This document shows, in pieces, positions 1 through 64,000 of a DNA stretch of 64,000 bases. A program made the translations under genes and the position numbers. The stretch's first letter is position 1. Every line of letters starts with the position of its first letter. The DNA comes from Prevotella sp. Lineage in GTDB: Bacteria > Bacteroidota > Bacteroidia > Bacteroidales > Bacteroidaceae. The notes beneath the pieces are model-generated. The model was not told where the DNA came from and did no database searches. It was given only the letters and a program-made list of their open reading frames with translations. The stretch is taken from contig JAFVGI010000027.1 in NCBI GenBank assembly GCA_017475005.1, positions 1 to 64,000 of the forward strand, written 5' to 3'.

Positions 1-74
1 ATAATATATAATTTTAAAATATAGTATATGTCCTCGTCACACACCATCAATAACATAGAATAAAAATTGCAAAT

Positions 75-106
75 GTCACGCAGTCACGCAGTCACGCAGT
101 CACGCC
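75..106. repeat. 8-bp tandem repeat, 4 copies
   Basis: Four head-to-tail copies of GTCACGCA (the last ends in C) lie in an AT-rich, gene-free stretch. The period is exactly 8 bp. No function is evident. The remaining bases up to about 340 are AT-rich and hold one promoter-like sequence but no convincing gene. Confidence 0.85.
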
Positions 107-163
107 ATTTACGGTATAAATATTTAACATTTTTTAAGTCATCAAAATACTCTTCAAAACATA

Positions 164-194
164 TTGTCGGGGTGATAAAAAAGCAGTACCTTTG
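164..194 (+). promoter_or_regulatory. Bacteroidetes-type promoter with no clear downstream gene
   Basis: TTG at 164-166 and TACCTTTG at 187-194 are separated by 20 bp, matching the known Bacteroidetes -33/-7 arrangement. A transcript would start near 200 and run antisense to the 3' end of the YolD-like gene at 341-760. No convincing plus-strand gene follows, so an sRNA or antisense RNA is possible but unproven. Confidence 0.5.
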
Positions 195-340
195 TACCCA
201 GAAAAGAAGAAGATAATTCATTAAAAATTTGCTACAGGCGCATGAAAAAAATTTTTTGGCGCATAAAAATAAAAAAGGGAGTGAGGAAGGGGAGTGAGAA
301 GGGATGTGAATTTGGCATAAAAATCCCGGTGTTTCATACG

Positions 341-760
341 TCAGTCATCATTAAACTTTATATTTCTTACAAAGTCAAACGGAATCTTAAGCCCATCCGT
401 CATTTCTATAATCCGTTCGTATTCGTCTATTTTTTTGATGGTACCGACAATTTCTTTATAAAAGCCACCAGACCTACGTTGGTCAGGTTCAAAATACTCA
501 ACTGTCATTGAAGGCTGTTCTGAAAGTCTTGGCAATAGTTCTGCCATAATACGATTATTTTCCTCATTTTCAAAATCCCCCATTTCAGTAAATTCATCCC
601 TTATAATATTTGAATCCCTGATAGCATCATCATGCCCAGCCACCGCAGCAAAAGGCGCAAACTGAGCCGCACGATTCCACATCGACATCCTCGGATGATT
701 TTTCGGTTCGTGATGCGGCAGATTGATTATATCATCGTAATTATCCTTCTCCACTTTCAA
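341..760 (-). CDS. YolD-like family protein
   Basis: A 139-residue soluble protein. The N-terminal block NLPHHEPKNHPRMSMWNRAA followed by QFAPFAAVAGHDDAI, and the C-terminal SGGFYKEIVGTIKKID...DGLKIPFDFV pattern, match my recollection of the YolD-like family. Members of that family often sit beside a DinB/UmuC-type translesion polymerase. No such polymerase is present here, although the genes beyond the window edge cannot be seen. The start is taken as TTG because no in-frame ATG lies upstream of the conserved region and an in-frame stop occurs shortly before it; the first internal ATG would remove part of the conserved block. The molecular function of the family is poorly defined. Confidence is good for the family and low for any role. 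Confidence 0.7.
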   Translation of the reverse strand: MKVEKDNYDDIINLPHHEPKNHPRMSMWNRAAQFAPFAAVAGHDDAIRDSNIIRDEFTEMGDFENEENNRIMAELLPRLSEQPSMTVEYFEPDQRRSGGFYKEIVGTIKKIDEYERIIEMTDGLKIPFDFVRNIKFNDD

Positions 761-829
761 TGTCAGTTATCTGTCTAATTTGTTATACTAAAAATCCTCT
801 TCCGCTGCCATCATAGGAGCATCATCTAA

Positions 830-1243
830 TTAATATTCTCTTTGGAAAACATAGTGAAACCTCACACCATTGCTGGCTGTTCCATTCCAAGTCATTTTGT
901 TGCCACTTACAGTAATCGTTACTACAAATGTACCGACCTCACTCTTGGCTGTAATAGAGTTTCCACTAACAGTAAAAGTACCAGATTTTCCAAATGAAGG
1001 TGCATTAGATGTAAATGTACCATTCTTTTGGATAGTAATCTCTTTACCAACTATAAGATTTTCCACATTATAACCATTTTGTTGGGTATCAGTACTCTCT
1101 ATACACATCCATGTGCCGGATGCCTCAGCTATCAGTTGAGAATCTCTTGCTCCATCATCATCATTATCACTACCACAAGCAGTTACAAAAAACATAGAGC
1201 ATAATAAAGCTACAAATAATGAAATAGTTTTAAATTGTTTCAT
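830..1243 (-). CDS. Small lipocalin-like lipoprotein
   Basis: A 137-residue protein with a hydrophobic signal and a lipobox ending TAC at residue 23, followed by an Asp/Asn-rich linker (GSDNDDD). This suggests a surface or periplasmic lipoprotein. The mature part begins GTWMCIES and continues as short beta-strand-like segments (GTFTVSGNSI, VVTITVSGNKMTWNG), a pattern of Bacteroidetes lipocalin-like domains. No ligand can be inferred. It lies 39 bp downstream of the gene at 1283-1663. Both leaders contain the string AAATAACCTAAAAA before the ATG, suggesting a shared leader style or duplication. A specific function is not recognisable. Confidence 0.7.
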   Translation of the reverse strand: MKQFKTISLFVALLCSMFFVTACGSDNDDDGARDSQLIAEASGTWMCIESTDTQQNGYNVENLIVGKEITIQKNGTFTSNAPSFGKSGTFTVSGNSITAKSEVGTFVVTITVSGNKMTWNGTASNGVRFHYVFQREY

Positions 1244-1282
1244 AGTTATATGGTTTTTAGGTTATTTCTCTTAAACCCGGAT

Positions 1283-1663
1283 TTACATGTTTGATTCTTT
1301 CATTCGTTCTATAAGGTCTTCAGAAGAGAATAGTGTAAACACATGATTACATATTCCGAAAGAAAGTATCTTGCGTCCTTCCGATGAATTTACCTCTCCT
1401 ATGCTGACAACGACATAATTCTTTACCATAAGTTGTTGTTCCATTACTCCTTTGAAAAGCCCTCCGACGAAGGAAGAAGCCACAATTTTCAGACCTTCTT
1501 CAAAACTATTCTCTTCAGACGAGGAAGAATTATTCATTCGGTGGTCAACAGCTGTAATGAATTCATTGTTTATTGCTTCCACATGACTTTGCTTATCAGG
1601 GCAAGTCAACGCCAATGTTGCCAAAACAACAACAATAATAAGTATTGAAATAAGTTGTTTCAT
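1283..1663 (-). CDS. Small exported or membrane-anchored protein, DUF4359-like
   Basis: A 126-residue protein with an N-terminal hydrophobic segment (residues 4-20, ending ALTCPDK) that may be a membrane anchor or signal peptide. The rest is soluble and contains VKNYVVVSIGEVNSSEGRKI and LSFGICNHVFTLF. This resembles proteins I associate with DUF4359 (ALTNPS near the N-terminus, NYxxxS, GxxxxVF), but the match is from memory. An acidic, Ser-rich stretch sits near residues 44-55. The gene is the first of a probable two-gene unit with the lipoprotein at 830-1243. No function can be assigned. Confidence 0.55.
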   Translation of the reverse strand: MKQLISILIIVVVLATLALTCPDKQSHVEAINNEFITAVDHRMNNSSSSEENSFEEGLKIVASSFVGGLFKGVMEQQLMVKNYVVVSIGEVNSSEGRKILSFGICNHVFTLFSSEDLIERMKESNM

Positions 1664-1741
1664 ATCAATATAATTTTTAGGTTATTTATACAAATCTTAC
1701 ATCAGCCATCAGACTTCAGACATCTATCGCCTGTCCCTGTG

Positions 1742-4474
1742 TCAATTTATCAATTGAGTCAGGGCATTTTCTATCACTTCTCTTTCGTCACTACCTTTTG
1801 TAGATAATCTAATTAGTTTCAAGCCATATTTTGGCAATATACCATTTTTCAACTTGTCTCTATCTGCCTGAGCAGTTCCCTCTTTATGATAGCTCCATCC
1901 ATCGACCTCAATTGCGAGAATTGGTTTCTTGCTAACTTTGTCATATATAAGAAAATCTATATGTGTCATTCTGTTGCTTGCATACCTTTTTTCTTCCTCA
2001 CTCATTGGAGAAAAATCACGAATGAGTATATTCATGGGATAGTGACATAGTACGTCTAGGCTACCATACTTTTGTTCACTATTCAGAATGTCCTTTATCA
2101 AAGCGTAAGTTATATTTTCAGAGTCGTATTCAGACACTTTATCTTTGTCCTGCAGATATTGTTCCCTCTCTTCATCATATTGTTTATATAGCAAATCGTA
2201 GACTGAATGTATGAGGCTATCAGTTACTGTTCCGCTATTATAATCTATATAATCAATTAAATTTGTTATATAACCCTTTTGCGCCTGCTCATTTCCTGTT
2301 ACTACCAAATAGAATTTCTTTTTGGCTCTTGATACTGCTACATTTAAGAGACTGGGATCATCAGCAAAGTCTGTGATATTGTCATCAACAACACTCATTA
2401 TTATGATATCCTTTTCTCTTCCCTGAAATTTATGAACTGTAGCAACTTCTATCTCTCCACCAAGAGTTTTATTTATTGCATCTACCTGATTATTATATGG
2501 TGCTATAATTCCTATATCATCTTTGCTACAATCTATATTGGGAAGGACTTCCTTCGTTATTACATCAATCTCTCTTATATTTACATGATTTGTCGAATGA
2601 TTACCTTTGACAGTCCTTACTGCATATATATGTTTATCTTCTCCATCATCCTTTGTCATTACCAACAAATCACCACCATAGAACTGCTTGTTGCAGAAGT
2701 TTATAATCTCTGGCGAACACCTATAATGCTCCCTTAATAATGTTTGTGGTACTGAAGGAATAATATCTAATATGGACTGTAGAAAACTCTTCTCAGAACA
2801 ATTATACCCCTCATTAATATCATATTTGCTAAATATCTTGTCTAGAATATTCTTACTATCTTGAGTCACAACATTTGACAGTTGTTTTGTATCACCAACA
2901 ATTATAGCATTTCTAGCACAAGTTAAGGCTAGTACACCTGTTTCGACAGATACCTGTGAAGCTTCGTCCATTATCAAGTAGTCATATACAACTCCTTTCA
3001 AACTATTTACAGATGAAAATGTAGTACTCAGCACAACAGGGAATTCATCTAAGACATTTTTCGCCATACTTAGACGGCTTTCGTCAGTTATAGTAAATGG
3101 TGTGTGATTAACGCAATATTTCTTATACAAGCAACCCTTAAAGTAACTTTCTGACTTCACTTTTATAACATTTGTCAAACGGGCTACATCAATGTTATCA
3201 AGTTGAGTTTCTAAACTATCTACATCTTTTTCGAGTTCTTTTAATTTTCTTTTGTAAAAAAGCACTCTCAAACGATGCATATTAATATCTGTACGACCCT
3301 CAATAAGGCTACGGTCTGCCTTATATCTAATGCGATATAGCCACAACCTAAACCAACTTATAAGTCTTGCTAATAACGATTTCTGTTCATCGTCTTGCAA
3401 CTCGATCATAATGCGAGCTATCTTGCTTGAACATATCGTTGTATTCTCTTCCTGATAATCGCCAAAATTAGTTTTATAGTGATCCCATTCTTTTTTCACA
3501 TCAGAGAGTTCCAATCTCTTCTCCGCTAGTTTTTCTTGAAGTGTAAAAGCATGTTGAACATTATATATATCATTCCTTAATTCATCAAGATATTCTTCAG
3601 ACCCTATAATGTCTGATTCCCATTCATACAATTCTGTTGGATAAATTCTTCCTTTTGATTGATGTTCAACAAATGTTGATTTGTTTTCACTACGCCCCAA
3701 TGGAGCCACAAAGAAGTCCATTTTGTCTTTTGCCAACTTCTCTAAAACGTTTGTGGTAGCCGAATTGTTATTGGAAACGACTATAACAGTCTTACCCTGT
3801 TTTATGATATTAGCGATGATATTCAAAATGGTTTGTGTCTTGCCTGTTCCTGGAGGCCCTTGTATCACACTAATCTGGCTATCAAATGCATTTTTTACAG
3901 CCTTTATCTGACTATTATTACACCCAAAAGGAAGAATAATATCTTTTTCAAAGTGTTTTTTTATTTTGTATTTCTCAGGTGACAAGTATGGAGCAGCACA
4001 CACATCTTCATTGACAAATGAAGTGTTCTCATATAAATTGTATAATAGAATATTACCATCATCGTCTTTTAGACCGTTGCTCAAGGCTACCTCTGTAAGG
4101 TACTGAAAAACATTCTTTGCCCTTTCTTCGGCAAGACATGATTTTTCTATTTTTATGTCTGTGCCTTTATAATCATCTGTCGTGCCGCTAGCATACTTAA
4201 TATGATAATAACATTTAAAACCATATGTAAAAAGTAATAGATTTACTATATTATAACATCTCATTCCGTTCGCATACACATGATAGCTTTGAGGATCTAA
4301 ATGCTCAGGATTCTTCAACCACAACACATGGTTCCTTTTTATATGATATATCTTATCTCCTTGCAAAAATTTGACAATATAAAATCCTAAGGAAGATGAC
4401 AGCTCAATATAGTCAATTTCCCTTGTCTTTACTTGTCCTTTTATTATAATAAGATTCTCGTTAAGATCTATCAT
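1742..4474 (-). CDS. SF1 (Upf1/DNA2-like) helicase fused to a C-terminal PD-(D/E)XK nuclease-like domain
   Basis: A 910-residue ATP-dependent helicase candidate. Visible superfamily 1 motifs are: Walker A GPPGTGKT at 206-213, DEAS Walker B at 503-506, GDTKQL at 527-532, REHYR at 581-585, HKFQGRE at 681-687 and NVAVSRAK near 711-718. A long insertion (about 250-460) with coiled-coil character separates motif Ia from motif II. The C-terminal 73 residues start HIDFLIYD and continue ILAIEVDG, giving a D840...E856-x-D858 nuclease-type signature as in DUF2726/DUF559-like endonucleases. The start codon lies 3 bp after the Nudix stop, so the two are probably translated from one mRNA. Helicase-nuclease fusions of this type act in DNA repair or phage defence; which applies here is not shown. 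Confidence 0.85.
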   Translation of the reverse strand: MIDLNENLIIIKGQVKTREIDYIELSSSLGFYIVKFLQGDKIYHIKRNHVLWLKNPEHLDPQSYHVYANGMRCYNIVNLLLFTYGFKCYYHIKYASGTTDDYKGTDIKIEKSCLAEERAKNVFQYLTEVALSNGLKDDDGNILLYNLYENTSFVNEDVCAAPYLSPEKYKIKKHFEKDIILPFGCNNSQIKAVKNAFDSQISVIQGPPGTGKTQTILNIIANIIKQGKTVIVVSNNNSATTNVLEKLAKDKMDFFVAPLGRSENKSTFVEHQSKGRIYPTELYEWESDIIGSEEYLDELRNDIYNVQHAFTLQEKLAEKRLELSDVKKEWDHYKTNFGDYQEENTTICSSKIARIMIELQDDEQKSLLARLISWFRLWLYRIRYKADRSLIEGRTDINMHRLRVLFYKRKLKELEKDVDSLETQLDNIDVARLTNVIKVKSESYFKGCLYKKYCVNHTPFTITDESRLSMAKNVLDEFPVVLSTTFSSVNSLKGVVYDYLIMDEASQVSVETGVLALTCARNAIIVGDTKQLSNVVTQDSKNILDKIFSKYDINEGYNCSEKSFLQSILDIIPSVPQTLLREHYRCSPEIINFCNKQFYGGDLLVMTKDDGEDKHIYAVRTVKGNHSTNHVNIREIDVITKEVLPNIDCSKDDIGIIAPYNNQVDAINKTLGGEIEVATVHKFQGREKDIIIMSVVDDNITDFADDPSLLNVAVSRAKKKFYLVVTGNEQAQKGYITNLIDYIDYNSGTVTDSLIHSVYDLLYKQYDEEREQYLQDKDKVSEYDSENITYALIKDILNSEQKYGSLDVLCHYPMNILIRDFSPMSEEEKRYASNRMTHIDFLIYDKVSKKPILAIEVDGWSYHKEGTAQADRDKLKNGILPKYGLKLIRLSTKGSDEREVIENALTQLIN

Positions 4475-4477
4475 ATT

Positions 4478-4858
4478 TTACTCTTCTATCTTCTCAATCA
4501 CCTCTAAATCTGCAGGTAACCATTTTACGCTATTCAGTTCGTCTTTTGAGAGCCATTTCGCAGCTTCGTGTTCATTAAGATGCAAGGCCTCTGTTAGCAA
4601 AGAACAGAAATAACAATGCATCGTTAGATGAAACCGAGGATAGTCATATTCTACAGTACATATAAATTCATCGACACTAATGTCTGTTGATAGCTCTTCG
4701 AGTATCTCGCGTTTCAAAGCCTCTTCTGGTGTCTCCCCAGGTTCCATCTTTCCACCTGGAAACTCCCACCAATCTTTGAAATCTCCATAACCTCTTTGAG
4801 TGGCGAATATCTTATCATCCTTGCGGATTATTGCTGCAACTACTTCTATGTGTTTCAT
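4478..4858 (-). CDS. Nudix hydrolase, MutT-like (8-oxo-dGTP diphosphatase type)
   Basis: A 126-residue Nudix protein. The Nudix box is complete from G36 through E42 and R50-E51 to E54-E55 (FPGGKMEPGE then REILEEL), supplying the Mg2+-binding glutamates. The usual glycine after the box is Ser57. The strand before the box (AAIIRKDDKIFATQRGYG) and WWEFPGG are typical of the MutT/NTP pyrophosphohydrolase branch, which cleans oxidised or non-canonical nucleotides from the pool. It sits between rmuC (39 bp upstream) and the helicase-nuclease (3 bp downstream), all on the minus strand. This suggests a nucleotide or DNA-maintenance unit. Exact substrate is not determinable from sequence. Confidence 0.88.
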   Translation of the reverse strand: MKHIEVVAAIIRKDDKIFATQRGYGDFKDWWEFPGGKMEPGETPEEALKREILEELSTDISVDEFICTVEYDYPRFHLTMHCYFCSLLTEALHLNEHEAAKWLSKDELNSVKWLPADLEVIEKIEE

Positions 4859-4897
4859 TGTTCGTGACAGGTACCTGCCCCCTGTGTCATCGAAATA

Positions 4898-6187
4898 TTA
4901 TGCCTCTGGAGTCTCTTCTTCTATTCCCAGGGGTTGTTCTTCGTCTGGTTGGTTTTTCAGGCGGTATTTGCGTTTCGGATTTTCCTTTGCCCCGAATTTT
5001 ATGAGTTTCCTTGCTGCAACCTCTATGCTCTGCCCGGAAGGTCCGCTGATATTCTTCATATCTTCAAAGGCCTTCGATGTCTTGTCAAGCATCTCGTCAA
5101 CTTTTTGGAATCTCTCATAGAACATCTGCACACGATTTATCACCTCGTCAGCAGTCTTTATGATGTTCTCCTGATTCTCTATCTGCTTCACCTGCCTCCA
5201 CGACATCTCCAAGACCCTGAGCATCATATACAGGTTCTGGCTGCCGACAATGATGACGCCTTTGTCATAGGCCTCTTTCCACAATCCCGGCTCGTTATAG
5301 AGTGCCAACTGCAGAGCATTTTCCGAGAAAACATACATAAGGACAAAGTCCAGCTTTCCCCTACCCTCTTTGATGTATGCACTATAGTTCTTTCGTGCCA
5401 GTTCGTTGACATGATTTTTCATAGAGACGATATGTCTCGTGAGGGCATTCTGCCGCTCCTCTTCTGTCTGTGCATTATGGTAGTCGCCAAATGCCTTCAA
5501 TGACATCTTAGAGTCGATGATGACATCACGTTGATCAGGGAAATGCAATATCACGTCAGGCACCATTCTGTGTCCTTCCTCTTCGTCATACAGGGCATGT
5601 CCGGCAGCATCGCGCATCGTTGTCTGCTCCTCAAACTGCACGCCTTCTTCCAGGCCCATATCCTCCAGAAGCTGTTTCAGGCGCAGTTCTCCAAAGTTTC
5701 CTTGTGTCTTATTCTCTCCCGTCAGCGCCTGAGCCAGTTTGTCTGCTCTGTCGCCAATCTCCTTACTCTGTTCTATGGAGTGTTTTATGGTAGCATCCAG
5801 GCGCACCATCGTCTCCTTATTCTGCTGCCCGCTTTTCTCGACAGCATCCTTCATGTGTACGATATCTTCCTTCAGCGGATTGAGAATCGCCGCCAATGAT
5901 TCCTTATTTTTTTCTGTCAGTTGTTCGGAGCGTTCCTTCAGGATCTTCTCAGAAGCAGTATTCATCTGTTCCTTCACAATATTCATCTGCAACTCCAGCT
6001 GTTCTTTCTGCTGTTGTTTCAATGTCTCGAGTTGCGAAGCATGAAACGCCTTTTGCTCTTCACACTGCCTTTCGGTATTGAGCACACGCTCCTGCAGCAC
6101 ATCTCTCTGACCTTTCATCATAAGATATGCTATCACACCACCTATGCAGCAGCCGATTATCACACCTATTATAATATATGCAGCCAT
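4898..6187 (-). CDS. rmuC: RmuC family DNA recombination protein
   Basis: A 429-residue protein with an N-terminal membrane anchor (residues 3-24), a long coiled coil (about 25-150) and the RmuC domain. The RmuC domain contains GNFGELRLKQLLEDMG, a nuclease-like VPDVILHF...DVIIDSK (P210-D211...D225-S-K227) and QNLYMMLRVLEMSW. RmuC limits inverted-repeat recombination in E. coli and has a PD-(D/E)XK-like fold. The reading frame stays open 90 codons further upstream, through the tRNA-Cys gene. The ATG at 6185-6187 is chosen because the membrane anchor follows immediately and tRNA sequence cannot be coding. It is probably the first gene of rmuC-Nudix-helicase. Confidence 0.92.
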   Translation of the reverse strand: MAAYIIIGVIIGCCIGGVIAYLMMKGQRDVLQERVLNTERQCEEQKAFHASQLETLKQQQKEQLELQMNIVKEQMNTASEKILKERSEQLTEKNKESLAAILNPLKEDIVHMKDAVEKSGQQNKETMVRLDATIKHSIEQSKEIGDRADKLAQALTGENKTQGNFGELRLKQLLEDMGLEEGVQFEEQTTMRDAAGHALYDEEEGHRMVPDVILHFPDQRDVIIDSKMSLKAFGDYHNAQTEEERQNALTRHIVSMKNHVNELARKNYSAYIKEGRGKLDFVLMYVFSENALQLALYNEPGLWKEAYDKGVIIVGSQNLYMMLRVLEMSWRQVKQIENQENIIKTADEVINRVQMFYERFQKVDEMLDKTSKAFEDMKNISGPSGQSIEVAARKLIKFGAKENPKRKYRLKNQPDEEQPLGIEEETPEA

Positions 6188-6278
6188 ACGATTTTTTTGA
6201 TAATTTGTATTTCCGTTGCAAAAATAATAAAAATGCGTCAAATAATAATCATAACACAACAAAAAAATTTTGTTGCAC

Positions 6279-6303
6279 AAAAAAAGGGACTCATTTGAGT
6301 CCC
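6279..6303 (-). terminator. Rho-independent terminator of tRNA-Cys
   Basis: GGGACTC and GAGTCCC form a perfect 7-bp stem with a 4-nt loop. On the minus strand it is followed by a run of seven T residues. It lies just after the tRNA-Cys gene in its direction of transcription. Confidence 0.8.
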
Positions 6304-6313
6304 TATAGTTTTG

Positions 6314-6385
6314 AGGTGCGTGGCGGAGTCGAACCGCCCTGGCCGGTTTTGCAGACCGGAGACTAAACCGCTCATCCAACGCACC
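6314..6385 (-). tRNA. tRNA-Cys (anticodon GCA)
   Basis: On the minus strand the acceptor arms GGTGCGT and ACGCACC pair fully. The T arm is GGCGG-TTCGACT-CCGCC, and the anticodon arm is CCGGT-CTGCAAA-ACCGG with anticodon GCA. The discriminator base is T (U73), characteristic of cysteine tRNA. The length is 72 nt and CCA is not encoded. A promoter lies upstream and a terminator downstream, so it is a monocistronic unit. Confidence 0.95.
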
Positions 6386-6426
6386 AAAATCAACAGTGGA
6401 TAAACCTTTTAGCGATTTAGCGGGTG

Positions 6427-6458
6427 CAAAAGTAGTATTTTTTTCGGTATTACGCAAA
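6427..6458 (-). promoter_or_regulatory. Promoter of tRNA-Cys
   Basis: Read on the minus strand, TTTG (complement of 6455-6458) and TACTTTTG (complement of 6427-6434) are 20 bp apart, a full match to the Bacteroidetes consensus. The -7 element lies about 42 bp before the mature tRNA. Confidence 0.75.
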
Positions 6459-6570
6459 TTTTTCTTTACTTTTTTTTTGAAAATTATAAAAAAAGTGCCA
6501 CCTCAGCCCTATCGGTCGAAGGTACTTTCGCTCGAAAATACAAATAAAAACGAAAATAATTTCCTTTTTC

Positions 6571-6602
6571 TTTGGTATTTTGCTCACTTATTCGTACCTT
6601 TG
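6571..6602 (+). promoter_or_regulatory. Promoter of tRNA-Leu
   Basis: TTTG at 6571-6574 and TACCTTTG at 6595-6602 are separated by 20 bp. The mature tRNA-Leu begins 23 bp later. This is one of the clearest promoters in the window. Confidence 0.82.
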
Positions 6603-6625
6603 CACCCGAATTTTGAAAAAACGTT

Positions 6626-6707
6626 GCGCCTGTGGCGAAATTGGTAGACGCGTTAGACTTAGGATCTAATGTCTCACGATGTGCAGGTTCGAGTCCTGTC
6701 AGGCGCA
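6626..6707 (+). tRNA. tRNA-Leu (anticodon UAG)
   Basis: A class II tRNA of 82 nt with acceptor pairing GCGCCTG/CAGGCGC. The anticodon arm is TTAGA-CTTAGGA-TCTAA (anticodon TAG), followed by a long variable arm TGTCTCACGATGT and T arm GCAGG-TTCGAGT-CCTGT. The discriminator is A, as expected for leucine. CCA is not encoded. The gene has its own promoter and terminator. Confidence 0.96.
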
Positions 6708-6712
6708 CAAAC

Positions 6713-6742
6713 AAAAACCAAAGCGGAAATGCTTTGGTTTTT
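6713..6742. terminator. Bidirectional terminator between tRNA-Leu and the DUF5686 gene
   Basis: A perfect 12-bp stem (6713-6724 with 6731-6742, core CCAAAGC/GCTTTGG, loop GGAAAT) is flanked by A and T runs on its two sides. It can stop transcription from tRNA-Leu on the plus strand and from the convergent DUF5686 gene. Confidence 0.85.
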
Positions 6743-6747
6743 TTATT

Positions 6748-9009
6748 CTAGAACGTAAATCTTGCGGAGAATCGGAAACCTGAGCGGCGTACGTCTTTAT
6801 CCAAGTGCATATAGTCAAAGCGATACACATAATCAATATTAAATATGTTTATGATATTGTGTATGCCTATGACTCCTTCCAGATATGGCTTTCCTCTTTC
6901 GAGGGTATACATCCTCTTGCAGAATGCCATCAGAATGTCGCTATTCTCATTCTGCGGCAGACGAGGGTCGTTCTTTGATGTGAGCCAGCCCCAATAGGCT
7001 CTGATGCCTACATATTCACGCAACTTGAACTTACGCACATAGGGTATGAGATTAAATATCTTACCATTCATCTCCCACGACCACAGGAACTGTATGAATC
7101 TGTCATTGACGAACTCGGCTGTACTACACAGGCGGAAGGAGTTATCATCAGCGACATAAGAGAGGTCTGAGGCTGGAGAAAGAAGCAACGGATATGGTAC
7201 CTTACACCATTCGGCACCACACTTGAAGTTGAAATTCTGAAAGCCCCACGAACCAAGGAACAAACGCTTATAGGCGCTGAATTCCGTAGCATGATGGTTG
7301 TACTCTCCACCAAAGAGATTCTTAACGCCCCAGGTATGGGTAAGACCAAATACCGGCATCTCGTCATTGACAGGCATCTGTCTGTAACGGGTATTGTAAT
7401 ATTTCGCACCTGGAGAATACTCCATCCCCAAGCGAAATTCGGTTATCATTATCTTTCCGTTATGAATAGACTTGACATCGACAGAGTCTTTGCCGCTCCA
7501 TTCCGAAAGAGGCTTAAAGACCAGCATTCCTGTTGCCTCATCGATATCGTGCTGAATGCTTGACAGCAGTCGCCAGCCATTATCGGTTTCATAGGTAAAG
7601 GAGAGACGCTGCTGATTATAGAATATCATCTTACTATCCTCATACCACTTAAAGGAATGGAAGATGTTGTCCTTATTGACATTGTGGATATTGCGGTCAT
7701 TGAGGTAACAGATGTCGTAGTTAGACTCAAAGGAGATATAGCGACGGGGATATTCCTCAGAAGAGTATTGCTTGGGATTAAAGGAATATAAGACCTTAGC
7801 ATCATAGTAATGCTTATTATATTTGAATCCATAGGCATAATATCCCCCAAAGAACCAATGTTTATCGAGGTGTGCCGTTGTCTGACCGCCAAAGCGCAAG
7901 CGGAACTTATCAACGTGGTTGCGGGAAATGAGCGATGTTACAGGTCCCACATCGAAATAGCTGGGCGTAGAAGTTGGGATATAGTTGTCTATGAGAGCCT
8001 TCGTAAGCCACGCGAATGGGCGCAGGAATTTTATATCCATAGCATATCCCAACAACCTCCTGAAGATATCCGGACGTTTTTTCCCGCTGCCGCCAGCACC
8101 CTGTTCGGGTACCATCCGATGCCAAAAAGCAGTATCCCGATACTCTGCCTTTGGCTCCATCGTAGTCTTTTCGAGCACTTTACCCGACATCAACTTGGAG
8201 GGCACTTTCGTAAGTTCGTGATTATAGAACATCTCTTCACGAGTAAAGACAGCTCTTCCCAGAGAAGGTATCAGTGACAGCTCTGCCAAAACAGTACTCT
8301 TGTCAAGCACCCACACGTCACGAGTGACAGAATCTGTCGTCACCACCAATTTCTTAAAGTCCTGACGGATGTCGAGAGTATCGATATAGTTTACCATCGA
8401 CTTATAAGGCAGCCCCATGCGGATAGAGCGTACCTGATGGGTAGAGTCGTTGGAGAGCACCATAGTGCCTACGAAACCTGTATCGAAACGGTCTTTGGGG
8501 GCGAAACGATATGTGACAGTAGTGTCATTAACCTCCACCATATCAATATCATAGCGCGAAGCATTCTTGGGCGAGATAGGAGAATAAAAACGTCGTCCAA
8601 CAAAACGCATCTGTTCATCACGTACATCGACATCGACAAAGATATCACCCATAATGACAGAGATTATCTGGCCAGTATCAAAAAGGTCATTGAGGCCAGA
8701 ACGGCGTATTCCTTTTACAACAGTACGGCGTTTCTTCTCAAGAGAATCGACATAAACATCCTTCACCTGCTCCTCGACAATGAGGGGGAGGACGATTTTG
8801 TTGTTAAGGTCACATTTCTCAACAAAGTCTCTCAGCCAGGCATATTTTTTCACGTATTTTCGGTCGTTGCCAAGGACATCTACATCATTCAAAGCCATAC
8901 GAACCTTTTCGTAAACCAAATTATGGCGCACGACAACCGAATCATCCTTACCAGCCATGACATATAATGCCAGAAAGACGAGCAGAAATATAGTGAAAAT
9001 ACGTTTAAT
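6748..9009 (-). CDS. DUF5686 family outer-membrane protein, apparent ATT start
   Basis: A large protein resembling DUF5686, a Bacteroidetes outer-membrane barrel family usually with an N-terminal carboxypeptidase-regulatory-like domain, which is missing here. The C-terminal half is rich in alternating aromatic strands and ends in SARFTF, as expected of a barrel. The first in-frame ATG (8956-8958) would start at MAGKDDS and leave no signal peptide. Reading 17 codons further gives (I)KRIFTIFLLVFLALYVMAG, a good signal peptide, beginning with ATT at 9007-9009. A one-base change from ATGAAACGT is the simplest explanation. A -7 element lies 5 nt before it. Family assignment is fairly secure; the start is inferred, and loss of expression is a real alternative. 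Confidence 0.75.
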   Translation of the reverse strand: MKRIFTIFLLVFLALYVMAGKDDSVVVRHNLVYEKVRMALNDVDVLGNDRKYVKKYAWLRDFVEKCDLNNKIVLPLIVEEQVKDVYVDSLEKKRRTVVKGIRRSGLNDLFDTGQIISVIMGDIFVDVDVRDEQMRFVGRRFYSPISPKNASRYDIDMVEVNDTTVTYRFAPKDRFDTGFVGTMVLSNDSTHQVRSIRMGLPYKSMVNYIDTLDIRQDFKKLVVTTDSVTRDVWVLDKSTVLAELSLIPSLGRAVFTREEMFYNHELTKVPSKLMSGKVLEKTTMEPKAEYRDTAFWHRMVPEQGAGGSGKKRPDIFRRLLGYAMDIKFLRPFAWLTKALIDNYIPTSTPSYFDVGPVTSLISRNHVDKFRLRFGGQTTAHLDKHWFFGGYYAYGFKYNKHYYDAKVLYSFNPKQYSSEEYPRRYISFESNYDICYLNDRNIHNVNKDNIFHSFKWYEDSKMIFYNQQRLSFTYETDNGWRLLSSIQHDIDEATGMLVFKPLSEWSGKDSVDVKSIHNGKIMITEFRLGMEYSPGAKYYNTRYRQMPVNDEMPVFGLTHTWGVKNLFGGEYNHHATEFSAYKRLFLGSWGFQNFNFKCGAEWCKVPYPLLLSPASDLSYVADDNSFRLCSTAEFVNDRFIQFLWSWEMNGKIFNLIPYVRKFKLREYVGIRAYWGWLTSKNDPRLPQNENSDILMAFCKRMYTLERGKPYLEGVIGIHNIINIFNIDYVYRFDYMHLDKDVRRSGFRFSARFTF

Positions 9010-9014
9010 GGCTG

Positions 9015-9022
9015 CAAAAGTA
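9015..9022 (-). promoter_or_regulatory. -7 element for the DUF5686 gene
   Basis: The minus strand reads TACTTTTG here, five bases before the inferred ATT start. The transcript would therefore begin at or next to the start codon (leaderless). No TTTG is visible at the usual distance upstream. Confidence 0.5.
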
Positions 9023-9041
9023 ATAAAAAAAATGTATTTTC

Positions 9042-9072
9042 TTGTTTGTTTGGGATTTTTTTTTTAATTTTG
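9042..9072 (+). promoter_or_regulatory. Promoter of the GH35 gene
   Basis: TTG at 9042-9044 and TAATTTTG at 9065-9072 are 20 bp apart, giving a leader of roughly 35 nt before the ATG at 9112. It is back-to-back with the DUF5686 promoter. Confidence 0.6.
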
Positions 9073-9111
9073 CGGCTCAATATCATTTATTAAACGTACA
9101 CGCATACGCAT

Positions 9112-11022
9112 ATGAAAAAGAAATTCTTTTTGACAGTTGTAGCTTTAATGCTATCGGTAGTAATGATGGCAAAGGGAGGTACTTTCGAGGCAGGCAAAGG
9201 AACTTTCCTGCTTAATGGCAAACCCTTTATCGTAAAAGCCGCAGAGTTGCACTATGCCCGTATCCCACAGCCTTATTGGGAGCATCGCATCAAGATGTGT
9301 AAAGCTCTTGGTATGAATACCATCTGCATCTACATCTTCTGGAATTACCATGAGGCACAGGAAGGACAGTTTAACTGGAGTGGCGACAGAAACGTTGCTG
9401 ACTTCGTAAAGCTATGCCAGAAGAATGGCATGTACGTTATAGTACGCCCAGGTCCGTATGTCTGCGCTGAATGGGAAATGGGCGGCCTGCCTTGGTGGCT
9501 TCTGAAGAACAAGGACATCCAACTGCGCACACAAGATCCTGCTTTCCTCAATCGCGTAAAGGCTTTTGAGGCAGAGGTGGGCAAGCAGCTGGCACCACTG
9601 ACAATACAGAACGGAGGCCCTATCATCATGGTGCAGGTAGAGAATGAATATGGTTCTTACGACACCAACAAGCCATACGTCAGCGAGATACGTGACTGCC
9701 TGCGCTCTGTAGGTTTCGACAAGACTACATTATTCCAATGTGACTGGTCAAGCAACTTTGAGCAGAATGCCCTACCCGACCTGCTGTGGACAATGAACTT
9801 CGGCACTGGTGCCAACGTACTGGACCAGTTCAAGAAGGTTAAGCAGCTGCGTCCTGACACTCCGATGATGTGTTCAGAATACTGGAGCGGTTGGTTTGAC
9901 GGCTGGGGTCGTGCTCACGAGACACGTCCTGCTGATGCTATGGTGAAGGGTATCGGCACTATGCTTGAGAATGGCATTTCATTCTCTCTGTATATGACAC
10001 ATGGTGGAACGAGTTTCGGATATTGGGCCGGTTCTAATGTGCCAGGCTATCAGCCCGACTGCACCAGCTATGACTATGATGCACCAATAGATGAGCAGGG
10101 TGCTGCAACACCAAAGTATTATGAGTTGCGTGAACTGCTTGCAAAATATTCTGACACTAAACTGCCTGCAGTACCAAAGGCGATGCCAGTTGTATCTTTC
10201 CCAGAGACAACGCTGAAGGCTGTCTCAACACCTATCGACGAGATAATGGCAAAGCCCGCAACAGAGTCACACGACATCCAGTCGATGGAGCAGTTTGACA
10301 TGGGTTATGGCAGCATCATGTACACCACCACGATGCCAGCAGTAAAGGCAAATTCTTACATCCGTATCAACAATGTAGCCGACTATGCTATTGTCTGCAT
10401 CGGAAAGAAGAAAATCGGCGAGCTGTATCGCGGCAGCAATAATGAGAACACGCTGATGCTGAAAGAAGATGTTGCAGAAGGTGAGAAACTCTCTATCTTC
10501 GTAGAGGCAATGGGACGCATCAACTACTCAAAGGAGATAAAAGACCCTAAGGGTATCACAAAGTCTGTTGAGGTATTTGCAAAGGCCGGACAGCATGAAG
10601 TGACCTACAACCTGAAGGATTGGAAGGTATATCTCTTCCCTGCTGAAACAACATATAACTACGAGGGCACATTCACCGTCAGCAAGGTTGGTGACACATA
10701 CCTCGATATGAGTTCATGGGGCAAGGGTATGGTATTCGTCAACGGACATAACATCGGACGTTTCTGGAACGTTGGTCCGCAGCAGACACTATTCCTACCA
10801 GGATGCTGGTTAAAGAAGGGTCAGAACGAAATAAAGATATACGACATCACAGGTCCTAAGAACCCTGTAGTAAGCGGAAAGACAAAACCTGTCATCGACG
10901 ACCTACACAAGGAGTATCTTCCAAAGGATGCTGTAACGATGTCAAATAACAACAAGGAAGAATCACATCAGAAGAAAACACAAACAGCAGCAGGCAATGA
11001 TGCTGCCCCAGGAGCAAAATAA
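9112..11022 (+). CDS. Exported beta-galactosidase, glycoside hydrolase family 35
   Basis: A 636-residue GH35 enzyme that would release terminal beta-galactose from oligosaccharides or plant polysaccharide side chains. An N-terminal signal peptide (1-20, ending MMAKG) points to the periplasm or surface. The TIM barrel spans about 25-345. The acid/base is expected at E179 in VQVENEYGSY and the nucleophile at E256 in MMCSEYWSGWFDG, both standard GH35 positions. Beta-sandwich regions follow, with the typical near-C-terminal SSWGKGMVFVNGHNIGRFW. The last 40 residues are polar low-complexity. The gene ends 12 bp before leuA with no visible promoter between them, an odd pairing of a secreted hydrolase with amino-acid biosynthesis. 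Confidence 0.93.
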   Translation: MKKKFFLTVVALMLSVVMMAKGGTFEAGKGTFLLNGKPFIVKAAELHYARIPQPYWEHRIKMCKALGMNTICIYIFWNYHEAQEGQFNWSGDRNVADFVKLCQKNGMYVIVRPGPYVCAEWEMGGLPWWLLKNKDIQLRTQDPAFLNRVKAFEAEVGKQLAPLTIQNGGPIIMVQVENEYGSYDTNKPYVSEIRDCLRSVGFDKTTLFQCDWSSNFEQNALPDLLWTMNFGTGANVLDQFKKVKQLRPDTPMMCSEYWSGWFDGWGRAHETRPADAMVKGIGTMLENGISFSLYMTHGGTSFGYWAGSNVPGYQPDCTSYDYDAPIDEQGAATPKYYELRELLAKYSDTKLPAVPKAMPVVSFPETTLKAVSTPIDEIMAKPATESHDIQSMEQFDMGYGSIMYTTTMPAVKANSYIRINNVADYAIVCIGKKKIGELYRGSNNENTLMLKEDVAEGEKLSIFVEAMGRINYSKEIKDPKGITKSVEVFAKAGQHEVTYNLKDWKVYLFPAETTYNYEGTFTVSKVGDTYLDMSSWGKGMVFVNGHNIGRFWNVGPQQTLFLPGCWLKKGQNEIKIYDITGPKNPVVSGKTKPVIDDLHKEYLPKDAVTMSNNNKEESHQKKTQTAAGNDAAPGAK

Positions 11023-11034
11023 TTCATTTTAATT

Positions 11035-12549
11035 ATGGCAGATAGATTATATATTTTCGACACCACCCTGAGAGATGGTGAACAGGTTCCAGGATGTCAG
11101 CTGAATACAGTAGAAAAGATTCAGGTAGCAAAGCAGCTGGAACAGTTAGGCGTTGATGTCATCGAGGCTGGCTTCCCTATAAGCTCCCCAGGCGACTTCA
11201 ACTCAGTTATTGAAATATCAAAGGCTGTTACATGGCCAACAATATGCGCCCTTACACGTGCCGTTGAGAAAGATATTGACTGTGCCGTAGAAGCCCTACA
11301 ATATGCAAAGCACAAGCGTATCCATACTGGTATCGGTACTTCTGACTCGCACATCAAATACAAGTTCAACTCGAACCGCGAAGAGATTATAGAGCGCGCC
11401 GTAGCAGCCGTGAAGTATGCGAAGAAATTCGTTGAGGACGTAGAGTTCTATGCTGAGGATGCTGGCCGTACAGATAATGAATACCTCGCAAGAGTCATCG
11501 ATGCAGTAACCAAGGCCGGTGCTACCGTCTGCAACATTCCTGACACAACAGGCTTCCGTCTTCCAAATGAATATAACGAGAAGATAAAGTACCTCTATGA
11601 GCATGTTGATGCCTTTGCTGCCGGCAAGAGTATCATCTCAACTCATTGCCACAACGACCTCGGTATGGCAACAGCAAACACCGTAGCAGGTGTACTCGGC
11701 GGAGCGCGTCAGGTGGAGGTTACCATCAACGGTATCGGCGAGCGTGCAGGCAACACCTCACTCGAGGAGATTGCTATGATATTCAAGACTCACCCCGACC
11801 TGGGCATCGAGACAAATATCAACACCCAGAAGATATGGCCAACAAGCCGCATGGTGAGCACGCTGATGAATATGCCTGTGCAGCCCAACAAGGCTGTCGT
11901 GGGCAAGAATGCCTTCGCTCACTCGTCAGGCATACATCAGGACGGTGTGCTGAAGAATGTTTCCACATACGAGATTATGGACCCGAAGGATGTGGGTATC
12001 GACGAGAACAGCATCGTGCTTACAGCCCGTTCAGGACGTGCTGCCCTGAAGCATCGCCTTTCTGTATTGGGTATCGAAATGGACCAGGAGCACCTCGACA
12101 AGACATATGCTAAGTTCTTGGAGATGGCAGACAAGAAGAAGCAGTTGGGTGACGAAGACCTGCTCGTACTGGCTGGCGTCAGCGCTGATAGCGACGAGAA
12201 CCACGTGAAGCTCGAATCTCTACAGGTTACTTCTGGTAAGGGCGTTACTCCTATCGCAGCCATAAAGCTGAAGATTGCCAACGAACTGTTTGAGGCAGCA
12301 GCAACAGGTAATGGTCCTGTAGATGCTTCTATCAAGGCCCTGAAGAATATTATCCATCGCGAAATGGAACTGAAGGAACTCACCATTCAGGCTATCAATA
12401 AGGGCTCTGACGACCTGTGTAAGGTTCACATGCAGGTGGAGCACGAAGGTACTCGTTACTACGGATTCGGTTCTAACACAGATATCGTAACAGCATCTGT
12501 AGAAGCATATATCGATTGTATAAACAAATTTAAAGTCGCAAAAATATAA
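11035..12549 (+). CDS. leuA: 2-isopropylmalate synthase
   Basis: A 504-residue enzyme condensing acetyl-CoA with 2-oxoisovalerate, the first committed step of leucine synthesis. The catalytic domain starts with [13 protein letters not shown] (residues 9-21), and the metal-binding STHCHNDLG lies near 202-210. [10 protein letters not shown] follows, and the C-terminal third carries the LeuA regulatory domain that normally mediates leucine feedback ([19 protein letters not shown]). Length is normal for the long, feedback-regulated form. Its TAA overlaps the ATG of leuC by one base (TAATG), implying translational coupling. It heads the leu run; no leader peptide, T-box or attenuator is evident upstream. 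Confidence 0.95.
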
Positions 12550-13937
12550 TGAACACACTTTTTGATAAAATCTGGGACTCACACATCGTTCAGGTGGTGG
12601 AAGACGGTCCCACACAACTGTATATTGACAGGCTCTATGCCCACGAGGTGACATCACCACAGGCTTTTGACACTCTTCGTGACAAAGGTATTAAGGTATT
12701 CCGTCCTGACCATATTATCGCAATGCCTGACCACAACACTCCTTCTGACCAGCAGGATCACATTGATGACCCTATCGGTAAGAAGCAAGTGGACACCCTG
12801 AAGGCTAACTGCGAAGAGTTTGGCATCAAGCATTTCACAATGGGTACGAAGGATAATGGTATCATCCACGTTGTTGGTCCAGAGAAGGGTCTTTCGTTAC
12901 CTGGTATGACAATAGTATGTGGTGACTCACACACCTCTACACATGGTGCTGTCGGTGCTCTCGCCATGGGTATCGGTACATCTGAGGTGGCACAAGTATT
13001 GGCATCGCAGACTATCCTGCAGTCAAAGCCAAAGTCAATGCGCATCAATATCGAAGGTGAGTTGCAGAAGGGTGTGACAGCGAAGGATGTAGCACTATAT
13101 ATCATGGCACAGATGACTACCTCAGGTGCTACAGGATATGTTGTGGAATATGCAGGTTCTACCATCCGCAATATGAGTATGGAGGGACGTCTGACTCTAT
13201 CTAACCTTTCTATCGAGATGGGTTCAAGGGCTGGTATCATTGCTCCTGACGAGACCACCTTTGCTTACCTCAAGGGTCGCGAATATGCTCCAAAGGGTGA
13301 GGCATGGGATAAGGCTGTTGCTTATTGGAAGACTTTGAAGAGTGATGACAATGCAGTATTTGACAAGGAGGTAACATATAAGGCTGAAGACATCGCTCCA
13401 CGCATCACATACGGCACAAACCCTGGTGCTGGTATCGCTATCGACGGCACTGTACCAACTCTCGATTCTGTTTCTGCAGAAGAGGCTGCACAGCTGAAGA
13501 GTCAGCTCGACTATATGCAGTTCGCTCCTGGTGAGAAGCTGGAGGGTAAGCCTGTGGATTATGTATTCCTCGGCGCTTGTACCAATGGCCGTATAGAAGA
13601 CTTCCGCGCTTTTGCTTCTATTGTGAAGGGCAAGAAGAAGGCCGACAACGTTGTAGCATGGCTCGTGCCCGGTTCATGGCTCGTACGTCAGCAGATTATT
13701 GACGAGGGCATTGACAAGATTCTTGAGGAGGCTGGTTTCGAACTGCGTCTGCCATCATGCTCTGCTTGTCTTGCAATGAACCCAGACAAGGTGCCTGCAG
13801 GAAAGCTGGCAATCTCTACTTCTAACCGTAACTTCGTAGGACGTCAGGGACCTGGTGCACGTACCATTCTTGCCAGCCCGCTGACAGTTGCTGCAAGTGC
13901 TGTAACAGGTGTCATTACTGACCCCAGGAAAGTTTAG
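12549..13937 (+). CDS. leuC: 3-isopropylmalate dehydratase large subunit
   Basis: A 462-residue aconitase-family subunit that, with LeuD, isomerises 2- to 3-isopropylmalate. The three cysteines ligating the 4Fe-4S cluster are visible: C344 in GACTNGR, and C404 and C407 in [10 protein letters not shown]. The substrate-region motifs [11 protein letters not shown] and MGIGTSEV are present. Length and start ([14 protein letters not shown]) match the family. It overlaps leuA by one base and is followed after 38 bp by leuD. The gap holds a heptanucleotide repeat rather than a promoter or terminator. Confidence 0.96.
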
Positions 13938-13960
13938 AGTTTAGTGTTTAGTGTTTAGAG
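13933..13960. repeat. Heptanucleotide tandem repeat between leuC and leuD
   Basis: Four 7-bp units (TTTAGAG, TTTAGTG, TTTAGTG, TTTAGAG) begin within the leuC stop codon and fill most of the gap to leuD. The same strict 7-bp period with different unit sequences recurs in several other gaps of this window. Confidence 0.85.
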
Positions 13961-13975
13961 TAAACATATAGAAAA

Positions 13976-14593
13976 ATGGCAAAACAGAAATTCAACATAA
14001 TAAAGTCAACTTGTATTCCTATCGAGATTGACAACTGTAATACGGATCTCATTATCCCAGCCCGTTATTTGGCTTTCACCACACGTGATCCGAAGTTTTT
14101 TGGTGATGCTTTCATGCACGACCTGCGTTATGATGCTAACGACAAACCTATAGCTGATTTCGTTATGAACCAGCCTGAATACAGTGAGGCACCTCATGAG
14201 GGTGTTCACGAAATCATCGTTGGCGGTAAGAACTGGGGTTCCGGTTCTTCTCGTGAACATGCTGCATGGGCAATAGCAGGATACGGTGTTCGCGTAGTGA
14301 TATCATCATCATTTGCTGATATCCACCGCAACAACCTCCTCAACTGTTTCGTGCTGCCGGTAATAGTAACACCAGAATTCCAGGCAGAACTTTTTGCAAG
14401 CATAAAGAGCAACCCTCAGACGGTTGTGACAGTAGATGTGCCTAACCAGACTGTTACTAACGAGGCAACAGGCAAGAGTGAGAAGTTTGACATCAACGGC
14501 TACAAGAAATACTGCCTCATGAATGCCCTCGACGACATCGACTTCCTGCTTGAAAACCAGGATAAGATTGTTGCTTGGGAGGAGGGAAAATAA
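13976..14593 (+). CDS. leuD: 3-isopropylmalate dehydratase small subunit
   Basis: A 205-residue swivelling-domain partner of LeuC. Diagnostic motifs are DLIIPARYL near the N-terminus, GGKNWGSGSSREHAAWAI (active-site loop) and VISSSFADIHRNN. Length is typical. The stop TAA overlaps the ATG of the following synthase by one base (TAATG), so the pair is probably translationally coupled. Together leuA, leuC and leuD cover all leucine-specific steps except the dehydrogenase LeuB, which is not encoded here. Confidence 0.95.
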   Translation: MAKQKFNIIKSTCIPIEIDNCNTDLIIPARYLAFTTRDPKFFGDAFMHDLRYDANDKPIADFVMNQPEYSEAPHEGVHEIIVGGKNWGSGSSREHAAWAIAGYGVRVVISSSFADIHRNNLLNCFVLPVIVTPEFQAELFASIKSNPQTVVTVDVPNQTVTNEATGKSEKFDINGYKKYCLMNALDDIDFLLENQDKIVAWEEGK

Positions 14594-16164
14594 TGTTCAA
14601 TAAAATAGAAATACTCGACTCCACACTCCGCGACGGCGAACAGACCAACGGAGTGTCCTTTCTGCCTCACGAGAAGCTGAGCATAGCACGTCTGTTGCTG
14701 AAAGACGTCAAGGTAGATCGCCTTGAGGTTGCCTCTGCACGTGTTTCCGAAGGCGAGAAGGAAGCAGTCACTATGATATGCCGCTACGCCCAGCAGTTGT
14801 CTTCCGCTCCAGTAGAAGACGGTGGCAGACCTGATGCTCTCGAAAGCATCGAGGTGTTGGGATTTGTTGACAACGGCAAGTCCATCAAGTGGATTACCGA
14901 CTGCGGCTGCAAAGTCATCAATATGCTGACAAAGGGGTCAGAAAACCATTGTGTACACCAACTGTCAAAGACTCCCGATGAGCATATCGCCGACATCAAG
15001 GCTAATGTGGCGATGGCGCAGGAGGCTGGCCTCAGCGTCAACATATACCTTGAGGATTGGAGCAATGGTATGCGCGACAATGCCGACTATGTGTATCACA
15101 TGATAGAATCGCTGAGCACTATCGGCATAAAGCGTTTCATGCTTCCCGATACGCTCGGAGTATTGACGCCGACAGAGACGGGACAGTTCTTCAAGGATAT
15201 CACCACACGTTTCCCTGACCAGCATTTCGACTTCCACTCTCACAACGACTACGACCTCGCAGTTGGTAACACGCTGGCTGCTGTCCGCAATGGTGCGAAG
15301 GGTGTCCACGTAACTGTCAACGGCCTGGGCGAACGCTGCGGCAATGCCCCACTCGCTTCTGTTCAGGCATCGCTGCACGACCAGCTGGGCATCACGACAT
15401 CCATTCAGGAGGATATGCTCAACGAGGTGTCACACGTGGTGGAGGGATATTCGGGCATCACGATTGCTCCGAACCAGCCTATCGTGGGTGACAATGTCTT
15501 CACTCAGGTGGCAGGAGTGCATGCCGACGGCGACAACAAGCACAACCTCTATTGCAACGCCCTCGTTCCGGAACGCTTCGGACGAAAGCGCGAATATGCC
15601 CTCGGCAAGAACTCAGGAAAGGCGAATATCGAGAAGAATCTTCAGGAACTGGGTCTGGTGCTCACCCCTGAGCAGACCAAGAAGGTGACACAGCGTATCA
15701 CCGAACTGGGCGACCGCAAGGCCCTCGTCACACAGGACGACCTGCCATTCATCGTGGCAGACGTGCTGAAACACTCAGCCCCCGAAGACAAGGTGAAACT
15801 GAAAGGCTATATGGTCAGCCTTTCATACGGTCTTAAGCCCCATGCTTGTGTAAAGATAAGCATCAACGGCAAGCGCTACGAGGCCGACTCTTCAGGCGAC
15901 GGTCAGTATGATGCTTTCGTGAAGGCCCTACGTTATATATATAAGGAGACGCTGGGACGCACGTTCCCAATGCTTGAGAACTATTCCGTCACCATCCCTC
16001 CCGGCGGTCGCACCGATGCCCTCGTGCAGACACAGATAACATGGCGCATGAAAGACGGCAGGGTGATACGCACCCGTGCCCTCGATGCCGACCAGACCGA
16101 GGCTGCCATCAAGGCCACAATAAAGATGCTCAACCAGATAGAGCCGGAGTATTCGAAGGAATGA
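14593..16164 (+). CDS. Second LeuA-family synthase, probably (R)-citramalate synthase (CimA-like)
   Basis: A 523-residue member of the HMGL-like/LeuA family. It carries STLRDGEQTNGVSF, HSHNDYDLAVGN, GLGERCGNAPL and a C-terminal LeuA dimer/regulatory domain. It is clearly divergent from the LeuA two genes upstream. The TNGVSF loop and the DYDLAVGN signature fit the CimA-like group that condenses pyruvate with acetyl-CoA for isoleucine synthesis; LeuC/LeuD can serve the next step of both routes, which would explain the clustering. Substrate specificity is inferred. The ATG at 14593 is preferred over an in-frame ATG at 14575 inside leuD because of the TAATG overlap. Next to it are a repeat and a terminator. 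Confidence 0.82.
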   Translation: MFNKIEILDSTLRDGEQTNGVSFLPHEKLSIARLLLKDVKVDRLEVASARVSEGEKEAVTMICRYAQQLSSAPVEDGGRPDALESIEVLGFVDNGKSIKWITDCGCKVINMLTKGSENHCVHQLSKTPDEHIADIKANVAMAQEAGLSVNIYLEDWSNGMRDNADYVYHMIESLSTIGIKRFMLPDTLGVLTPTETGQFFKDITTRFPDQHFDFHSHNDYDLAVGNTLAAVRNGAKGVHVTVNGLGERCGNAPLASVQASLHDQLGITTSIQEDMLNEVSHVVEGYSGITIAPNQPIVGDNVFTQVAGVHADGDNKHNLYCNALVPERFGRKREYALGKNSGKANIEKNLQELGLVLTPEQTKKVTQRITELGDRKALVTQDDLPFIVADVLKHSAPEDKVKLKGYMVSLSYGLKPHACVKISINGKRYEADSSGDGQYDAFVKALRYIYKETLGRTFPMLENYSVTIPPGGRTDALVQTQITWRMKDGRVIRTRALDADQTEAAIKATIKMLNQIEPEYSKE

Positions 16165-16198
16165 AAAGTGAAAAGTGAAAAGTGAAGAGTGAAGAATT
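16164..16198. repeat. Heptanucleotide tandem repeat after the CimA-like gene
   Basis: Three AAAAGTG units, then AAGAGTG and AAGAATT, all in exact 7-bp register and starting at the stop codon. It belongs to the same period-7 family as other intergenic tracts here. Confidence 0.85.
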
Positions 16199-16227
16199 AA
16201 AAGTTAATCACTCAAAGACAAAATATT

Positions 16228-16265
16228 AAGCAGGAACTGCCCTCGGGTGGTTCCTGCTTGTTTTA
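16228..16265. terminator. Terminator between convergent CimA-like and HU-like genes
   Basis: AAGCAGGAAC (16228-16237) pairs with GTTCCTGCTT (16250-16259) around a 12-nt loop, and GTTTTATT follows. It lies at the end of the leu run and also touches the end of the convergent HU-like gene. Confidence 0.75.
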
Positions 16266-16922
16266 TTGTTTGAGGAAATACACCTTGCTGCTTCTTGAGC
16301 CTCTGGATGTGATTCCTGTGCCAATTGCATTGTCGAGGGAGCGCAGTTCCGCAGCGGCCTTGGTATGCGACAGCCCCGTAAGGCGTGCATAGTCGCTGAC
16401 CCGCATCACGGTGTTCTTCTCCATAAAAGCCCTTGCCCGCGCCAGCCGTTCTTCGTAGGTGTATTTCGACTTGCGCAGCAGTTCCTCACCGCCTCTCTCC
16501 AGCCTGCATGCCGAGCGTGTATCCCTGACGAGCGACTTCGCCGGTTTCCACAGCACACCCGTCACCTCCAGGCTCCGTGCATTCCTTGAGCGTGGTGCCG
16601 TGTCGTCACCTTCCTCATTTTGGGTGTCCTTCAGCTTCGCCAACCGCTGCTTCCTCTTAAAGTCCTCGCTCAGCCCCACCTGTGCCTTGAACGTTCCCAG
16701 TCCCTCGATGGTGACGCTGTATCCGCGTGCCATGCGCTGTGCCAGACAGTCGGCAATAGTGCCGATGACACCGATAATCTCGCCCTCCGAGAATGTCGTG
16801 TTGCGTGCACAGTCCTTGATGAAGTCCGCATTGTCCATAGGCAGCGTCTGCATGCGATAGGTGTAAATCGTCTGCCCCTCATGGTGCAGGTCCACCATTT
16901 CCTTCTTGATATACTTTGCCAT
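16263..16922 (-). CDS. HU-like DNA-binding protein with C-terminal winged-helix-like region
   Basis: A 219-residue protein of the enlarged Bacteroidetes HU/HIG type. Residues 1-90 resemble HU (DNADFIKDCARNTTFSEGEI, QRMARGYSVTIEGLGTFKAQVG). A basic, polar linker follows at about 90-150. The C-terminal region (SDYARLTGLSHTKAAAELRS) looks like a helix-turn-helix with a wing ending SSKVYFLKQ. HU-like proteins bind and bend DNA; the extra C-terminal domain could add specificity. It is monocistronic, with its own promoter, and its upstream region carries helically phased repeats. Locus-specific function is unknown. Confidence 0.82.
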   Translation of the reverse strand: MAKYIKKEMVDLHHEGQTIYTYRMQTLPMDNADFIKDCARNTTFSEGEIIGVIGTIADCLAQRMARGYSVTIEGLGTFKAQVGLSEDFKRKQRLAKLKDTQNEEGDDTAPRSRNARSLEVTGVLWKPAKSLVRDTRSACRLERGGEELLRKSKYTYEERLARARAFMEKNTVMRVSDYARLTGLSHTKAAAELRSLDNAIGTGITSRGSRSSKVYFLKQ

Positions 16923-17008
16923 TGTTTCGGTTGTTTATGATGAAACTTTTGATTGTCCAGGATAAAACTTTCGGTTTAGTACGATGATTTTTCCGAATCA
17001 CCACGCTG

Positions 17009-17039
17009 CAAAGTTACAAAATCCCTGTCAAATGGCAAA
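17009..17039 (-). promoter_or_regulatory. Promoter of the HU-like gene
   Basis: The minus strand reads TTTG (complement of 17036-17039), then 19 bp, then TAACTTTG (complement of 17009-17016). The leader to the ATG at 16922 is about 80 nt. The phased repeats at 17045-17126 lie immediately upstream. Confidence 0.75.
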
Positions 17040-17044
17040 ATTTA

Positions 17045-17126
17045 CACTGCAAAATATTTATCTTGCAGTGAAAAAAAGTTATTCCGCAGTGCAGCATTAT
17101 AAAACCGCAGTGTGTTTTTACACACT
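17045..17126. repeat. Phased GCAGTG boxes (21-bp period) and palindromes upstream of the HU-like promoter
   Basis: GCAGTG occurs at 17065, 17086 and 17107, exactly 21 bp apart. An inverted copy (CACTGCAA, 17045-17052) pairs with TTGCAGTG (17063-17070). The last box runs into a 7-bp palindrome AGTGTGT-TTTT-ACACACT (17109-17126). Spacing of two helical turns places all boxes on one DNA face, as expected for a cooperative operator. The binding protein is unknown; autoregulation by the HU-like protein is a guess. Bases 17127-17219 hold nothing recognisable. Confidence 0.7.
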
Positions 17127-17219
17127 TAACTATACTAATTGGAAGAATTATCCTTACCGAAAGCAAGAATAATCATAACTAAATAAAACTTTTATCCGTA
17201 TATTTCGGGGTGATGGTGG

Positions 17220-18215
17220 CTACTTCAGGTCATTTTTCACCGGTTCTACCATGTAACCCTCCTTGCGTAGTATTGCAATGAGCCCGTCGCTGCCCAGCAA
17301 ATGGCGGCAGCCGACGGCAATCATAGTAGGTTGAGATGCCATATTCTCCTTGATGGCAGGAAGCCACGCCATGTTACGCTTGCGCAGCAGGATGTTCTGG
17401 GTCATGGCTTGGGCCGTACTGTCCTTATGCAAAAGTTCCTCTTCTTTAATGAAGTTGTACATCTTGCATGTATCATTGGACAAGTAGGCTTTGGCAAACT
17501 CACCCAAGAAGCGTTTCATCTCCCCGTTTTCAATCATTTTGATAGCGCGGTAAAGTGTGTCAGCCTGCTCCTTCAAGGACAGTTTCTCAAGGAAGGAATG
17601 CGTCTTGAACAGGGTATCGAGCGAACCATCGATATCATTTACCTTTTCCAGACCTCCGGTCTCATAGCCGCGCCTGACCGTCTCTTCGTACATTATCGTT
17701 TCAACGGTAGTAACTCTGCGAGTGCTTACGAACATAACGACACTTATTACAGAGAACCAATAGCCCGGCGTCTTCTTCCAATACTCCATGTCCTTCATCT
17801 TCCTTGTAAGGTACTTATCAACTTCTTTGAAGTGGGCGATGCTGTCGAAAAGAGGCTTGTAGTAAGCACCTTCCGGCATCATGTATTTCGGGCCCGGATT
17901 CTTAATCCACTTCATCAGTTTATCATTGCTCTCTCTTGCAGCTTTTATGTCGGCAGGATCCAGTTTATTGGGATTCATTTCCATTTCAAAGAGCACCGTT
18001 TTGACATTGCTGACTGCGCCCTCCAAGCCTGTTATTCCGAACACCTCTTCCCTTGTGAAGTTATGCCCGTCGCCGTGACAAGTTCCGAAGAGATAGGATG
18101 TCTGCGACAGTCCGTTACCGCTGACAGCCCACACCCATCCGGGGTTTTTAGATTCCTGTGCAAAAGAAACAATCGTAAATAAGATGAATACCAGTGAAAA
18201 ACAAACTCTTTTCAT
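17220..18215 (-). CDS. TraB/GumN family exported protein
   Basis: A 331-residue protein with a signal peptide (residues 1-18, cleavage near FAQ-ES). The N-terminal SYLFGTCHGDGHNF corresponds to the conserved GTxH signature, FEMEMN is the paired acidic motif, and the C-terminal VGCRHLLGSDGLIAILRKEGY is the classic closing motif of the TraB/GumN family. These proteins are predicted metal-dependent hydrolases or protease-like proteins; the bacterial role is largely unknown. The frame is open upstream into trmD, but the ATG at 18213-18215 directly precedes the signal peptide and is chosen. It lies 32 bp downstream of trmD and is probably cotranscribed with trmD and dtd. Confidence 0.82.
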   Translation of the reverse strand: MKRVCFSLVFILFTIVSFAQESKNPGWVWAVSGNGLSQTSYLFGTCHGDGHNFTREEVFGITGLEGAVSNVKTVLFEMEMNPNKLDPADIKAARESNDKLMKWIKNPGPKYMMPEGAYYKPLFDSIAHFKEVDKYLTRKMKDMEYWKKTPGYWFSVISVVMFVSTRRVTTVETIMYEETVRRGYETGGLEKVNDIDGSLDTLFKTHSFLEKLSLKEQADTLYRAIKMIENGEMKRFLGEFAKAYLSNDTCKMYNFIKEEELLHKDSTAQAMTQNILLRKRNMAWLPAIKENMASQPTMIAVGCRHLLGSDGLIAILRKEGYMVEPVKNDLK

Positions 18216-18247
18216 ATTTTTTTTCCTTACAAATGCCTGTTGCAAAC

Positions 18248-18943
18248 TCACTCCAACAAATCCGGTCTTAGACGTTTCGTGCGCTCTAAGGCCTGTTCTA
18301 ATTCCCACTCCTTTATTTTAGCCTCGTGGCCGGAGAGGAGTATTTCGGGTATGCCCCATGTCTCGTCGGGATTGGAGACAGGATGATATTCCGCAGGGCG
18401 GGTATATACCGGCGGCTCAAGGAGGTTGTCCTGGAAAGAGTCTGACAGAGCACTCTCCACGTCGCCTATCACGCCTGGGATAACCCTCACGATGCTGTCT
18501 GCCATAACTGCGGCAGCCAGTTCTCCGCCAGTAAGCACATAGTCGCCGATGCTCACCTCCTTGGTGATGAGATGCTCACGAATGCGATAGTCGATGCCCT
18601 TGTAGTGGCCGCAGATGATTATGATATTCTCCTTCAGGCTCAGCTCGTTTGCCATAGGCTGGTCGAATTTCTCACCGTCGGGAGCCGTGAATATCACCTC
18701 GTCATAATGCCTCTCTGCCTTCAGCGCCGAGATACACGCATCCAAGGGCTGACATTGTATCACCATACCCGCCTTGCCTCCGTACGGATAGTCATCCACG
18801 CGGCGCCATTTGTCGGCGGTGTAGTCGCGGAGGTTATGAACGTGTATCTCTGCCAGGCCCTTGCTCTGGGCACGCCCCAGGATGCTTGTGGTGACAAAGC
18901 CCTCAAGCATCTCAGGGAGAACTGTTATAATGTCGATTCTCAT
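18248..18943 (-). CDS. trmD: tRNA (guanine-N1-)-methyltransferase
   Basis: A 231-residue SPOUT methyltransferase making m1G37 in tRNAs, needed for reading-frame maintenance. It starts [13 protein letters not shown] and contains the [14 protein letters not shown] substrate loop, the knot-forming [28 protein letters not shown], and [20 protein letters not shown]. Length is normal. The dtd stop lies 4 bp upstream of its start, so dtd and trmD are cotranscribed, an association of two tRNA quality genes. Confidence 0.97.
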
Positions 18944-18947
18944 ACTT

Positions 18948-19400
18948 CTATTCCTTATTCTTTGTGTCCATGCATATTGTCACAGGACCGTCGTTGAGCA
19001 GTTCCACCTTCATATTGGCGCCGAATTCGCCCGTCATGACAGGTTTGCCGAGTTCGCGCTCCATATCCTTCACGAAGGCTTCGTATAGCGGCACCGTCAC
19101 CTCATGGCTGCCGGCACGCAGGTAGCTGGGGCGGTTGCCTTTCTTGTATGATGCCCACAACGTAAACTGCGATACCACAAGGATGTCTCCCCCGATGTCG
19201 AGGATGCTTTTGTTCATCACTCCGGCCTCATCGTCAAAGATGCGCAGGTTAGCAATCTTGTGGGTCAGCCAACTGATATCTTCTATGGTGTCGGCATTCT
19301 CACATCCGAGGAGCACCAACAATCCCTCGCCGATGCTGCTCCTGACGGTTCCGTCGATGGTGACGGAAGCATGCGAAACTCTCTGTAATACTGCTCTCAT
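18948..19400 (-). CDS. dtd: D-aminoacyl-tRNA deacylase
   Basis: A 150-residue DTD enzyme that hydrolyses D-amino acids (and glycine mischarged on tRNA-Ala) from tRNA. The two signatures of the active site are present: SQFTLWA (SQFTL) near residue 80 and NDGPVT (NxGPxT) near the C-terminus. The N-terminus [17 protein letters not shown] is canonical. It is the first gene of dtd-trmD-TraB/GumN on the minus strand. Confidence 0.97.
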
Positions 19401-19424
19401 TTGTTATTTACGACCCCACCCCAG

Positions 19425-19440
19425 CCCTCCCAAGGGAGGG
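19425..19440. repeat. CCCTCCC/GGGAGGG inverted repeat
   Basis: CCCTCCC and GGGAGGG are separated by AA, within a GC-rich patch downstream of the lyase gene at 19456 and upstream of dtd. It may act as a transcription stop for the lyase gene or be a dispersed repeat; there is no clear T run. Confidence 0.5.
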
Positions 19441-19455
19441 GGTTAGGTTCAATTT

Positions 19456-22284
19456 TCAATGTTTAATGTTCATCACTTCTTTTACAAATACGGCATCCAG
19501 CGTGTATGTGGCGGCATCGTTGGTGGCGCGTATCGGCATCCTGATGCGGAGGTCTTTGTTAACTATATCACGATATTTTTCCTTGCCCGTAAACCAGTAG
19601 GCATAGGCCTGCAGCCTCGGGATGCGGAATTTGTTACCACTAATCGTCAAGGCTTTCTCTTTATATTCGCAACACATGTCGAGCCACGTCTGCTGCCACT
19701 TAGCGGCTGTTGCCTTGCTCTCATTCTTATTACTGAAAGGCATCGACAGCATCATCTCCACCATCATCTCAAATCCGCCCATCAGCGGCAGCAGGTGGTT
19801 GGTATTCTGCATGGCCGTGTCGCCCTCCCATGTTATGATGCCCGTCGCAGGGTCGTAGCCCAATGCCTTCGGTCCGGAGAAGATGCCATGAGGCAGGCTG
19901 TTGATGCTCTCCATACCACGTTCTATCTTGTCGCGGTATTTCGTATTCTGTGTCCTCTCCCACTCCGTAAACCAGTTAGAGGCATACGCCAGCCAGTCAG
20001 GTCCTATCCTCAGTCGTGCCGGAGCCGTGCATGGTGTCTCAGGGCTGCGCGGTTGTGCCAGACGCATCGGGTCAAGAGTATAAAGCAGTTGGTCAGCATC
20101 CACCACCTCGTGCATCACGTCACCCATGCGTTCGTCTGCCGTGAGGTAGTAAAGGAATCTGTTCCAGAAGGCCTCCGAGATGCGCGCCTCCTTGGCGCCG
20201 CATCCCCAATGCAACACATTATGACGGGTTCCAAGGCCCTTATGCGGCCCCATGTGATAGCAATCAACCTCTGCATTATGGCGCGTCATTGCCACAGCCA
20301 TTCTCCATACTTTCGGACAACCAGTACGCAGGAATTCATACCACAGCATGGCAGGTGTACCCAGTTCCGTATTGTCCCACGCAAAGCCACCGACATCATA
20401 GAACCAACGCAAGCCACCATCACCCTCGCCGTTACCTCCAGGCATACCGGCATGCATCACATCGCCATAGTTGAAGTATCCGTACCAGCCGTTACGCTCC
20501 ACCTCCTTGGCATAATAGTCCGCAATGTCATACAGTTGTTTGTCGATGGCGCTGCCGTCATCAAGGCTCCATATTCCGAAGGCACGCTTGCTGTGCAGAT
20601 ACTCACGCGGCATGACATACTGCCTGTGCTCCGCTACATCACCGAGGTGCTTACTGAGGGTGTCTATCGACTCATCATAATTATATACATACACCACCGA
20701 GGTGCGGGCGATGCCGTATGCCGTGCTCATTCCGGGCTGCACATCTTCGTATGCCGCCTCCAAGGTATGGGCGATGGTGTCGTAGTGGGCAAAGTCCATC
20801 TTCTCTGCTTCGGGACTCCACAGATACAGGCTCACCGTCGCAGTATCGCTGCGGGCATTGTCCACCTGCAGGGTCGATGGGTATGACTGCCAAAAGTCAT
20901 CAAGATGGAAGGCATAGCTGCTCTCCTTGTTTCCCAATGCCACAACGCCGGGAGCGCGGCGGCCCTCAATGGTTCCTATCCACGGACTCACCTCCGTAGC
21001 CCTTTTCCTTATCGAGAATCCGTTTGGCGACAGTTGCGACAAACGAAAACCGTCCCACGCCGCGATATTGTCCAACACGAACTTGCTCATCGGGTCTTTT
21101 GCATTGCCGTCATCGTCAAGGAATATCGGTCTGCGGGCAAACAGAGGTTTTACGCCCATCACCTCCCTGCTTGTAGAGTCTTTCAGGAATACCACCTTCT
21201 TCTCGTGTAGCTTTCCGTTCATAGGAACCTTGAAGCGCAGGGCCAACGACTGCAGACCGTTGTTGTTTGTCGCGCTGTCAATGAAATGCGTGATGACAAA
21301 CTTCTCTTCGTTGCTACCTTTATATATATAGTGGCGCATCACAAAGTTGTCGCCCTCGTATTTGGTCACGCTGCGTATCTTTCCGTCATACTCCTTGGTG
21401 GTTTTCTTTATAGGTAATTTCCTACCATCCTGCTCCAACCAACACTCCAATGGTTTCTTCTCTGTCGTTGCAGACGTCTCCGGCACGATTGTCATAGCGC
21501 GCCATTTCACACTGCCGTCAGGCCAGTATGCCATATTCCACTGTTCCGACGCCTGAGTGCATTTTACACTTTCCTTAGCCCCCATCTCCCCTTGCAGGAA
21601 AGGTATGCCAAATGTCTGTGGTTTCTTGTATTGCGCAGGAAGAGCTATTTCCTTACAACTGGTGCTCGGCAACTGCCTGTACGAGAAATTCTTCATCTGT
21701 GCATGCGCCAGCGTTGTCCTGAAACCGAAATATCCTTCCGTCAGCGGATGCATATCTATGAAATCCACGAGGCACTCACCATCGATGATATACTTTACCC
21801 TGCCGTCAATCTGTTCCAGCCGAATGTGATACCAATGGTCAGGCTTTATCAGGTGCGCCTCGTCAGTATATTCTCTGAGTATGGCGGGGCGGTATTCTGC
21901 CTGCGTTATGCCCCGGCGGTCGCCGTTATATCTGCGGAAGCGTGTCGTCTTGTTATAGTTGCCACCGTAGCCCATGTAGTACATCGTCTGGGCGTAGTAG
22001 TCCACAAACTTGCCCGACTTTGCACCACCCGATGCCATCCAGAAGCAGTTCAGGTCCGACACCCTTTCGTCACTAACAATGCGGGCATCATATTCTATCA
22101 CCACGTTCCCCTGCAGCTTCTGCCTGTTCCATAACGTCAGCCCGCCTGGCGCATGAATGTCAGCCACGCTGTCACCGAGCCATTTCACGTAACCATCCTT
22201 CTCAGCCTCCACACGCCAGTTACCAGCAGCCATACAACCGACCGCAAACAACATCATAAACAAAAGTCCAGAAACACGTTTCAT
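19456..22284 (-). CDS. Exported exo-rhamnogalacturonan lyase family protein (PcRGLX/YetA-like) with N-terminal DUF6250-like domain
   Basis: A 942-residue exported protein. The N-terminus MKRVSGLLFMMLFAVGCMA is a signal peptide, with AVGC as a possible lipobox. Residues about 25-220 resemble the DUF6250 beta-sandwich (APGGLTLWNRQKLQGNVVIE). The rest begins QTFGIPFLQGEM and includes AYWPDGSVKWRAM, then a helical (alpha/alpha) part with HMGPHKGLGTRHN and HWGCGAKEARISE. This matches my recollection of PcRGLX/YetA-like rhamnogalacturonan lyases, which act on pectin backbones. The start at 22282-22284 is supported by a promoter only 5 nt upstream. It stands alone, not next to the SusCD genes at 57-63 kb. 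Confidence 0.78.
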   Translation of the reverse strand: MKRVSGLLFMMLFAVGCMAAGNWRVEAEKDGYVKWLGDSVADIHAPGGLTLWNRQKLQGNVVIEYDARIVSDERVSDLNCFWMASGGAKSGKFVDYYAQTMYYMGYGGNYNKTTRFRRYNGDRRGITQAEYRPAILREYTDEAHLIKPDHWYHIRLEQIDGRVKYIIDGECLVDFIDMHPLTEGYFGFRTTLAHAQMKNFSYRQLPSTSCKEIALPAQYKKPQTFGIPFLQGEMGAKESVKCTQASEQWNMAYWPDGSVKWRAMTIVPETSATTEKKPLECWLEQDGRKLPIKKTTKEYDGKIRSVTKYEGDNFVMRHYIYKGSNEEKFVITHFIDSATNNNGLQSLALRFKVPMNGKLHEKKVVFLKDSTSREVMGVKPLFARRPIFLDDDGNAKDPMSKFVLDNIAAWDGFRLSQLSPNGFSIRKRATEVSPWIGTIEGRRAPGVVALGNKESSYAFHLDDFWQSYPSTLQVDNARSDTATVSLYLWSPEAEKMDFAHYDTIAHTLEAAYEDVQPGMSTAYGIARTSVVYVYNYDESIDTLSKHLGDVAEHRQYVMPREYLHSKRAFGIWSLDDGSAIDKQLYDIADYYAKEVERNGWYGYFNYGDVMHAGMPGGNGEGDGGLRWFYDVGGFAWDNTELGTPAMLWYEFLRTGCPKVWRMAVAMTRHNAEVDCYHMGPHKGLGTRHNVLHWGCGAKEARISEAFWNRFLYYLTADERMGDVMHEVVDADQLLYTLDPMRLAQPRSPETPCTAPARLRIGPDWLAYASNWFTEWERTQNTKYRDKIERGMESINSLPHGIFSGPKALGYDPATGIITWEGDTAMQNTNHLLPLMGGFEMMVEMMLSMPFSNKNESKATAAKWQQTWLDMCCEYKEKALTISGNKFRIPRLQAYAYWFTGKEKYRDIVNKDLRIRMPIRATNDAATYTLDAVFVKEVMNIKH

Positions 22285-22289
22285 GTTTG

Positions 22290-22321
22290 CAAAGATAGTC
22301 ATATATACTCAAAAAAACAAA
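22290..22321 (-). promoter_or_regulatory. Promoter of the rhamnogalacturonan lyase gene, leaderless
   Basis: On the minus strand TTTG (complement of 22318-22321), 20 bp, then TATCTTTG (complement of 22290-22297). Only five bases separate the -7 element from the ATG at 22284, so the mRNA should start at or next to the start codon. Confidence 0.75.
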
Positions 22322-22381
22322 AAAATATTGAAATAGCAGCAATCTTATTATCAAAAGTATGAATATTATTATTTTTTTTAT

Positions 22382-22389
22382 TACTTTTG
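22382..22389 (+). promoter_or_regulatory. -7 element of the secreted phosphoesterase operon
   Basis: TACTTTTG lies 39 bp before the ATG at 22429 and follows a T-rich stretch; no TTG is seen at the expected distance. The leader contains ACCTAAA, a string seen near several starts in this window. Confidence 0.55.
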
Positions 22390-22428
22390 CAACCACAAAA
22401 TATAACAACCTAAATATATTAAACAATT

Positions 22429-23823
22429 ATGACCAAAAAGACCTTAATGTGTTGCACACTGTTTTGGCTGACATCGATGTCTGTCTTCGCACAAATGACC
22501 TTCACTCTTGGGGGCATAACCTATGGTGATGTAGCAGAAAGAGATTCCAAAGGATTTACTACCATAACCCTACCCGCTGGCACAAACCCCAAAGGACTGA
22601 TTACTGCTGTGCAGATAGACGGCCAGACTGTTAGTGCCTCAGAGGTAACGCCCAATCCTACTACTACAACCATCAACTATGATGAGTTGAAGGTATTTAC
22701 CTACAACAATAAAGCCTACGGATTCCGTTTCGTCGAGGATGTATGGTTCTGCGGTGTATTCTTCTCCGACTGCCACATCAATCAGGGCAGTGGTCATGAT
22801 GGCACCAGTCAGGAAGATATGGCCACAATAATGAACAACATCCTCAATATGGGTAAAGATGGGAAAAAGAAAGTCAACTTTACCACAGCAGGAGCCACCC
22901 ATTTCGTACCAAAGACCAGCATAGTATTCTGTCTCGGTGACATAGACCAAGATAAGGGCGATGATGGTAGCAGCGGTAAGCACAACAACTTCCTTAGCTG
23001 TACTGCAGACCTTGCCAAAGAAGCCGGCATACCATTTATATTTATTGCAGGCAATCACGACTTGAGTCCAGACTATTGGACGGGAGACAACCCAGACAAA
23101 GGTGCCACATCAAGCGGATCAGGTGCTGATGATAAGACCATCTCAGCCATTACTGACAATAACACTCATTGGAACAACGCAGGTGTCTTTGATGAAAACA
23201 TTTCTTATTTTATCGATAACAATCATTCTAGCGATTTCCAATCAAAGCCTTTTACTTTTAAGTTCAAGGACGTACGTTTCTACTGCGCTCAGACATATTG
23301 GTTTCAGAAACTTTACAAAAAGCCGGGATGGTTCACAAATGCTACCTACTACGCTCCTGACGGTGTCATTTCAGCACTTAACACCTTCGTAGAGAGTCAT
23401 GCTGATGAAGCCAGCGTTTGGATGCAACATTATCCCTGGCTGGCAGGTAGCGACTGCAACCGCTGGTGGCTTGATCAGAACGACAAAGGACTTTATATAA
23501 CCACTAGCGATGAGTCCCTCTATGGTTCTCACACATCTGGCATAGCATATAACGATGCGAATTCTGCCAACACATTGAAGAAAGACCCGCTGTCAGCCAT
23601 CATGATGAAGGCTGCAGGAAAAGTTGATGGTAAGGTGCAGCACTTCTCAGGCCATTACCATCGTTTCTATGATGCTACATACACCAATACTGTTGCATCA
23701 GAAAACAAGGTACATGACTACACCGTAGCAGCCAACGGAAACACCGAGCAGACGAACAACGCTTTCGTCGTTCTCTTCAAACGCGGGGAAGGCGTGAAGG
23801 AAGTCATACAAACTCAATTCTAA
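22429..23823 (+). CDS. Exported calcineurin-like metallophosphoesterase
   Basis: A 464-residue exported phosphoesterase. The signal peptide is residues 1-21 (ends VFA-Q). The metal-binding motifs appear in order: FSDCH (D114, H116), LGDID (D171), GNHD (208-211), QHYPW and finally SGHYHRF. This is the complete set for a dinuclear metallophosphoesterase. An N-terminal extension (22-100) of unknown fold precedes the catalytic domain. The substrate is not predictable from sequence. It is followed after 39 bp by a dockerin-bearing carbohydrate-binding-like protein and then by a second phosphoesterase-fold enzyme. The three probably work together on a phosphorylated extracellular substrate. Confidence 0.88.
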   Translation: MTKKTLMCCTLFWLTSMSVFAQMTFTLGGITYGDVAERDSKGFTTITLPAGTNPKGLITAVQIDGQTVSASEVTPNPTTTTINYDELKVFTYNNKAYGFRFVEDVWFCGVFFSDCHINQGSGHDGTSQEDMATIMNNILNMGKDGKKKVNFTTAGATHFVPKTSIVFCLGDIDQDKGDDGSSGKHNNFLSCTADLAKEAGIPFIFIAGNHDLSPDYWTGDNPDKGATSSGSGADDKTISAITDNNTHWNNAGVFDENISYFIDNNHSSDFQSKPFTFKFKDVRFYCAQTYWFQKLYKKPGWFTNATYYAPDGVISALNTFVESHADEASVWMQHYPWLAGSDCNRWWLDQNDKGLYITTSDESLYGSHTSGIAYNDANSANTLKKDPLSAIMMKAAGKVDGKVQHFSGHYHRFYDATYTNTVASENKVHDYTVAANGNTEQTNNAFVVLFKRGEGVKEVIQTQF

Positions 23824-23862
23824 ACAACATTACTAACAAACCATAAAGAAAGGGAAAAGATT

Positions 23863-26214
23863 ATGAAACTCAGATATTATATTCTCGCAGCTATCATGCT
23901 GACAGGTTTTGCTGGTAATGTTATGGCACAGAGAGACATTACGAGTCAATATATCACCAACGCCACACTTGCCAATGGCACGTCGGGTTGGACTGTAAAC
24001 AACTTTAATGATCCACGACAAGGTATCAACACCGTGGGTTATGCATCAGAAGCATACGCAGGATGGAGCAACTTGGACGTAACCTCATACTCGCTTAAGC
24101 AAAATATCACTCTTCCTAAGGGAAGTTACCGCCTTGTGAACTACTCTTTCTTCCGCCAAGGCCTAAGATACAATTCTAACTCTAGCAAGTCTTTGGCTTA
24201 TTTAAAAGCCGGCAATAAGAAAGTTGCCATAAAAACACTTGGTAGCATCAGCGGAATTCCCACCGATGGAGACAACGGAGGGTATGCCGATACGCAGGCA
24301 GAAGGAGCAAACTGCTTCGACTCTAAGATGTACCGCAACGTTGTAGAATTCGACATCGATGCTGATAACACTACCATTGAAATTGGTCTTGAGGGTACCT
24401 TCGACCTGAAGCAGTCGTGGTGTATTGCAGGTATGTTCGAACTGTTTGACCTGAACGATGCTGCTTCTGTCAGTTCACCTACAGACGTGACTTATGCCAT
24501 CACCAATCCAGGATTCGAATATCGTAACCTTACAGGATGGACTGCCAATGGCATAGTATATCAAAATAACAATTGGGGCAACAAAGTAGGCATAGGCTTT
24601 GTTGAGAGATGGAACGGAAAAGCCGGCCTGCCCAATTCCTCGCTCACACAGCAGCTAACAGGCTTACCTAATGGACTCTACGAACTGTCGGTTTATGGTC
24701 ACAACATAAACCAGAACAAAGGAGACGCCCCCTCTGCAGGCTTCTTCCTCACCGCAGGCACAGCGCAGACAGAGATTGGTGCTTACGGAGAGTACAAGGT
24801 GCGTGCTACCGTCACTGATGGTTCCCTAAAGATTGGTCTGAAACTTGATGGTTGCACAGGCAACTGGATTGCAGCAGACCGATTCTCCCTGTTATTTTAT
24901 GGCGACCCTGACGCTGCACTCAGAGACCTGCTGGCAGGTTACATTACCGAAGCAGAAGACCTTCTTGCAAGCAGTGATGCCACTTTGCTTAGCACATCCC
25001 AGAAAGCAACTCTGCAACAGGCTATCGATAATGCTAAAGCAGCCACAACCGACAACCTCAGCGAGAATGTTGATGCCATTTATGATGCCATACAGACTGC
25101 ACACCAACAGATACAGGAAGTAAAAGACATTCGCGTGCAGATGATTGCTGCTTTAGAGCGTTTTGAGAATGACTACAACCTCGCTGACGGCACTGATTAC
25201 CGTCGTTCTACGATGAGTGCTGCGGCATGGACAGACTTGCTTAGTGCAGTAAATGACGTGACTACTGCTCTCGATAATGTTTCGCTCATTTCTGAATATG
25301 CTGCTCGCAAAGATGCTCTCTTGGCCCAGATGGATGCTACCGATGCTTCCCTGCGTCTCTTCAAGAGCTACAAGGCTATGGTAGCTGGTACAAAGGAATT
25401 CAATATCGCTGAGGGTACGACATACGATGCCAGTGGATATATGGATACCGACGCTACCCAACAGACCGCCATTGATGCTCTCAACACCGCATTTGGCAAG
25501 TATGCCTACTCTCAAGAAGGTGACTTTAGTGCCGGAGCATTCCTTGGTGAGAACCTTGACTTCAGTGCTGCAGAAGGTGCTGCACTCAATACCGATAACA
25601 ATAATAACATCCATGAAGTTACCGGATGGGATGTATCGTATGCCGATGCTGATACCTGGGCTGTACTGCAGACCCACCAGTCTGCCAACGACAACAAGCT
25701 CTATATGCGTAAGAACTGGGGAGATGCATCAACAACGATGACTGTTACGAAGCAGAAAATGCTGCCAGTGGGCAAGTACCGTCTCTCCCTGTATTGGAAC
25801 AGTGATATGGCAAACATGGCAAACCTTTCGCAGTTTAAGGTTGGTGAAAATGTTACTACTATCGGCAAAAACACTGATGCGACACTTACCTATGACTTCG
25901 AGATAACTGGCGGAGCTCAGCCCTTCGACCTCGTAATTGGATTCAAGAGAAATGGCACAGGAAACTCTCCCGCCCAGATTATAGTAGATGATATAGTGCT
26001 GACATACAGCCATCCTTTCTTGCGGGGAGATGCGAACGGTGACAACAAAATTGATATGTCTGACGTGACATCCATAGTAAACCATATCCTCGGAACTCCT
26101 TCCGGCACATTTAACGCCGAGGCTGCAGATGCCAACGGCGACGGCAAGATAGGCATGCCTGACGTGATGTTCATAGTAAACAAGATTCTCAACGGAAAAT
26201 TCCCGGATAAGTGA
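23863..26214 (+). CDS. Exported multi-domain CBM-like protein with C-terminal dockerin-like module
   Basis: A 783-residue exported protein (signal peptide 1-22, VMA-Q). Three galactose-binding-like beta-sandwich regions can be seen: about 25-195, 205-345 (ITNPGFEYRNLTGWTANG) and 550-715 (LGENLDFS...VTGWDVSY). A helical FIVAR-like segment (about 350-545, repeated IDNAKAA and LLSAVNDVTTAL patterns) lies between the second and third. Residues 722-783 form a dockerin type I-like module with two calcium-loop repeats (GDANGDNKIDMSDV and ADANGDGKIGMPDV). No catalytic residues are evident, so a substrate-binding or scaffolding role is inferred. The next gene's ATG lies 8 bp after its stop. Confidence 0.78.
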   Translation: MKLRYYILAAIMLTGFAGNVMAQRDITSQYITNATLANGTSGWTVNNFNDPRQGINTVGYASEAYAGWSNLDVTSYSLKQNITLPKGSYRLVNYSFFRQGLRYNSNSSKSLAYLKAGNKKVAIKTLGSISGIPTDGDNGGYADTQAEGANCFDSKMYRNVVEFDIDADNTTIEIGLEGTFDLKQSWCIAGMFELFDLNDAASVSSPTDVTYAITNPGFEYRNLTGWTANGIVYQNNNWGNKVGIGFVERWNGKAGLPNSSLTQQLTGLPNGLYELSVYGHNINQNKGDAPSAGFFLTAGTAQTEIGAYGEYKVRATVTDGSLKIGLKLDGCTGNWIAADRFSLLFYGDPDAALRDLLAGYITEAEDLLASSDATLLSTSQKATLQQAIDNAKAATTDNLSENVDAIYDAIQTAHQQIQEVKDIRVQMIAALERFENDYNLADGTDYRRSTMSAAAWTDLLSAVNDVTTALDNVSLISEYAARKDALLAQMDATDASLRLFKSYKAMVAGTKEFNIAEGTTYDASGYMDTDATQQTAIDALNTAFGKYAYSQEGDFSAGAFLGENLDFSAAEGAALNTDNNNNIHEVTGWDVSYADADTWAVLQTHQSANDNKLYMRKNWGDASTTMTVTKQKMLPVGKYRLSLYWNSDMANMANLSQFKVGENVTTIGKNTDATLTYDFEITGGAQPFDLVIGFKRNGTGNSPAQIIVDDIVLTYSHPFLRGDANGDNKIDMSDVTSIVNHILGTPSGTFNAEAADANGDGKIGMPDVMFIVNKILNGKFPDK

Positions 26215-26222
26215 TAGAGCAA

Positions 26223-28805
26223 ATGAAAAGATTTTTGAATTTAATAGTAGTAGTTTTAGCATTGCTGGCGACTGCAATGCCGGGACATGCTATAAACTAC
26301 TCTATCTATCTCACGACATCAAATGGATTTAGTCAGGTGAAATCTGCAAAAGATATCATCGGAGGCGACGATTACTGCTACATCCTTACTTCTTCAGAGC
26401 AACCTGACCTCATTGTTGGTGTCGGTCCATACGAAGTGAAGCCCGACTGGGCAAGCGAGGACACAAAAGCCCTTCACTACAGGACTGTCAGTTCCAATCC
26501 TATGTATGACCTGTCCAACTTCTTCACCATAGAAAAGAGCGGAGATTATATCGGGTTGCGGAATGTGATGTATAGTTCCAGTTTCTTCCAGACACACGAC
26601 AATGCTGGTTTCATGTATGTACTCACATATACTGAGCCGACATTAACTGACTGGTGCTACCTCACCCCAACGTACCAGAATGGCTACTGGCTATTCGAAA
26701 GCGGTAAGTACCCGATATCATCCGGCAACTGGGCTTGCGGATACCTCGGTCCTTGGAATAAGGTAGTCAAGACTGGCGAGCCATTGGCACTCAACCGCAG
26801 GAACACCACTGATGACGAGGCGGGGCACTACCGTCTGTATCGCATTAACAAGAAGGCGCTCTTCGATAAGCACAACCAATTATGGAAAAGCGTAAAAGCA
26901 TCTTCACCTGTTGACCTCTCCGGCCTCATCACCAATCCATCGTTTGAGACTGGCGACGAGACAGGATGGACTCTGAGCGGTAAAGACCCAAACGGCAACG
27001 ACGAATTCAAGGTCCGCGACTACAGCATGTCCGATATGCAGGGCACATATCTGATGAACGCCTCCCAATGGTGGGCTCCGTCACTCAGCGTCAGCCAGAC
27101 AGTAACGGGTATCCCCAGCGGCATGTACGAACTGTCGGGAGTCGTAGCAGCATTGGCTGGAAGATATGTCACCTTCTCAGGCAACAACATCACTACGACG
27201 AAAAGCGGACAGGGTGAGGTCACGGGCATAAAAGTCACAAACAACCTAAACATTACCAATGGCAAGCTGCACATCTCTGCAGGCAGTACCAGCCAATGGT
27301 GGGTGACAGGTCATGCTAGTGAGACGCAGACATTCTTCAGGCTCGACAATGTGCAACTAAAGTGCAAGGCTCTATTCCTCGATGGTTATGCTATTCCCCT
27401 GCCTAATAACAGGACCACAAAGCTGATGCCCGGACAGTGGTATTACTACGAAACGGGCATAAAGGCTGACTACCACCTCTCCGGCACCGTCAGCAAAATC
27501 ATCTACAGCGCCGACGGCTACAAGACCCTGTCGGAGATAACTACTGCGGCTGCCGAGAAGCAGATGACGCTGCAGCGGGGACGCACATATTTCCAGACTA
27601 CGTCCGACAACGCTACCCTTTGCCTCACGCCATGCCGTGAGATACAACAGGGTACGTTCACGGCTGTGGCCCTTAACGTTGACGGCCTGCCCAAGGAACT
27701 TGATTTCGGGATATTTGGAAAGATTGATCTGAACCCTGACGGCCCGGGAAGTGACGGCACGAGGAAGATAAGCCGTTACCTCTCTTCAAAGAACTACGAC
27801 TTCATCGGCTGCTCTGAAGACTTCAATTATAACGGCTCGCTGATGGAGTCGCTGAACGACCGGTATTGGTGTGGCACAATCCGCAAGACCCTCAGCGTGG
27901 ATGGTCTCAACTATTGGGACCTGATTCAGGGAAAGGTTCACGTTGATACCGACGGTCTTAACCTGATATGGAAGTTCAGTAACATCTCTGCCAACAACGA
28001 GAGCTGGACGGGCTGGTGGGACACCGAATCGACCGACGGCAACCAGTATGTGAACAAGGGCTACCGCCACTATGACGTGCAGCTCAACGGCGGCCCGACC
28101 ATCGACGTCTTCATCCTCCACATGGATGCCGGCGACACCAATGCCACATGGTCACGCGAGTCGCAGTGGCGTCAGCTCTCTGATGCCGTCAACGCCTCCG
28201 ATGCCACACGTCCGAAGCTCATCATCGGCGATACCAACAGCCGCTGGACACGTGAGGACATCAAGAGCAACTTCATGGACCGCCTCAATGACAACCTTAC
28301 CATGAGCGACGTATGGGTGGAGATGTACCGCAACGGCATCTATCCTACCGTCGGCACAGACCATCTGACCGACCAGAGCGACCCGACGAACTTCTCGAAC
28401 TACGAGGTTGTTGACAAGATTATCTATATCAACACCAAGACCGACAACAACGCACTGCTGATACCGCAAAGTTTCCGCATCGAGCAGGACTACACCTACG
28501 GCAACATTGACGGTACCGACGACACCACGCCTCTCGGCGACCACCGTCCCGTAGTGGTGGCCTTCCAATACTTCGGCCTCGGCGACGTCCTTCCATACGT
28601 GGAGCCCATCCTTCGCGGCGATGCTAACGATGACGGCGAGATAGACATGCAAGACGTTACACTCATCGTGAACTACATCCTTGGCACTCCCGCCGAAACA
28701 TTCAATGCCGAGGCAGCAGACGCCAATGGCGATGGCAAGATAAGTATGCCTGACGTGATGTACATAGTGAACTACTTGCTCAACGGCAAGTTCCCTGACG
28801 AATAA
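26223..28805 (+). CDS. Exported endonuclease/exonuclease/phosphatase-fold enzyme with C-terminal dockerin-like module
   Basis: An 860-residue exported enzyme; signal peptide 1-23 (MPGHA-INY). Residues about 25-230 are an unassigned beta-rich region, and 230-390 is a CBM-like sandwich (LITNPSFETGDETGW). The EEP domain follows, with motifs ALNVDGLP, SEDF, LHMDAGDTN, IIGDTNSRW and GDHRPVV, a good fit to the DNase I/sphingomyelinase/inositol-phosphatase superfamily. The last 62 residues are a dockerin-like module nearly identical to that of the preceding gene. ATG at 26223 is preferred over an in-frame GTG at 26211 that overlaps the upstream stop. Candidate substrates are sphingomyelin, phosphoinositides, nucleic acid or phosphoglycans; the sequence alone does not decide. 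Confidence 0.85.
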   Translation: MKRFLNLIVVVLALLATAMPGHAINYSIYLTTSNGFSQVKSAKDIIGGDDYCYILTSSEQPDLIVGVGPYEVKPDWASEDTKALHYRTVSSNPMYDLSNFFTIEKSGDYIGLRNVMYSSSFFQTHDNAGFMYVLTYTEPTLTDWCYLTPTYQNGYWLFESGKYPISSGNWACGYLGPWNKVVKTGEPLALNRRNTTDDEAGHYRLYRINKKALFDKHNQLWKSVKASSPVDLSGLITNPSFETGDETGWTLSGKDPNGNDEFKVRDYSMSDMQGTYLMNASQWWAPSLSVSQTVTGIPSGMYELSGVVAALAGRYVTFSGNNITTTKSGQGEVTGIKVTNNLNITNGKLHISAGSTSQWWVTGHASETQTFFRLDNVQLKCKALFLDGYAIPLPNNRTTKLMPGQWYYYETGIKADYHLSGTVSKIIYSADGYKTLSEITTAAAEKQMTLQRGRTYFQTTSDNATLCLTPCREIQQGTFTAVALNVDGLPKELDFGIFGKIDLNPDGPGSDGTRKISRYLSSKNYDFIGCSEDFNYNGSLMESLNDRYWCGTIRKTLSVDGLNYWDLIQGKVHVDTDGLNLIWKFSNISANNESWTGWWDTESTDGNQYVNKGYRHYDVQLNGGPTIDVFILHMDAGDTNATWSRESQWRQLSDAVNASDATRPKLIIGDTNSRWTREDIKSNFMDRLNDNLTMSDVWVEMYRNGIYPTVGTDHLTDQSDPTNFSNYEVVDKIIYINTKTDNNALLIPQSFRIEQDYTYGNIDGTDDTTPLGDHRPVVVAFQYFGLGDVLPYVEPILRGDANDDGEIDMQDVTLIVNYILGTPAETFNAEAADANGDGKISMPDVMYIVNYLLNGKFPDE

Positions 28806-28841
28806 GTAAGCCTTTTGTGGCTGTTTGCCTTATATTTATAT

Positions 28842-28889
28842 AAAAAGGAGAAAAAAATGAGTTTCGCACTTAACTTTTTCTCCTTTTTT
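28842..28889 (+). terminator. Terminator of the secreted phosphoesterase operon
   Basis: AAAAAGGAGAAAAA (28842-28855) is the exact reverse complement of TTTTTCTCCTTTTT (28875-28888). The intervening loop is 19 nt. The T-rich right arm provides a termination tract before the sigma factor gene. Confidence 0.75.
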
Positions 28890-28907
28890 GCGTATTATAT
28901 GTAGAAG

Positions 28908-29411
28908 ATGTCTCCAAAAGAGTTTGAAAATATTGTTCCGGCACTGAGGCCTTTGATGGTTAAGGTGGGACGCGATTTCTTCGGCAACGATGCGGATGCT
29001 GACGATGTTGCGCAGGAGGGACTCATACGCCTCTGGAGATATTGCGAACGGCTCGATACACGACGTAACATGGAGGCTCTGGCCGTTAAGGTGGCAAAAA
29101 ACATCTGCGTGGAGATATACAGAAGAAGGAACACCATGACGGTCACACTGCAAAGCGGAATGGAAGGCGATGAAACCTACGCCGGTGCCGATGCCGACAT
29201 TGAGGCCGGCGAGACACAACAGAAGATTGACGAGGCGATGGAACGGCTGAGTCCGCGAGAACGGGAACTCTTGAGGAAGAGGCACATCGAAGGCCATACG
29301 GCTGAGGAGATAGCGACAGAGACGGGCATCCCGAAGCCCTCGGTGAAGAGCATGATCTCAATGGCAAGAAAGAAACTGATTAAGGAACTTCAAAACAAAC
29401 TGCAAACATGA
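28908..29411 (+). CDS. ECF-type RNA polymerase sigma factor
   Basis: A 167-residue ECF sigma factor. Region 2 spans about 15-85 (DADADDVAQEGLIRLWRYCE). Region 4 spans about 105-165 (LSPRERELLRKRHIEGHTAEEIATETG, then IPKPSVKSMISMARKKLI). Such factors redirect RNA polymerase to a small regulon, usually for envelope functions, and are held inactive by a membrane anti-sigma factor. Its TGA overlaps the ATG of the next gene (ATGA), a typical sigma/anti-sigma arrangement. No consensus promoter is visible directly upstream. Confidence 0.9.
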   Translation: MSPKEFENIVPALRPLMVKVGRDFFGNDADADDVAQEGLIRLWRYCERLDTRRNMEALAVKVAKNICVEIYRRRNTMTVTLQSGMEGDETYAGADADIEAGETQQKIDEAMERLSPRERELLRKRHIEGHTAEEIATETGIPKPSVKSMISMARKKLIKELQNKLQT

Positions 29412-30082
29412 ACAGACAACAACATAACGACTACAATGACGAGGCGCTCTATCAGGAGATAATGGCCGAGCTCGACAGCGGTGCTGCAGAGTACGACCGC
29501 CTGATGGCCAGCGGCGAGGCTCCGGCGATGAAGTCTGCTCTCCTGCCCTCCCATAATAAAAAGGAGACAGGTGCCGTGAAGTGGTATGCTGCTGCCGCTG
29601 CAATTGCCGGACTGCTCATCGTCAGTACCATGATGTTTATTGACAGACAGGACATGGCCAAGCAAACCGCAGTCACCGTTCCCGCCAGAGAGGGAAAGCA
29701 CCTTGCAGAAAAGAAAACCTCCGTACCGCACATGGAGAATACAGACAGCGACATCTACAAACTCACGGCAAGGATGGAAGGAAGGCTGAAGAGTCAGCCG
29801 CAACGGAAGCCGCAGTCCGCAACTGTCCCCACTCCATATATCTATACCGCCATGCTGCCGGAGGTGGAGTTCTGTCCCGAAAGCAACGATGATGTCCGCA
29901 ACAATGCTGTCAGTAACAACAATGTCCGCCTGCCGCAGGTGAGGAAGGAGCGTTCTTTCGCCCTGGTGTGCAACGTCATACTGCCCGACATAACGGCATA
30001 CGCTGATTCCACGATATTCACGAGCGGCACCGAACTGATGGTGGCGTGCGACGAGATAAGCTATAACGACTCAAACTTTTAA
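29408..30082 (+). CDS. Single-pass membrane protein, probable anti-sigma factor
   Basis: A 224-residue protein with an acidic, helical cytoplasmic N-terminus (1-55), one transmembrane helix (about 58-78, YAAAAAIAGLLIVSTMMFI) and a periplasmic C-terminal part (79-224) without recognisable domains. The ATGA overlap with the ECF sigma gene and the N-in topology are what one expects of its cognate anti-sigma factor. No ZAS zinc motif (HxxxCxxC) is present and the N-terminal part is short, so the assignment rests on position and topology. Confidence 0.65.
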   Translation: MNRQQHNDYNDEALYQEIMAELDSGAAEYDRLMASGEAPAMKSALLPSHNKKETGAVKWYAAAAAIAGLLIVSTMMFIDRQDMAKQTAVTVPAREGKHLAEKKTSVPHMENTDSDIYKLTARMEGRLKSQPQRKPQSATVPTPYIYTAMLPEVEFCPESNDDVRNNAVSNNNVRLPQVRKERSFALVCNVILPDITAYADSTIFTSGTELMVACDEISYNDSNF

Positions 30083-30109
30083 CCAACCCCTTTTAAAACG
30101 CATTACACT

Positions 30110-31405
30110 ATGAAAAAGATTTTCCTGACATGGGCCATGTGCCTGTTTATGACTGCGACATTCGCGCAAGTTGTTTCTGTTGAAGCCAAGCCCGTTGACG
30201 TTCCCGAGCAGATGGCGGAATATCCTGGCGGCATCAGCGCCATGATGAATTTCCTGCAGAGGACTCTGAAGTACCCCAAGGACTGTGAGAAGGATGGCAT
30301 CGAAGGGCGAGTGATTCTGAGATTCGTAATCAACGAAGACGGCACCATCGCCAATATTGAGCCTCTGAATTCGCCCGACGAGCGTCTTACCGCCGAGGCC
30401 AAGCGCGTAGTCAGTCTGATGCCTAAATGGACCCCCGCAAAGGACAAGGGCAAGATAGTAAAGATGAGATACAGCCTGCCCATAACCTTCCGTCTGCCCG
30501 ACAAGCATAAGCAGACCCTCGACAAGGATGCATGCGAAGAGCTCTCGCGCCAGATTGCAGGCAAAAAGGATAATCCGCGTGGGCTGTACAGGCTGATGGG
30601 CTTCTCCTACGAAAACGGCACCGCCGACAAGGAGGCGCACATAGAACAGTACAAATACTGCACCGACAGCACTACACTGCAGTTGCAGATACAGAAAGAC
30701 GTGGAGGGAGAGAAGCCGGAGTTCTGGATGACAATACTAAACCAGGACCGCCGTCCGCTGAACTATACCGGCAGGATTGCCGACAAGGACATCAGCATCT
30801 TCGACAGCAGCAGCAAGGGCTTCAAGCTGCGCTGGCACAACAACATCATGAACAACGAATACATGCCCATGGGCCAGTATATCAACGAGCTATATAGTTC
30901 CGACTACAAGATTAGTCCGAAGATACAGCGCGTCATCGACCTGCTGAAGATGAACTATACGCACGGCGGCAACAAATTCTACGGCTGCTGGCACCGCGTA
31001 GGCATACTGACAAAGGTTGACGGCATGGACATGCTGATGCCCGGACATCAGGATATGTACCAGATATTCGACAAGGACGTCTATCTGCACTTCTACGACC
31101 TGGTTCCAAGCCGCATGTATTCCTTCTGCATCATGCGCCCCATAACCTACAAGTCTGACAACCTACTCATACAGCACGGCGGTGAGAGTCGCATAGAATG
31201 GGTGGACGACAACACCTTCCACCTGCTCTTCGACCGTGGCGACGGCACCATAGTAACAGAACTGTGGAAGCGCTCCGGACTGCCAGAGAATTATCAACAG
31301 GCTTTCGGCACCGACGTACCGGTGTATAAAGTCCCCGCAAACCCGCTGCCGAATTATTTCGGGATGTCCACACCTTCGTCACCCCTACGAGGTGTTAGTA
31401 AATAA
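30110..31405 (+). CDS. Exported TonB-C-terminal-domain protein with a lipocalin/DUF4488-like region
   Basis: A 431-residue exported protein (signal 1-19, TFA-Q). Residues about 35-130 match the TonB C-terminal fold (AEYPGGISAMMNFLQRTLKY, GRVILRFVINEDGTI, EAKRVVSLMPKWTPA). There is no N-terminal membrane anchor, so it is not a conventional energy-transducing TonB. The C-terminal part (about 310-410) begins GGNKFYGCWHRVGIL and resembles the DUF4488-like protein encoded at 32731. It lies 27 bp after the anti-sigma candidate and is probably in the same operon. Its downstream terminator is a near copy of the one after the DUF4488 gene, so the two segments look related by duplication. Confidence 0.75.
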   Translation: MKKIFLTWAMCLFMTATFAQVVSVEAKPVDVPEQMAEYPGGISAMMNFLQRTLKYPKDCEKDGIEGRVILRFVINEDGTIANIEPLNSPDERLTAEAKRVVSLMPKWTPAKDKGKIVKMRYSLPITFRLPDKHKQTLDKDACEELSRQIAGKKDNPRGLYRLMGFSYENGTADKEAHIEQYKYCTDSTTLQLQIQKDVEGEKPEFWMTILNQDRRPLNYTGRIADKDISIFDSSSKGFKLRWHNNIMNNEYMPMGQYINELYSSDYKISPKIQRVIDLLKMNYTHGGNKFYGCWHRVGILTKVDGMDMLMPGHQDMYQIFDKDVYLHFYDLVPSRMYSFCIMRPITYKSDNLLIQHGGESRIEWVDDNTFHLLFDRGDGTIVTELWKRSGLPENYQQAFGTDVPVYKVPANPLPNYFGMSTPSSPLRGVSK

Positions 31406-31430
31406 AGGTTAATCATAGGTAAGTGTGCAC

Positions 31431-31474
31431 CCCCTCTCGTTGAAGTCTGAGAAGATAGCAATGAGAGGGATTTT
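31431..31474 (+). terminator. Terminator, copy 1 of a duplicated element
   Basis: CCCTCTCGTTG (31432-31442) pairs with CAATGAGAGGG (31459-31469), including one G-U pair, followed by ATTTTCTT. The stem, the loop AAGTCTGAGAAGATAG and the preceding GTGCACC are nearly identical to the element at 33255-33304. Confidence 0.75.
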
Positions 31475-31482
31475 CTTGTGGT

Positions 31483-31499
31483 TGCAAACAAAATGCAAA
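31483..31499 (+). repeat. TGCAAA boxes, 2 copies 11 bp apart
   Basis: TGCAAA at 31483 and 31494. The second box starts exactly 15 bp before the TTG of the promoter at 31509, the same spacing as the four-box array at 32597-32635. They are likely binding sites for a shared regulator. Confidence 0.7.
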
Positions 31500-31508
31500 C
31501 TGTTTATC

Positions 31509-31539
31509 TTGCCGTACTGATGATTTTTATGTACTTTTG
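31509..31539 (+). promoter_or_regulatory. Promoter of the membrane HTH regulator gene
   Basis: TTG at 31509-31511, then 20 bp, then TACTTTTG at 31532-31539. The leader to the ATG at 31559 is about 14 nt. It is preceded by two phased TGCAAA boxes. Confidence 0.75.
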
Positions 31540-31558
31540 CAATGCTAAAACGACAGAT

Positions 31559-32590
31559 ATGGAGCGAATACTTATAATGATTATGACCGGGATGTTGCTG
31601 CTCTCCACGTGCAGCGACAAGAAGAGTGAGGAAACTTATTTCTTGCAAGGTGCATGGGTTCTGCGGCATGTGGAGTATCCTATCGGGAGAGAATATGACT
31701 ATCCGCAGGAAGGTATGACTTTCTGCCGCGTCTATGACCGCGACAGCACTATGTACGAATGCCGTATGTCTGAGACGGCGACGGGACTGATAATAATGCC
31801 GTGCATGAAGGCTGACATCATGCTTGCCGACCATGGCGACCGTCTGCTGTATCTGGAGGGCGACAACCCACGGCCGCTGACAGTCACAAATGATTCCATC
31901 ATCGTAATACAGCGCAACGGCGTGCTATTTACATGGAAGCGAGCCAAGGACATTGAGGAACAGTGGAGCAGCGACATCTGCGAAATAGTCAGTGCCGACC
32001 TTAAAGGCAATGGGGACGGCGACGGCAGCCTGCACCATTATATGCTCTCGGCAAGGGAACAAGAGCAGGAGAATGTGATACAAGGGTTTATATGGTTCTC
32101 TGTAGTCATTATAATAATGGTGTTTGCCATAGCCCACATTGCCGTCAGCAACCGCAGGGAGAAGCGACGACTTATGCTACAGCTGAAACAGATTCAGGAA
32201 GTGCAGGAGAACCGTCCGCAGGTGATAAGGCAGGCTATGGAAACGGTGGAAGGAGAATTTCTTGCCTCCGACGACTACCAGTCGCTGCTGCGACGCATTG
32301 CCTCGGGGCAGCGGCTGAAGGAAGAGGAATGGGATGGCATAGAATCGCTGACAAGGCGTGTTTGGCCGGGATTCAGCAGCCAGTTGCGCTCACTTTACCC
32401 GATGTCGGAACTGGAATATCAGGTCAGCATGCTCATCCGTCTCCGCATCCCGCCTACGGACATCGCCGCCGTATTGGTGCGCGAGGCAAGCACTATCAGC
32501 ACTGTGCGCAGCAGGCTATATAAAAAGGTGTTCGGCAAGAAAGGCGGTGCCAAGGAGTGGGACGAATTCGTCCTTTCCATCGGCATCTGA
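31559..32590 (+). CDS. Membrane-spanning regulator: exported N-terminal domain, one TM helix, cytoplasmic LuxR-type HTH
   Basis: A 343-residue protein. The N-terminus has a signal-like segment ending LLSTC (C18), a possible lipobox. A lipocalin-like beta-rich region (about 25-130) starts FLQGAWVLRHVE. One transmembrane helix lies at about 173-196 (FIWFSVVIIIMVFAIAHIAV), followed by a coiled coil (200-222). The C-terminus (about 268-335; LYPMSELEYQVSMLIRLRI, then STISTVRSRLYKKVFGKK) matches the LuxR-like HTH seen at the end of Bacteroidetes membrane regulators. It would carry an extracytoplasmic signal to DNA in one polypeptide. ATG at 31559 lies just after the promoter; an upstream in-frame ATG at 31478 precedes it and is excluded. 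Confidence 0.75.
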   Translation: MERILIMIMTGMLLLSTCSDKKSEETYFLQGAWVLRHVEYPIGREYDYPQEGMTFCRVYDRDSTMYECRMSETATGLIIMPCMKADIMLADHGDRLLYLEGDNPRPLTVTNDSIIVIQRNGVLFTWKRAKDIEEQWSSDICEIVSADLKGNGDGDGSLHHYMLSAREQEQENVIQGFIWFSVVIIIMVFAIAHIAVSNRREKRRLMLQLKQIQEVQENRPQVIRQAMETVEGEFLASDDYQSLLRRIASGQRLKEEEWDGIESLTRRVWPGFSSQLRSLYPMSELEYQVSMLIRLRIPPTDIAAVLVREASTISTVRSRLYKKVFGKKGGAKEWDEFVLSIGI

Positions 32591-32596
32591 TCTTGC

Positions 32597-32635
32597 TGCA
32601 AACAAATTGCAAAGCCCGTGCAAAAAAGATGCAAA
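32597..32635 (+). repeat. TGCAAA boxes, 4 copies with exact 11-bp period
   Basis: TGCAAA begins at 32597, 32608, 32619 and 32630. A fifth, imperfect TGCAAG (32646) overlaps the -33 region. The array starts 6 bp after the regulator stop codon and ends just before the promoter of the DUF4488-like gene. One-turn spacing places every box on the same DNA face. Confidence 0.8.
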
Positions 32636-32644
32636 ACGGAAATG

Positions 32645-32675
32645 TTGCAAGGACCGGAGAAAGCCCGTACCTTTG
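32645..32675 (+). promoter_or_regulatory. Promoter of the DUF4488-like gene
   Basis: TTG at 32645-32647, 20 bp, then TACCTTTG at 32668-32675. The leader is about 50 nt and contains AACCTAAAG just before the ATG at 32731. Confidence 0.8.
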
Positions 32676-32730
32676 CACCGGGCAAACTGCCCAAAGTAGT
32701 CTAATCAAAAAATTTTAAAAACCTAAAGTT

Positions 32731-33225
32731 ATGAAGAAAGCAATGATGATTTTTGCATTGGTACTCATAAGTGCCGTGCAAGTGAGCGCACAGAATGTGA
32801 AAGTTGACGACAAGGAACTCGTCGGAGTTTGGTATCTGGAGTCCATGCAATGGGAGGGCGAGAAGAAAACCGTATGCGGCAAAGCGAGCGGATACACCCA
32901 GTTCAAGTTCTATGGTGCTGACGGAGAATATGCCTGTGCAGAACTTGCCCTGACCAAGGAGGGCAACGTGGTTGTGATGCCACATGAGTATGGAACCTAC
33001 ACATTCAAGGACGGCTGGTACTCGGAAATGGGACGCGAGAAAATCAAGGACGCCATCGTATGGGTTGATAAGACCACGACAAAAGGTACATGGAGAAACC
33101 GTCACGACATCTGGAAGAAAATTTCTATGCCAGACAAGGCCGTGAAGTACATCGTTAACTGCTGCAAAATGAAGCAAACGCCCTCAGATGTTCAGCAGAT
33201 AATCAAACAGAACATGTTCAAGTAA
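32731..33225 (+). CDS. Exported DUF4488/lipocalin-like protein
   Basis: A 164-residue protein with a clear signal peptide (1-20, VSA-Q). The mature part begins ELVGVWYLESMQWEG and continues in short beta strands (GYTQFKFYGADGEYACAEL, MPHEYGTYTFKDG). It ends in a helical tail after NRHDIWKKISMPDKAVKYI. This fits the DUF4488-type lipocalin-like proteins of Bacteroidetes, of unknown function. The C-terminal region of the TonB-C protein at 30110 is similar. Its promoter has four TGCAAA boxes, so it is a probable target of the HTH regulator encoded just upstream. It could be the signal-sensing partner or an output of that circuit. Confidence 0.75.
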   Translation: MKKAMMIFALVLISAVQVSAQNVKVDDKELVGVWYLESMQWEGEKKTVCGKASGYTQFKFYGADGEYACAELALTKEGNVVVMPHEYGTYTFKDGWYSEMGREKIKDAIVWVDKTTTKGTWRNRHDIWKKISMPDKAVKYIVNCCKMKQTPSDVQQIIKQNMFK

Positions 33226-33260
33226 AGCTTTAGTAAATAAAGTTAACCATAGAGTGCACC

Positions 33261-33304
33261 CCCTCTCGTTGAAGTCTGAGAAGATAGCAACGAGAGGGTT
33301 TTTT
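33261..33304 (+). terminator. Terminator, copy 2 of a duplicated element
   Basis: CCCTCTCGTTG (33261-33271) and CAACGAGAGGG (33288-33298) form a perfect 11-bp stem followed by six T residues. It is almost identical to the element at 31431-31474. Confidence 0.88.
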
Positions 33305-33375
33305 CATGTTTTCTGCTTTTGTTTTTCATATTGCACGATATTTGTAATATATGTACCTGATTAAAAACAAACGTT

Positions 33376-33642
33376 ATGAAAGACAAAAGCATTAAAGAAA
33401 AAGTACAGCGCTGACGGCGGTTCCGCGAGGCGGTGGATGGGCCTGCGATCAGGAAGTGGTATGCACGTATGCCGACGGCGAGGCTGGCGCGGCGGATGGG
33501 GCTGACGGTGAGGCAGATTACGAACTATGTGTATCGTCACAATCTGCGTTCATGGGCACGGAAACTGCCGTCGGTACTGGCGGCCCTGAACAGCAAAAAG
33601 GGCAAGAAGGGAGGTGGACGACCGAAAAAAAATGAGAAATAA
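33376..33642 (+). pseudogene. Small HTH-like protein gene interrupted by an in-frame TGA
   Basis: ATG at 33376 opens MKDKSIKEKVQR, then TGA (33412-33414), and the same frame continues RRFREAVDGPAIRKWYARM for 75 more codons to TAA at 33642. The rest, PTARLARRMGLTVRQITNYV, has a plausible helix-turn-helix, and the basic tail ends KGGGRPKKNEK. TGA here could come from TGG (Trp) by one base change. Third positions are richer in G/C than in neighbours. If real, only a shortened product starting at the ATG 33433 could be made. Called a probable pseudogene; a native shorter gene cannot be excluded. Confidence 0.55.
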
Positions 33643-33724
33643 AAAACTAATACTTTTTTTGTTCGCGAAAAAAGTCGTTCTTTTGCAGCATAAAGATAGA
33701 TATTTGTACTGACCGATATAATAA

Positions 33725-33804
33725 TTGGTGCGCGCCAACCTGACAATTGGTGCGCGCCAACTTCACAATCGGTGCGCGCCAACTTCATAATCGGTGCGCG
33801 CCAA
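33725..33804. repeat. 22-bp iterons, 4 copies with a near-palindromic GC-rich core
   Basis: The core TTGGTGCGCGCCAA begins at 33725 and 33747; variants starting TCGG begin at 33769 and 33791. The period is exactly 22 bp. The core is palindromic except for T/G at positions 5 and 10, which could pair as G-U in RNA around a GCGC loop. The array ends 36 bp before the ATG of the second HU-like gene. A weak TTCTTTTG (33678-33685) is the only promoter-like sequence upstream. Confidence 0.85.
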
Positions 33805-33840
33805 CTTATAAAATATTATTAACCCTAAAAAACAAATGCT

Positions 33841-34350
33841 ATGGTAAAACTAAAGTTAAGGATTACGAAATCATCACGCGTGAATCCCTCAACAAAAGTG
33901 AAGGGCTTTTCAGGCAGAGTACTAACCAACGGCACAGCAGATTATGATGACATCATCAAGGATGCTGCAGAGGACACGACGTTCAATCAGGACGAAATAC
34001 GTGCAGCAGCAGGAATATTCTGCCGTGCAGCAGCCAAGATGCTGAAACAGGGCTACATCGTTGACCTGGGCCCTATCGGCAAGCTCTATCCATCATGCAC
34101 AAGCAAATGGGTGGCAAAGGCTGAGGACTTGCAGCTTTCTGACATTAAGCCGTCACTCTACTATCGTGCATCGGATGACGTAGAATCGGCCATCAATGGT
34201 GCTACACTCGTATGGGCAAAGGCATCTGACGAAGGCGAAGTGGCACCGAGCGGCAGCGATACACCAAGTGGTGGTTCTGGGAACGAAAACGAAAACTCAG
34301 GTGGCGGTGACGACAATGGTGGCGACACCGGCGGCGGTACGGAAAATTAA
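33841..34350 (+). CDS. HU-like DNA-binding protein with Gly-rich acidic tail
   Basis: A 169-residue HU-family protein of the Bacteroidetes type. The core (1-125) begins MVKLKLRITKSSRVNPSTKV and contains DYDDIIKDAAEDTTFNQDEI and AAKMLKQGYIVDLGPIGKLY. The beta-arm region then follows with VAKAEDLQLSDIKPSLYYRA. The last 45 residues are low-complexity Gly/Ser/Asp/Asn (GGSGNENENSGGGDDNGG). Such proteins bind DNA non-specifically; the role of this paralogue is unknown. It is preceded by four 22-bp iterons that may be its operator. A second HU-like gene at 16263 also has phased upstream repeats. Confidence 0.85.
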   Translation: MVKLKLRITKSSRVNPSTKVKGFSGRVLTNGTADYDDIIKDAAEDTTFNQDEIRAAAGIFCRAAAKMLKQGYIVDLGPIGKLYPSCTSKWVAKAEDLQLSDIKPSLYYRASDDVESAINGATLVWAKASDEGEVAPSGSDTPSGGSGNENENSGGGDDNGGDTGGGTEN

Positions 34351-34374
34351 CGGTTAACGTTTAACGGTTAAAGA
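34347..34374. repeat. Heptanucleotide repeat after the HU-like gene
   Basis: TTAACGG, TTAACGT, TTAACGG and TTAAAGA follow in strict 7-bp register, starting at the stop codon of the HU-like gene. Confidence 0.8.
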
Positions 34375-34393
34375 CCGGTAATGCTGAAAGTTT

Positions 34394-34428
34394 AATGGCG
34401 CAGGATGCTTGATTGCATCTGCGCCATT
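34394..34428. terminator. Hairpin after the HU-like gene, possible terminator
   Basis: AATGGCGCAGGATGC pairs with GCATCTGCGCCATT around TTGATT with one bulged G. The stem is strong but no T run follows, so termination is likely but not certain. Confidence 0.6.
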
Positions 34429-34490
34429 ATTGACTTCGTCGATACTGCTCACTTTTTCATTTATTTCTTTTTTGTTTTCAGTTTTTTTCG

Positions 34491-34498
34491 TACCTTTG
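34491..34498 (+). promoter_or_regulatory. -7 element of the FAD-dehydrogenase gene
   Basis: TACCTTTG ends 7 bp before the ATG at 34506, so the transcript would have a leader of only a few bases. A TTTG at 34471-34474 is closer (16 bp) than the usual 20. Confidence 0.65.
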
Positions 34499-34505
34499 CA
34501 TCCGT

Positions 34506-36081
34506 ATGGTAAAGGAACAGCAATTTCGCGTCACTCCGCAGGTGGCGTACAACGAGCAGAATATCATTGAGTATATCAGTCGCGAGATGGGCATCGACAG
34601 ACGGACGGTGACGCATGTGCACATCCTGAAGAAGAGCATCGATGCGCGGCAGAAGCAGATATACGTAAATCTGACACTTCGCATATTCATCAACGAAGTG
34701 CCTACCGACGAGGAATACGTAAAGACGGAATATCCCGACGTCTCGAAGGCTCCGCAGGTAATCGTCGTGGGAGCAGGGCCGTGCGGATTGTTTGCTGCAC
34801 TCAGGCTGATAGAGCTGGGACTGAAACCCGTCATCCTGGAGCGTGGCAAGGACGTGAGGGAACGCAAGAAGGACCTGGCGCTCATCAAGTCGCAGCAGAG
34901 CGTTGACCCTGAGAGCAACTACTGCTATGGCGAAGGCGGTGCAGGGGCGTATTCCGATGGCAAGCTATACACACGCTCAAAGAAACGCGGCAACATAGAG
35001 AAGATACTGAACGTGTTCTGCCAGTTCGGCGCAAGTACCAGCATCCTCTCCGATGCACACCCACACATCGGAACGGACAAACTGCCTCGCGTAATAGAGA
35101 ATATGCGCAAACAGATTCTGGCATCCGGCGGTGAGGTACACTTCCAGACCAAGATGACAGAACTGCTGATAAAAGACGGCGAGGTAGTAGGAGTTCAAGC
35201 AGTTCAAGGGGACAAGAATTCTTCACTCTTCACTCTTTTACGGTCCCGTTATCCTTGCTACCGGCCATAGCGCAAGAGACGTTTACCGCTATCTGGCAAA
35301 GACCGACAGCCACCTTATAGAAGCCAAAGGCATTGCTGTCGGCGTGCGTCTGGAGCATCCGTCGGCACTGATTGACAAGATACAATACCACTCCTCCGCA
35401 GGTCGTGGCAAATACCTGCCGGCAGCAGAATATTCTTTCGTGACGCAGGTCGATGGCAGAGGCGTTTATTCTTTCTGCATGTGTCCTGGCGGTTTCGTGA
35501 TACCGGCAGCAACAGGGCCGGAGCAGATTGTCGTCAACGGCATGTCGCCAAGCGACCGCAACGGACAGTGGAGCAATTCGGGTATGGTGGTAGAGGTTCG
35601 GCCGGAGGATATCGGAGAAGGACAGGACGCCCTCAGCATGATGAGATATCAGGAGGAACTGGAACGCATGTGCTGGCAGCAGGGTAACATGAAGCAGACA
35701 GCGCCGGCACAACGCATGAGCGACTTTGTCAATGGAAGGCTCTCGTATGACCTCCCCAGAACCAGCTATGCCCCAGGTGTCATCTCTTCCCCACTCCATT
35801 TCTGGTTACCAAAGCCTATCTCGAAGCGTCTGCAGGAAGGATTTAAGACATTCGGCAAGCAGAGGCACGGTTTCCTCACCAACGAAGCCCTGATGATAGG
35901 CGTGGAAACACGCACCTCGGCACCAGTACGCATCACCCGTGATCCCGAGACGCTTTGCAGCATAGCAGTACGCGGATTATACCCTGCCGGAGAAGGTGCA
36001 GGATATGCCGGCGGTATCGTTTCGGCAGCAATAGACGGAGAAAGGGCCGCACAAATGGTTAAGTTTTATAAAGGGGAGTGA
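34506..36081 (+). pseudogene. NAD(P)/FAD-dependent dehydrogenase (COG2509-like), frameshifted by an inserted repeat
   Basis: Two consecutive frames encode one protein of about 520 residues. The first (34506-35270) has a helical start and the FAD-binding IVVGAGPCGLFAALRLIELG, then YGEGGAGAYSDGKLYTRSKK. The second frame resumes at about 35239 with YGPVILATGHSARDVYRYL and ends GLYPAGEGAGYAGGIVSAAI. Both halves are well conserved in appearance. The break coincides with AATTCTTCACTCTTCACTCTT, which is not typical coding and is the reverse complement of the AGTGAAGAGTGAAGAATT-type heptad repeats in nearby gaps. The insertion explains the shift. The downstream half may still be translated weakly; sequencing error is the alternative. 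Confidence 0.82.
35217..35237. repeat. Heptad repeat tract inside the FAD-dehydrogenase gene
   Basis: AATTCTT, CACTCTT and CACTCTT lie in 7-bp register at the exact point where the reading frame changes. The reverse complement matches the heptads at 16185-16198 and 56791-56804. Confidence 0.75.
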
Positions 36082-36206
36082 TAAAGGGAGTGAAAAGGGG
36101 AGTGAAAAAGTTTAATTCCCGTTAATATGAGGCGGCGAATTTTTAAAAAAACTCAATAACAAGAAAAAAAATGGAGAGAAACTGATAGCGCAATAGTCTT
36201 TTTTAT

Positions 36207-36214
36207 TACTTTTG
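36207..36214 (+). promoter_or_regulatory. -7 element of htrA
   Basis: TACTTTTG preceded by a T-rich run; the leader to the ATG at 36278 is about 60 nt. No clear -33 TTG is seen. The gap from 36082 also holds GGGGAGTGA-type purine-rich direct repeats. Confidence 0.55.
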
Positions 36215-36277
36215 CACTCGGAAATTAACAAAAAACTATGCATTAGTTATCAAATCTCTATTTTAAGCACAATAATT

Positions 36278-37741
36278 ATGAAAAATCTAAAGAGTTATTT
36301 AATCACAGCAGCATGCGTAATGAGTATCGCATTCTCTGCTGGAGCATTTATTCAGGTAAACGCAGCACAACCCGCAGCTCCTGCCGTAGCAGGCCAGCCC
36401 GTAGATCTTACTTATGCAGCAGACAAGGCCCTGCCCGCTGTAGTACATATTAAGTATGTGCAGAATGCAAAGACAAAGACTGTCGAGGTAGAGACAAATC
36501 CTTTCGGAGACTTCTTCGACCCGTTCGGATTCTTTGGCAACCCAGGCAACGGAAGACGTCAGCAGCAGGTGCAGACACCTAAGAAGGAAGCTTCCGGCTC
36601 TGGTGTCATCATCTCTACCGACGGCTATATCGTAACAAACAACCACGTCGTAGATGGTGCAGACGAACTGACTGTTACCCTTAACGACAACCGCGAATTC
36701 TCTGCCACTATAGTAGGTACCGACAAGACTACCGACCTTGCACTCATCAAGGTAGCCGCAAAGGATTTGCCTGCTCTTCCTATCGGCGATTCTGACAAGC
36801 TGAAGGTAGGCGAATGGGTATTGGCAGTAGGCAATCCCTTCAACCTCACCAGCACAGTTACCGCCGGTATCGTAAGTGCTAAGGCACGCTCTCTTGGTGC
36901 CAATGGTGTAGAGTCTTTCATACAGACCGATGCTGCCATCAACCAAGGCAACTCCGGCGGTGCTCTCGTAAACACCCGTGGCGAACTGGTAGGCATCAAT
37001 GCCATGCTCTATTCCCAGACAGGTTCATACGCAGGCTACGGCTTCGCTATTCCTACAACCATCATGAACAAGGTTGTTGACGACATCAAGAAATACGGTC
37101 AGGTGCAGCGTGCCCTGCTCGGCATCATGGGTGTCGATGCCCACAAGTGGATTGACTCTCAGAAGTCACAGAACAAGGAAGTTGACCTCGGTGTCAACGA
37201 AGGTGTATATGTAGATAAGGTTGATCCTGACGGTGCAGGAGCCGACGCTGGCCTTGATGGCGGTGACGTCATCACCTCCATTGACGGCAAGAAGATTACC
37301 AAGATGGCAGAGCTGCAGGAATATATGGCAACAAAGCGCCCAGGCGACAAGATTACCATTACCTACGTTCACAACAAGAAAACAAAGAATTCAACTATTA
37401 CGTTGAAGAATGCCCAAGGCAATACCGGTGTTGTTAAGCAGGCTGACCTCGACATCTTGGGCGCAAACTTCCGCGAGATTACCGATGAGCAGAAGGAACA
37501 CCTGAAAATCAACTACGGCGTAGAAGTCATCAAGGTCAACAACGGTGCCCTGAAGACTGCCGGCATCACACGCGGCTTCATTATCCAGAAGATTAACGAC
37601 GAAACAGTAAAGACTATCGATGACATCCAGAAACTCGTGAAGGAGGCAAGTACCTCAAAGGATCCTGTTCTCTACATCCAGGGTGTATATCCAACAGGCA
37701 AGAAGGGTTACTTCGCAGTACCTCTCGAGGAAAGTAAGTAA
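36278..37741 (+). CDS. HtrA/DegP (DegQ-like) periplasmic serine protease
   Basis: A 487-residue Do-type protease/chaperone for misfolded envelope proteins. The signal peptide is 1-30 (VNAAQ). The trypsin-like domain has the full triad: H123 in TNNHVVDG, D153 in TTDLALIK and S226 in NQGNSGGAL. Two PDZ domains follow, one with VDPDGAGADAGLDGGDVITS and one with GALKTAGITRGFIIQKIN. The loop LA region before H123 is Gly/Phe/Gln-rich (DPFGFFGNPGNGRRQQQ). ATG at 36278 is chosen over one at 36212 because the signal peptide starts there. It is monocistronic with its own promoter and terminator. Confidence 0.95.
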   Translation: MKNLKSYLITAACVMSIAFSAGAFIQVNAAQPAAPAVAGQPVDLTYAADKALPAVVHIKYVQNAKTKTVEVETNPFGDFFDPFGFFGNPGNGRRQQQVQTPKKEASGSGVIISTDGYIVTNNHVVDGADELTVTLNDNREFSATIVGTDKTTDLALIKVAAKDLPALPIGDSDKLKVGEWVLAVGNPFNLTSTVTAGIVSAKARSLGANGVESFIQTDAAINQGNSGGALVNTRGELVGINAMLYSQTGSYAGYGFAIPTTIMNKVVDDIKKYGQVQRALLGIMGVDAHKWIDSQKSQNKEVDLGVNEGVYVDKVDPDGAGADAGLDGGDVITSIDGKKITKMAELQEYMATKRPGDKITITYVHNKKTKNSTITLKNAQGNTGVVKQADLDILGANFREITDEQKEHLKINYGVEVIKVNNGALKTAGITRGFIIQKINDETVKTIDDIQKLVKEASTSKDPVLYIQGVYPTGKKGYFAVPLEESK

Positions 37742-37760
37742 TAATCTTTCTTTTTAAAAC

Positions 37761-37798
37761 AAAAAGCCCGCCAGCAATGCTGACGGGTCTTTTTTTTT
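37761..37798 (+). terminator. Terminator of htrA
   Basis: GCCCGCCAGC and GCTGACGGGTC pair around AAT with one mismatch, flanked by an A run on the left and nine T residues on the right. It may also serve the convergent ald gene. Confidence 0.88.
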
Positions 37799-37801
37799 GC
37801 T

Positions 37802-37830
37802 ATAAGTCCTATTAGTCCCATAGGACTTAT
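37802..37830. repeat. 11-bp inverted repeat between htrA and ald
   Basis: ATAAGTCCTAT and ATAGGACTTAT are perfect inverted copies around TAGTCCC, directly after the htrA terminator. A further GAGACTTATAG follows, so it looks like part of a larger dispersed repeat. Confidence 0.75.
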
Positions 37831-37835
37831 GAGAC

Positions 37836-38939
37836 TTATAGGGCCTGCTCCCAAAGCAGTCCGTACAAGTCAGCGACAGGTTTGAATGTCACGCGACCTC
37901 CCACTATGTTCAAGCCCTTTGCCAGAGCCGCATCGTCCTTGCAGGCCTGCTGCCATCCCTTGTCTGCCAATGCTACGGCATATTTCAAAGTAGCGTTTGT
38001 CAGAGCCAGCGTCGATGTGTTAGGAACAGCACCCGGAATATTCGCCACGCAATAGTGTACTATACCATCCTCGATATATACTGGCTCGCTGTGCGTCGTA
38101 GGACGTGATGTCTCGAAGCATCCGCCTTGGTCGATAGCAACATCCACAAGCACCGTACCAGGTTCCATCAGCTTCAGCATAGCCTTCGTTATAAGATGAG
38201 GTGTCTTGTCACCAGGTACCAATACGCTGCCTATTACTATATCTACCGTTGGCAGCAGCTGACGGATATTATGCTCCGATGAATATAAGGTATGCACATT
38301 GGCTGGTGTCTCTATGTCGAGTTGACGCAAACGTGGCAGCGAGATATCCGTAATTATGACGTCGGCACCTAAGCCTGCTGCCATACGGGCTGCCGCCTCG
38401 CCTACTACACCGCCACCTAATACCAACACCTTCGCAGGACTCACTCCAGGCACGCCACTTATCAGCTTACCCTTTCCGCCCTGAGTCTTCTGCAGATAAT
38501 AGGCACCATTCAGCGTTGCCATGCGTCCTGCCACCTCGCTCATAGGCTGCAACAGGGGCAGTGAGCCGTTAGGCAGCTGTACCGTCTCGTATGCCAGACA
38601 TACGGCACCGCTCTTCAGCATTGCCTCCGTCAGTTCCTTCTCACTGGCAAAGTGAAAATACGTAAACAGCAGCTGGCCCTTGCGCACGAGACCATACTCC
38701 TGCTCTATCGGTTCCTTCACCTTTACTATCATGTCGCACTCGCCATATACCGCCTCAATCGTCGGCAGTATACGCGCACCAGCCTTCACATACTCATCAT
38801 CGGAGAATCCGCTCCCCTCGCCTGCCGTATGCTGCACGCTGACCTCATGTCCGCGACGCACCAGTTCTGCCACTCCCGCAGGGGTCATACCCACGCGGTT
38901 CTCATTGTTCTTAATCTCTTTTGGAATACCTACTTTCAT
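37836..38939 (-). CDS. ald: Alanine dehydrogenase
   Basis: A 367-residue NAD-dependent enzyme interconverting L-alanine and pyruvate plus ammonia. The N-terminal MKVGIPKEIKNNENRVGMTP contains the pyruvate-binding arginine. Then come MIVKVKEPIEQEY, the catalytic-histidine region LLFTYFHFASEKEL, and the Rossmann segment VLVLGGGVVGEAAARMAAGL. VDVAIDQGGCFETSRPTTHS near the C-terminus is diagnostic for Ald versus the transhydrogenase alpha subunit. Length is normal. It is followed in the same direction, 47 bp upstream of its start, by the epimerase-like gene, and the two may be cotranscribed. Confidence 0.96.
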   Translation of the reverse strand: MKVGIPKEIKNNENRVGMTPAGVAELVRRGHEVSVQHTAGEGSGFSDDEYVKAGARILPTIEAVYGECDMIVKVKEPIEQEYGLVRKGQLLFTYFHFASEKELTEAMLKSGAVCLAYETVQLPNGSLPLLQPMSEVAGRMATLNGAYYLQKTQGGKGKLISGVPGVSPAKVLVLGGGVVGEAAARMAAGLGADVIITDISLPRLRQLDIETPANVHTLYSSEHNIRQLLPTVDIVIGSVLVPGDKTPHLITKAMLKLMEPGTVLVDVAIDQGGCFETSRPTTHSEPVYIEDGIVHYCVANIPGAVPNTSTLALTNATLKYAVALADKGWQQACKDDAALAKGLNIVGGRVTFKPVADLYGLLWEQAL

Positions 38940-38986
38940 AAGTCTTTTCGTTTTTAGTTATTGAATTCAGTTATATGGTTTACGTT

Positions 38987-39847
38987 TCAAAGCACCTCAA
39001 TGGTATAGGTGAAGTCATATTTCTCGCCGGGGGCGAGGCGCTTGATATACTGCCGCTTGCTGATGTCGTCAGTAAAGCCCTTGGGGTCACACAGTCCGCA
39101 CCATGGTTCAAGGCAAACGAACGGGCTGCCCTTCTTTCTCGGTGCCCAGATGCCGTATGCCTCCGCCTGCGGACAACTCACCCTAAGAACGGGGCTACGC
39201 TGCGCATCCAGCAGTTCCGTCGTCGCCACCTGCCCCTGCTCTATGATGAGGGCATCGCGTGAAAATGTGTCCGCCAATATCGGCATCTCCTTTGGCAGCA
39301 CCACCTGCTTGCCCTTCGGCACGCGGTTGCCGTCGTCAAGGTCCGACACCACGACAGGCTCCACTGCCCTGCCCTCCTTGTCGTAATAGCATACGTAGCC
39401 GTTCACCTCCCTGTCGGCATCATAGTCCGGCAGCATGAATCCCGGGTGCGCACCGATTTGGAAGAATGCATCACGGCAGTCCTTGTTCTCCACCGTCCAC
39501 GTTATCTCCACGGCGCTGCCCGTCAGGCGGTAGCACGCCTCCAGTCTTAGTCTGTAGGGATAGGCGTCGCTGAGCGCACAGTCACTCATCCTCATCCGTC
39601 CGTCGCCAAGGTCGGTGAATTCGCAGTCGCGGGCATAGCCGTGCTGCTTCATGGGGAACACTTTTCCGTCAATGTGCAGCTCGTTGTTATACGGCTTTCC
39701 CACAGCCGGAAAGAGTATCGGAGCATGTCTGTTCCAGAACAGTTCATCGCCGTTCCACATATACTCCCGTTCGCCCCTCTTCAGGCTCACCAGTTCCGCT
39801 CCATGTTCCGCCACCTCGATGGCAATTATATCATTCTGAAGTTTCAT
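38987..39847 (-). CDS. Aldose 1-epimerase family protein (LacX-like)
   Basis: A 286-residue galactose-mutarotase-like beta-sandwich protein. It shows AEHGAELVSLKRGEREYMWNG, RHAPILFPAVGKPYN, KQHGYARDCEF (catalytic-type histidine) and AHPGFMLPDYD (second histidine), with an acidic residue near ICLEPWCGLCDP. These fit the LacX/YeaD-type branch of the aldose 1-epimerase family, which acts on sugars or sugar phosphates. The specific sugar is not predictable. A clean promoter lies upstream, divergent from the membrane metallophosphoesterase gene. Confidence 0.87.
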   Translation of the reverse strand: MKLQNDIIAIEVAEHGAELVSLKRGEREYMWNGDELFWNRHAPILFPAVGKPYNNELHIDGKVFPMKQHGYARDCEFTDLGDGRMRMSDCALSDAYPYRLRLEACYRLTGSAVEITWTVENKDCRDAFFQIGAHPGFMLPDYDADREVNGYVCYYDKEGRAVEPVVVSDLDDGNRVPKGKQVVLPKEMPILADTFSRDALIIEQGQVATTELLDAQRSPVLRVSCPQAEAYGIWAPRKKGSPFVCLEPWCGLCDPKGFTDDISKRQYIKRLAPGEKYDFTYTIEVL

Positions 39848-39896
39848 TTTATTTAGAGATTAGTCAGTATGTAATAGGTTTCAAACATTGTGTGCA

Positions 39897-39927
39897 CAAA
39901 AGTACAAAAAATTCCGCACTCCCCAAA
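39897..39927 (-). promoter_or_regulatory. Promoter of the epimerase-like gene
   Basis: The minus strand reads TTTG (complement of 39924-39927), 19 bp, then TACTTTTG (complement of 39897-39904). The TTTG lies in the loop of the 14-bp palindrome at 39907-39944. Confidence 0.72.
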
Positions 39928-39944
39928 GAAAGTGCGGAATTTTT
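39907..39944. promoter_or_regulatory. 14-bp inverted repeat spanning the divergent promoter region
   Basis: AAAAATTCCGCACT (39907-39920) and AGTGCGGAATTTTT (39931-39944) are exact inverted copies 10 bp apart. It sits between the -7 elements of two divergent genes and covers the -33 region of the minus-strand promoter. It may be a shared operator or, as RNA, a hairpin. Confidence 0.65.
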
Positions 39945-39946
39945 AT

Positions 39947-39954
39947 TACCTTTG
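39947..39954 (+). promoter_or_regulatory. -7 element of the membrane metallophosphoesterase gene
   Basis: TACCTTTG directly follows the right arm of the palindrome; no TTG lies at the canonical distance, so activity may need an activator. The ATG is at 39994, giving a leader of about 35 nt. Confidence 0.6.
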
Positions 39955-39993
39955 CAGCGACATTTCGTAATTCTGTATAATCACCTTCAATAA

Positions 39994-41121
39994 ATGAAAG
40001 CCATGTGGATGATGATATTCCTATTGTTACCCCTGTTGGGTATCGCCTATATTGCCTGGCACGTCTGGTGTCTGCTGCCATGTGCATGGTGGTGGAGAGT
40101 GTTAGCCATCACATTGCTGTCAGGCTCGTTCCTTACTATGACATTTGGTATGCGGGGACTTTACGACAGTATGCCGCTCAGTGTTGGCACCGCACTATAC
40201 GAAATAGGTACATCAAGTATCTTTATCATGATGTATCTGGTAATGCTGTTCCTGCTTCTCGACATCGGACGACTGTGCCATATCATTCCCCGCACCTTTT
40301 TATATAATAACTGGTACACCGCTCTTGGCATTACCATACTTATGGTAGGCGTCTTTGTCTATGGCAATATGCACTATCAGCACAAATATCGCCAGGAACT
40401 GACGCTGACCGCCAACCGTCCTTTAGCACGTCCCTTGAAACTGGTTATGGTCAGCGACCTGCACATAGGCTACCACAATCCTCGCACGGAACTCCACCGC
40501 TGGGTAGATATGATTAATGCAGAGAAACCAGACCTGATACTGATTGCCGGCGACATCATCGATATGAGCATGCGCCCTCTGAAGGAGGAGCGGATGCACG
40601 AGGAGTTCCAACGGCTCTCAGCTCCCGTCTATGCCTGCTTAGGCAACCACGAATACTACAGTGGCGAGCCTGGTGCCCAGCAGTTTTATCGCGATGCGGG
40701 CATCCACCTGCTACGCGATAGTGCCGTCACCATTGGCGACCTGTGTATCATAGGGCGCGACGACCGCACCAACAGGCACCGCAAATCACTGGGCAAGATA
40801 GTCAACGAGAACAAATCACTTATCTCCAATTCCTCGTTTCTCATCCTGTTAGACCATCAGCCCTACCATCTGGAGCAGGCCGAGCAACAGCATATTGACT
40901 TCCAGTTCAGTGGTCACACCCATCACGGACAAGTGTGGCCCATCTCGTGGATTACGGAAAACATATACGAGTGTGCCTTTGGAAGCCATCAACGTGGCAA
41001 TACCCGCTATTACGTCAGCAGCGGATTAGGCATCTGGGGCGGCAAGTTCCGCATTGGCACCCGCTCTGAGTACATCGTGGCAGAGGTGAAAAGCATTTCG
41101 ACCTCATCGCCGGCGCAATAG
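39994..41121 (+). CDS. Membrane-anchored metallophosphoesterase (YkuE-like)
   Basis: A 375-residue protein with about four N-terminal transmembrane helices (residues 1-130) and a metallophosphoesterase domain. Its motifs are MVSDLHIGYH, IAGDIIDM, CLGNHEYY and FSGHTHHGQVWP, the full dinuclear-metal set. The arrangement resembles YkuE/YaeI-type phosphoesterases, some of which act on lipids such as UDP-2,3-diacylglucosamine; the substrate here is not shown. A 49-bp gap separates it from the MFS gene, which is probably cotranscribed. Confidence 0.88.
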   Translation: MKAMWMMIFLLLPLLGIAYIAWHVWCLLPCAWWWRVLAITLLSGSFLTMTFGMRGLYDSMPLSVGTALYEIGTSSIFIMMYLVMLFLLLDIGRLCHIIPRTFLYNNWYTALGITILMVGVFVYGNMHYQHKYRQELTLTANRPLARPLKLVMVSDLHIGYHNPRTELHRWVDMINAEKPDLILIAGDIIDMSMRPLKEERMHEEFQRLSAPVYACLGNHEYYSGEPGAQQFYRDAGIHLLRDSAVTIGDLCIIGRDDRTNRHRKSLGKIVNENKSLISNSSFLILLDHQPYHLEQAEQQHIDFQFSGHTHHGQVWPISWITENIYECAFGSHQRGNTRYYVSSGLGIWGGKFRIGTRSEYIVAEVKSISTSSPAQ

Positions 41122-41170
41122 GCAAAGATTTAGTCGGTGAGAGATTCAAGAACAACAAAACAATAACAAG

Positions 41171-42358
41171 ATGACTGATATTATAAAAGATTACAGTAGC
41201 ACCAAGCGAGCCTGTTACCTGGGGTTTGTGACTCAGGCAATCGTAGCCAACTTCACACCCCTTCTGTTCATTGCTTTTCATCGTGAGTATGGGATTCCTA
41301 TAGCCAGCATGGCACTCATTCCGGCAGTCTTTTATGCCGTACAACTGTTTGTAGATTTCCTGTGTGCCAAATTCAAGGACATCGACTACCGCAAGAACAT
41401 CATCATATCTGAGGTAACATCAGCCTTGGGACTAGCCGGCATGGCATTTTTGCCTGCACTGTTCCCGGAACCGCTCGTAGGTATTCTAATCTGTGTCATC
41501 ATCTATGCCATCGGCAGCGGACTGATAGAAGTGCTATGCAGCCCTATAATCGAAGCCTGCCCGTTTCCCAACAAGGAGGGCATGATGAGCCTGCTTCATT
41601 CCTTCTATTGCTGGGGAGTAGTAGGGGTTGTCCTGGGTTCTACGCTGTTCTTCGCTCTGTTTGGCCTTCATAACTGGCGCATCCTGACATGCCTTTGGGC
41701 ATTGATTCCGCTATATAATATCATCAATTTTGCCACATGCCCCATTGAACCCATTGTGCAGGATTCGGAGGGAATGAGTATGAGCCAGCTGCTTAAGAAT
41801 CGGACGTTCCTGCCCTTTCTTATCTTGATGGTGGCAACTGGTGCCTCCGAAGCATCTATGGCACAATGGGCATCGGCATTTGCAGAAGTGTCACTGGGTG
41901 TTGACAAGGCAATCGGTGACTTGGCAGGGCCTTGCGCATTTGCTTTCTTCATGGGGCTGGGACGAATGTGGTATGGCAAAAAGGGGCAGAATCTCGATCT
42001 CTCGTCATATATGACATTGGCCGGCATTCTTTGCTTCGCCTCCTACCTGCTGGCCTCCCTGTCGTCCATACCCCTAATCTCTTTTATTGGCTGTATGTTA
42101 AGCGGACTTGCCGTTGCAATCATGTGGCCTGGCTCTATAAGCCTTACATCCGCCCACATTCCACAAGGCGGAACGGCATTGTTTGCATTGTTAGCCCTCG
42201 CAGGCGATGTCGGTGGAACAGCAGGACCATCCCTCGTAGGCATTTGCACCAGCTCTGCCGAAAACAACATACAAAGCGGACTTCTTGCCGCCTCCGTCTT
42301 TCCCGTTATTCTTGTTGCCTGTCTTATCTATATTCGTTACAAAAAAGCGCAGCGCTGA
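41171..42358 (+). CDS. MFS transporter
   Basis: A 395-residue integral membrane protein with about twelve hydrophobic segments and the general major-facilitator layout. The loop FLCAKFKDIDYRKN after helix 2 corresponds to the MFS signature, and GGTALFALLALAGDVGGTAG lies in a late helix. It resembles the sugar/fucose-permease-like branch, but the substrate cannot be inferred. It follows the metallophosphoesterase gene. Downstream begins a 1.2-kb gene-free region. Confidence 0.85.
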   Translation: MTDIIKDYSSTKRACYLGFVTQAIVANFTPLLFIAFHREYGIPIASMALIPAVFYAVQLFVDFLCAKFKDIDYRKNIIISEVTSALGLAGMAFLPALFPEPLVGILICVIIYAIGSGLIEVLCSPIIEACPFPNKEGMMSLLHSFYCWGVVGVVLGSTLFFALFGLHNWRILTCLWALIPLYNIINFATCPIEPIVQDSEGMSMSQLLKNRTFLPFLILMVATGASEASMAQWASAFAEVSLGVDKAIGDLAGPCAFAFFMGLGRMWYGKKGQNLDLSSYMTLAGILCFASYLLASLSSIPLISFIGCMLSGLAVAIMWPGSISLTSAHIPQGGTALFALLALAGDVGGTAGPSLVGICTSSAENNIQSGLLAASVFPVILVACLIYIRYKKAQR

Positions 42359-42639
42359 AGCCTTGGCATAGCAAATACGCCCCCAACATTTGTACAGATA
42401 CAGGCATGAAAGGCCAGAAGCCCACAGAATACTACAAGAAAATGCCGTTCCGAAAATCAAGATCTGTAGAACACAGTCACCATAGCGAAAAGGCGCAAGT
42501 CGCTGATTAGCAAGAAAAATCAAGTTCAAAGCGTTAAAGTTGGGTTAAATATCTCTGCACATAATCCACCACTTCCATAAGATATTTTCTGAAACGCTTA
42601 TCATGAAGGCTGAGAATTCTGAAACTTCAAAAGCTCTAA

Positions 42640-42888
42640 AAGGCCTTGTAGGGAAGAGGTTTTATGAATTTTGTTTCAGTTTCAGTTGTTTCAATAAAAA
42701 ATGACACCCTATTTTCTCTTCTTTTAATTATATATATTATTGATTATTAATTATTTATATATTATATGTGTATTTGAGAAAAAGGTACCCCTCAAAAAAT
42801 AACTGAAACAACTGAAACTGAAACGCCATGTCTCCTAAAAGGCAGATTTTCAACAAGTTGCAATTTTGCTTATTCCTTACAAGGCCTT
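42640..42888. repeat. Nested inverted repeats around an AT-rich core
   Basis: A 21-bp sequence at 42673-42693 (built of GTTTCA units) recurs as an exact inverted copy at 42804-42824. Outside it, AAGGCCTTGTAGGGAA (about 42640-42655) has an inverted partner at 42873-42888 with one mismatch. The 110-bp centre is very AT-rich. The architecture suggests a degenerate mobile element or an origin-like structure; no transposase is near. Confidence 0.75.
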
Positions 42889-43044
42889 GAAATAGGACAA
42901 GACCTATCAGTTTTTGGCTTAAAATAGGCTCAAAAAGCGTGCAGGAAGCCCTTGTTTCTATACTTTTTCCTTTACAAAATGGCGCATCGAAATCTCGATT
43001 GGGGGGCTTAATGTCACAAAAGTGATACTCTCATTTCTGTAAGT

Positions 43045-43075
43045 GGGGTTGTAAAAATTATTTTTTAGCAACCCC
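43045..43075. repeat. GGGGTTG/CAACCCC hairpin
   Basis: GGGGTTG (43045-43051) and CAACCCC (43069-43075) flank an A/T stretch that can also pair. CCTAGGGG follows, overlapping the right arm. No gene ends here, so a terminator role is not supported. Confidence 0.55.
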
Positions 43076-43090
43076 TAGGGGAAAAAATGG

Positions 43091-43133
43091 TCTATGCTAC
43101 GCCTACGCTCGGCCTACGCTACGCCTATGCTAT
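43091..43133. repeat. CCTACGC-rich direct repeats
   Basis: CTATGC, CTACGC and CCTACGC units are repeated about six times, in a GC-rich island inside AT-rich DNA. The two halves are nearly direct copies (GCTACGCCTACGCTCGGC and CTACGCTACGCCTATGC). Confidence 0.6.
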
Positions 43134-43400
43134 ACAAACGATATCCCTACCCTATTTTACATCACAAAAATCCTATCGATCAGAGTTTAAATGAGAAATG
43201 CATAATTATGCAAAAAATCGGATGGTCTTGAAAATTTTGCGGGATAGTTATAAAAATATTTTTCCCTAGGGAGAGAAAATTTTTTCCCTCGAAGGGAAAA
43301 TAATTTTTCAAGCCTATGGAAAAATTTCGGGAAACTAATGAATAAAAATGCAATCGTGCATAGATATGCATTTCTTGTAATATAACAGAAAAAAAACTTT

Positions 43401-43541
43401 TTTCCTGAGATACTCACTTTGTTGTGGAGAAAGCCAGCATTTATAGGGCTTGAGGCGAGTGAGGTATCTCGGAGATACCTCACTCTGATAACGAATTCAT
43501 TATCAGTTCATTAAACCAAAAAAAGTGAGTATCTCAAGAAA
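43401..43541. mobile_element. MITE-like element with 20-bp terminal inverted repeats
   Basis: TTTCCTGAGATACTCACTTT (43401-43420) and its inverted partner near 43522-43541 differ by one base and bound a 141-bp segment. Inside is a 29-bp near-perfect palindrome: GAGTGAGGTATCTC, one base, GAGATACCTCACTC. A shorter palindrome, TGATAA...TTATCA, follows it. The right end overlaps the last codons of the nuclease gene (stop at 43534). No target-site duplication could be verified, so mobility is inferred. Confidence 0.6.
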
Positions 43542-44391
43542 TTTCAGCAAAGTCGCAGGTGCGGAGTTTTTCGGTGACATCGGGGACGGTTCTCTTCTCG
43601 AAGGTGCCGTCTTCCTTGAGCCAGATGAGCTTGCGGTCGATGACCTTCAGCCCGATGTCCTCAAGCATCAGGGCATAGAGCGACAGCTGAATAGTATAGA
43701 GGCTGAGGTCTTGTTCTACAAGGTCGTCAAAAGGCTCGCGGAGGTATTTGCCGAAACGAAGATTCAACTCGTTCTCAAGACATTTGTTTGTCTTATAATC
43801 GAAAATTACAAAGCCTGCTTTCTCTGGTTTCCCTCCCCCATCGTAGTAATACAGCATATCGAAAGTGCCGCAGACCTTCTGAGAAAGATTACGCGAGGCA
43901 TCGGGATTCTTGCCGCTATAGATGCGCGCCTCGTTGAGCACAAGATGATAAGAAGGTGGCAAAGCATCAAGGAACTTTACTACTGCCTCCTCCTTCGGAT
44001 GTATTGGAGCCAGATAGCAATATTCCTCACTATACTGTCCCTTGACACTATCCCTTATCATCTCAGGATGTCCGGCACGCAAGTATGCCAGGCTCTCTCC
44101 GAATTCGTGTGTCTTGGTACCAAGTGAGGTAGCCCGAAAAGAATTCTGCCGCCACTGTCTTATCCAGTACTCCGGAGTCTCCCCATGACGTTCTGCATAT
44201 CGCATCGCCTGAAGCTCTTCGTCAAAAGGCTCACGGATGAACCGATGAGCCAACTGTGTGACGGAGGGCAGCTGGCAGCCGTCGAGGATGTATATATGAC
44301 CATCCTCATGGAATTCAAGGTCACTGAACTCCATGAGGATGCGTTCGCGTGTCTCAGCTACAATAGCCGGTTCGCCTTTTACTGAGAACAT
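43534..44391 (-). CDS. RecB/Cas4-like PD-(D/E)XK nuclease family protein
   Basis: A 285-residue protein with the RecB-type nuclease core: H95 in GTKTHEFGES, E154 in LNEARI, D178 in GTFDML, D198-Y-K200 in FDYKTNK, and the accessory QxxxY motif Q235-LSL-Y239. This set matches the Cas4/AddB/RecB exonuclease branch, including phage exonucleases. The N-terminal about 60 residues (EFSDLEFHEDGHIYILDG) resemble the entry segment of stand-alone versions. It lies 27 bp after hppA in the same direction, an unrelated partner, and its end is overlapped by a MITE-like element. Role in repair, defence or a lost mobile element cannot be decided. Confidence 0.8.
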   Translation of the reverse strand: MFSVKGEPAIVAETRERILMEFSDLEFHEDGHIYILDGCQLPSVTQLAHRFIREPFDEELQAMRYAERHGETPEYWIRQWRQNSFRATSLGTKTHEFGESLAYLRAGHPEMIRDSVKGQYSEEYCYLAPIHPKEEAVVKFLDALPPSYHLVLNEARIYSGKNPDASRNLSQKVCGTFDMLYYYDGGGKPEKAGFVIFDYKTNKCLENELNLRFGKYLREPFDDLVEQDLSLYTIQLSLYALMLEDIGLKVIDRKLIWLKEDGTFEKRTVPDVTEKLRTCDFAEIS

Positions 44392-44397
44392 AACTCA

Positions 44398-44425
44398 ATT
44401 TGAACTTTGAATTATGAATTATCCG
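44398..44425. repeat. Heptanucleotide repeat between hppA and the nuclease gene
   Basis: ATTTGAA, CTTTGAA, TTATGAA and TTATCCG follow in 7-bp register and fill the short gap, reaching into the hppA stop codon. Confidence 0.65.
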
Positions 44426-46611
44426 AAGGCGATTGTCAGGCCTGCCATTACGATACTTACCATTGACATGAGCTTGATGAGGATGTTAAGTGATGGGCCG
44501 CTGGTATCTTTGAATGGGTCACCAACAGTATCACCTACGATGGTAGCCTTGTGAGCAAAGGAGCCCTTACCTCCGAAGTTACCCTCTTCCACCATCTTCT
44601 TCGCATTATCCCAGGCGCCACCTGCATTTGCCATAAAGACAGCCAGAGTGAAGCCACAGGTAAGACCGCCTACGAGAAGTCCCAGAACGCCTGCAACGCC
44701 AAGCACGCAACCTACGACGATAGGAATAGCGATAGCGAGGAGAGAAGGGAATATCATCTCTGCCTGTGCAGCACGAGTAGAGATTTCCACGCAAGAGCCA
44801 TAGTCAGGAGTAGCCTTTCCTTCAAGGATTCCCTTTATCTCGCGGAACTGACGGCGCACCTCTTCCACCATCTTCTGTGCAGCACGTCCTACAGCCTCCA
44901 TAGTAAGACCACAGAACAGGAAGGCTGCCATACCTCCGATGAAGGCACCAACGAGAACCTTTGGATTCATCAGGGTAACCTGGAAGTAGTTCATGAAGTC
45001 AGGAATAGTAGCCTGTGCAGCACTAATCGCCTCACCCTTGAGGTTTGTGAGCTGCATACCAGTACGCTCCATAGCAATCTTCACCTCTTCTATATAAGAA
45101 GCCAGCAAAGCCAAAGCAGTGAGGGCAGCAGAACCGATAGCAAAGCCCTTACCTGTTGCAGCAGTAGTATTTCCCAAAGCATCGAGGGCATCAGTGCGAT
45201 GACGCACATCCTCACCCAGTTCACTCATTTCTGCATTACCGCCAGCATTATCAGCGATAGGACCATAAGCATCAGTAGCAAGGGTGATGCCAAGTGTTGA
45301 CAGCATACCAACAGCAGCAATACCAATGCCATAAAGACCCTTTGACAAAGCAGCAGCAGACATTTCAGTATCGAAGCCGTTTGCAAAGAGATAGCTCAAC
45401 ATAATTGCTACACCAATAGTGACAACAGGAATGCAGGTAGAAATCATACCTGTTCCGATACCCTTGATGATAACAGTAGCAGAACCTGTAAGACCTGCCT
45501 CAGAAATCTTCTGAGTTGGCTTGTAGCTGTGAGAAGTATAGTATTCTGTTGCCTGTCCTATTACGACACCAGCCACCAAACCTGTTATTACTGAGAATGA
45601 CAAGCCGAGCCAGTTTTCGATACCCAACAGGTAAAGGATAGCAAATGTAGCAGCAGCTATGAAGAGTGCTGACACATTAGTACCCACAGAAAGAGAATGA
45701 AGCAGATCCTTCATTGTTGCGCCCTCTTTGGTACGAACGAGGTAGATGCCGAAGATGCTGAGGAACACGCCAACAGCAGCAATAAGCATAGGAGCGATGA
45801 CAGCCTTCAGCTGCATGTCTGGAGCCATAGCGAAGGCAGTAGCACCAAGGGCAGCAGTAGAAAGGATAGAGCCGCAATAGCTCTCATACAGGTCAGCTCC
45901 CATACCAGCAACATCACCTACATTATCGCCCACATTATCAGCAATAGTAGCAGGATTGCGAGGGTCATCCTCTGGGATATCAGCCTCAACCTTTCCCACG
46001 ATATCAGCACCAACGTCAGCAGCTTTAGTATAGATACCGCCACCAACACGAGCAAAGAGAGCCTGTGTAGAAGCACCCATACCAAAGGTCAGCATTGTTG
46101 TTGTGATAGTGATGAGTGCCATCTGGTCGCCATGATAGAAATGGCTCAATACGAGGAACCAGATTGCGATGTCAAGCAATCCGAGACCTACGACAGTAAG
46201 ACCCATCACAGCACCGCTGCGGAAGGCTATCTTCAGACCGCCGTCAAGACTCTTACGGGCTGCATTGGCTGTACGTGCGCTGGCATAGGTTGCCGTCTTC
46301 ATGCCGAAGAAGCCAGCAAGACCAGAGAAGAAACCACCAGTAAGGAAAGCAAATGGCACCCAAGGATTCTGCACCTTAAGCACATAAGCCATAAATGAGA
46401 AGATTACAGCAAGCACCACGAAGACTATCGTAACGACTTTGTACTGCTGTTTCAGATAAGCCATAGCGCCACTGCGCACATGACCTGCAATTTCACGCAT
46501 ACGAGGCGAGCCTTCATCTGCCGACATCATCTGGCGGAAGAAGTACCACGCCATACTTAGTGCCACAAGCGATGCTATAGGCACCAACCAAAAAGCTAAT
46601 GGAGTGTTCAT
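44419..46611 (-). CDS. hppA: Membrane-bound ion-translocating inorganic pyrophosphatase
   Basis: A 730-residue membrane pyrophosphatase with about 16 transmembrane helices. It couples PPi hydrolysis to H+ and/or Na+ export. The catalytic loops are visible: [39 protein letters not shown], and the C-terminal acidic loops near [10 protein letters not shown] and [15 protein letters not shown]. The segment [10 protein letters not shown] has Ala and Gly at the positions that in K+-independent enzymes are Lys and Thr, so this should be a K+-dependent form. Ion specificity is not settled. A heptad repeat lies upstream of its start (46622-46650). Confidence 0.96.
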
Positions 46612-46621
46612 GTTTTATTTA

Positions 46622-46650
46622 ATTGATAATTGAAAATTGATAATTATTCA
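46622..46650. repeat. Heptanucleotide repeat upstream of hppA
   Basis: ATTGATA, ATTGAAA, ATTGATA and ATTATTC lie in strict 7-bp register in the gap between the fimbrillin-like gene and hppA. Confidence 0.75.
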
Positions 46651-46690
46651 TTCAGTGCTTAACAGAATATTGGTTCTATTTTTCCTAAAC

Positions 46691-47974
46691 CTACTCTACA
46701 TACACAGTCATCGTTGATTCATTGTCGTCAACTGTTTTTGCCGTAAGGGTTGTTGAGCCTATACCTACAGCGGTGAGAGTCTTACCGTCCTCAGAGACTT
46801 CTATCACACCTGGGGTACCAATGTTGAAGGTCAGTTTCCTGTTCGTAGGAGCAGGAGTCTCCCACTTGCAGTATTGTTTCAATTCAATCTGCTGATTCTT
46901 GGCAAGAGTAATCTGAGGGGTTGTAAAGTTCATCACACCCGTAATAGCCTGTGATGTCCACAGATTAGCCTCTTCATCACTCATAGGACCATAGATATAG
47001 ATATTGTCACCTGGCTGAATTGACTTTCCCTGGAACTTTCTCCAGTAAGCCACCTGCCCACCGCCACCCAAGGCAGCATTTGCCGTAATGCCAGGATAGG
47101 TACGGGCATTGACACACATCACGATGGTGATGTCACCATTCTCGTCAGGGGCCATATTGCCGTAATACACAGCATCAATAATCTTCGGATCATCAGGCCT
47201 TTTCTTATAAACCATATTATCAGATCCTTTAAGAGCGTTTCCGCTACTGGCATCCCTGAAGGTCTGTGAATCCGGCATATACCTGACAATCTGACCCAGA
47301 GTCAGCGTCTTGGACTTATTGTAATTGGCATTAGTTCCTCCTGCATTATCCACACCACCAGGCATAGTGCCCTCTAAATGGTTTCGGATTTGTACAGCAT
47401 CAATGTATGCTCCCTTGATATGTATCTTGGCCATAGGTCTTGTAAAGTTGAGGAAAATGTCAATGACACCATTTTCATCTACTGTGTATTTTCCTTCTTT
47501 AGTGAACAGGAGGTCCCTTACCTTACCGCCTGCATAAGAGGTCAAGTCCGTCGAGGCTGTATTATTCATATGAAACTTTGATGGCTTTAGGTGTGTCAAG
47601 TCAAGATAATCACCACTCATAGCAAACGTCACTTTACCGCCAGCGGGGTTGAAGTCTTGCATGCCAGCATTCGTGTACCACTCCTCAAAGGTCCATGCAG
47701 CGCCGTCATAGATTGCCTTGATGCCTTTGTCGTTAACATCTGTTTCAGGGCCACCATCAAGCAAGAAGAATATCATATCACCTTTTGCCCAGGCGGTCTT
47801 GTCGTCGGAAGGCTCGTCATAACGTGTACCTCCATCTATGGTTGCATGAAGGCGTATTTTCTGACCATCAGCAGGAATAGTCTCTGCTATGCCAGACTCT
47901 TCGAGCGAAGAGCATGCCGTAAACGCTGAAGTCAACGCGAATAGCAATATATATATGTACTTTTTTATCTTCAT
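46691..47974 (-). CDS. Fimbrillin-like lipoprotein with C-terminal Ig-like (BIG2) domain
   Basis: A 427-residue lipoprotein (lipobox FTAC at residue 21). The N-terminal region has features of the Bacteroidetes fimbrillin/Mfa-like family: IRLHATIDGGTRYDEPSDDK, then WAKGDMIFFL and a FNFTRPMAKIHIKG-like segment (LNFTRPMAKIHIKG). The last about 85 residues form a BIG2-type Ig-like domain (ITLAKNQQIELKQY, VIEVSEDGKTLTAVGIGSTT). It is probably a surface adhesin or pilus-related subunit. It lies 16 bp after the shorter Ig-like lipoprotein gene at 47991, and both may follow rnhB in one transcript. Confidence 0.8.
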   Translation of the reverse strand: MKIKKYIYILLFALTSAFTACSSLEESGIAETIPADGQKIRLHATIDGGTRYDEPSDDKTAWAKGDMIFFLLDGGPETDVNDKGIKAIYDGAAWTFEEWYTNAGMQDFNPAGGKVTFAMSGDYLDLTHLKPSKFHMNNTASTDLTSYAGGKVRDLLFTKEGKYTVDENGVIDIFLNFTRPMAKIHIKGAYIDAVQIRNHLEGTMPGGVDNAGGTNANYNKSKTLTLGQIVRYMPDSQTFRDASSGNALKGSDNMVYKKRPDDPKIIDAVYYGNMAPDENGDITIVMCVNARTYPGITANAALGGGGQVAYWRKFQGKSIQPGDNIYIYGPMSDEEANLWTSQAITGVMNFTTPQITLAKNQQIELKQYCKWETPAPTNRKLTFNIGTPGVIEVSEDGKTLTAVGIGSTTLTAKTVDDNESTMTVYVE

Positions 47975-47990
47975 AGACTATTTATGTTGT

Positions 47991-48434
47991 TTACCATTGT
48001 TGTCTTTCTGGATAAGCTGGATATGGCACCCCAGAGAGATTGTCCACATTCACGATACACTCGGCCTTGATGCCCTGATCAACAGAAGTAACTGTTATCG
48101 TTACTTTTCCACCTCCCAGAAGTGGGTCATTGTCAGGATTAGATGTTATCTTACCATCCTCGACCTTGACAATTGAGGGATCGCTTGAGGTCCATGTTAC
48201 GTCTTTGCAACTGGCATTCTCAGGAGAAATGGTTACAGTAATAACATCTGTACTATTCCTCGACATGTTGATTTCATACTTGTCGAGAGCCACTCCTGTT
48301 ACCTCAACATAACCTGGCTCAGGTGGAAACTCGGAGCCAGAGTCAGAGTCAGAATCATCGGAGCAACATGCCGTGAAACATATTGCAGTCACAAGTCCTA
48401 ACATCAGAAATAGAATTTTACTTTTTGTGTCCAT
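47991..48434 (-). CDS. Small lipoprotein with one Ig-like (BIG2) domain
   Basis: A 147-residue lipoprotein: signal peptide and lipobox FTAC at about residue 23, an Asp/Ser-rich spacer (SDDSDSDSGSE), then one BIG2 fold. The BIG2 fold starts VEVTGVALDKYEINM and contains DVTWTSSDPSIVKVEDGKI and GGKVTITVTS. The end is atypical (VPYPAYPERQQW). It is 12 bp after rnhB and 16 bp before the fimbrillin-like gene, whose last domain is of the same type. The pair may be parts of one surface complex. Confidence 0.8.
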   Translation of the reverse strand: MDTKSKILFLMLGLVTAICFTACCSDDSDSDSGSEFPPEPGYVEVTGVALDKYEINMSRNSTDVITVTISPENASCKDVTWTSSDPSIVKVEDGKITSNPDNDPLLGGGKVTITVTSVDQGIKAECIVNVDNLSGVPYPAYPERQQW

Positions 48435-48446
48435 GTTAATTGGGTG

Positions 48447-49040
48447 TTATTCAAATCTAAACGTCATTCTGTGATAAGGTGTGGGGCCATATTTCTTTAT
48501 TGCCTCCCTATGTTTCTCTGTCGGATAGCCTTTGTTCTGCAGCCAGTCATACTGCGGATATTCCTCCGCCAGTTGTGCCATATAGTCGTCACGATATGTC
48601 TTGGCAAGGATGCTGGCAGCTGCTATCGACAAGTATTTTCCATCGCCTTTCACAATAGTGGCATGTGGCATTGCCATTATTCCGCCATCAGGATAGTATG
48701 GGTCGAACTTGTTGCCGTCTATTATCAGGAACTCTGGTCTTACCTTTAATTGATCCAAGGCTCTGTGCATAGCACGATACGAAGCATGCAAGATGTTTAT
48801 CTCGTCTATCTCCTGTGCCGTACACACCCCTACTGCCCATGCTACAGCGTCTCGTTCTATCTCTGTTCGCAATTGATAGCGAGTCTTCTCGCTCAGCTGT
48901 TTCGAATCATTAAGAATATCGTTGTGATAATCAGGCGGCAATATCACGGCAGCAGCATATACGCTGCCTGCCAGGCATCCTCGCCCAGCCTCGTCGCAAC
49001 CTGCTTCTACAACTCCTTTCTTATAATATGGCAACAGCAT
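48447..49040 (-). CDS. rnhB: Ribonuclease HII
   Basis: A 197-residue RNase HII that removes ribonucleotides and RNA primers from DNA. The catalytic signature [17 protein letters not shown] is near the N-terminus, followed by [11 protein letters not shown] and later [13 protein letters not shown] and [11 protein letters not shown]. The ATG at 49038-49040 is chosen because a promoter -7 element (49071-49078) overlaps the earlier in-frame ATG at 49073, which would not be transcribed. It is probably cotranscribed with the two downstream lipoprotein genes. Confidence 0.95.
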
Positions 49041-49070
49041 TGTTAGGGCATATTTAATTGTATGCGTGCA

Positions 49071-49100
49071 CAAAGGTACAAAAAAAATACGAAAACCAAA
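49071..49100 (-). promoter_or_regulatory. Promoter of rnhB
   Basis: The minus strand reads TTTG (complement of 49097-49100), 18 bp, then TACCTTTG (complement of 49071-49078). The leader to the chosen ATG is about 25 nt. Confidence 0.7.
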
Positions 49101-49180
49101 ACGAAAACTAAAACTTTTATACCTAAAACTTTATATTTCTTGCCTGCAGGAATCATTTTCCCCTAGGGAGAATTTATGTT

Positions 49181-49264
49181 CAAGGGCCTTAAACATATGT
49201 CCAAGGGTTGTGAACTACTGTCCAAGGACCTTGAACATAAGTTCTCGGGCCTTGAATACAAAAT
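49181..49264. repeat. 21-bp degenerate tandem repeat, 4 copies
   Basis: Units of 21 bp start at 49181, 49202, 49223 and 49244, with cores AAGGGCCTTAAAC, AAGGGTTGTGAAC, AAGGACCTTGAAC and CGGGCCTTGAATAC. Several cores are palindromic (AAGGGCCTT). Being a multiple of 3, the tract stays open in several frames, but no gene is supported. It lies between the divergent promoters of rnhB and the polysaccharide cluster, next to a CCCTAGGG string. Confidence 0.75.
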
Positions 49265-49352
49265 ATATCGGGGAGAAAGAGAAAATCCTTCTCGAAAAGA
49301 AGAAAAAACATCGGCGGAAAAGATGATTATATCTGCACTTTTGGATATTATT

Positions 49353-49384
49353 TTTGGGGATTTCAAATATTTTTTGTAACTTTG
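49353..49384 (+). promoter_or_regulatory. Promoter of the exopolysaccharide-type cluster
   Basis: TTTG at 49353-49356, 20 bp, then TAACTTTG at 49377-49384. The leader to the ATG at 49418 is about 28 nt. No other promoter is obvious within the five-gene run. Confidence 0.8.
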
Positions 49385-49417
49385 CACCCTTGACTATTAT
49401 CTTTCACTACAAAACTG

Positions 49418-50701
49418 ATGTACGCAACTTCGTGGATTACATATCTTATTAATCTGTTTATGGCATATGCCACATACTATGTGACATATTTCATAGAGAT
49501 TTTTCAGGGATATCCCCTTGAAGTCAGGACTGCCGTTTTTGTAACGACAGCATCCTTAATTGGCATTGGTATAGTAAGGATTTGGCTGACAAACATCAGG
49601 CGTGAAAGATATTTTGACAAGAAAATGACAGCACGTCTGACATCACGTTTTGGCAAGGGTCTCGACTATATCATCTCAGACGAAGCCAGCCCCAATATGT
49701 CGCGTCGTGAGGTGATGCATGCTATGGGTATAGAAAAGGAAGTAGCAGAGAAGACAACCATCCTAAAGACGAGACATGAGAAATGGATTTTCTGCCGAAT
49801 GTTAAACCAAAGATGCACAGCCGGCTTGATAAAGAGGGCTCACTGGAACAACATACAGATGATGATTACGCTCTTCAACATCCAGGAGTTCCTGGAAGGC
49901 GAAGTCAGTCGAGGCAGTCAAGAGCATCAGGTAATGAGTCTTGGTATGTTGTGTGCCTTCAAGCTGCACATCAGCCCGTGGATTCTGAACAAGACACTTG
50001 AATCACACAATATACGAAAGCGTCGTCTGGCAATGTATGCGATGGTGTTGTCCAGTACCGACAACGAATTTGACTACTACGAATCAGACTTCTTCGACAA
50101 GCATTGCTGCATCTATGACGAAATAGAGTTGGGTTATGCCCTATATCGTCGCCAGAGGAACGGCATGAAGCTCCCCAACCTCGCAACATGGGCTTTGCGA
50201 CAGGCTCACCCAGACACTAAGTGCATCTTCGTAAGACTGATGAGACGCTTTGACCAAAGAGACGCCTGTCATATCCTCGTTAACCTATACAAGGAGAGCA
50301 AACACAAGAAACTGATAGAGGAGATTTCCCGCACCTGGGGATACCTGTACTATACAGACAGCGAGCAGTTGATGACGGATGCCCTGCTGATGCAGCCTGA
50401 TGACACAAAGGTTGCTATCATGCATGCCCTGACACGCTTGAATACAGGCAAGAGTCTTGACACATTGGCAGAGAGCTTCTTTATCCATACAAATCCACAC
50501 GTAAGGTTTGAGGCTTTGCGATGTCTCTACAACTATGGCCCAGAGGGCAAAAAGAGATTCGACGAAATAGAAGCCCAAGCAGCTGAAGTGGACAAGAAAT
50601 ATTTCGTATTTTTCCACAACCCAATCACACTTGAAAAGATACGCCTCGACAAAGAGCAGGCATATCACCCATCTGTGGAAATGGTATATAACTGGAGTTA
50701 A
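49418..50701 (+). CDS. Membrane-anchored HEAT-repeat-like protein of the polysaccharide cluster
   Basis: A 427-residue protein with two N-terminal hydrophobic segments (about 5-30 and 37-58). A helical soluble domain follows (about 75-400) whose helix-pair spacing looks like HEAT/armadillo repeats (for example VRFEALRCLYNYGPEGKKRF). There is no catalytic motif. As the first gene of the GT2-TPR/barrel-DUF4838-DUF1573 cluster it may be the inner-membrane adaptor of the synthase, the place that PgaD- or BcsB-like subunits take elsewhere; that is inference. The stop codon falls inside a heptad repeat, 36 bp before the glycosyltransferase start. Confidence 0.7.
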   Translation: MYATSWITYLINLFMAYATYYVTYFIEIFQGYPLEVRTAVFVTTASLIGIGIVRIWLTNIRRERYFDKKMTARLTSRFGKGLDYIISDEASPNMSRREVMHAMGIEKEVAEKTTILKTRHEKWIFCRMLNQRCTAGLIKRAHWNNIQMMITLFNIQEFLEGEVSRGSQEHQVMSLGMLCAFKLHISPWILNKTLESHNIRKRRLAMYAMVLSSTDNEFDYYESDFFDKHCCIYDEIELGYALYRRQRNGMKLPNLATWALRQAHPDTKCIFVRLMRRFDQRDACHILVNLYKESKHKKLIEEISRTWGYLYYTDSEQLMTDALLMQPDDTKVAIMHALTRLNTGKSLDTLAESFFIHTNPHVRFEALRCLYNYGPEGKKRFDEIEAQAAEVDKKYFVFFHNPITLEKIRLDKEQAYHPSVEMVYNWS

Positions 50702-50736
50702 GAGTGAAGAATTAAGAGTTAAGAAATAGGAATTAA
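50695..50736. repeat. Heptanucleotide repeat between the HEAT-like and GT2 genes
   Basis: GAGTTAA, GAGTGAA, GAATTAA, GAGTTAA, GAAATAG and GAATTAA lie in strict 7-bp register. The first unit contains the stop codon of the upstream gene and the last ends one base before the GT2 start codon. Confidence 0.85.
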
Positions 50737-50737
50737 C

Positions 50738-52177
50738 ATGTGGTTAACCATATATTACATATTCTGTTATCTGATATTCGGATACTCATTATTGATTATG
50801 ATGAGTTATCTGTTTCTGGTTATCCAGAGCTTCAGGGTGCAGAGAAGAATGGTTGGTAACACGCCTAACGACGAGACTATCAAGTTCTTGTTGCAGGGGT
50901 CGCCATTGACTCCTGGTGTATCTATCATCGCGCCAGCCTTCAACGAGGAGGTCACCATTATCGATAACGTCTATTCGCTGATGAATATCGACTACCCCAA
51001 CTACGAAATCATCATCGTCAACGACGCCAGTACCGATAAGACTATGGAGCTGCTCATCAACGAATTCTCGCTTACAGAGGTGCCATACGATGTTGCGATG
51101 AAGGTACCATCTAAGCCTATAAAACGAGTGCTAAAATCTACAAAAGACGAGTTCAGCAAGTTGGTGGTAGTTGACAAGGAACATGGTGGACGAAAGAGTG
51201 ATGGTTCGAATGCCGGCATCAATGTATGTGCGAACAAATATTTCGTATGTACCGATGTGGATTGTATCATCGAGCCGATGGCGCTTTATCGTATGATTTG
51301 GCAGGTAGTAAACAGTCATGAGCCGATGATAGGTGTCAGCGCCACGATGCTTATGAGTAATGCCTGCATCGTTGAAGACGGTCGTGTGGTTGAGGCTCAT
51401 GTGCCCAGCCAACCCATTCCGATGTTCCAGCAGCTGGAGTATATGCGTTCCTTCCTCATTGGTAAACTGGGATGGGCCGCTATGGATGCTCTGCCTAACA
51501 TCTCGGGTGGCTTCGGTATGTTTGATACTGACGTTGTGGTAAAGTCAGGCGGATATGACCAGACGAGTATGGCGGAGGATATGGATATGCTGTTGCGTAT
51601 GGTGACATATATGAGAAACAACGGCCTGAAGTTCCGCTTGGCACAGGTGCCACAGGTTTGCTGTTGGACAGAGGGACCTGCCACCATCAAGACACTGTAT
51701 CGACAAAGAGTACGTTGGGCTCGTGGATTGTGTGAGATTATAACAAACCACAGGCAGGTATTCTTTAATCCGCACTATGGTCCTATCGGAGCAATCACAT
51801 TGCCTTATATCTTCATCTTCGAGTTTATCGCTCCTGTACTGGAGTTATTCGGACAGGTCTTCATGGTATGGCTGCTCTTTGCAGGAGGCATCAACTGGGT
51901 AACTGCCATCATCATCTTCGGCATGATATATTCCTTCTGCGTATTTATGTCCTTCACCCTTACATTGTTCGACTATAAGGTGCGTGCAGTTCCTTGGCAC
52001 AAGACATGGAGGAGCCACACAAAACTGTTAATCGCCGCAATGTTGGAGCCATTCATATATCACCCAATGATTATGATATTCTCGAATATTGGATACTGGA
52101 GATTCCTTAGAAATACAGCAGCTGTATGGACACCTATCCAACGAAGAGGTGTTAAGAAGCGTGCTAAGAATAATTAA
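50738..52177 (+). CDS. Processive family 2 glycosyltransferase (polysaccharide synthase)
   Basis: A 479-residue membrane GT2. It has an N-terminal TM helix (about 5-32), a catalytic domain and several C-terminal TM segments (from about 350). The processive-synthase motifs are all visible: VNDASTDKT, D173-V-D175, AED (E280-D281) and Q323-R-V-R326-W327 (QxxRW). This places it with the BcsA/PgaC/HasA group that elongates and exports a beta-linked polymer through its own membrane channel. No PilZ domain is seen, so control is probably not by direct c-di-GMP binding. It is the enzymatic core of the cluster; the sugar is not predictable. Confidence 0.9.
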   Translation: MWLTIYYIFCYLIFGYSLLIMMSYLFLVIQSFRVQRRMVGNTPNDETIKFLLQGSPLTPGVSIIAPAFNEEVTIIDNVYSLMNIDYPNYEIIIVNDASTDKTMELLINEFSLTEVPYDVAMKVPSKPIKRVLKSTKDEFSKLVVVDKEHGGRKSDGSNAGINVCANKYFVCTDVDCIIEPMALYRMIWQVVNSHEPMIGVSATMLMSNACIVEDGRVVEAHVPSQPIPMFQQLEYMRSFLIGKLGWAAMDALPNISGGFGMFDTDVVVKSGGYDQTSMAEDMDMLLRMVTYMRNNGLKFRLAQVPQVCCWTEGPATIKTLYRQRVRWARGLCEIITNHRQVFFNPHYGPIGAITLPYIFIFEFIAPVLELFGQVFMVWLLFAGGINWVTAIIIFGMIYSFCVFMSFTLTLFDYKVRAVPWHKTWRSHTKLLIAAMLEPFIYHPMIMIFSNIGYWRFLRNTAAVWTPIQRRGVKKRAKNN

Positions 52178-52206
52178 GAATTTTGAATTAGGAATTATGA
52201 ATCGTG
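52172..52206. repeat. Heptanucleotide repeat spanning the start of the TPR/barrel gene
   Basis: AATTAAG, AATTTTG, AATTAGG, AATTATG and AATCGTG are in 7-bp register. The ATG at 52197 is supplied by the fourth unit. Confidence 0.8.
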
Positions 52207-54965
52207 CATTTTGCATTATAATAAGTTTGTTATTGATGCCGTTGGTGTTGCTTGCTGAAGGCTACACCCCTCGCTATTATGTTTCGCGAGCAGAGTCTTA
52301 TATTCAGTCAAGAGCATGGAACGAAGCCAAGCGCGTTATTGACGAAGGACTGGCAGGATATCCTGCCAATCCGGATTTACGTTACCTTAACGGACGCTAC
52401 TACTATCAGGCACGACAGTACAACGAAGCACGATATAACTTGGTTAAGTCAATACAAGCTGACGACCAGCACTTCAAAGCCAAGCGATTGCTGGTTGATG
52501 TGGAGGACGACACGAAACATTACTCCAGCGCCATCTGTTACATCAACGAGTTGTTGGAATTCCAGCCCTACGACATCGACCTGTGGCGTCGCAAGATAGC
52601 CTTGTATCGCAAGATGAACAATCATGCAGAAGCAGATGCTGCTTTGGAGCGATTGTCACGCATATATCCTAACGACACCTTGGTAACGAATGATTTGAAG
52701 CGCCGTCGCCGCGAGAATCTGCGTACCATAACAAATACCAGCAACCTCAGCGAGTCAGCTGCCACAATAGAGCAATGGCTGGATAAAGACCCCAAGAATC
52801 TGGAGTACTATCTCGACCTCATTGGTGTATATCAGAGGATGGGTGAATTCGAGAAGGCCATTGGTGTCGCCAATCGTGGCCTGCAACAATTCCCGGGCAA
52901 CAAGGTGCTCGTCAACAAGATGGTAGGCATTCTGACCGATTTGGGACTATACTCCCAAGCCTTCGAAGTAGCAAAGCGCTATGACCCACACGGAACAGCA
53001 TACAATAACCTCCTGCACCAAGTAGCAGCACAGGCACGCATGCAGGACAGCTACGACATTCATGGCAGGCTGTATGCAGAAACACATGATCGCGAGGCTC
53101 TCACATATCTCATCAACACGTCTTTGACACGAGGATATTACGACGATGCGCGTATGTATCTCAGCGAAGGAATGAAGTTAGAAGGACGCTCGGCAAGACT
53201 GCTGATGAAGCAGTATGCTCTTGAGAAACGCATGGGCAACGAACACGAGATGCACAAACTGCTCCTTGAGTTATATGCCATGAATCCTAACGATGAAGAA
53301 CTGCAAGAGGAATATACCAACATGATGCTTCAACTGGCCATCAACGAAATGTCTGGAGAGCAATGGGCGGATGCGGCACAACATCTGAAGAGAGTTCTTG
53401 AGATAATGCCTGTCACCAATGAGTCATGGCCTTCTGCTGTATCGCGTCGTATTACGTGTCTTGGTCACATGGGGCAGTATGACGAGGCTCGCAAACAATA
53501 CAGGGAGGCAGCAGACAAGAGTGCTGCAAACCGCAAGCGCTTCGCATCAGCATATGAGGACATCGTAGCGAACAGGTTACACTTCCTTATTGAAGAGGAG
53601 AATTACGACGAGGCACTACAGGAAGCACAGCAGTTGTTGGAAGTGATGCCAGAAAGTGAAGCAGCATTACGTTGCTGCATCAATATGAGCCAGACGCTGA
53701 AAAAAGACGATCTGTTCCAGAAGTATGCTCGTATGGGCTATGAGGCATTCCCCAATGAGCCATACTTTATCGTGAAGCAGGCTATATCATTGCAACAGCA
53801 AGGACAAAGTGCAGAGGCACTCGCCCTTTTGAAGAAGCCCATAGAGAAAGACCACACAATGCTCGATGCAGCCTTCTCCGGCATTAGTGCAGAGTGGGCA
53901 CAACAGCTCATCAAGAATCACATGCCAGACATTGCGCTAACTGTCATTGACAGTGCACTAGTTCATGATGCCAAGAATAAGGAACTGCTATATATGAAGG
54001 GTTTGGCATACGAGCAAATGAAGGTATTTGATAAGGCTTACGAATACCAAAGGAATTATTATGTGCCAAATAATGCTGAGCAGAAGGAATACTATCAGCA
54101 CCTGCACAACCTGTACTTCAGGGGAAGGAAGAACCGCGTTGATGCCTCTTATACATACGCCTCGTACGACTCACGCCAGAACGAAGCAGCAATAAGCAGC
54201 CATCTATATTCTATTGCTACGGTAGCATATAGCCGAATCGACAGCATCAACACCTATACGGCTCAAATCAGCTATAAGGGAATAGACGGAAGCCATAATA
54301 CCGATGAGGACAATACAGACGAAGATGATGCAGGAGGTGTAGGACTGGAGTTTATGGCACAATGGGAACGCGACTTCAATCATCGTTGGAGCGGTACAGT
54401 AAATTTTGCCTATTCCACACGCTTCTTTAACAAGATAGGTACCAACATCATGGCAGCATATCACATGAATCGCGACTGGACACCATCCTTGCGACTTGGA
54501 TATCGTCGCACACCAAAGACATATCTGTTCATGAAAGGTGGTGATGTTACGCACGATAATCACAACCTGTTTATCGTAACACCTGCCATCGAGAAGTCAT
54601 GGGAACGCATGAAGGCATCATGCAATATTGACGTAACCTTCATGGAGAGTTCTGTTTACTACAACATCGGTCTGAAGGGAAAACTCTTCATCAACGAAGA
54701 CTACATTTCATCCGTCTCCCTGCTGACAGGCTTCGGTTCGTTCCCAGAACTGACCTTCTTCGAGCAGACTGCACTAAATAACATGTCGCACACCAATGCT
54801 ATGGTGGGCTTTGATGCTCAGTACCTGGTTACAAAGAACATGTGCGTAGGACTGACAGGCAGTTGGAACACATACTTTAACCCATACCGCGATGCGAGCA
54901 AAGAATATCACGACTCTTATCGTAATGTTTACAGCATAACTGCGCAATTACATGTTGTATTTTAA
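52197..54965 (+). CDS. TPR-rich exported protein with C-terminal YaiO-like outer-membrane beta-barrel
   Basis: A 922-residue exported protein. The signal peptide is residues 1-20 (LLAEG). TPR-type helix pairs fill about 25-650 (PANPDLRYLNGRYYYQARQY, PKNLEYYLDLIGVYQRMGEF, and others). The C-terminal about 270 residues are a barrel of alternating aromatic strands (SYTYASYDSRQN, WSGTVNFAYSTRFF, LYRNVYSITAQLHVVF-like end) like the YaiO family. TPR plus barrel mirrors PgaA and AlgK/AlgE, which form the periplasmic and outer-membrane exit for polymers. ATG at 52197 is chosen for the signal peptide; an open frame extends back into the GT2 gene. Confidence 0.85.
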   Translation: MNRAFCIIISLLLMPLVLLAEGYTPRYYVSRAESYIQSRAWNEAKRVIDEGLAGYPANPDLRYLNGRYYYQARQYNEARYNLVKSIQADDQHFKAKRLLVDVEDDTKHYSSAICYINELLEFQPYDIDLWRRKIALYRKMNNHAEADAALERLSRIYPNDTLVTNDLKRRRRENLRTITNTSNLSESAATIEQWLDKDPKNLEYYLDLIGVYQRMGEFEKAIGVANRGLQQFPGNKVLVNKMVGILTDLGLYSQAFEVAKRYDPHGTAYNNLLHQVAAQARMQDSYDIHGRLYAETHDREALTYLINTSLTRGYYDDARMYLSEGMKLEGRSARLLMKQYALEKRMGNEHEMHKLLLELYAMNPNDEELQEEYTNMMLQLAINEMSGEQWADAAQHLKRVLEIMPVTNESWPSAVSRRITCLGHMGQYDEARKQYREAADKSAANRKRFASAYEDIVANRLHFLIEEENYDEALQEAQQLLEVMPESEAALRCCINMSQTLKKDDLFQKYARMGYEAFPNEPYFIVKQAISLQQQGQSAEALALLKKPIEKDHTMLDAAFSGISAEWAQQLIKNHMPDIALTVIDSALVHDAKNKELLYMKGLAYEQMKVFDKAYEYQRNYYVPNNAEQKEYYQHLHNLYFRGRKNRVDASYTYASYDSRQNEAAISSHLYSIATVAYSRIDSINTYTAQISYKGIDGSHNTDEDNTDEDDAGGVGLEFMAQWERDFNHRWSGTVNFAYSTRFFNKIGTNIMAAYHMNRDWTPSLRLGYRRTPKTYLFMKGGDVTHDNHNLFIVTPAIEKSWERMKASCNIDVTFMESSVYYNIGLKGKLFINEDYISSVSLLTGFGSFPELTFFEQTALNNMSHTNAMVGFDAQYLVTKNMCVGLTGSWNTYFNPYRDASKEYHDSYRNVYSITAQLHVVF

Positions 54966-54986
54966 GTAATTAATATTGCAAGACCT

Positions 54987-56696
54987 ATGGCCAGACAACT
55001 TCGTACACTATTTTCCGCATTACTGATGGTATGCTTCAGCAGCAGCTGCGGGACGGCCCAGGAATCTCCCTTTGCATACAAAGAGATATACCTGCCAGAG
55101 AAAGACTCCAAACAGGCTAAAGAACTGGGACTGAACAATCTTGATGCAGATTGGGGTATATGGGGCCACAACCTTAACCATGTTCTCCCTTCAAACCCTG
55201 CACCAAGCATATATGCTGTAGTAAATGGCAACAGGACAGACGAGCAGTTCTGCTTCTCTTCGGATAAGTTGTATGAGTACATCGTAACATATATCGAAGA
55301 CAATTACGGAGAAAGCGAACAACATCGTTTCGCCATCCTGCCTTGTGATAATGCTATGGTATGTACCTGTGACAGATGTAAGAGCCTCGGTAATACCACA
55401 AAGAATGCCACACCAGCAGTAAGCTACATGCTTGAGAGACTGGCAAAGCGTTTCGAAGATCATCTCTTCTTCACTTCGTATTACCTGTCAACACGCGAGG
55501 TGCCAAATCATAATATGCCAAAAAATACTGGCGTATTGGTTAGCACTATGAGCTATCCGCTGCAAGCCACAGGGACTCCTGCAGAAGAGGAATTCAAGAA
55601 CATCCTGCAGAAATGGCGTGAGAAGATGAATCACGTTTATGTGTGGGACTATGTCAATAACTTTGATGACTATATGACACCATTCCCAATACTGAATATC
55701 ATGCAACGACGCTTGCAATTGTATAAAGAGGTTGGAGTCAATGGCGTCTTTTTCAATGGTAGCGGAACAGACTATAGTACCCTTAGCCAACTGCATTTCT
55801 ATGTCATTGGAAAACTGCTTCTCAATCCCTATGATGATTGGAAGAAACTGGTGACAGAATACTGTAACGAGCATTATCCTACAGCAAGTGATCTGGTAGC
55901 TAATTTTGTAATAGAGCAGGAAGACTGGGCAGCCAATAAGAACCACGCCCTACCCCTCTATGGAGGTATCACCCAATCTATCGCCACCTACCTGCCGGAG
56001 CAACAGTTTGTAAAATTCCATCAATCACTTGCGATGATTCTTCCTCAGACAGACGGTAAAGAGAGAGCAGAACTTGAGACAATGTGGCAAGCAATGGCAT
56101 TGACACGGCTGGAGTTGAATCGTTTAAACCATTCAACAGATGATAGTGAACCATTTTTAGATGGATTACGCAAGCTTACAGCAAAGAACATCCGGATATA
56201 CAGCGAGTCTTTCTGGTATATTGACAGTTATTTTAATGAATACCAACAGATGCTGTCCCACAAAGCAGAAGCTAAACGAAACCTCCTGTTAGGAAAACAG
56301 CTACAGCCTATGACAGCCCTTGATGAAGAGTATAATGACATCAGCATACTTACTGACGGCCAATTAGGATTGCCATCCAATTACCATTGCGGACAGATGT
56401 TGTCTTCTGCTGACCCACATCTGAAGATTTCCATCCCAAGGATTGCCGGAATGAAAAAACTGAAGGTATATCTGGTCAACAATCCCAAGTATCATATCAT
56501 CCTGCCAGAGAAGGTTACGCTGTCATCAGGAGGCCGAGAACTGGGATCAGTAGTTCCTACCACAGACGATATGGACCAGCAAAGGAGTATCGTAGAATTC
56601 AACATCCCTTCCAGTGCTTCTGGCACACTGATACTTACTATACGTCGCAACACAGCCGATCGTACTATGTCTATTGACGAGATAGAGGGATACTGA
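54987..56696 (+). CDS. DUF4838 lipoprotein of the polysaccharide cluster
   Basis: A 569-residue lipoprotein (lipobox SSSC at residue 21). The central region (about 60-400) matches DUF4838: FAILPCDNAMVCTCDRCKSL, LVSTMSYPLQ, YVWDYVNNFDDYMTPFPIL and NGVFFNGSGTDYS. This is a TIM-barrel-like domain related to glycoside hydrolases. The C-terminal about 100 residues look like a beta-sandwich. In the PNAG system the analogous lipoprotein, PgaB, carries a hydrolase-like barrel plus a deacetylase; no deacetylase motif is seen here. A role in trimming or guiding the polymer in the periplasm is inferred from position. Confidence 0.78.
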   Translation: MARQLRTLFSALLMVCFSSSCGTAQESPFAYKEIYLPEKDSKQAKELGLNNLDADWGIWGHNLNHVLPSNPAPSIYAVVNGNRTDEQFCFSSDKLYEYIVTYIEDNYGESEQHRFAILPCDNAMVCTCDRCKSLGNTTKNATPAVSYMLERLAKRFEDHLFFTSYYLSTREVPNHNMPKNTGVLVSTMSYPLQATGTPAEEEFKNILQKWREKMNHVYVWDYVNNFDDYMTPFPILNIMQRRLQLYKEVGVNGVFFNGSGTDYSTLSQLHFYVIGKLLLNPYDDWKKLVTEYCNEHYPTASDLVANFVIEQEDWAANKNHALPLYGGITQSIATYLPEQQFVKFHQSLAMILPQTDGKERAELETMWQAMALTRLELNRLNHSTDDSEPFLDGLRKLTAKNIRIYSESFWYIDSYFNEYQQMLSHKAEAKRNLLLGKQLQPMTALDEEYNDISILTDGQLGLPSNYHCGQMLSSADPHLKISIPRIAGMKKLKVYLVNNPKYHIILPEKVTLSSGGRELGSVVPTTDDMDQQRSIVEFNIPSSASGTLILTIRRNTADRTMSIDEIEGY

Positions 56697-56699
56697 TAG

Positions 56700-56734
56700 T
56701 TGACAATTGATAATTGATAATTGACAATTGATAA
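56700..56734. repeat. Heptanucleotide repeat, 5 copies of TTGAYAA
   Basis: TTGACAA, TTGATAA, TTGATAA, TTGACAA and TTGATAA follow in exact 7-bp register directly after the DUF4838 gene. The next 50 bases (to 56783) contain a short GC-rich patch with nothing recognisable. Confidence 0.9.
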
Positions 56735-56783
56735 TTCTTTCAGTCGCTCCGCTTGGTGAAAGCGTCACAAGTGCCGAGCGGAC

Positions 56784-56832
56784 AATTGAGAGTGAAGAGT
56801 GAAGAATTAATATATTAGAATTAGGAGTGAAG
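56784..56832. repeat. Heptanucleotide repeat reaching the DUF1573 start codon
   Basis: AATTGAG, AGTGAAG, AGTGAAG, AATTAAT, ATATTAG, AATTAGG and AGTGAAG run in 7-bp register. The last unit contains the GTG start codon (56827) of the next gene. Confidence 0.8.
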
Positions 56833-57384
56833 AAGTTACTGCTTATAGCGTTACCACTATTATTGTTCATTGCATGCGAAAAGAAATTGAAGCCTGCAAC
56901 GGTGATTATCGTTGACCCTGTACGTCACTACTACCCTGTTGTGCAGGGAGATATAATGCGTGTTTCGTATGCCATTGAAAATGTTTCCGAGAATCCTCTT
57001 TTCATTAAGGAGGTGCAAACCACCTGTGGATGCCTATTACAGCGCGACGAAATGCCTATTGTCATTCTTCCTCACAAGCAGGGGCACATCAATATTGACT
57101 TCAACACGATAAAGAATACGGGCTATGCCCAACACTTTATATACTGCTACGGCAATTTCAAGGACTCCAGCGTCATCGAACTTCAGTTCGACACCAATAT
57201 CGTTCCGGCTGGGCACACGACCCCTGACTATGAGGAATTGTGGCAGGAGCAGAACGGAGTGAGAATAAATGAAGCTGTTGACGGCACAAAAGGCGAAAAA
57301 GGATACTACATCGACAACCGTGTCAGTACACGTCAACAAAAACAGCAAGAAATACAGCATGAAGTCGATTCACATGCTTTTTGA
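56827..57384 (+). CDS. DUF1573 lipoprotein, GTG start
   Basis: A 185-residue lipoprotein: signal peptide and lipobox FIAC at residue 17. The mature domain contains VSYAIENVSENPLFIKEVQT, TTCGCLLQ and ILPHKQGHINIDFNTIKNTG, the DUF1573 pattern of an Ig-like beta-sandwich (ASPM/SPD-2/Hydin-like). The tail (about 140-185) is polar. Function is unknown; these domains often accompany surface or secretion systems in Bacteroidetes. It is the last gene of the polysaccharide cluster. The start is GTG within a repeat, and no ATG is available before the signal peptide. Confidence 0.82.
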   Translation: MKKLLLIALPLLLFIACEKKLKPATVIIVDPVRHYYPVVQGDIMRVSYAIENVSENPLFIKEVQTTCGCLLQRDEMPIVILPHKQGHINIDFNTIKNTGYAQHFIYCYGNFKDSSVIELQFDTNIVPAGHTTPDYEELWQEQNGVRINEAVDGTKGEKGYYIDNRVSTRQQKQQEIQHEVDSHAF

Positions 57385-57386
57385 GG

Positions 57387-57507
57387 ATCCACGATAGGTG
57401 CACGGAGGATGCACGGAGGATGCACGGAGGATGCACGATAGGTGCACGATAGATGCACGATAGATGCACGATAGATGCACGATAGATGCACGATAGATGC
57501 ACGATTG
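57387..57507. repeat. 11-bp tandem array, 11 copies
   Basis: CACG recurs at 57390, 57401, 57412, 57423, 57434, 57445, 57456, 57467, 57478, 57489 and 57500, an exact 11-bp period. The unit has two main variants, ATGCACGGAGG and ATGCACGATAG. It starts just after the DUF1573 stop codon. There are no spacers, so it is not a CRISPR array. Confidence 0.95.
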
Positions 57508-57517
57508 TGGTTCTTTA

Positions 57518-57584
57518 ACGAGATTACGGCTCACTGCCCACGAGATTACGGCTCACTGTTAATGAGATTACGGCTCACTGTTAG
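57518..57584. repeat. 22-bp tandem array, 3 copies
   Basis: GAGATTACGGCTCACTG begins at 57520, 57542 and 57564, with period 22. It follows the 11-bp array after a short unique stretch and precedes the terminator. Confidence 0.9.
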
Positions 57585-57591
57585 CCATAAT

Positions 57592-57626
57592 AAAATCGCC
57601 CATGGAACATCCACGGGCGATTTATA
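57592..57626. terminator. Terminator between convergent DUF1573 and SusD genes
   Basis: AAATCGCCCATGGA pairs with TCCACGGGCGATTT around ACA, with one A/C mismatch. A and T runs on the two sides allow use in both directions. Confidence 0.8.
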
Positions 57627-57650
57627 AATTATATGAGATTATCTACATCT

Positions 57651-59630
57651 TTATTTAAATGGAAGATAACAATTCTGTGTTGTAATACCAGCGGCATTAT
57701 TTTCGAGTTTCTTACTCAACCATGTGTCACCGAAGGTACCACCAAAACTGCCAGCCATATTCTTATGACGAGCTATACGCAGCAAGTCCGTGAAGCGCGT
57801 TCCCTCAAAAGCGAACTCCATAGCGTACTCATCACAGAGGAGGTCTTCAACGGCATTGATATATTCCTCCTCAGAATATGCGCCTGTAGGTAGCCCGAAA
57901 TCTCCACGTATTTTTTCTATACGCTCTTCCACTACATCCTTGTAGTTGTATGCCGACATCCATGTAGTACCATCTTTAACAGCACCAGCACCATGGAAAT
58001 GAATACCCACCAACGGTTCAGTTGCTATATTCAAAAAATATACAGAGTCAGCCTCAAGCAACATGCTCACGCCACCATTGTGAAGGTAGTTGTATGATTT
58101 GTCAGAGATGAAATAGTATTTCTCTGGGAAAGAAGATTCACCTGCAACATATTTCTTTGCTAGGAATCTGCCTATCTCATTAGAACCAAAACCTTGCTTA
58201 AGTATATAGAAAGCCAAATCTGGATATCCAGCCCTGTTCAAAGCCTCAGCCAAACGCAGATAGACTGTTGTCATACGATAAAGATATACGTAACCAGTGC
58301 TTGGTTTTTGCGTATAGACAAGTGAAGATGTGGTTTGAGAACTTCCTTTTGAAATCATGTTCGCACGTCCATCACCAATATTCTTCTTATCACCAATATA
58401 GACATAAGACTCTAAGAGAGAACCGGTATTGAAGCTTTTTCTTTCGTTTGTTGTATAATAATATGGTGCATTCTCTGACATATCCGTGTATGCAGCAGAT
58501 GGAGCAACCTGTACCTCTGTATTTTGCGGACAGCCCCATATTCTATAATTAGATATCCTGCGACCTGTAGTACCATAATAGTCATAACCGAATATTTCCG
58601 GTAGCTCAAATATACGTCCACGCATATAGTTTACCGCCGATGGAATATATGACACTATCTCCGTTTGGTCTGGGTAATTATTACTATTCACAAAAATAGC
58701 ATCCCACAGAGCCCGTCCGTTTGTCAACCTACCATCAATTTCTGTTCTCGTATTCGGGATAGGGAATTCATAGGTATATCCGTCCTGTGGTTGACGTGTG
58801 TTAGAATGATTATTCCCAATTTTATCTATGCCACCTTTTGCCAAATACCTTAAATAATGATAATAACATGTAGCAGCTTCCTCATATCTTCCTAATTCCA
58901 GATACAGGTCTCCAAGCACGACGTTCAACGGAACAAAGCACATAGACGGAACCACCCTCTTATTTATGCTGCTATTCCAGTTCAGTTTACCTACATCAAT
59001 GTGGTCTTGATAGTACGGAACTTGAATCTGATCCTCACCGCAACGGTTTTTTAATGCCTGAAGATAATCTGCCTGACTTGCCAAGATAGTCATCTTGTCA
59101 GTATTAGCAGTCTGTGCATTAATCTGTGATACTGTTGATACGGGTTCTGTTACGTATGGCACATCACCATAATGTGTAGTCAACTGCAAGTATGCCCATG
59201 CCCTGTATGCGGCCATCGCAACATACTCATTGATTACTACATTGCCAGCTCCTGTATAAAGAGCTGTATCACGATGTGCGAGATAGTAGTTGCAGTTGTT
59301 GATTACCTTATAATAGAGGTAAACACTGTCATACTTATTTTCCTCACTGACAGAGAACGCAGCCAGTTCCTTAAGATGAGTCGTTGCCTTAGAAGTCGGA
59401 ACCGCCATATCACCACGCATCTCATTCTGCAAGAAATACTGATCAGCCAACTGTTGCATAGCCTCCATTACGCCATAGGCGAATGAAACAGAGTCGGTCT
59501 TCTGGTTAAGATTCGGATCAACTACCATACGCGAAGTATCAGAAGCCCCATCAGTGTCAAGCATACCCGAACATGAGGTTATGCTAAACAAACCAAAACC
59601 AGCAATGATTGAATATATAATCTTTTTCAT
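57651..59630 (-). CDS. SusD/RagB family nutrient-binding outer-membrane lipoprotein
   Basis: A 659-residue SusD-like lipoprotein: lipobox SITSC at residue 20, an acidic start (GMLDTDGASDTS), then helical TPR-like segments and the SusD-type C-terminus with LYRMTTVYLRLAEALNRAGY, EEYINAVEDLLCDEYAMEF and AFEGTRFTDLLRIARHKN. SusD forms the lid of the SusC channel and binds the glycan or peptide substrate at the surface. It lies 30 bp after susC and ends the locus. The substrate is not predictable, and no glycoside hydrolase is adjacent in the window. Confidence 0.95.
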   Translation of the reverse strand: MKKIIYSIIAGFGLFSITSCSGMLDTDGASDTSRMVVDPNLNQKTDSVSFAYGVMEAMQQLADQYFLQNEMRGDMAVPTSKATTHLKELAAFSVSEENKYDSVYLYYKVINNCNYYLAHRDTALYTGAGNVVINEYVAMAAYRAWAYLQLTTHYGDVPYVTEPVSTVSQINAQTANTDKMTILASQADYLQALKNRCGEDQIQVPYYQDHIDVGKLNWNSSINKRVVPSMCFVPLNVVLGDLYLELGRYEEAATCYYHYLRYLAKGGIDKIGNNHSNTRQPQDGYTYEFPIPNTRTEIDGRLTNGRALWDAIFVNSNNYPDQTEIVSYIPSAVNYMRGRIFELPEIFGYDYYGTTGRRISNYRIWGCPQNTEVQVAPSAAYTDMSENAPYYYTTNERKSFNTGSLLESYVYIGDKKNIGDGRANMISKGSSQTTSSLVYTQKPSTGYVYLYRMTTVYLRLAEALNRAGYPDLAFYILKQGFGSNEIGRFLAKKYVAGESSFPEKYYFISDKSYNYLHNGGVSMLLEADSVYFLNIATEPLVGIHFHGAGAVKDGTTWMSAYNYKDVVEERIEKIRGDFGLPTGAYSEEEYINAVEDLLCDEYAMEFAFEGTRFTDLLRIARHKNMAGSFGGTFGDTWLSKKLENNAAGITTQNCYLPFK

Positions 59631-59660
59631 TGTGAATCGTATTTTTATTTATTACACTAA

Positions 59661-62600
59661 TTAGAGATTTACCTTAAGACCGAGTGCAAACGCTCTGCCC
59701 ATAGAGATATTACCGCGATCAATACCCTGATAGAGTTGATTATTACTAATACTGAACTCGGGATCGTTACCTGTATATTTGGTTATAGTAAACAGGTTAC
59801 GAGCCTCACCCCATACAGAGATTCCTTGCAACCATGACTGCCAAGACTCCGGCACAGGTATTTCGTATGTTATAGTCAACGTCTTCAAACGCAAGTATGA
59901 GCCATTCTCTATCCAACGGTCTGAGAAGCGGTTATTACCCTTAGGGTCACCATAATAAGCCTTTGGTAGTGTTGATATCTGCCCTTCATAGCGCCAACGT
60001 CCCACCTCTGCAACCTGCTGGTTGTAAAGCGTTGAACCACTGTTAAGAACAGAACGATGATAGTTATATACATCGTTGCCGATACTATAGTTAAAGCCCA
60101 TGTCAAGTGTGAAGCGTTTCCACTTCAATGTAGCGAAGATATTGCCATAGATATCAGGATTAGGATTACCTATAACCACCTTGTCCTGCTCGTCTATCTT
60201 TCCGTCACCGTTCTGATCGACGAACCAGACGTCACCAGCTTCAAAGTCAACATTGTTGCCAGAAGCATCAACGTAATACAGGTTCGTTGTCTGCTCACCA
60301 TTACTGTTGGTGTGAGGTTGACCTGCAGAAGCTGCTTCAGCAGTGCTGCTAAACACGTGATCCCTTGTCTGATATCCGTAAAATTCTCCCACTGAGTGAC
60401 CAACTGCTGTCAAAATATTATTGTCACCATAAATAGAAGAAGTATAATCACCATCCGTAAGTTTTGTCACCTTATTCTTATAGTGACCGATTGTTGCACC
60501 TACTTCCAGTTTCCAATCCTTCTTCACAATAGGCTTACCTGACAGAGAGACCTCAATACCTGTATTCTTAAGGCTACCGTCATTTATCCAGTATTTATTG
60601 ATACCTGCGATAGGGTTAGTAAAGGTCTTAAGAGCCAACAGGTCGAAAGTCTTATGAATATAGAAATCAAATCCTACAGACAATCTGTTCTGCAGCATAT
60701 TAGACTTCACACCAAAATTCCATTTTTGTGTTGTCTCCCACTTCACCTGGTCGTTGCCGACATTTGACAACTGCATACCAATTTGTGAATTATTGAAACG
60801 TACGGAAGTGAAACTATTCATTGTTGCATAGTTTGAGATATCATCGTTACCACTGATATCAAAGCCTGCTGTCACCTTCAGGTAATTGATAGTAGTTGTC
60901 TTGGGGAACCAATCCTCATTAGTTATTACCCAACCCAGTTGAACAGAAGGGAATATTGCACATCTGACACCAAGGAACTTCATACCACCAGTTGTTGTGC
61001 TCTTACCGAAACGGCTATTTCCTTCAGCAAGCAGCGAAACAGTAGCAAAATAACGGTTCATGTAGTTATAATCACCGCTTGCATACCACTGCATATTCTT
61101 CCAAACATCGTTAACACCTGAGATGTTTGAGAAATAGTCATTACCTACTGCCAACGAAGGGTTCTTGTCATCAGTATTCTTTATAGCATATTCTGAAGCC
61201 AAGTCACTTCCGTCGTAAGAGAAGTAGTTGTACCTAAAGCCACCGGTAACAGCAACATCATGAGCACCATACTTCTTTGTCCAGTCGATATGGGTATTCG
61301 ACAGGATATTCGTTTCCTTAGCGAAGATAGATGCCGTTTTTGAATACACCGTTCCAAGACCATCAATAGTAAATGACGGCATACCAATGTTTGGACGATA
61401 ATATGCCTGCGAGTTACGATTCAGATAGTAGCTGAACAGTGATGTCACCTTCAAATTCTTCATTATCTCAAAAGTAGGCTCAACAGCAATATTAAAGAAC
61501 GTATTCTCATTTCTGTTCTTACGTTCTCCGCTGGCATTATTCAGGGCTGCCAATGGGTTAGCTAAAGAATTATTAGCACCATAAGTATAGCTGCCATCTT
61601 TGAAATAGAAGATATCGTCAGCATCAGACATCAAAGTAGTGAAGCCTCCCACAGTAGAGTTGTACTGATATGGATACAACAACGGGCTCTTAATCTGAGC
61701 AAGGAAGGTAGGAGAAGTGATGGTTCCTGTAGTCAAATCATCACGTACTCCGTCATCCAACAAACTGTTGTTGGTCTTAGAGAAAGACACATTGAACTTT
61801 GTTGACAATCTGTCCAATATATTGATGTCTGTATTAAAACGTACATTGATGCGGTTAAACTGTGTACGTCTTACATTCTTCAAATCCTGTACATATCCCA
61901 CAGAGAGGTTATACATACCAATATCATCGCCTCCTTGTACGTTGATTCCGTAATTCTGTGTGATACCGGTCTTATACACATAATCCTGCCAGTCTGTATC
62001 ATTATGGTACGTATTATAGTAATAGCCAGCCTTGTTATCATCCAGGAAGTTAAAGTTCATTGCCTGACCATAATTCTGGCGATATGTAGCTATTTCCGAA
62101 ATAGTACCCAGTTGCTCTGCAGCATAAGTTCTGAACTGTGATGCATTCATCATAGTCGGTGTAGAAGGTTTGGCTGTTATGCCTGCAGACACCTTTACAT
62201 CAATACGTGTTGCCATTGAGTGTCCACGCTTTGTAGTAATCAGTATGACACCATTAGAGCCGCGAGCACCATAAAGTGCTGTAGCATTCTTCAACACCTC
62301 TACCTTGTCAATATCATCCGGGGATATTGTAGATAGCATGTTGAAGATATCACCCTCATGAAGTGAAGAACGGTTACGCTGCATATCAAGTTCTATACCA
62401 TCAACGATTACCAATGGCTGTGCATTGGCGTTAATAGAACTCAGACCGCGTATAAACATCGCAGCACCTTGATCCAGATTACCTGAATGCATAATAGAAC
62501 GTATGTCACCGCCCAGTTTTCCAGTGATTTCTTCGTCAACAGTTATTCCACGTCCACTTGGATTGTATGAATTTGTTGCCGTAATCTCTGTCCCGTCCTT

Positions 62601-63023
62601 ATACATTTCAGAGAACTCATTGCTCAACAATTCAATACTCACCTTTTGGGAGGCATCATTTGATGTGATGGCAATTTGCTGAGCAAGATATCTTGGAGCA
62701 GTAACATACAAAGCAGTTGCAAATGTCGGTATCTTTATTGTAAAAGCGCCCTCTGCATTTGTCATTGCGGTATATCTGTTATCACCTAGCATCTGTACGC
62801 GTACACCAGCAACAGGACGCTTTGTTATCTGATCAACAACGCTACCATTTATCTCTATGGTAGGATTTTTGTCAACAACTGTTTTACGCTTTGGCACCTT
62901 TACTGTGACCTCTTCATCCTCGAAGTCATCTTGGGCAAATGATACTGTGCAAACAGTCAAAGCCAATGTGCAGAGTGAGACTCTCAGCCCCAATCGCTGC
63001 AAAATGTCAAATATATTGCTCAT
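59661..63023 (-). CDS. SusC/RagA family TonB-dependent outer-membrane transporter
   Basis: A 1120-residue SusC-like protein. The signal peptide is 1-30 (VSFAQ). A carboxypeptidase-regulatory-like domain follows (about 54-135: NGSVVDQITKRPVAGVRVQM). The plug (about 150-270) carries the SusC hallmark LVIVDGIELDM, then DKVEVLKNATALYGARGSNG and VILITTKRG. The rest is a 22-strand-type barrel ending RAFALGLKVNL. The N-terminal part before the regulatory domain is acidic/basic (DDFEDEEVTVKVPKRK) and may act as TonB contact. The ATG overlaps the stop of the upstream gene by one base (TAATG), so the two are coupled. No anti-sigma/ECF pair lies nearby in this direction. Confidence 0.95.
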   Translation of the reverse strand: MSNIFDILQRLGLRVSLCTLALTVCTVSFAQDDFEDEEVTVKVPKRKTVVDKNPTIEINGSVVDQITKRPVAGVRVQMLGDNRYTAMTNAEGAFTIKIPTFATALYVTAPRYLAQQIAITSNDASQKVSIELLSNEFSEMYKDGTEITATNSYNPSGRGITVDEEITGKLGGDIRSIMHSGNLDQGAAMFIRGLSSINANAQPLVIVDGIELDMQRNRSSLHEGDIFNMLSTISPDDIDKVEVLKNATALYGARGSNGVILITTKRGHSMATRIDVKVSAGITAKPSTPTMMNASQFRTYAAEQLGTISEIATYRQNYGQAMNFNFLDDNKAGYYYNTYHNDTDWQDYVYKTGITQNYGINVQGGDDIGMYNLSVGYVQDLKNVRRTQFNRINVRFNTDINILDRLSTKFNVSFSKTNNSLLDDGVRDDLTTGTITSPTFLAQIKSPLLYPYQYNSTVGGFTTLMSDADDIFYFKDGSYTYGANNSLANPLAALNNASGERKNRNENTFFNIAVEPTFEIMKNLKVTSLFSYYLNRNSQAYYRPNIGMPSFTIDGLGTVYSKTASIFAKETNILSNTHIDWTKKYGAHDVAVTGGFRYNYFSYDGSDLASEYAIKNTDDKNPSLAVGNDYFSNISGVNDVWKNMQWYASGDYNYMNRYFATVSLLAEGNSRFGKSTTTGGMKFLGVRCAIFPSVQLGWVITNEDWFPKTTTINYLKVTAGFDISGNDDISNYATMNSFTSVRFNNSQIGMQLSNVGNDQVKWETTQKWNFGVKSNMLQNRLSVGFDFYIHKTFDLLALKTFTNPIAGINKYWINDGSLKNTGIEVSLSGKPIVKKDWKLEVGATIGHYKNKVTKLTDGDYTSSIYGDNNILTAVGHSVGEFYGYQTRDHVFSSTAEAASAGQPHTNSNGEQTTNLYYVDASGNNVDFEAGDVWFVDQNGDGKIDEQDKVVIGNPNPDIYGNIFATLKWKRFTLDMGFNYSIGNDVYNYHRSVLNSGSTLYNQQVAEVGRWRYEGQISTLPKAYYGDPKGNNRFSDRWIENGSYLRLKTLTITYEIPVPESWQSWLQGISVWGEARNLFTITKYTGNDPEFSISNNQLYQGIDRGNISMGRAFALGLKVNL

Positions 63024-64000
63024 TATTTTTCGTATTTCAGTGTTTTAACATAGTCCAAAGCAGAATAAGGTACACAGAACACACCAGCTATGCGCAGGTT
63101 TCTGTCATATCGCGTAGGATTTCTTGTGGGAGCCGTATTCTGGACAAACAATATAGGAGATGCATCTGTATTCTCGTAACATATCGGGAACTCAACATCG
63201 AAATCTACAACATGTATCTTTTCATTTTCGAGAGCAGTTTTTTTGACAACGCCAGTATTAGCATCATATGACGTATTTTCAAATGTTCCGTCAGTATAGT
63301 CAAGTGTTGCGCCTTTTTTGTAAAATCCCAAAGTCGGTGTACCATCAGTCTTATGCGTACTTAGTCCAAAGGTCCACTGACAATCCTTAACAGTAACTGG
63401 TGTTGTTGATTCTTTCAATGTCTCAGGCACAAAAACAACATATACTCTATATTTTGTTGCCATAGCATTCTTTATATAGAAATCCATTTCTGCACGCGCC
63501 GAACCGCTAATCATAGTTGCATCGGTGCCAAAATACTTAAGATAACTTGACCCATTTGGCATAAGCCATCTTTTGAGGAAATCAAGTTTTCCGTCATCGA
63601 ATTCTTCACCCCAAGTCTCATCCGTTACCTTCGTTTGCAACACCTCTACTTCTTCTCCAGCCTTAGTGCCAGAAGGCACTCCGTAAACACGTCCAGGTTT
63701 GGTAAAACTTAATACACGCTCATAAGACTCCCATGGATAATAGCCTATATCTGATAAGTGGCGAACATAGCCGTTACTCATTTCCTCTATCTCACCTACA
63801 GTATTCTTAATGAAATTATCTATAGATGTCACCTTACGGGAAGATGTTGAGAACAATGTATCTGTTTCTGTAACGACACCTGATACTATAGGATTATTCC
63901 TTTCATTAGTATTTGAGTACACCAGATTTCTAAGGATATGGGTATTCATAAGCGTGTCTTTCTGAAAACCAGGGACTATCTTTATTTTTTCATCCGATTT
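63023..64000 (-). CDS. Upstream gene of the SusCD locus, 5' end outside the window
   Basis: At least 325 codons; the frame stays open to the window edge (the 17 codons before the first internal ATG read KSDEKIKIVPGFQKDTL), so the gene is partial. It is coupled to susC by a TAATG overlap. The visible part is beta-rich with no clear catalytic motif. A repeated phrase such as NTHILRNLVYSN and the overall context recall fasciclin-domain or surface-glycan-binding lipoproteins of such loci, but I cannot assign it with confidence. The C-terminus (FCVPYSALDYVKTLKYEK) is not diagnostic. Role inferred from position: extracellular partner of the SusCD transporter. Confidence 0.6.
   Translation of the reverse strand, partial: KSDEKIKIVPGFQKDTLMNTHILRNLVYSNTNERNNPIVSGVVTETDTLFSTSSRKVTSIDNFIKNTVGEIEEMSNGYVRHLSDIGYYPWESYERVLSFTKPGRVYGVPSGTKAGEEVEVLQTKVTDETWGEEFDDGKLDFLKRWLMPNGSSYLKYFGTDATMISGSARAEMDFYIKNAMATKYRVYVVFVPETLKESTTPVTVKDCQWTFGLSTHKTDGTPTLGFYKKGATLDYTDGTFENTSYDANTGVVKKTALENEKIHVVDFDVEFPICYENTDASPILFVQNTAPTRNPTRYDRNLRIAGVFCVPYSALDYVKTLKYEK

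Follow-up and report, generated by a model that had tools for sequence, protein, structure and literature searches.

The best-studied synthase-dependent exopolysaccharide systems are those of Proteobacteria, several of which are switched by c-di-GMP. A five-gene cluster in a Prevotella sp. genome raises the question of whether Bacteroidota build and export a surface polymer with a machine of the same plan, and which proteins stand in for the known partners. We analysed this cluster within a window of 64,000 nucleotides, the whole stretch of DNA under study, together with related loci from other genomes. We consider it probable that the cluster is a Bacteroidota synthase-dependent exopolysaccharide machine, related to that for PNAG, in which a HEAT protein serves as the partner of the GT2 synthase. 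Within this reading, the polymer, the contact between HEAT protein and GT2, and the control by signalling are what we infer.

The five genes are a conserved operon

Five open reading frames were confirmed at positions 49418–57384, all on the forward strand, as the first-pass annotation had claimed. Successive genes are separated by gaps of 36, 19, 21 and 130 bp, and the last gap, ahead of the DUF1573 gene, contains a short repeat array. Just downstream, on the opposite strand, is a SusC/SusD-like pair, named by eye. The promoter proposed ahead of the cluster could be seen as a putative TTTG-N20-TAACTTTG site at 49353–49384 (+), found by sequence and pattern scan 65 bp ahead of the ATG of the HEAT gene; its form is what we take to be the Bacteroidetes promoter consensus. 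The same pattern was placed at −64 by the pattern scan in L032–L035. Among 66 HEAT upstream regions, the TTTG form was present in 10 and a looser TTG form in 13, the latter compared to ∼1.2 expected from mononucleotide shuffles. A sigma-70 scan found 28 sites (19.7 expected, sd 4.1), and the site at 49353–49384 was not among them.

Gene neighbourhood was scored at 73 loci with enough flanking DNA, which together hold 75 GT2 genes. The families adjoin in other genomes as well: the HEAT, GT2, TPR/barrel and DUF4838 genes occur together in 44 of the 73 loci and all five genes in 39, with DUF1573 absent from 5 of the 44 four-gene loci. The five genes are a conserved operon in which HEAT and GT2 form the most conserved core, while the other parts depend on lineage. 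The operon type extends to Flavobacteriaceae and Chitinophagaceae (Polaribacter vadi, Deminuibacter soli). Thus, of the earlier suggestion of a Bacteroidales polymer system, the conserved operon stands and the confinement to Bacteroidales does not.

The GT2 synthase and the HEAT protein

The GT2 synthase gene (50738–52177, +) was assigned from Pfam (2.7e-16), NCBIfam, motifs, a tree and hydrophobic segments, one of which is N-terminal and four C-terminal. The DxD, ED and QxxRW motifs reported at first reading are all present, and the alignment of 30 GT2s extends this to the family: it shows no variation at D96, D173, D175, E280, D281, R326 or W327 and almost none at Q323. In the tree, a single group holds the GT2s of this operon type (97/90; 98% of 200 bootstrap trees). 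Motifs and layout suggest that the enzyme is processive and that its product is exported.

A non-processive GT2 that adds sugar to a lipid or a surface protein, alongside a TPR/barrel protein with a role other than export, appears quite unlikely. Processivity is judged here from motifs only. The GT2 profile does match cellulose, hyaluronan and chitin synthases, but several GT2s of other kinds rank above the processive membrane synthases (chondroitin synthase and GalT1 rank higher than cellulose synthase). However, the hyaluronan synthase match is near full-length (profile 16–458, E 4.6e-6), and the near-invariance of the ED and QxxRW residues, the four C-terminal hydrophobic segments and the linkage to TPR-barrel and glycosidase genes in 44 of the 73 loci all argue for a processive enzyme.

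The HEAT gene (49418–50701, +) encodes a protein with an N-terminal membrane segment (residues 39–57), basic residues next to it and then a HEAT-repeat domain that is probably cytoplasmic. The assignment draws on homologues, a family profile and gene pairing as well as on Pfam HEAT_2, for which the window protein is sub-threshold (4.3e-5, 24.2 bits; cut-off 27.7 bits). Homologues from L070 and L140 exceed this cut-off with 35.1 and 38.3 bits, respectively. The family profile matches the natural HEAT protein 6veh (2.4e-9) and designed alphaRep proteins, which we take to be HEAT-like (synthetic fusion 9sah, 1.6e-26; AlphaRep-7, 7.4e-15). These homologue and profile matches bear out the initial description of a membrane HEAT-like protein.

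The main new result is the position of this gene. HEAT lies upstream of this GT2 in 93 of the 93 loci with room upstream, across several layouts. Additionally, 94 of 96 GT2 genes have HEAT adjacent, the other two being second copies of tandem GT2s, and the HEAT and GT2 genes overlap by 4 bp in 18 of the 96. At L060 and L061, HEAT and GT2 are followed by 2.5 and 6.9 kb in which neither a TPR/barrel nor a DUF4838 gene is recognisable, indicating that this exporter need not accompany the pair.

The TPR/barrel, DUF4838 and DUF1573 proteins

The TPR/barrel gene (52197–54965, +) has its true start at ATG 52197, downstream of the TTG 52089 with which the listed open reading frame begins. Its product has a signal peptide (by eye), a long TPR region and a C-terminal barrel at approximately residues 640–922. 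The TPR half of the original description is secure, with Pfam TPR at 4.7e-22 in the window protein and a TPR model matched by every one of 31 members. The YaiO-like half holds for relatives: Pfam YaiO is matched by 9 of 31 aligned members (best 1e-37) and by no part of the window barrel. On this ground we do not count the window barrel itself as a YaiO member, and call it putatively YaiO type from the Pfam matches of its relatives. The call rests on Pfam because a profile comparison (99.8%) still contained the truncated member L112, which was the displayed row, and was set aside; an earlier comparison was unusable, with truncated TPR genes in one set. Barrels for exopolysaccharide export have 16–18 strands according to PMC9601211.

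The last gene, for the DUF1573 protein (56827–57384, +), starts with GTG at 56827 and encodes an Ig-like lipoprotein by Pfam (6.6e-11) and lipobox analysis; its membership of the cluster was correctly called, and it sits beside the other four genes in 39 of the 73 loci. The lipobox pattern was found in 34 of 44 DUF1573 proteins and 23 of 54 DUF4838 proteins. Acidic residues just after the lipoprotein cysteine are a mark of surface export, and none of these 34 and 23 proteins has at least three acidic residues there.

The DUF4838 gene (54987–56696, +) encodes a glycoside hydrolase-like protein of 569 aa that matches PF16126 (2.6e-37, 129.1 bits; cut-off 26.6) and is without the N-terminal part of ∼150 residues that many distant homologues carry. 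D121, D221, E407, D457 and a CxCxxC motif are invariant. Although its signal peptide ends in a cysteine, the lipobox pattern failed, so of the proposed DUF4838 lipoprotein the family is supported by Pfam and the lipid anchor only probable. In searches against solved structures (PDB), the single sequence had no match at E up to 1 and the family profile gave only implausible matches, from E 0.49 up. PMC9870897 labels DUF4838 as GH163, which makes action on beta-GlcNAc linkages plausible. The GH163 enzyme described in PMC10154615 cleaves GlcNAc-beta-1,2-Man of N-glycans, not a bacterial homopolymer. In Polaribacter dokdonensis, the GT2 gene MED152_03905 and the DUF4838/GH163 gene MED152_03915 rise together, 8.8-fold and 18.5-fold (PMC9870897), and the gene order in Polaribacter vadi suggests that both belong to this operon.

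PMC9870897 reads the Polaribacter gene as catabolic, and by extension the cluster would degrade an external GlcNAc polymer with its DUF4838/GH163 protein. While the description of GH163 in N-glycan breakdown (PMC10154615) and the SusC/SusD-like neighbours fit such a role, the DUF4838 gene travels with synthase and TPR-barrel genes and the lipobox-bearing proteins do not carry the acidic export mark. We regard degradation as highly unlikely.

Relation to known systems and possible control of synthesis

The parallel with PNAG, cellulose and alginate secretion drawn at the outset is supported by the layout. The layout of E. coli pgaABCD is paralleled in the window by a predicted inner-membrane GT2 synthase, PgaC being the nearest named GT2 model, a TPR region and putative outer-membrane barrel in one protein, and a probable periplasmic lipoprotein with a glycosidase-type domain. 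In contrast, the window proteins have no deacetylase or PgaD match and include the HEAT protein instead, the hydrolase is of the DUF4838/GH163 family and the barrel of the putative YaiO type, and neither PilZ nor GGDEF was found in the 25 genomes tested. Among NCBIfam models, PgaC_IcaA scores highest for the window GT2 (P0002), with 101.2 bits compared to a cut-off of 422.3, and plain PgaC identity was dropped on this score. Because five further NCBIfam models match all 30 GT2s, the closeness to PgaC is modest. Conversely, the model of the GT2 family gives E. coli PgaC 82.0 bits, YaiP 45.6 and BcsA 23.1. Among the five proteins there is no match to a PgaB-type polysaccharide deacetylase or, in agreement with the first-pass annotation, to any deacetylase or PilZ model of Pfam. 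The PgaA-type porin model reaches 31.6 bits in the window protein (cut-off 366.65).

These comparisons bear on whether the cluster is a pga system with the same polymer and mechanism whose parts have diverged beyond recognition, which we hold to be rather unlikely. The PgaC_IcaA model, the shared order of synthase, TPR-barrel and periplasmic glycosidase, and the beta-GlcNAc bond on which GH163 acts (PMC10154615) are consistent with it. The synthase and porin scores far below cut-off and the missing deacetylase and PgaD matches argue otherwise, as do a probability of 3.5% between our barrel profile and the single E. coli PgaA barrel, and sister operons pairing HEAT-GT2 with sulfatase-superfamily modules that are absent from the E. 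coli pga locus.

Cellulose bcsABCZ is similar in its GT2 synthase, TPR-barrel (BcsC) and periplasmic hydrolase (BcsZ), but the five window proteins have no BcsB-like or PilZ match. E. coli yaiO-yaiX-yaiP-yaiS likewise joins a YaiO barrel and a GT2 in one locus; however, it has no annotated HEAT gene, and the window-type barrel profile fails to pick up YaiO, compared as a single sequence (probability 0.4%). Sister Bacteroidota loci, which encode a response regulator, TPR-YaiO, HEAT and GT2 and in some cases a sulfatase-superfamily module, share the HEAT-GT2 pair and TPR-barrel with the window but have a short TPR part and no DUF4838.

PNAG synthesis is switched by c-di-GMP (PMC9384988). PilZ and GGDEF were each found in 0 of 25 genomes (the window's own and 24 relatives), 17 of which are ≥90% complete and ≤5% contaminated, the window's own being 81% complete; of 14 controls, 5 and 8 were positive for PilZ and GGDEF, respectively. 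Control by c-di-GMP through PilZ or similar domains is known for several synthase-dependent systems, not all. Some relatives have response-regulator or histidine-kinase genes beside the HEAT-GT2 pair, whereas the window clade is without them: a stand-alone response-regulator gene lies within 6 kb of none of its 33 loci. Other DUF4838 loci have one within 6 kb in 9 of 26 cases (∼1.9 expected) and loci without DUF4838 in 28 of 39 (∼17.8 expected, a modest excess). The expected values were derived from the terminal parts of these stretches and are numbers of genes rather than of loci. This per-class locus count replaced a pooled density of 38 response regulators per 956 kb of nearby and 10 per 563 kb of distant sequence. 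At L171, from a genome of the same genus, two histidine kinases precede the operon and a response regulator follows. Tentatively, the HEAT protein may be the obligatory cytoplasmic partner of a Bacteroidota exopolysaccharide synthase class and its control point instead of a c-di-GMP receptor, with phosphorelay response regulators docking on it to switch polymer synthesis post-translationally.

As a PNAG-related machine, the cluster would work as follows. Judging by motifs and family, the GT2 would build a sugar polymer in the inner membrane, most likely a beta-linked chain that contains hexosamine, and translocate it across that membrane. The HEAT protein, given the observed gene pairing, would be the GT2's own partner in the inner membrane, in place of PgaD or PilZ modules, its helical-repeat domain lying beside the catalytic domain on the cytoplasmic side to assemble or gate the synthase. 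In some relatives, not at the window locus, co-encoded response regulators or histidine kinases may signal to the HEAT protein. The TPR region would carry the chain over the periplasm and the barrel let it out, while the DUF4838/GH163 protein may trim or release it in the periplasm, like the PgaB hydrolase domain. The weakest assignment is that the DUF1573 Ig-like lipoprotein may help to build the outer-membrane part of the machine.

PMC7112194 surveys synthase-dependent operons, and its main text has no mention of Bacteroid, Flavobacter, HEAT, response regulator or YaiO. The plan of the cluster is known from biofilm-sugar machines, but the titles and abstract openings of the papers listed in searches of the open literature gave no description of this system or its HEAT helper protein. 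Bacteroidota account for much of the microbial community of gut and rumen. Should the HEAT protein prove to be a control subunit, it would provide a defined gene pair for asking how Bacteroidota control a surface polymer, and would direct attention to an as yet uncharacterised polymer of Prevotella-like bacteria.

The operon and its protein families

The five-gene, single-strand cluster proposed by the first-pass annotation is real: an operon at 49418-57384 on the forward strand encodes a HEAT protein, a GT2, a TPR/barrel protein, a DUF4838 protein and a DUF1573 lipoprotein. The source genome comprises 2.36 Mb in 72 contigs and is 81% complete. The true start of the TPR gene is ATG 52197. The operon is adjoined on the opposite strand by RNase HII upstream and a SusC/SusD-like pair downstream, all named by eye. 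The upstream neighbours at 44419-49073, a membrane pyrophosphatase-like gene and RNase HII (by eye), recur in the closest related loci, L032-L035. A pattern scan found a promoter-like site, TTTG-N20-TAACTTTG, 65 bp before the first gene (HEAT) and also at -64 in L032-L035. Short repeat arrays occur upstream of the operon (49175-49256, 21-bp unit, 3.9 copies) and in the spacer that precedes the DUF1573 gene (56694-56736, 7/21-bp unit), and tandem arrays after the operon (57386-57505, 11-bp unit, 10.9 copies; 57515-57583, 22-bp unit, 3.1 copies).

Four products, GT2, TPR, DUF4838 and DUF1573, have clear Pfam matches. The HEAT protein, which carries an N-terminal membrane segment followed by basic residues, falls slightly under the Pfam HEAT cut-off. 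The initial HEAT-like call holds. Homologues of the protein score above that cut-off, and a search with the profile of the family hits designed alphaRep proteins (a synthetic fusion scoring best, at 1.6e-26) as well as one natural HEAT protein (2.4e-9). As for the proposed YaiO-like barrel, nine of the 31 members match PF19413 (YaiO) in the barrel region, the best at 1e-37; the window copy has no such Pfam match. DUF4838 proteins are 568-588 aa long in most of the rumen clade (our label for the Prevotellaceae/Prevotella relatives closest by GT2), whereas many distant members have 711-774 aa; short forms outside this pattern occur in L171 (466), L173 (560), L174 (579) and L074 (433 aa). Of five proteins whose extra N-terminal part was tested, three gave matches to GH20b, GH67N or NAGLU_N, none of them above threshold.

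Linkage and distribution of the GT2 family

A GT2 scan of species genomes yielded 41 loci, and longer stretches were gathered by order, class and genus searches. Short loci (L001-L031, L110-L139, L163-L169) were excluded from the counts, as was L170, which by its place and length is the contig of L034 over again; apart from that pair, no two GT2s in the sample are identical. The counted set was 98 loci with 101 GT2 genes scoring above 500 bits. Because GT2 similarity defined the sample and the HEAT model was trained within it, the linkage figures describe this GT2 family and not all GT2s: where at least 1.4 kb of upstream sequence was available (96 GT2 genes in 93 loci), 94 of 96 have a same-strand HEAT gene within 350 bp upstream, and each of the remaining two is the second gene of a tandem GT2 pair in which HEAT precedes the first. 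HEAT is adjacent in 80/82 GT2s after thinning to 90% identity. Requiring a further 7 kb downstream left 75 GT2 genes in 73 loci; HEAT, TPR/barrel and DUF4838 accompany GT2 in 44 of these loci and all five families are neighbours in 39. The genes run in a single direction in 38 of the 39, L074 being split and divergent. No HEAT match was found upstream of more distant GT2s with room for one (L103-L106, L109 and the broken L108; 384 bits or less), L107 having too little upstream DNA for this check. L103-L109 carry a separate GT2 type; in most of them the genes that come next encode a short TPR protein and two large proteins whose family is unclear. L060 and L061 have HEAT and GT2 with no recognisable TPR-barrel or DUF4838 gene found, and in the alignment the L060 GT2 has some 35-40 additional residues inserted beyond the DxD region.

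The distribution of this GT2 family is patchy. By our own count, the order has 28 matching genomes out of 294 (E 1.2e-92 or lower). At 1e-60 the genus has 8 out of 150, one of them with a decayed copy and one with a different layout, and 59/396 genomes of the class match a Polaribacter GT2 at this same threshold. The closest matches (77-92% identity) are Prevotellaceae and Prevotella metagenome-assembled genomes, and many of those further away have rumen or reticulum in their titles. GT2 copies at L175 (8926-11419) and L108 (9228-11515) are broken or truncated, apparently decaying.

A maximum-likelihood tree of 59 GT2s unites the 27 DUF4838-type rows that have a long TPR protein in a single group (97/90; recovered in 98% of 200 bootstrap trees). 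L037 was assigned to it though its contig stops short of DUF4838, and L061, which lacks the exporter genes, nests inside it. The group takes in the rumen clade, other Bacteroidales, Polaribacter vadi and Deminuibacter soli; the suggested Bacteroidales system is not confined to that order. L075, from the same family, pairs with L144 from outside the order, which suggests transfer. In L071 and L142 two adjoining GT2 genes separate HEAT from TPR-barrel; in the tree, either gene groups with the matching one of the other genome, which places the duplication before these genomes split.

Alternative layouts and regulators

Three layouts occur among the loci compared. The window type runs HEAT, GT2, TPR-barrel, DUF4838, DUF1573; the second (L147-L150, one family) runs HEAT, GT2, short TPR-YaiO-like protein, DUF4838, response regulator; the third combines response regulator, short TPR-YaiO, HEAT and GT2 in variable order, sometimes with a sulfatase-superfamily domain beside or fused to GT2. 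The C-terminal fusion in L155 and L157 suggests that these lineages make a modified polymer. Seven GT2s of the class search sit in open frames of 1135-1264 aa; no HEAT-GT2 or response-regulator-HEAT fusions were found among the loci compared. CotH kinase-like genes adjoin the HEAT-GT2 pair in L152 (6438-7796) and L153 (12417-13712), and a protein of ~380-395 aa recurs, for which Pfam scans of two members gave no match.

PilZ and GGDEF were each found in none of 25 genomes (the window's own and 24 others), while controls were positive in 5/14 and 8/14 control genomes, respectively. A stand-alone response regulator lies within 6 kb in 28/39 loci without DUF4838 (about 17.8 expected), in 9/26 other DUF4838 loci (about 1.9 expected) and in none of the 33 loci of the window's clade. 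L171, of the same genus, encodes two histidine kinases immediately before the HEAT gene and a response regulator after the operon. Relatives thus hint at a link to two-component signalling, of which the window locus shows no sign.

A putative export route

Judged by membership tests for the PNAG system, the cluster falls outside it. The nearest NCBIfam model to the window GT2, PgaC_IcaA, scores 101 bits against a cut-off of 422. That model, like five others, matches 30/30 aligned GT2s, including E. coli PgaC as positive control. By analogy with the TPR region of PgaA, proposed in PMC9384988 to carry PNAG outward, the TPR-barrel protein may convey the chain out of the cell. The GT2 would polymerise and thread this sugar chain, and the HEAT protein, anchored by its membrane segment, would lie on the cytoplasmic side and might contact the GT2 to assemble or gate it. 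The DUF4838 protein would trim the chain, with assistance from the DUF1573 protein. Of all this, the data show the genes, the family assignments, the linkage and the single tree group; that a polymer is made, its type, the contact of HEAT with GT2, the route of export and the mode of control are inferred. PMC9870897 labels DUF4838 as GH163, endo-beta-N-acetylglucosaminidase; one Bacteroides GH163 cleaves a GlcNAc-beta-1,2-Man bond, according to the review PMC10154615. In Polaribacter dokdonensis, PMC9870897 reports MED152_03905 (GT2) up 8.8-fold together with MED152_03915 (DUF4838/GH163) up 18.5-fold, a joint rise that fits one operon, putatively the present one; where that paper discusses the use of GlcNAc, it lists this GH163 with other enzymes. 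The cluster is conserved, with no description of the system found in the literature searched, and most likely works like PNAG or cellulose secretion.
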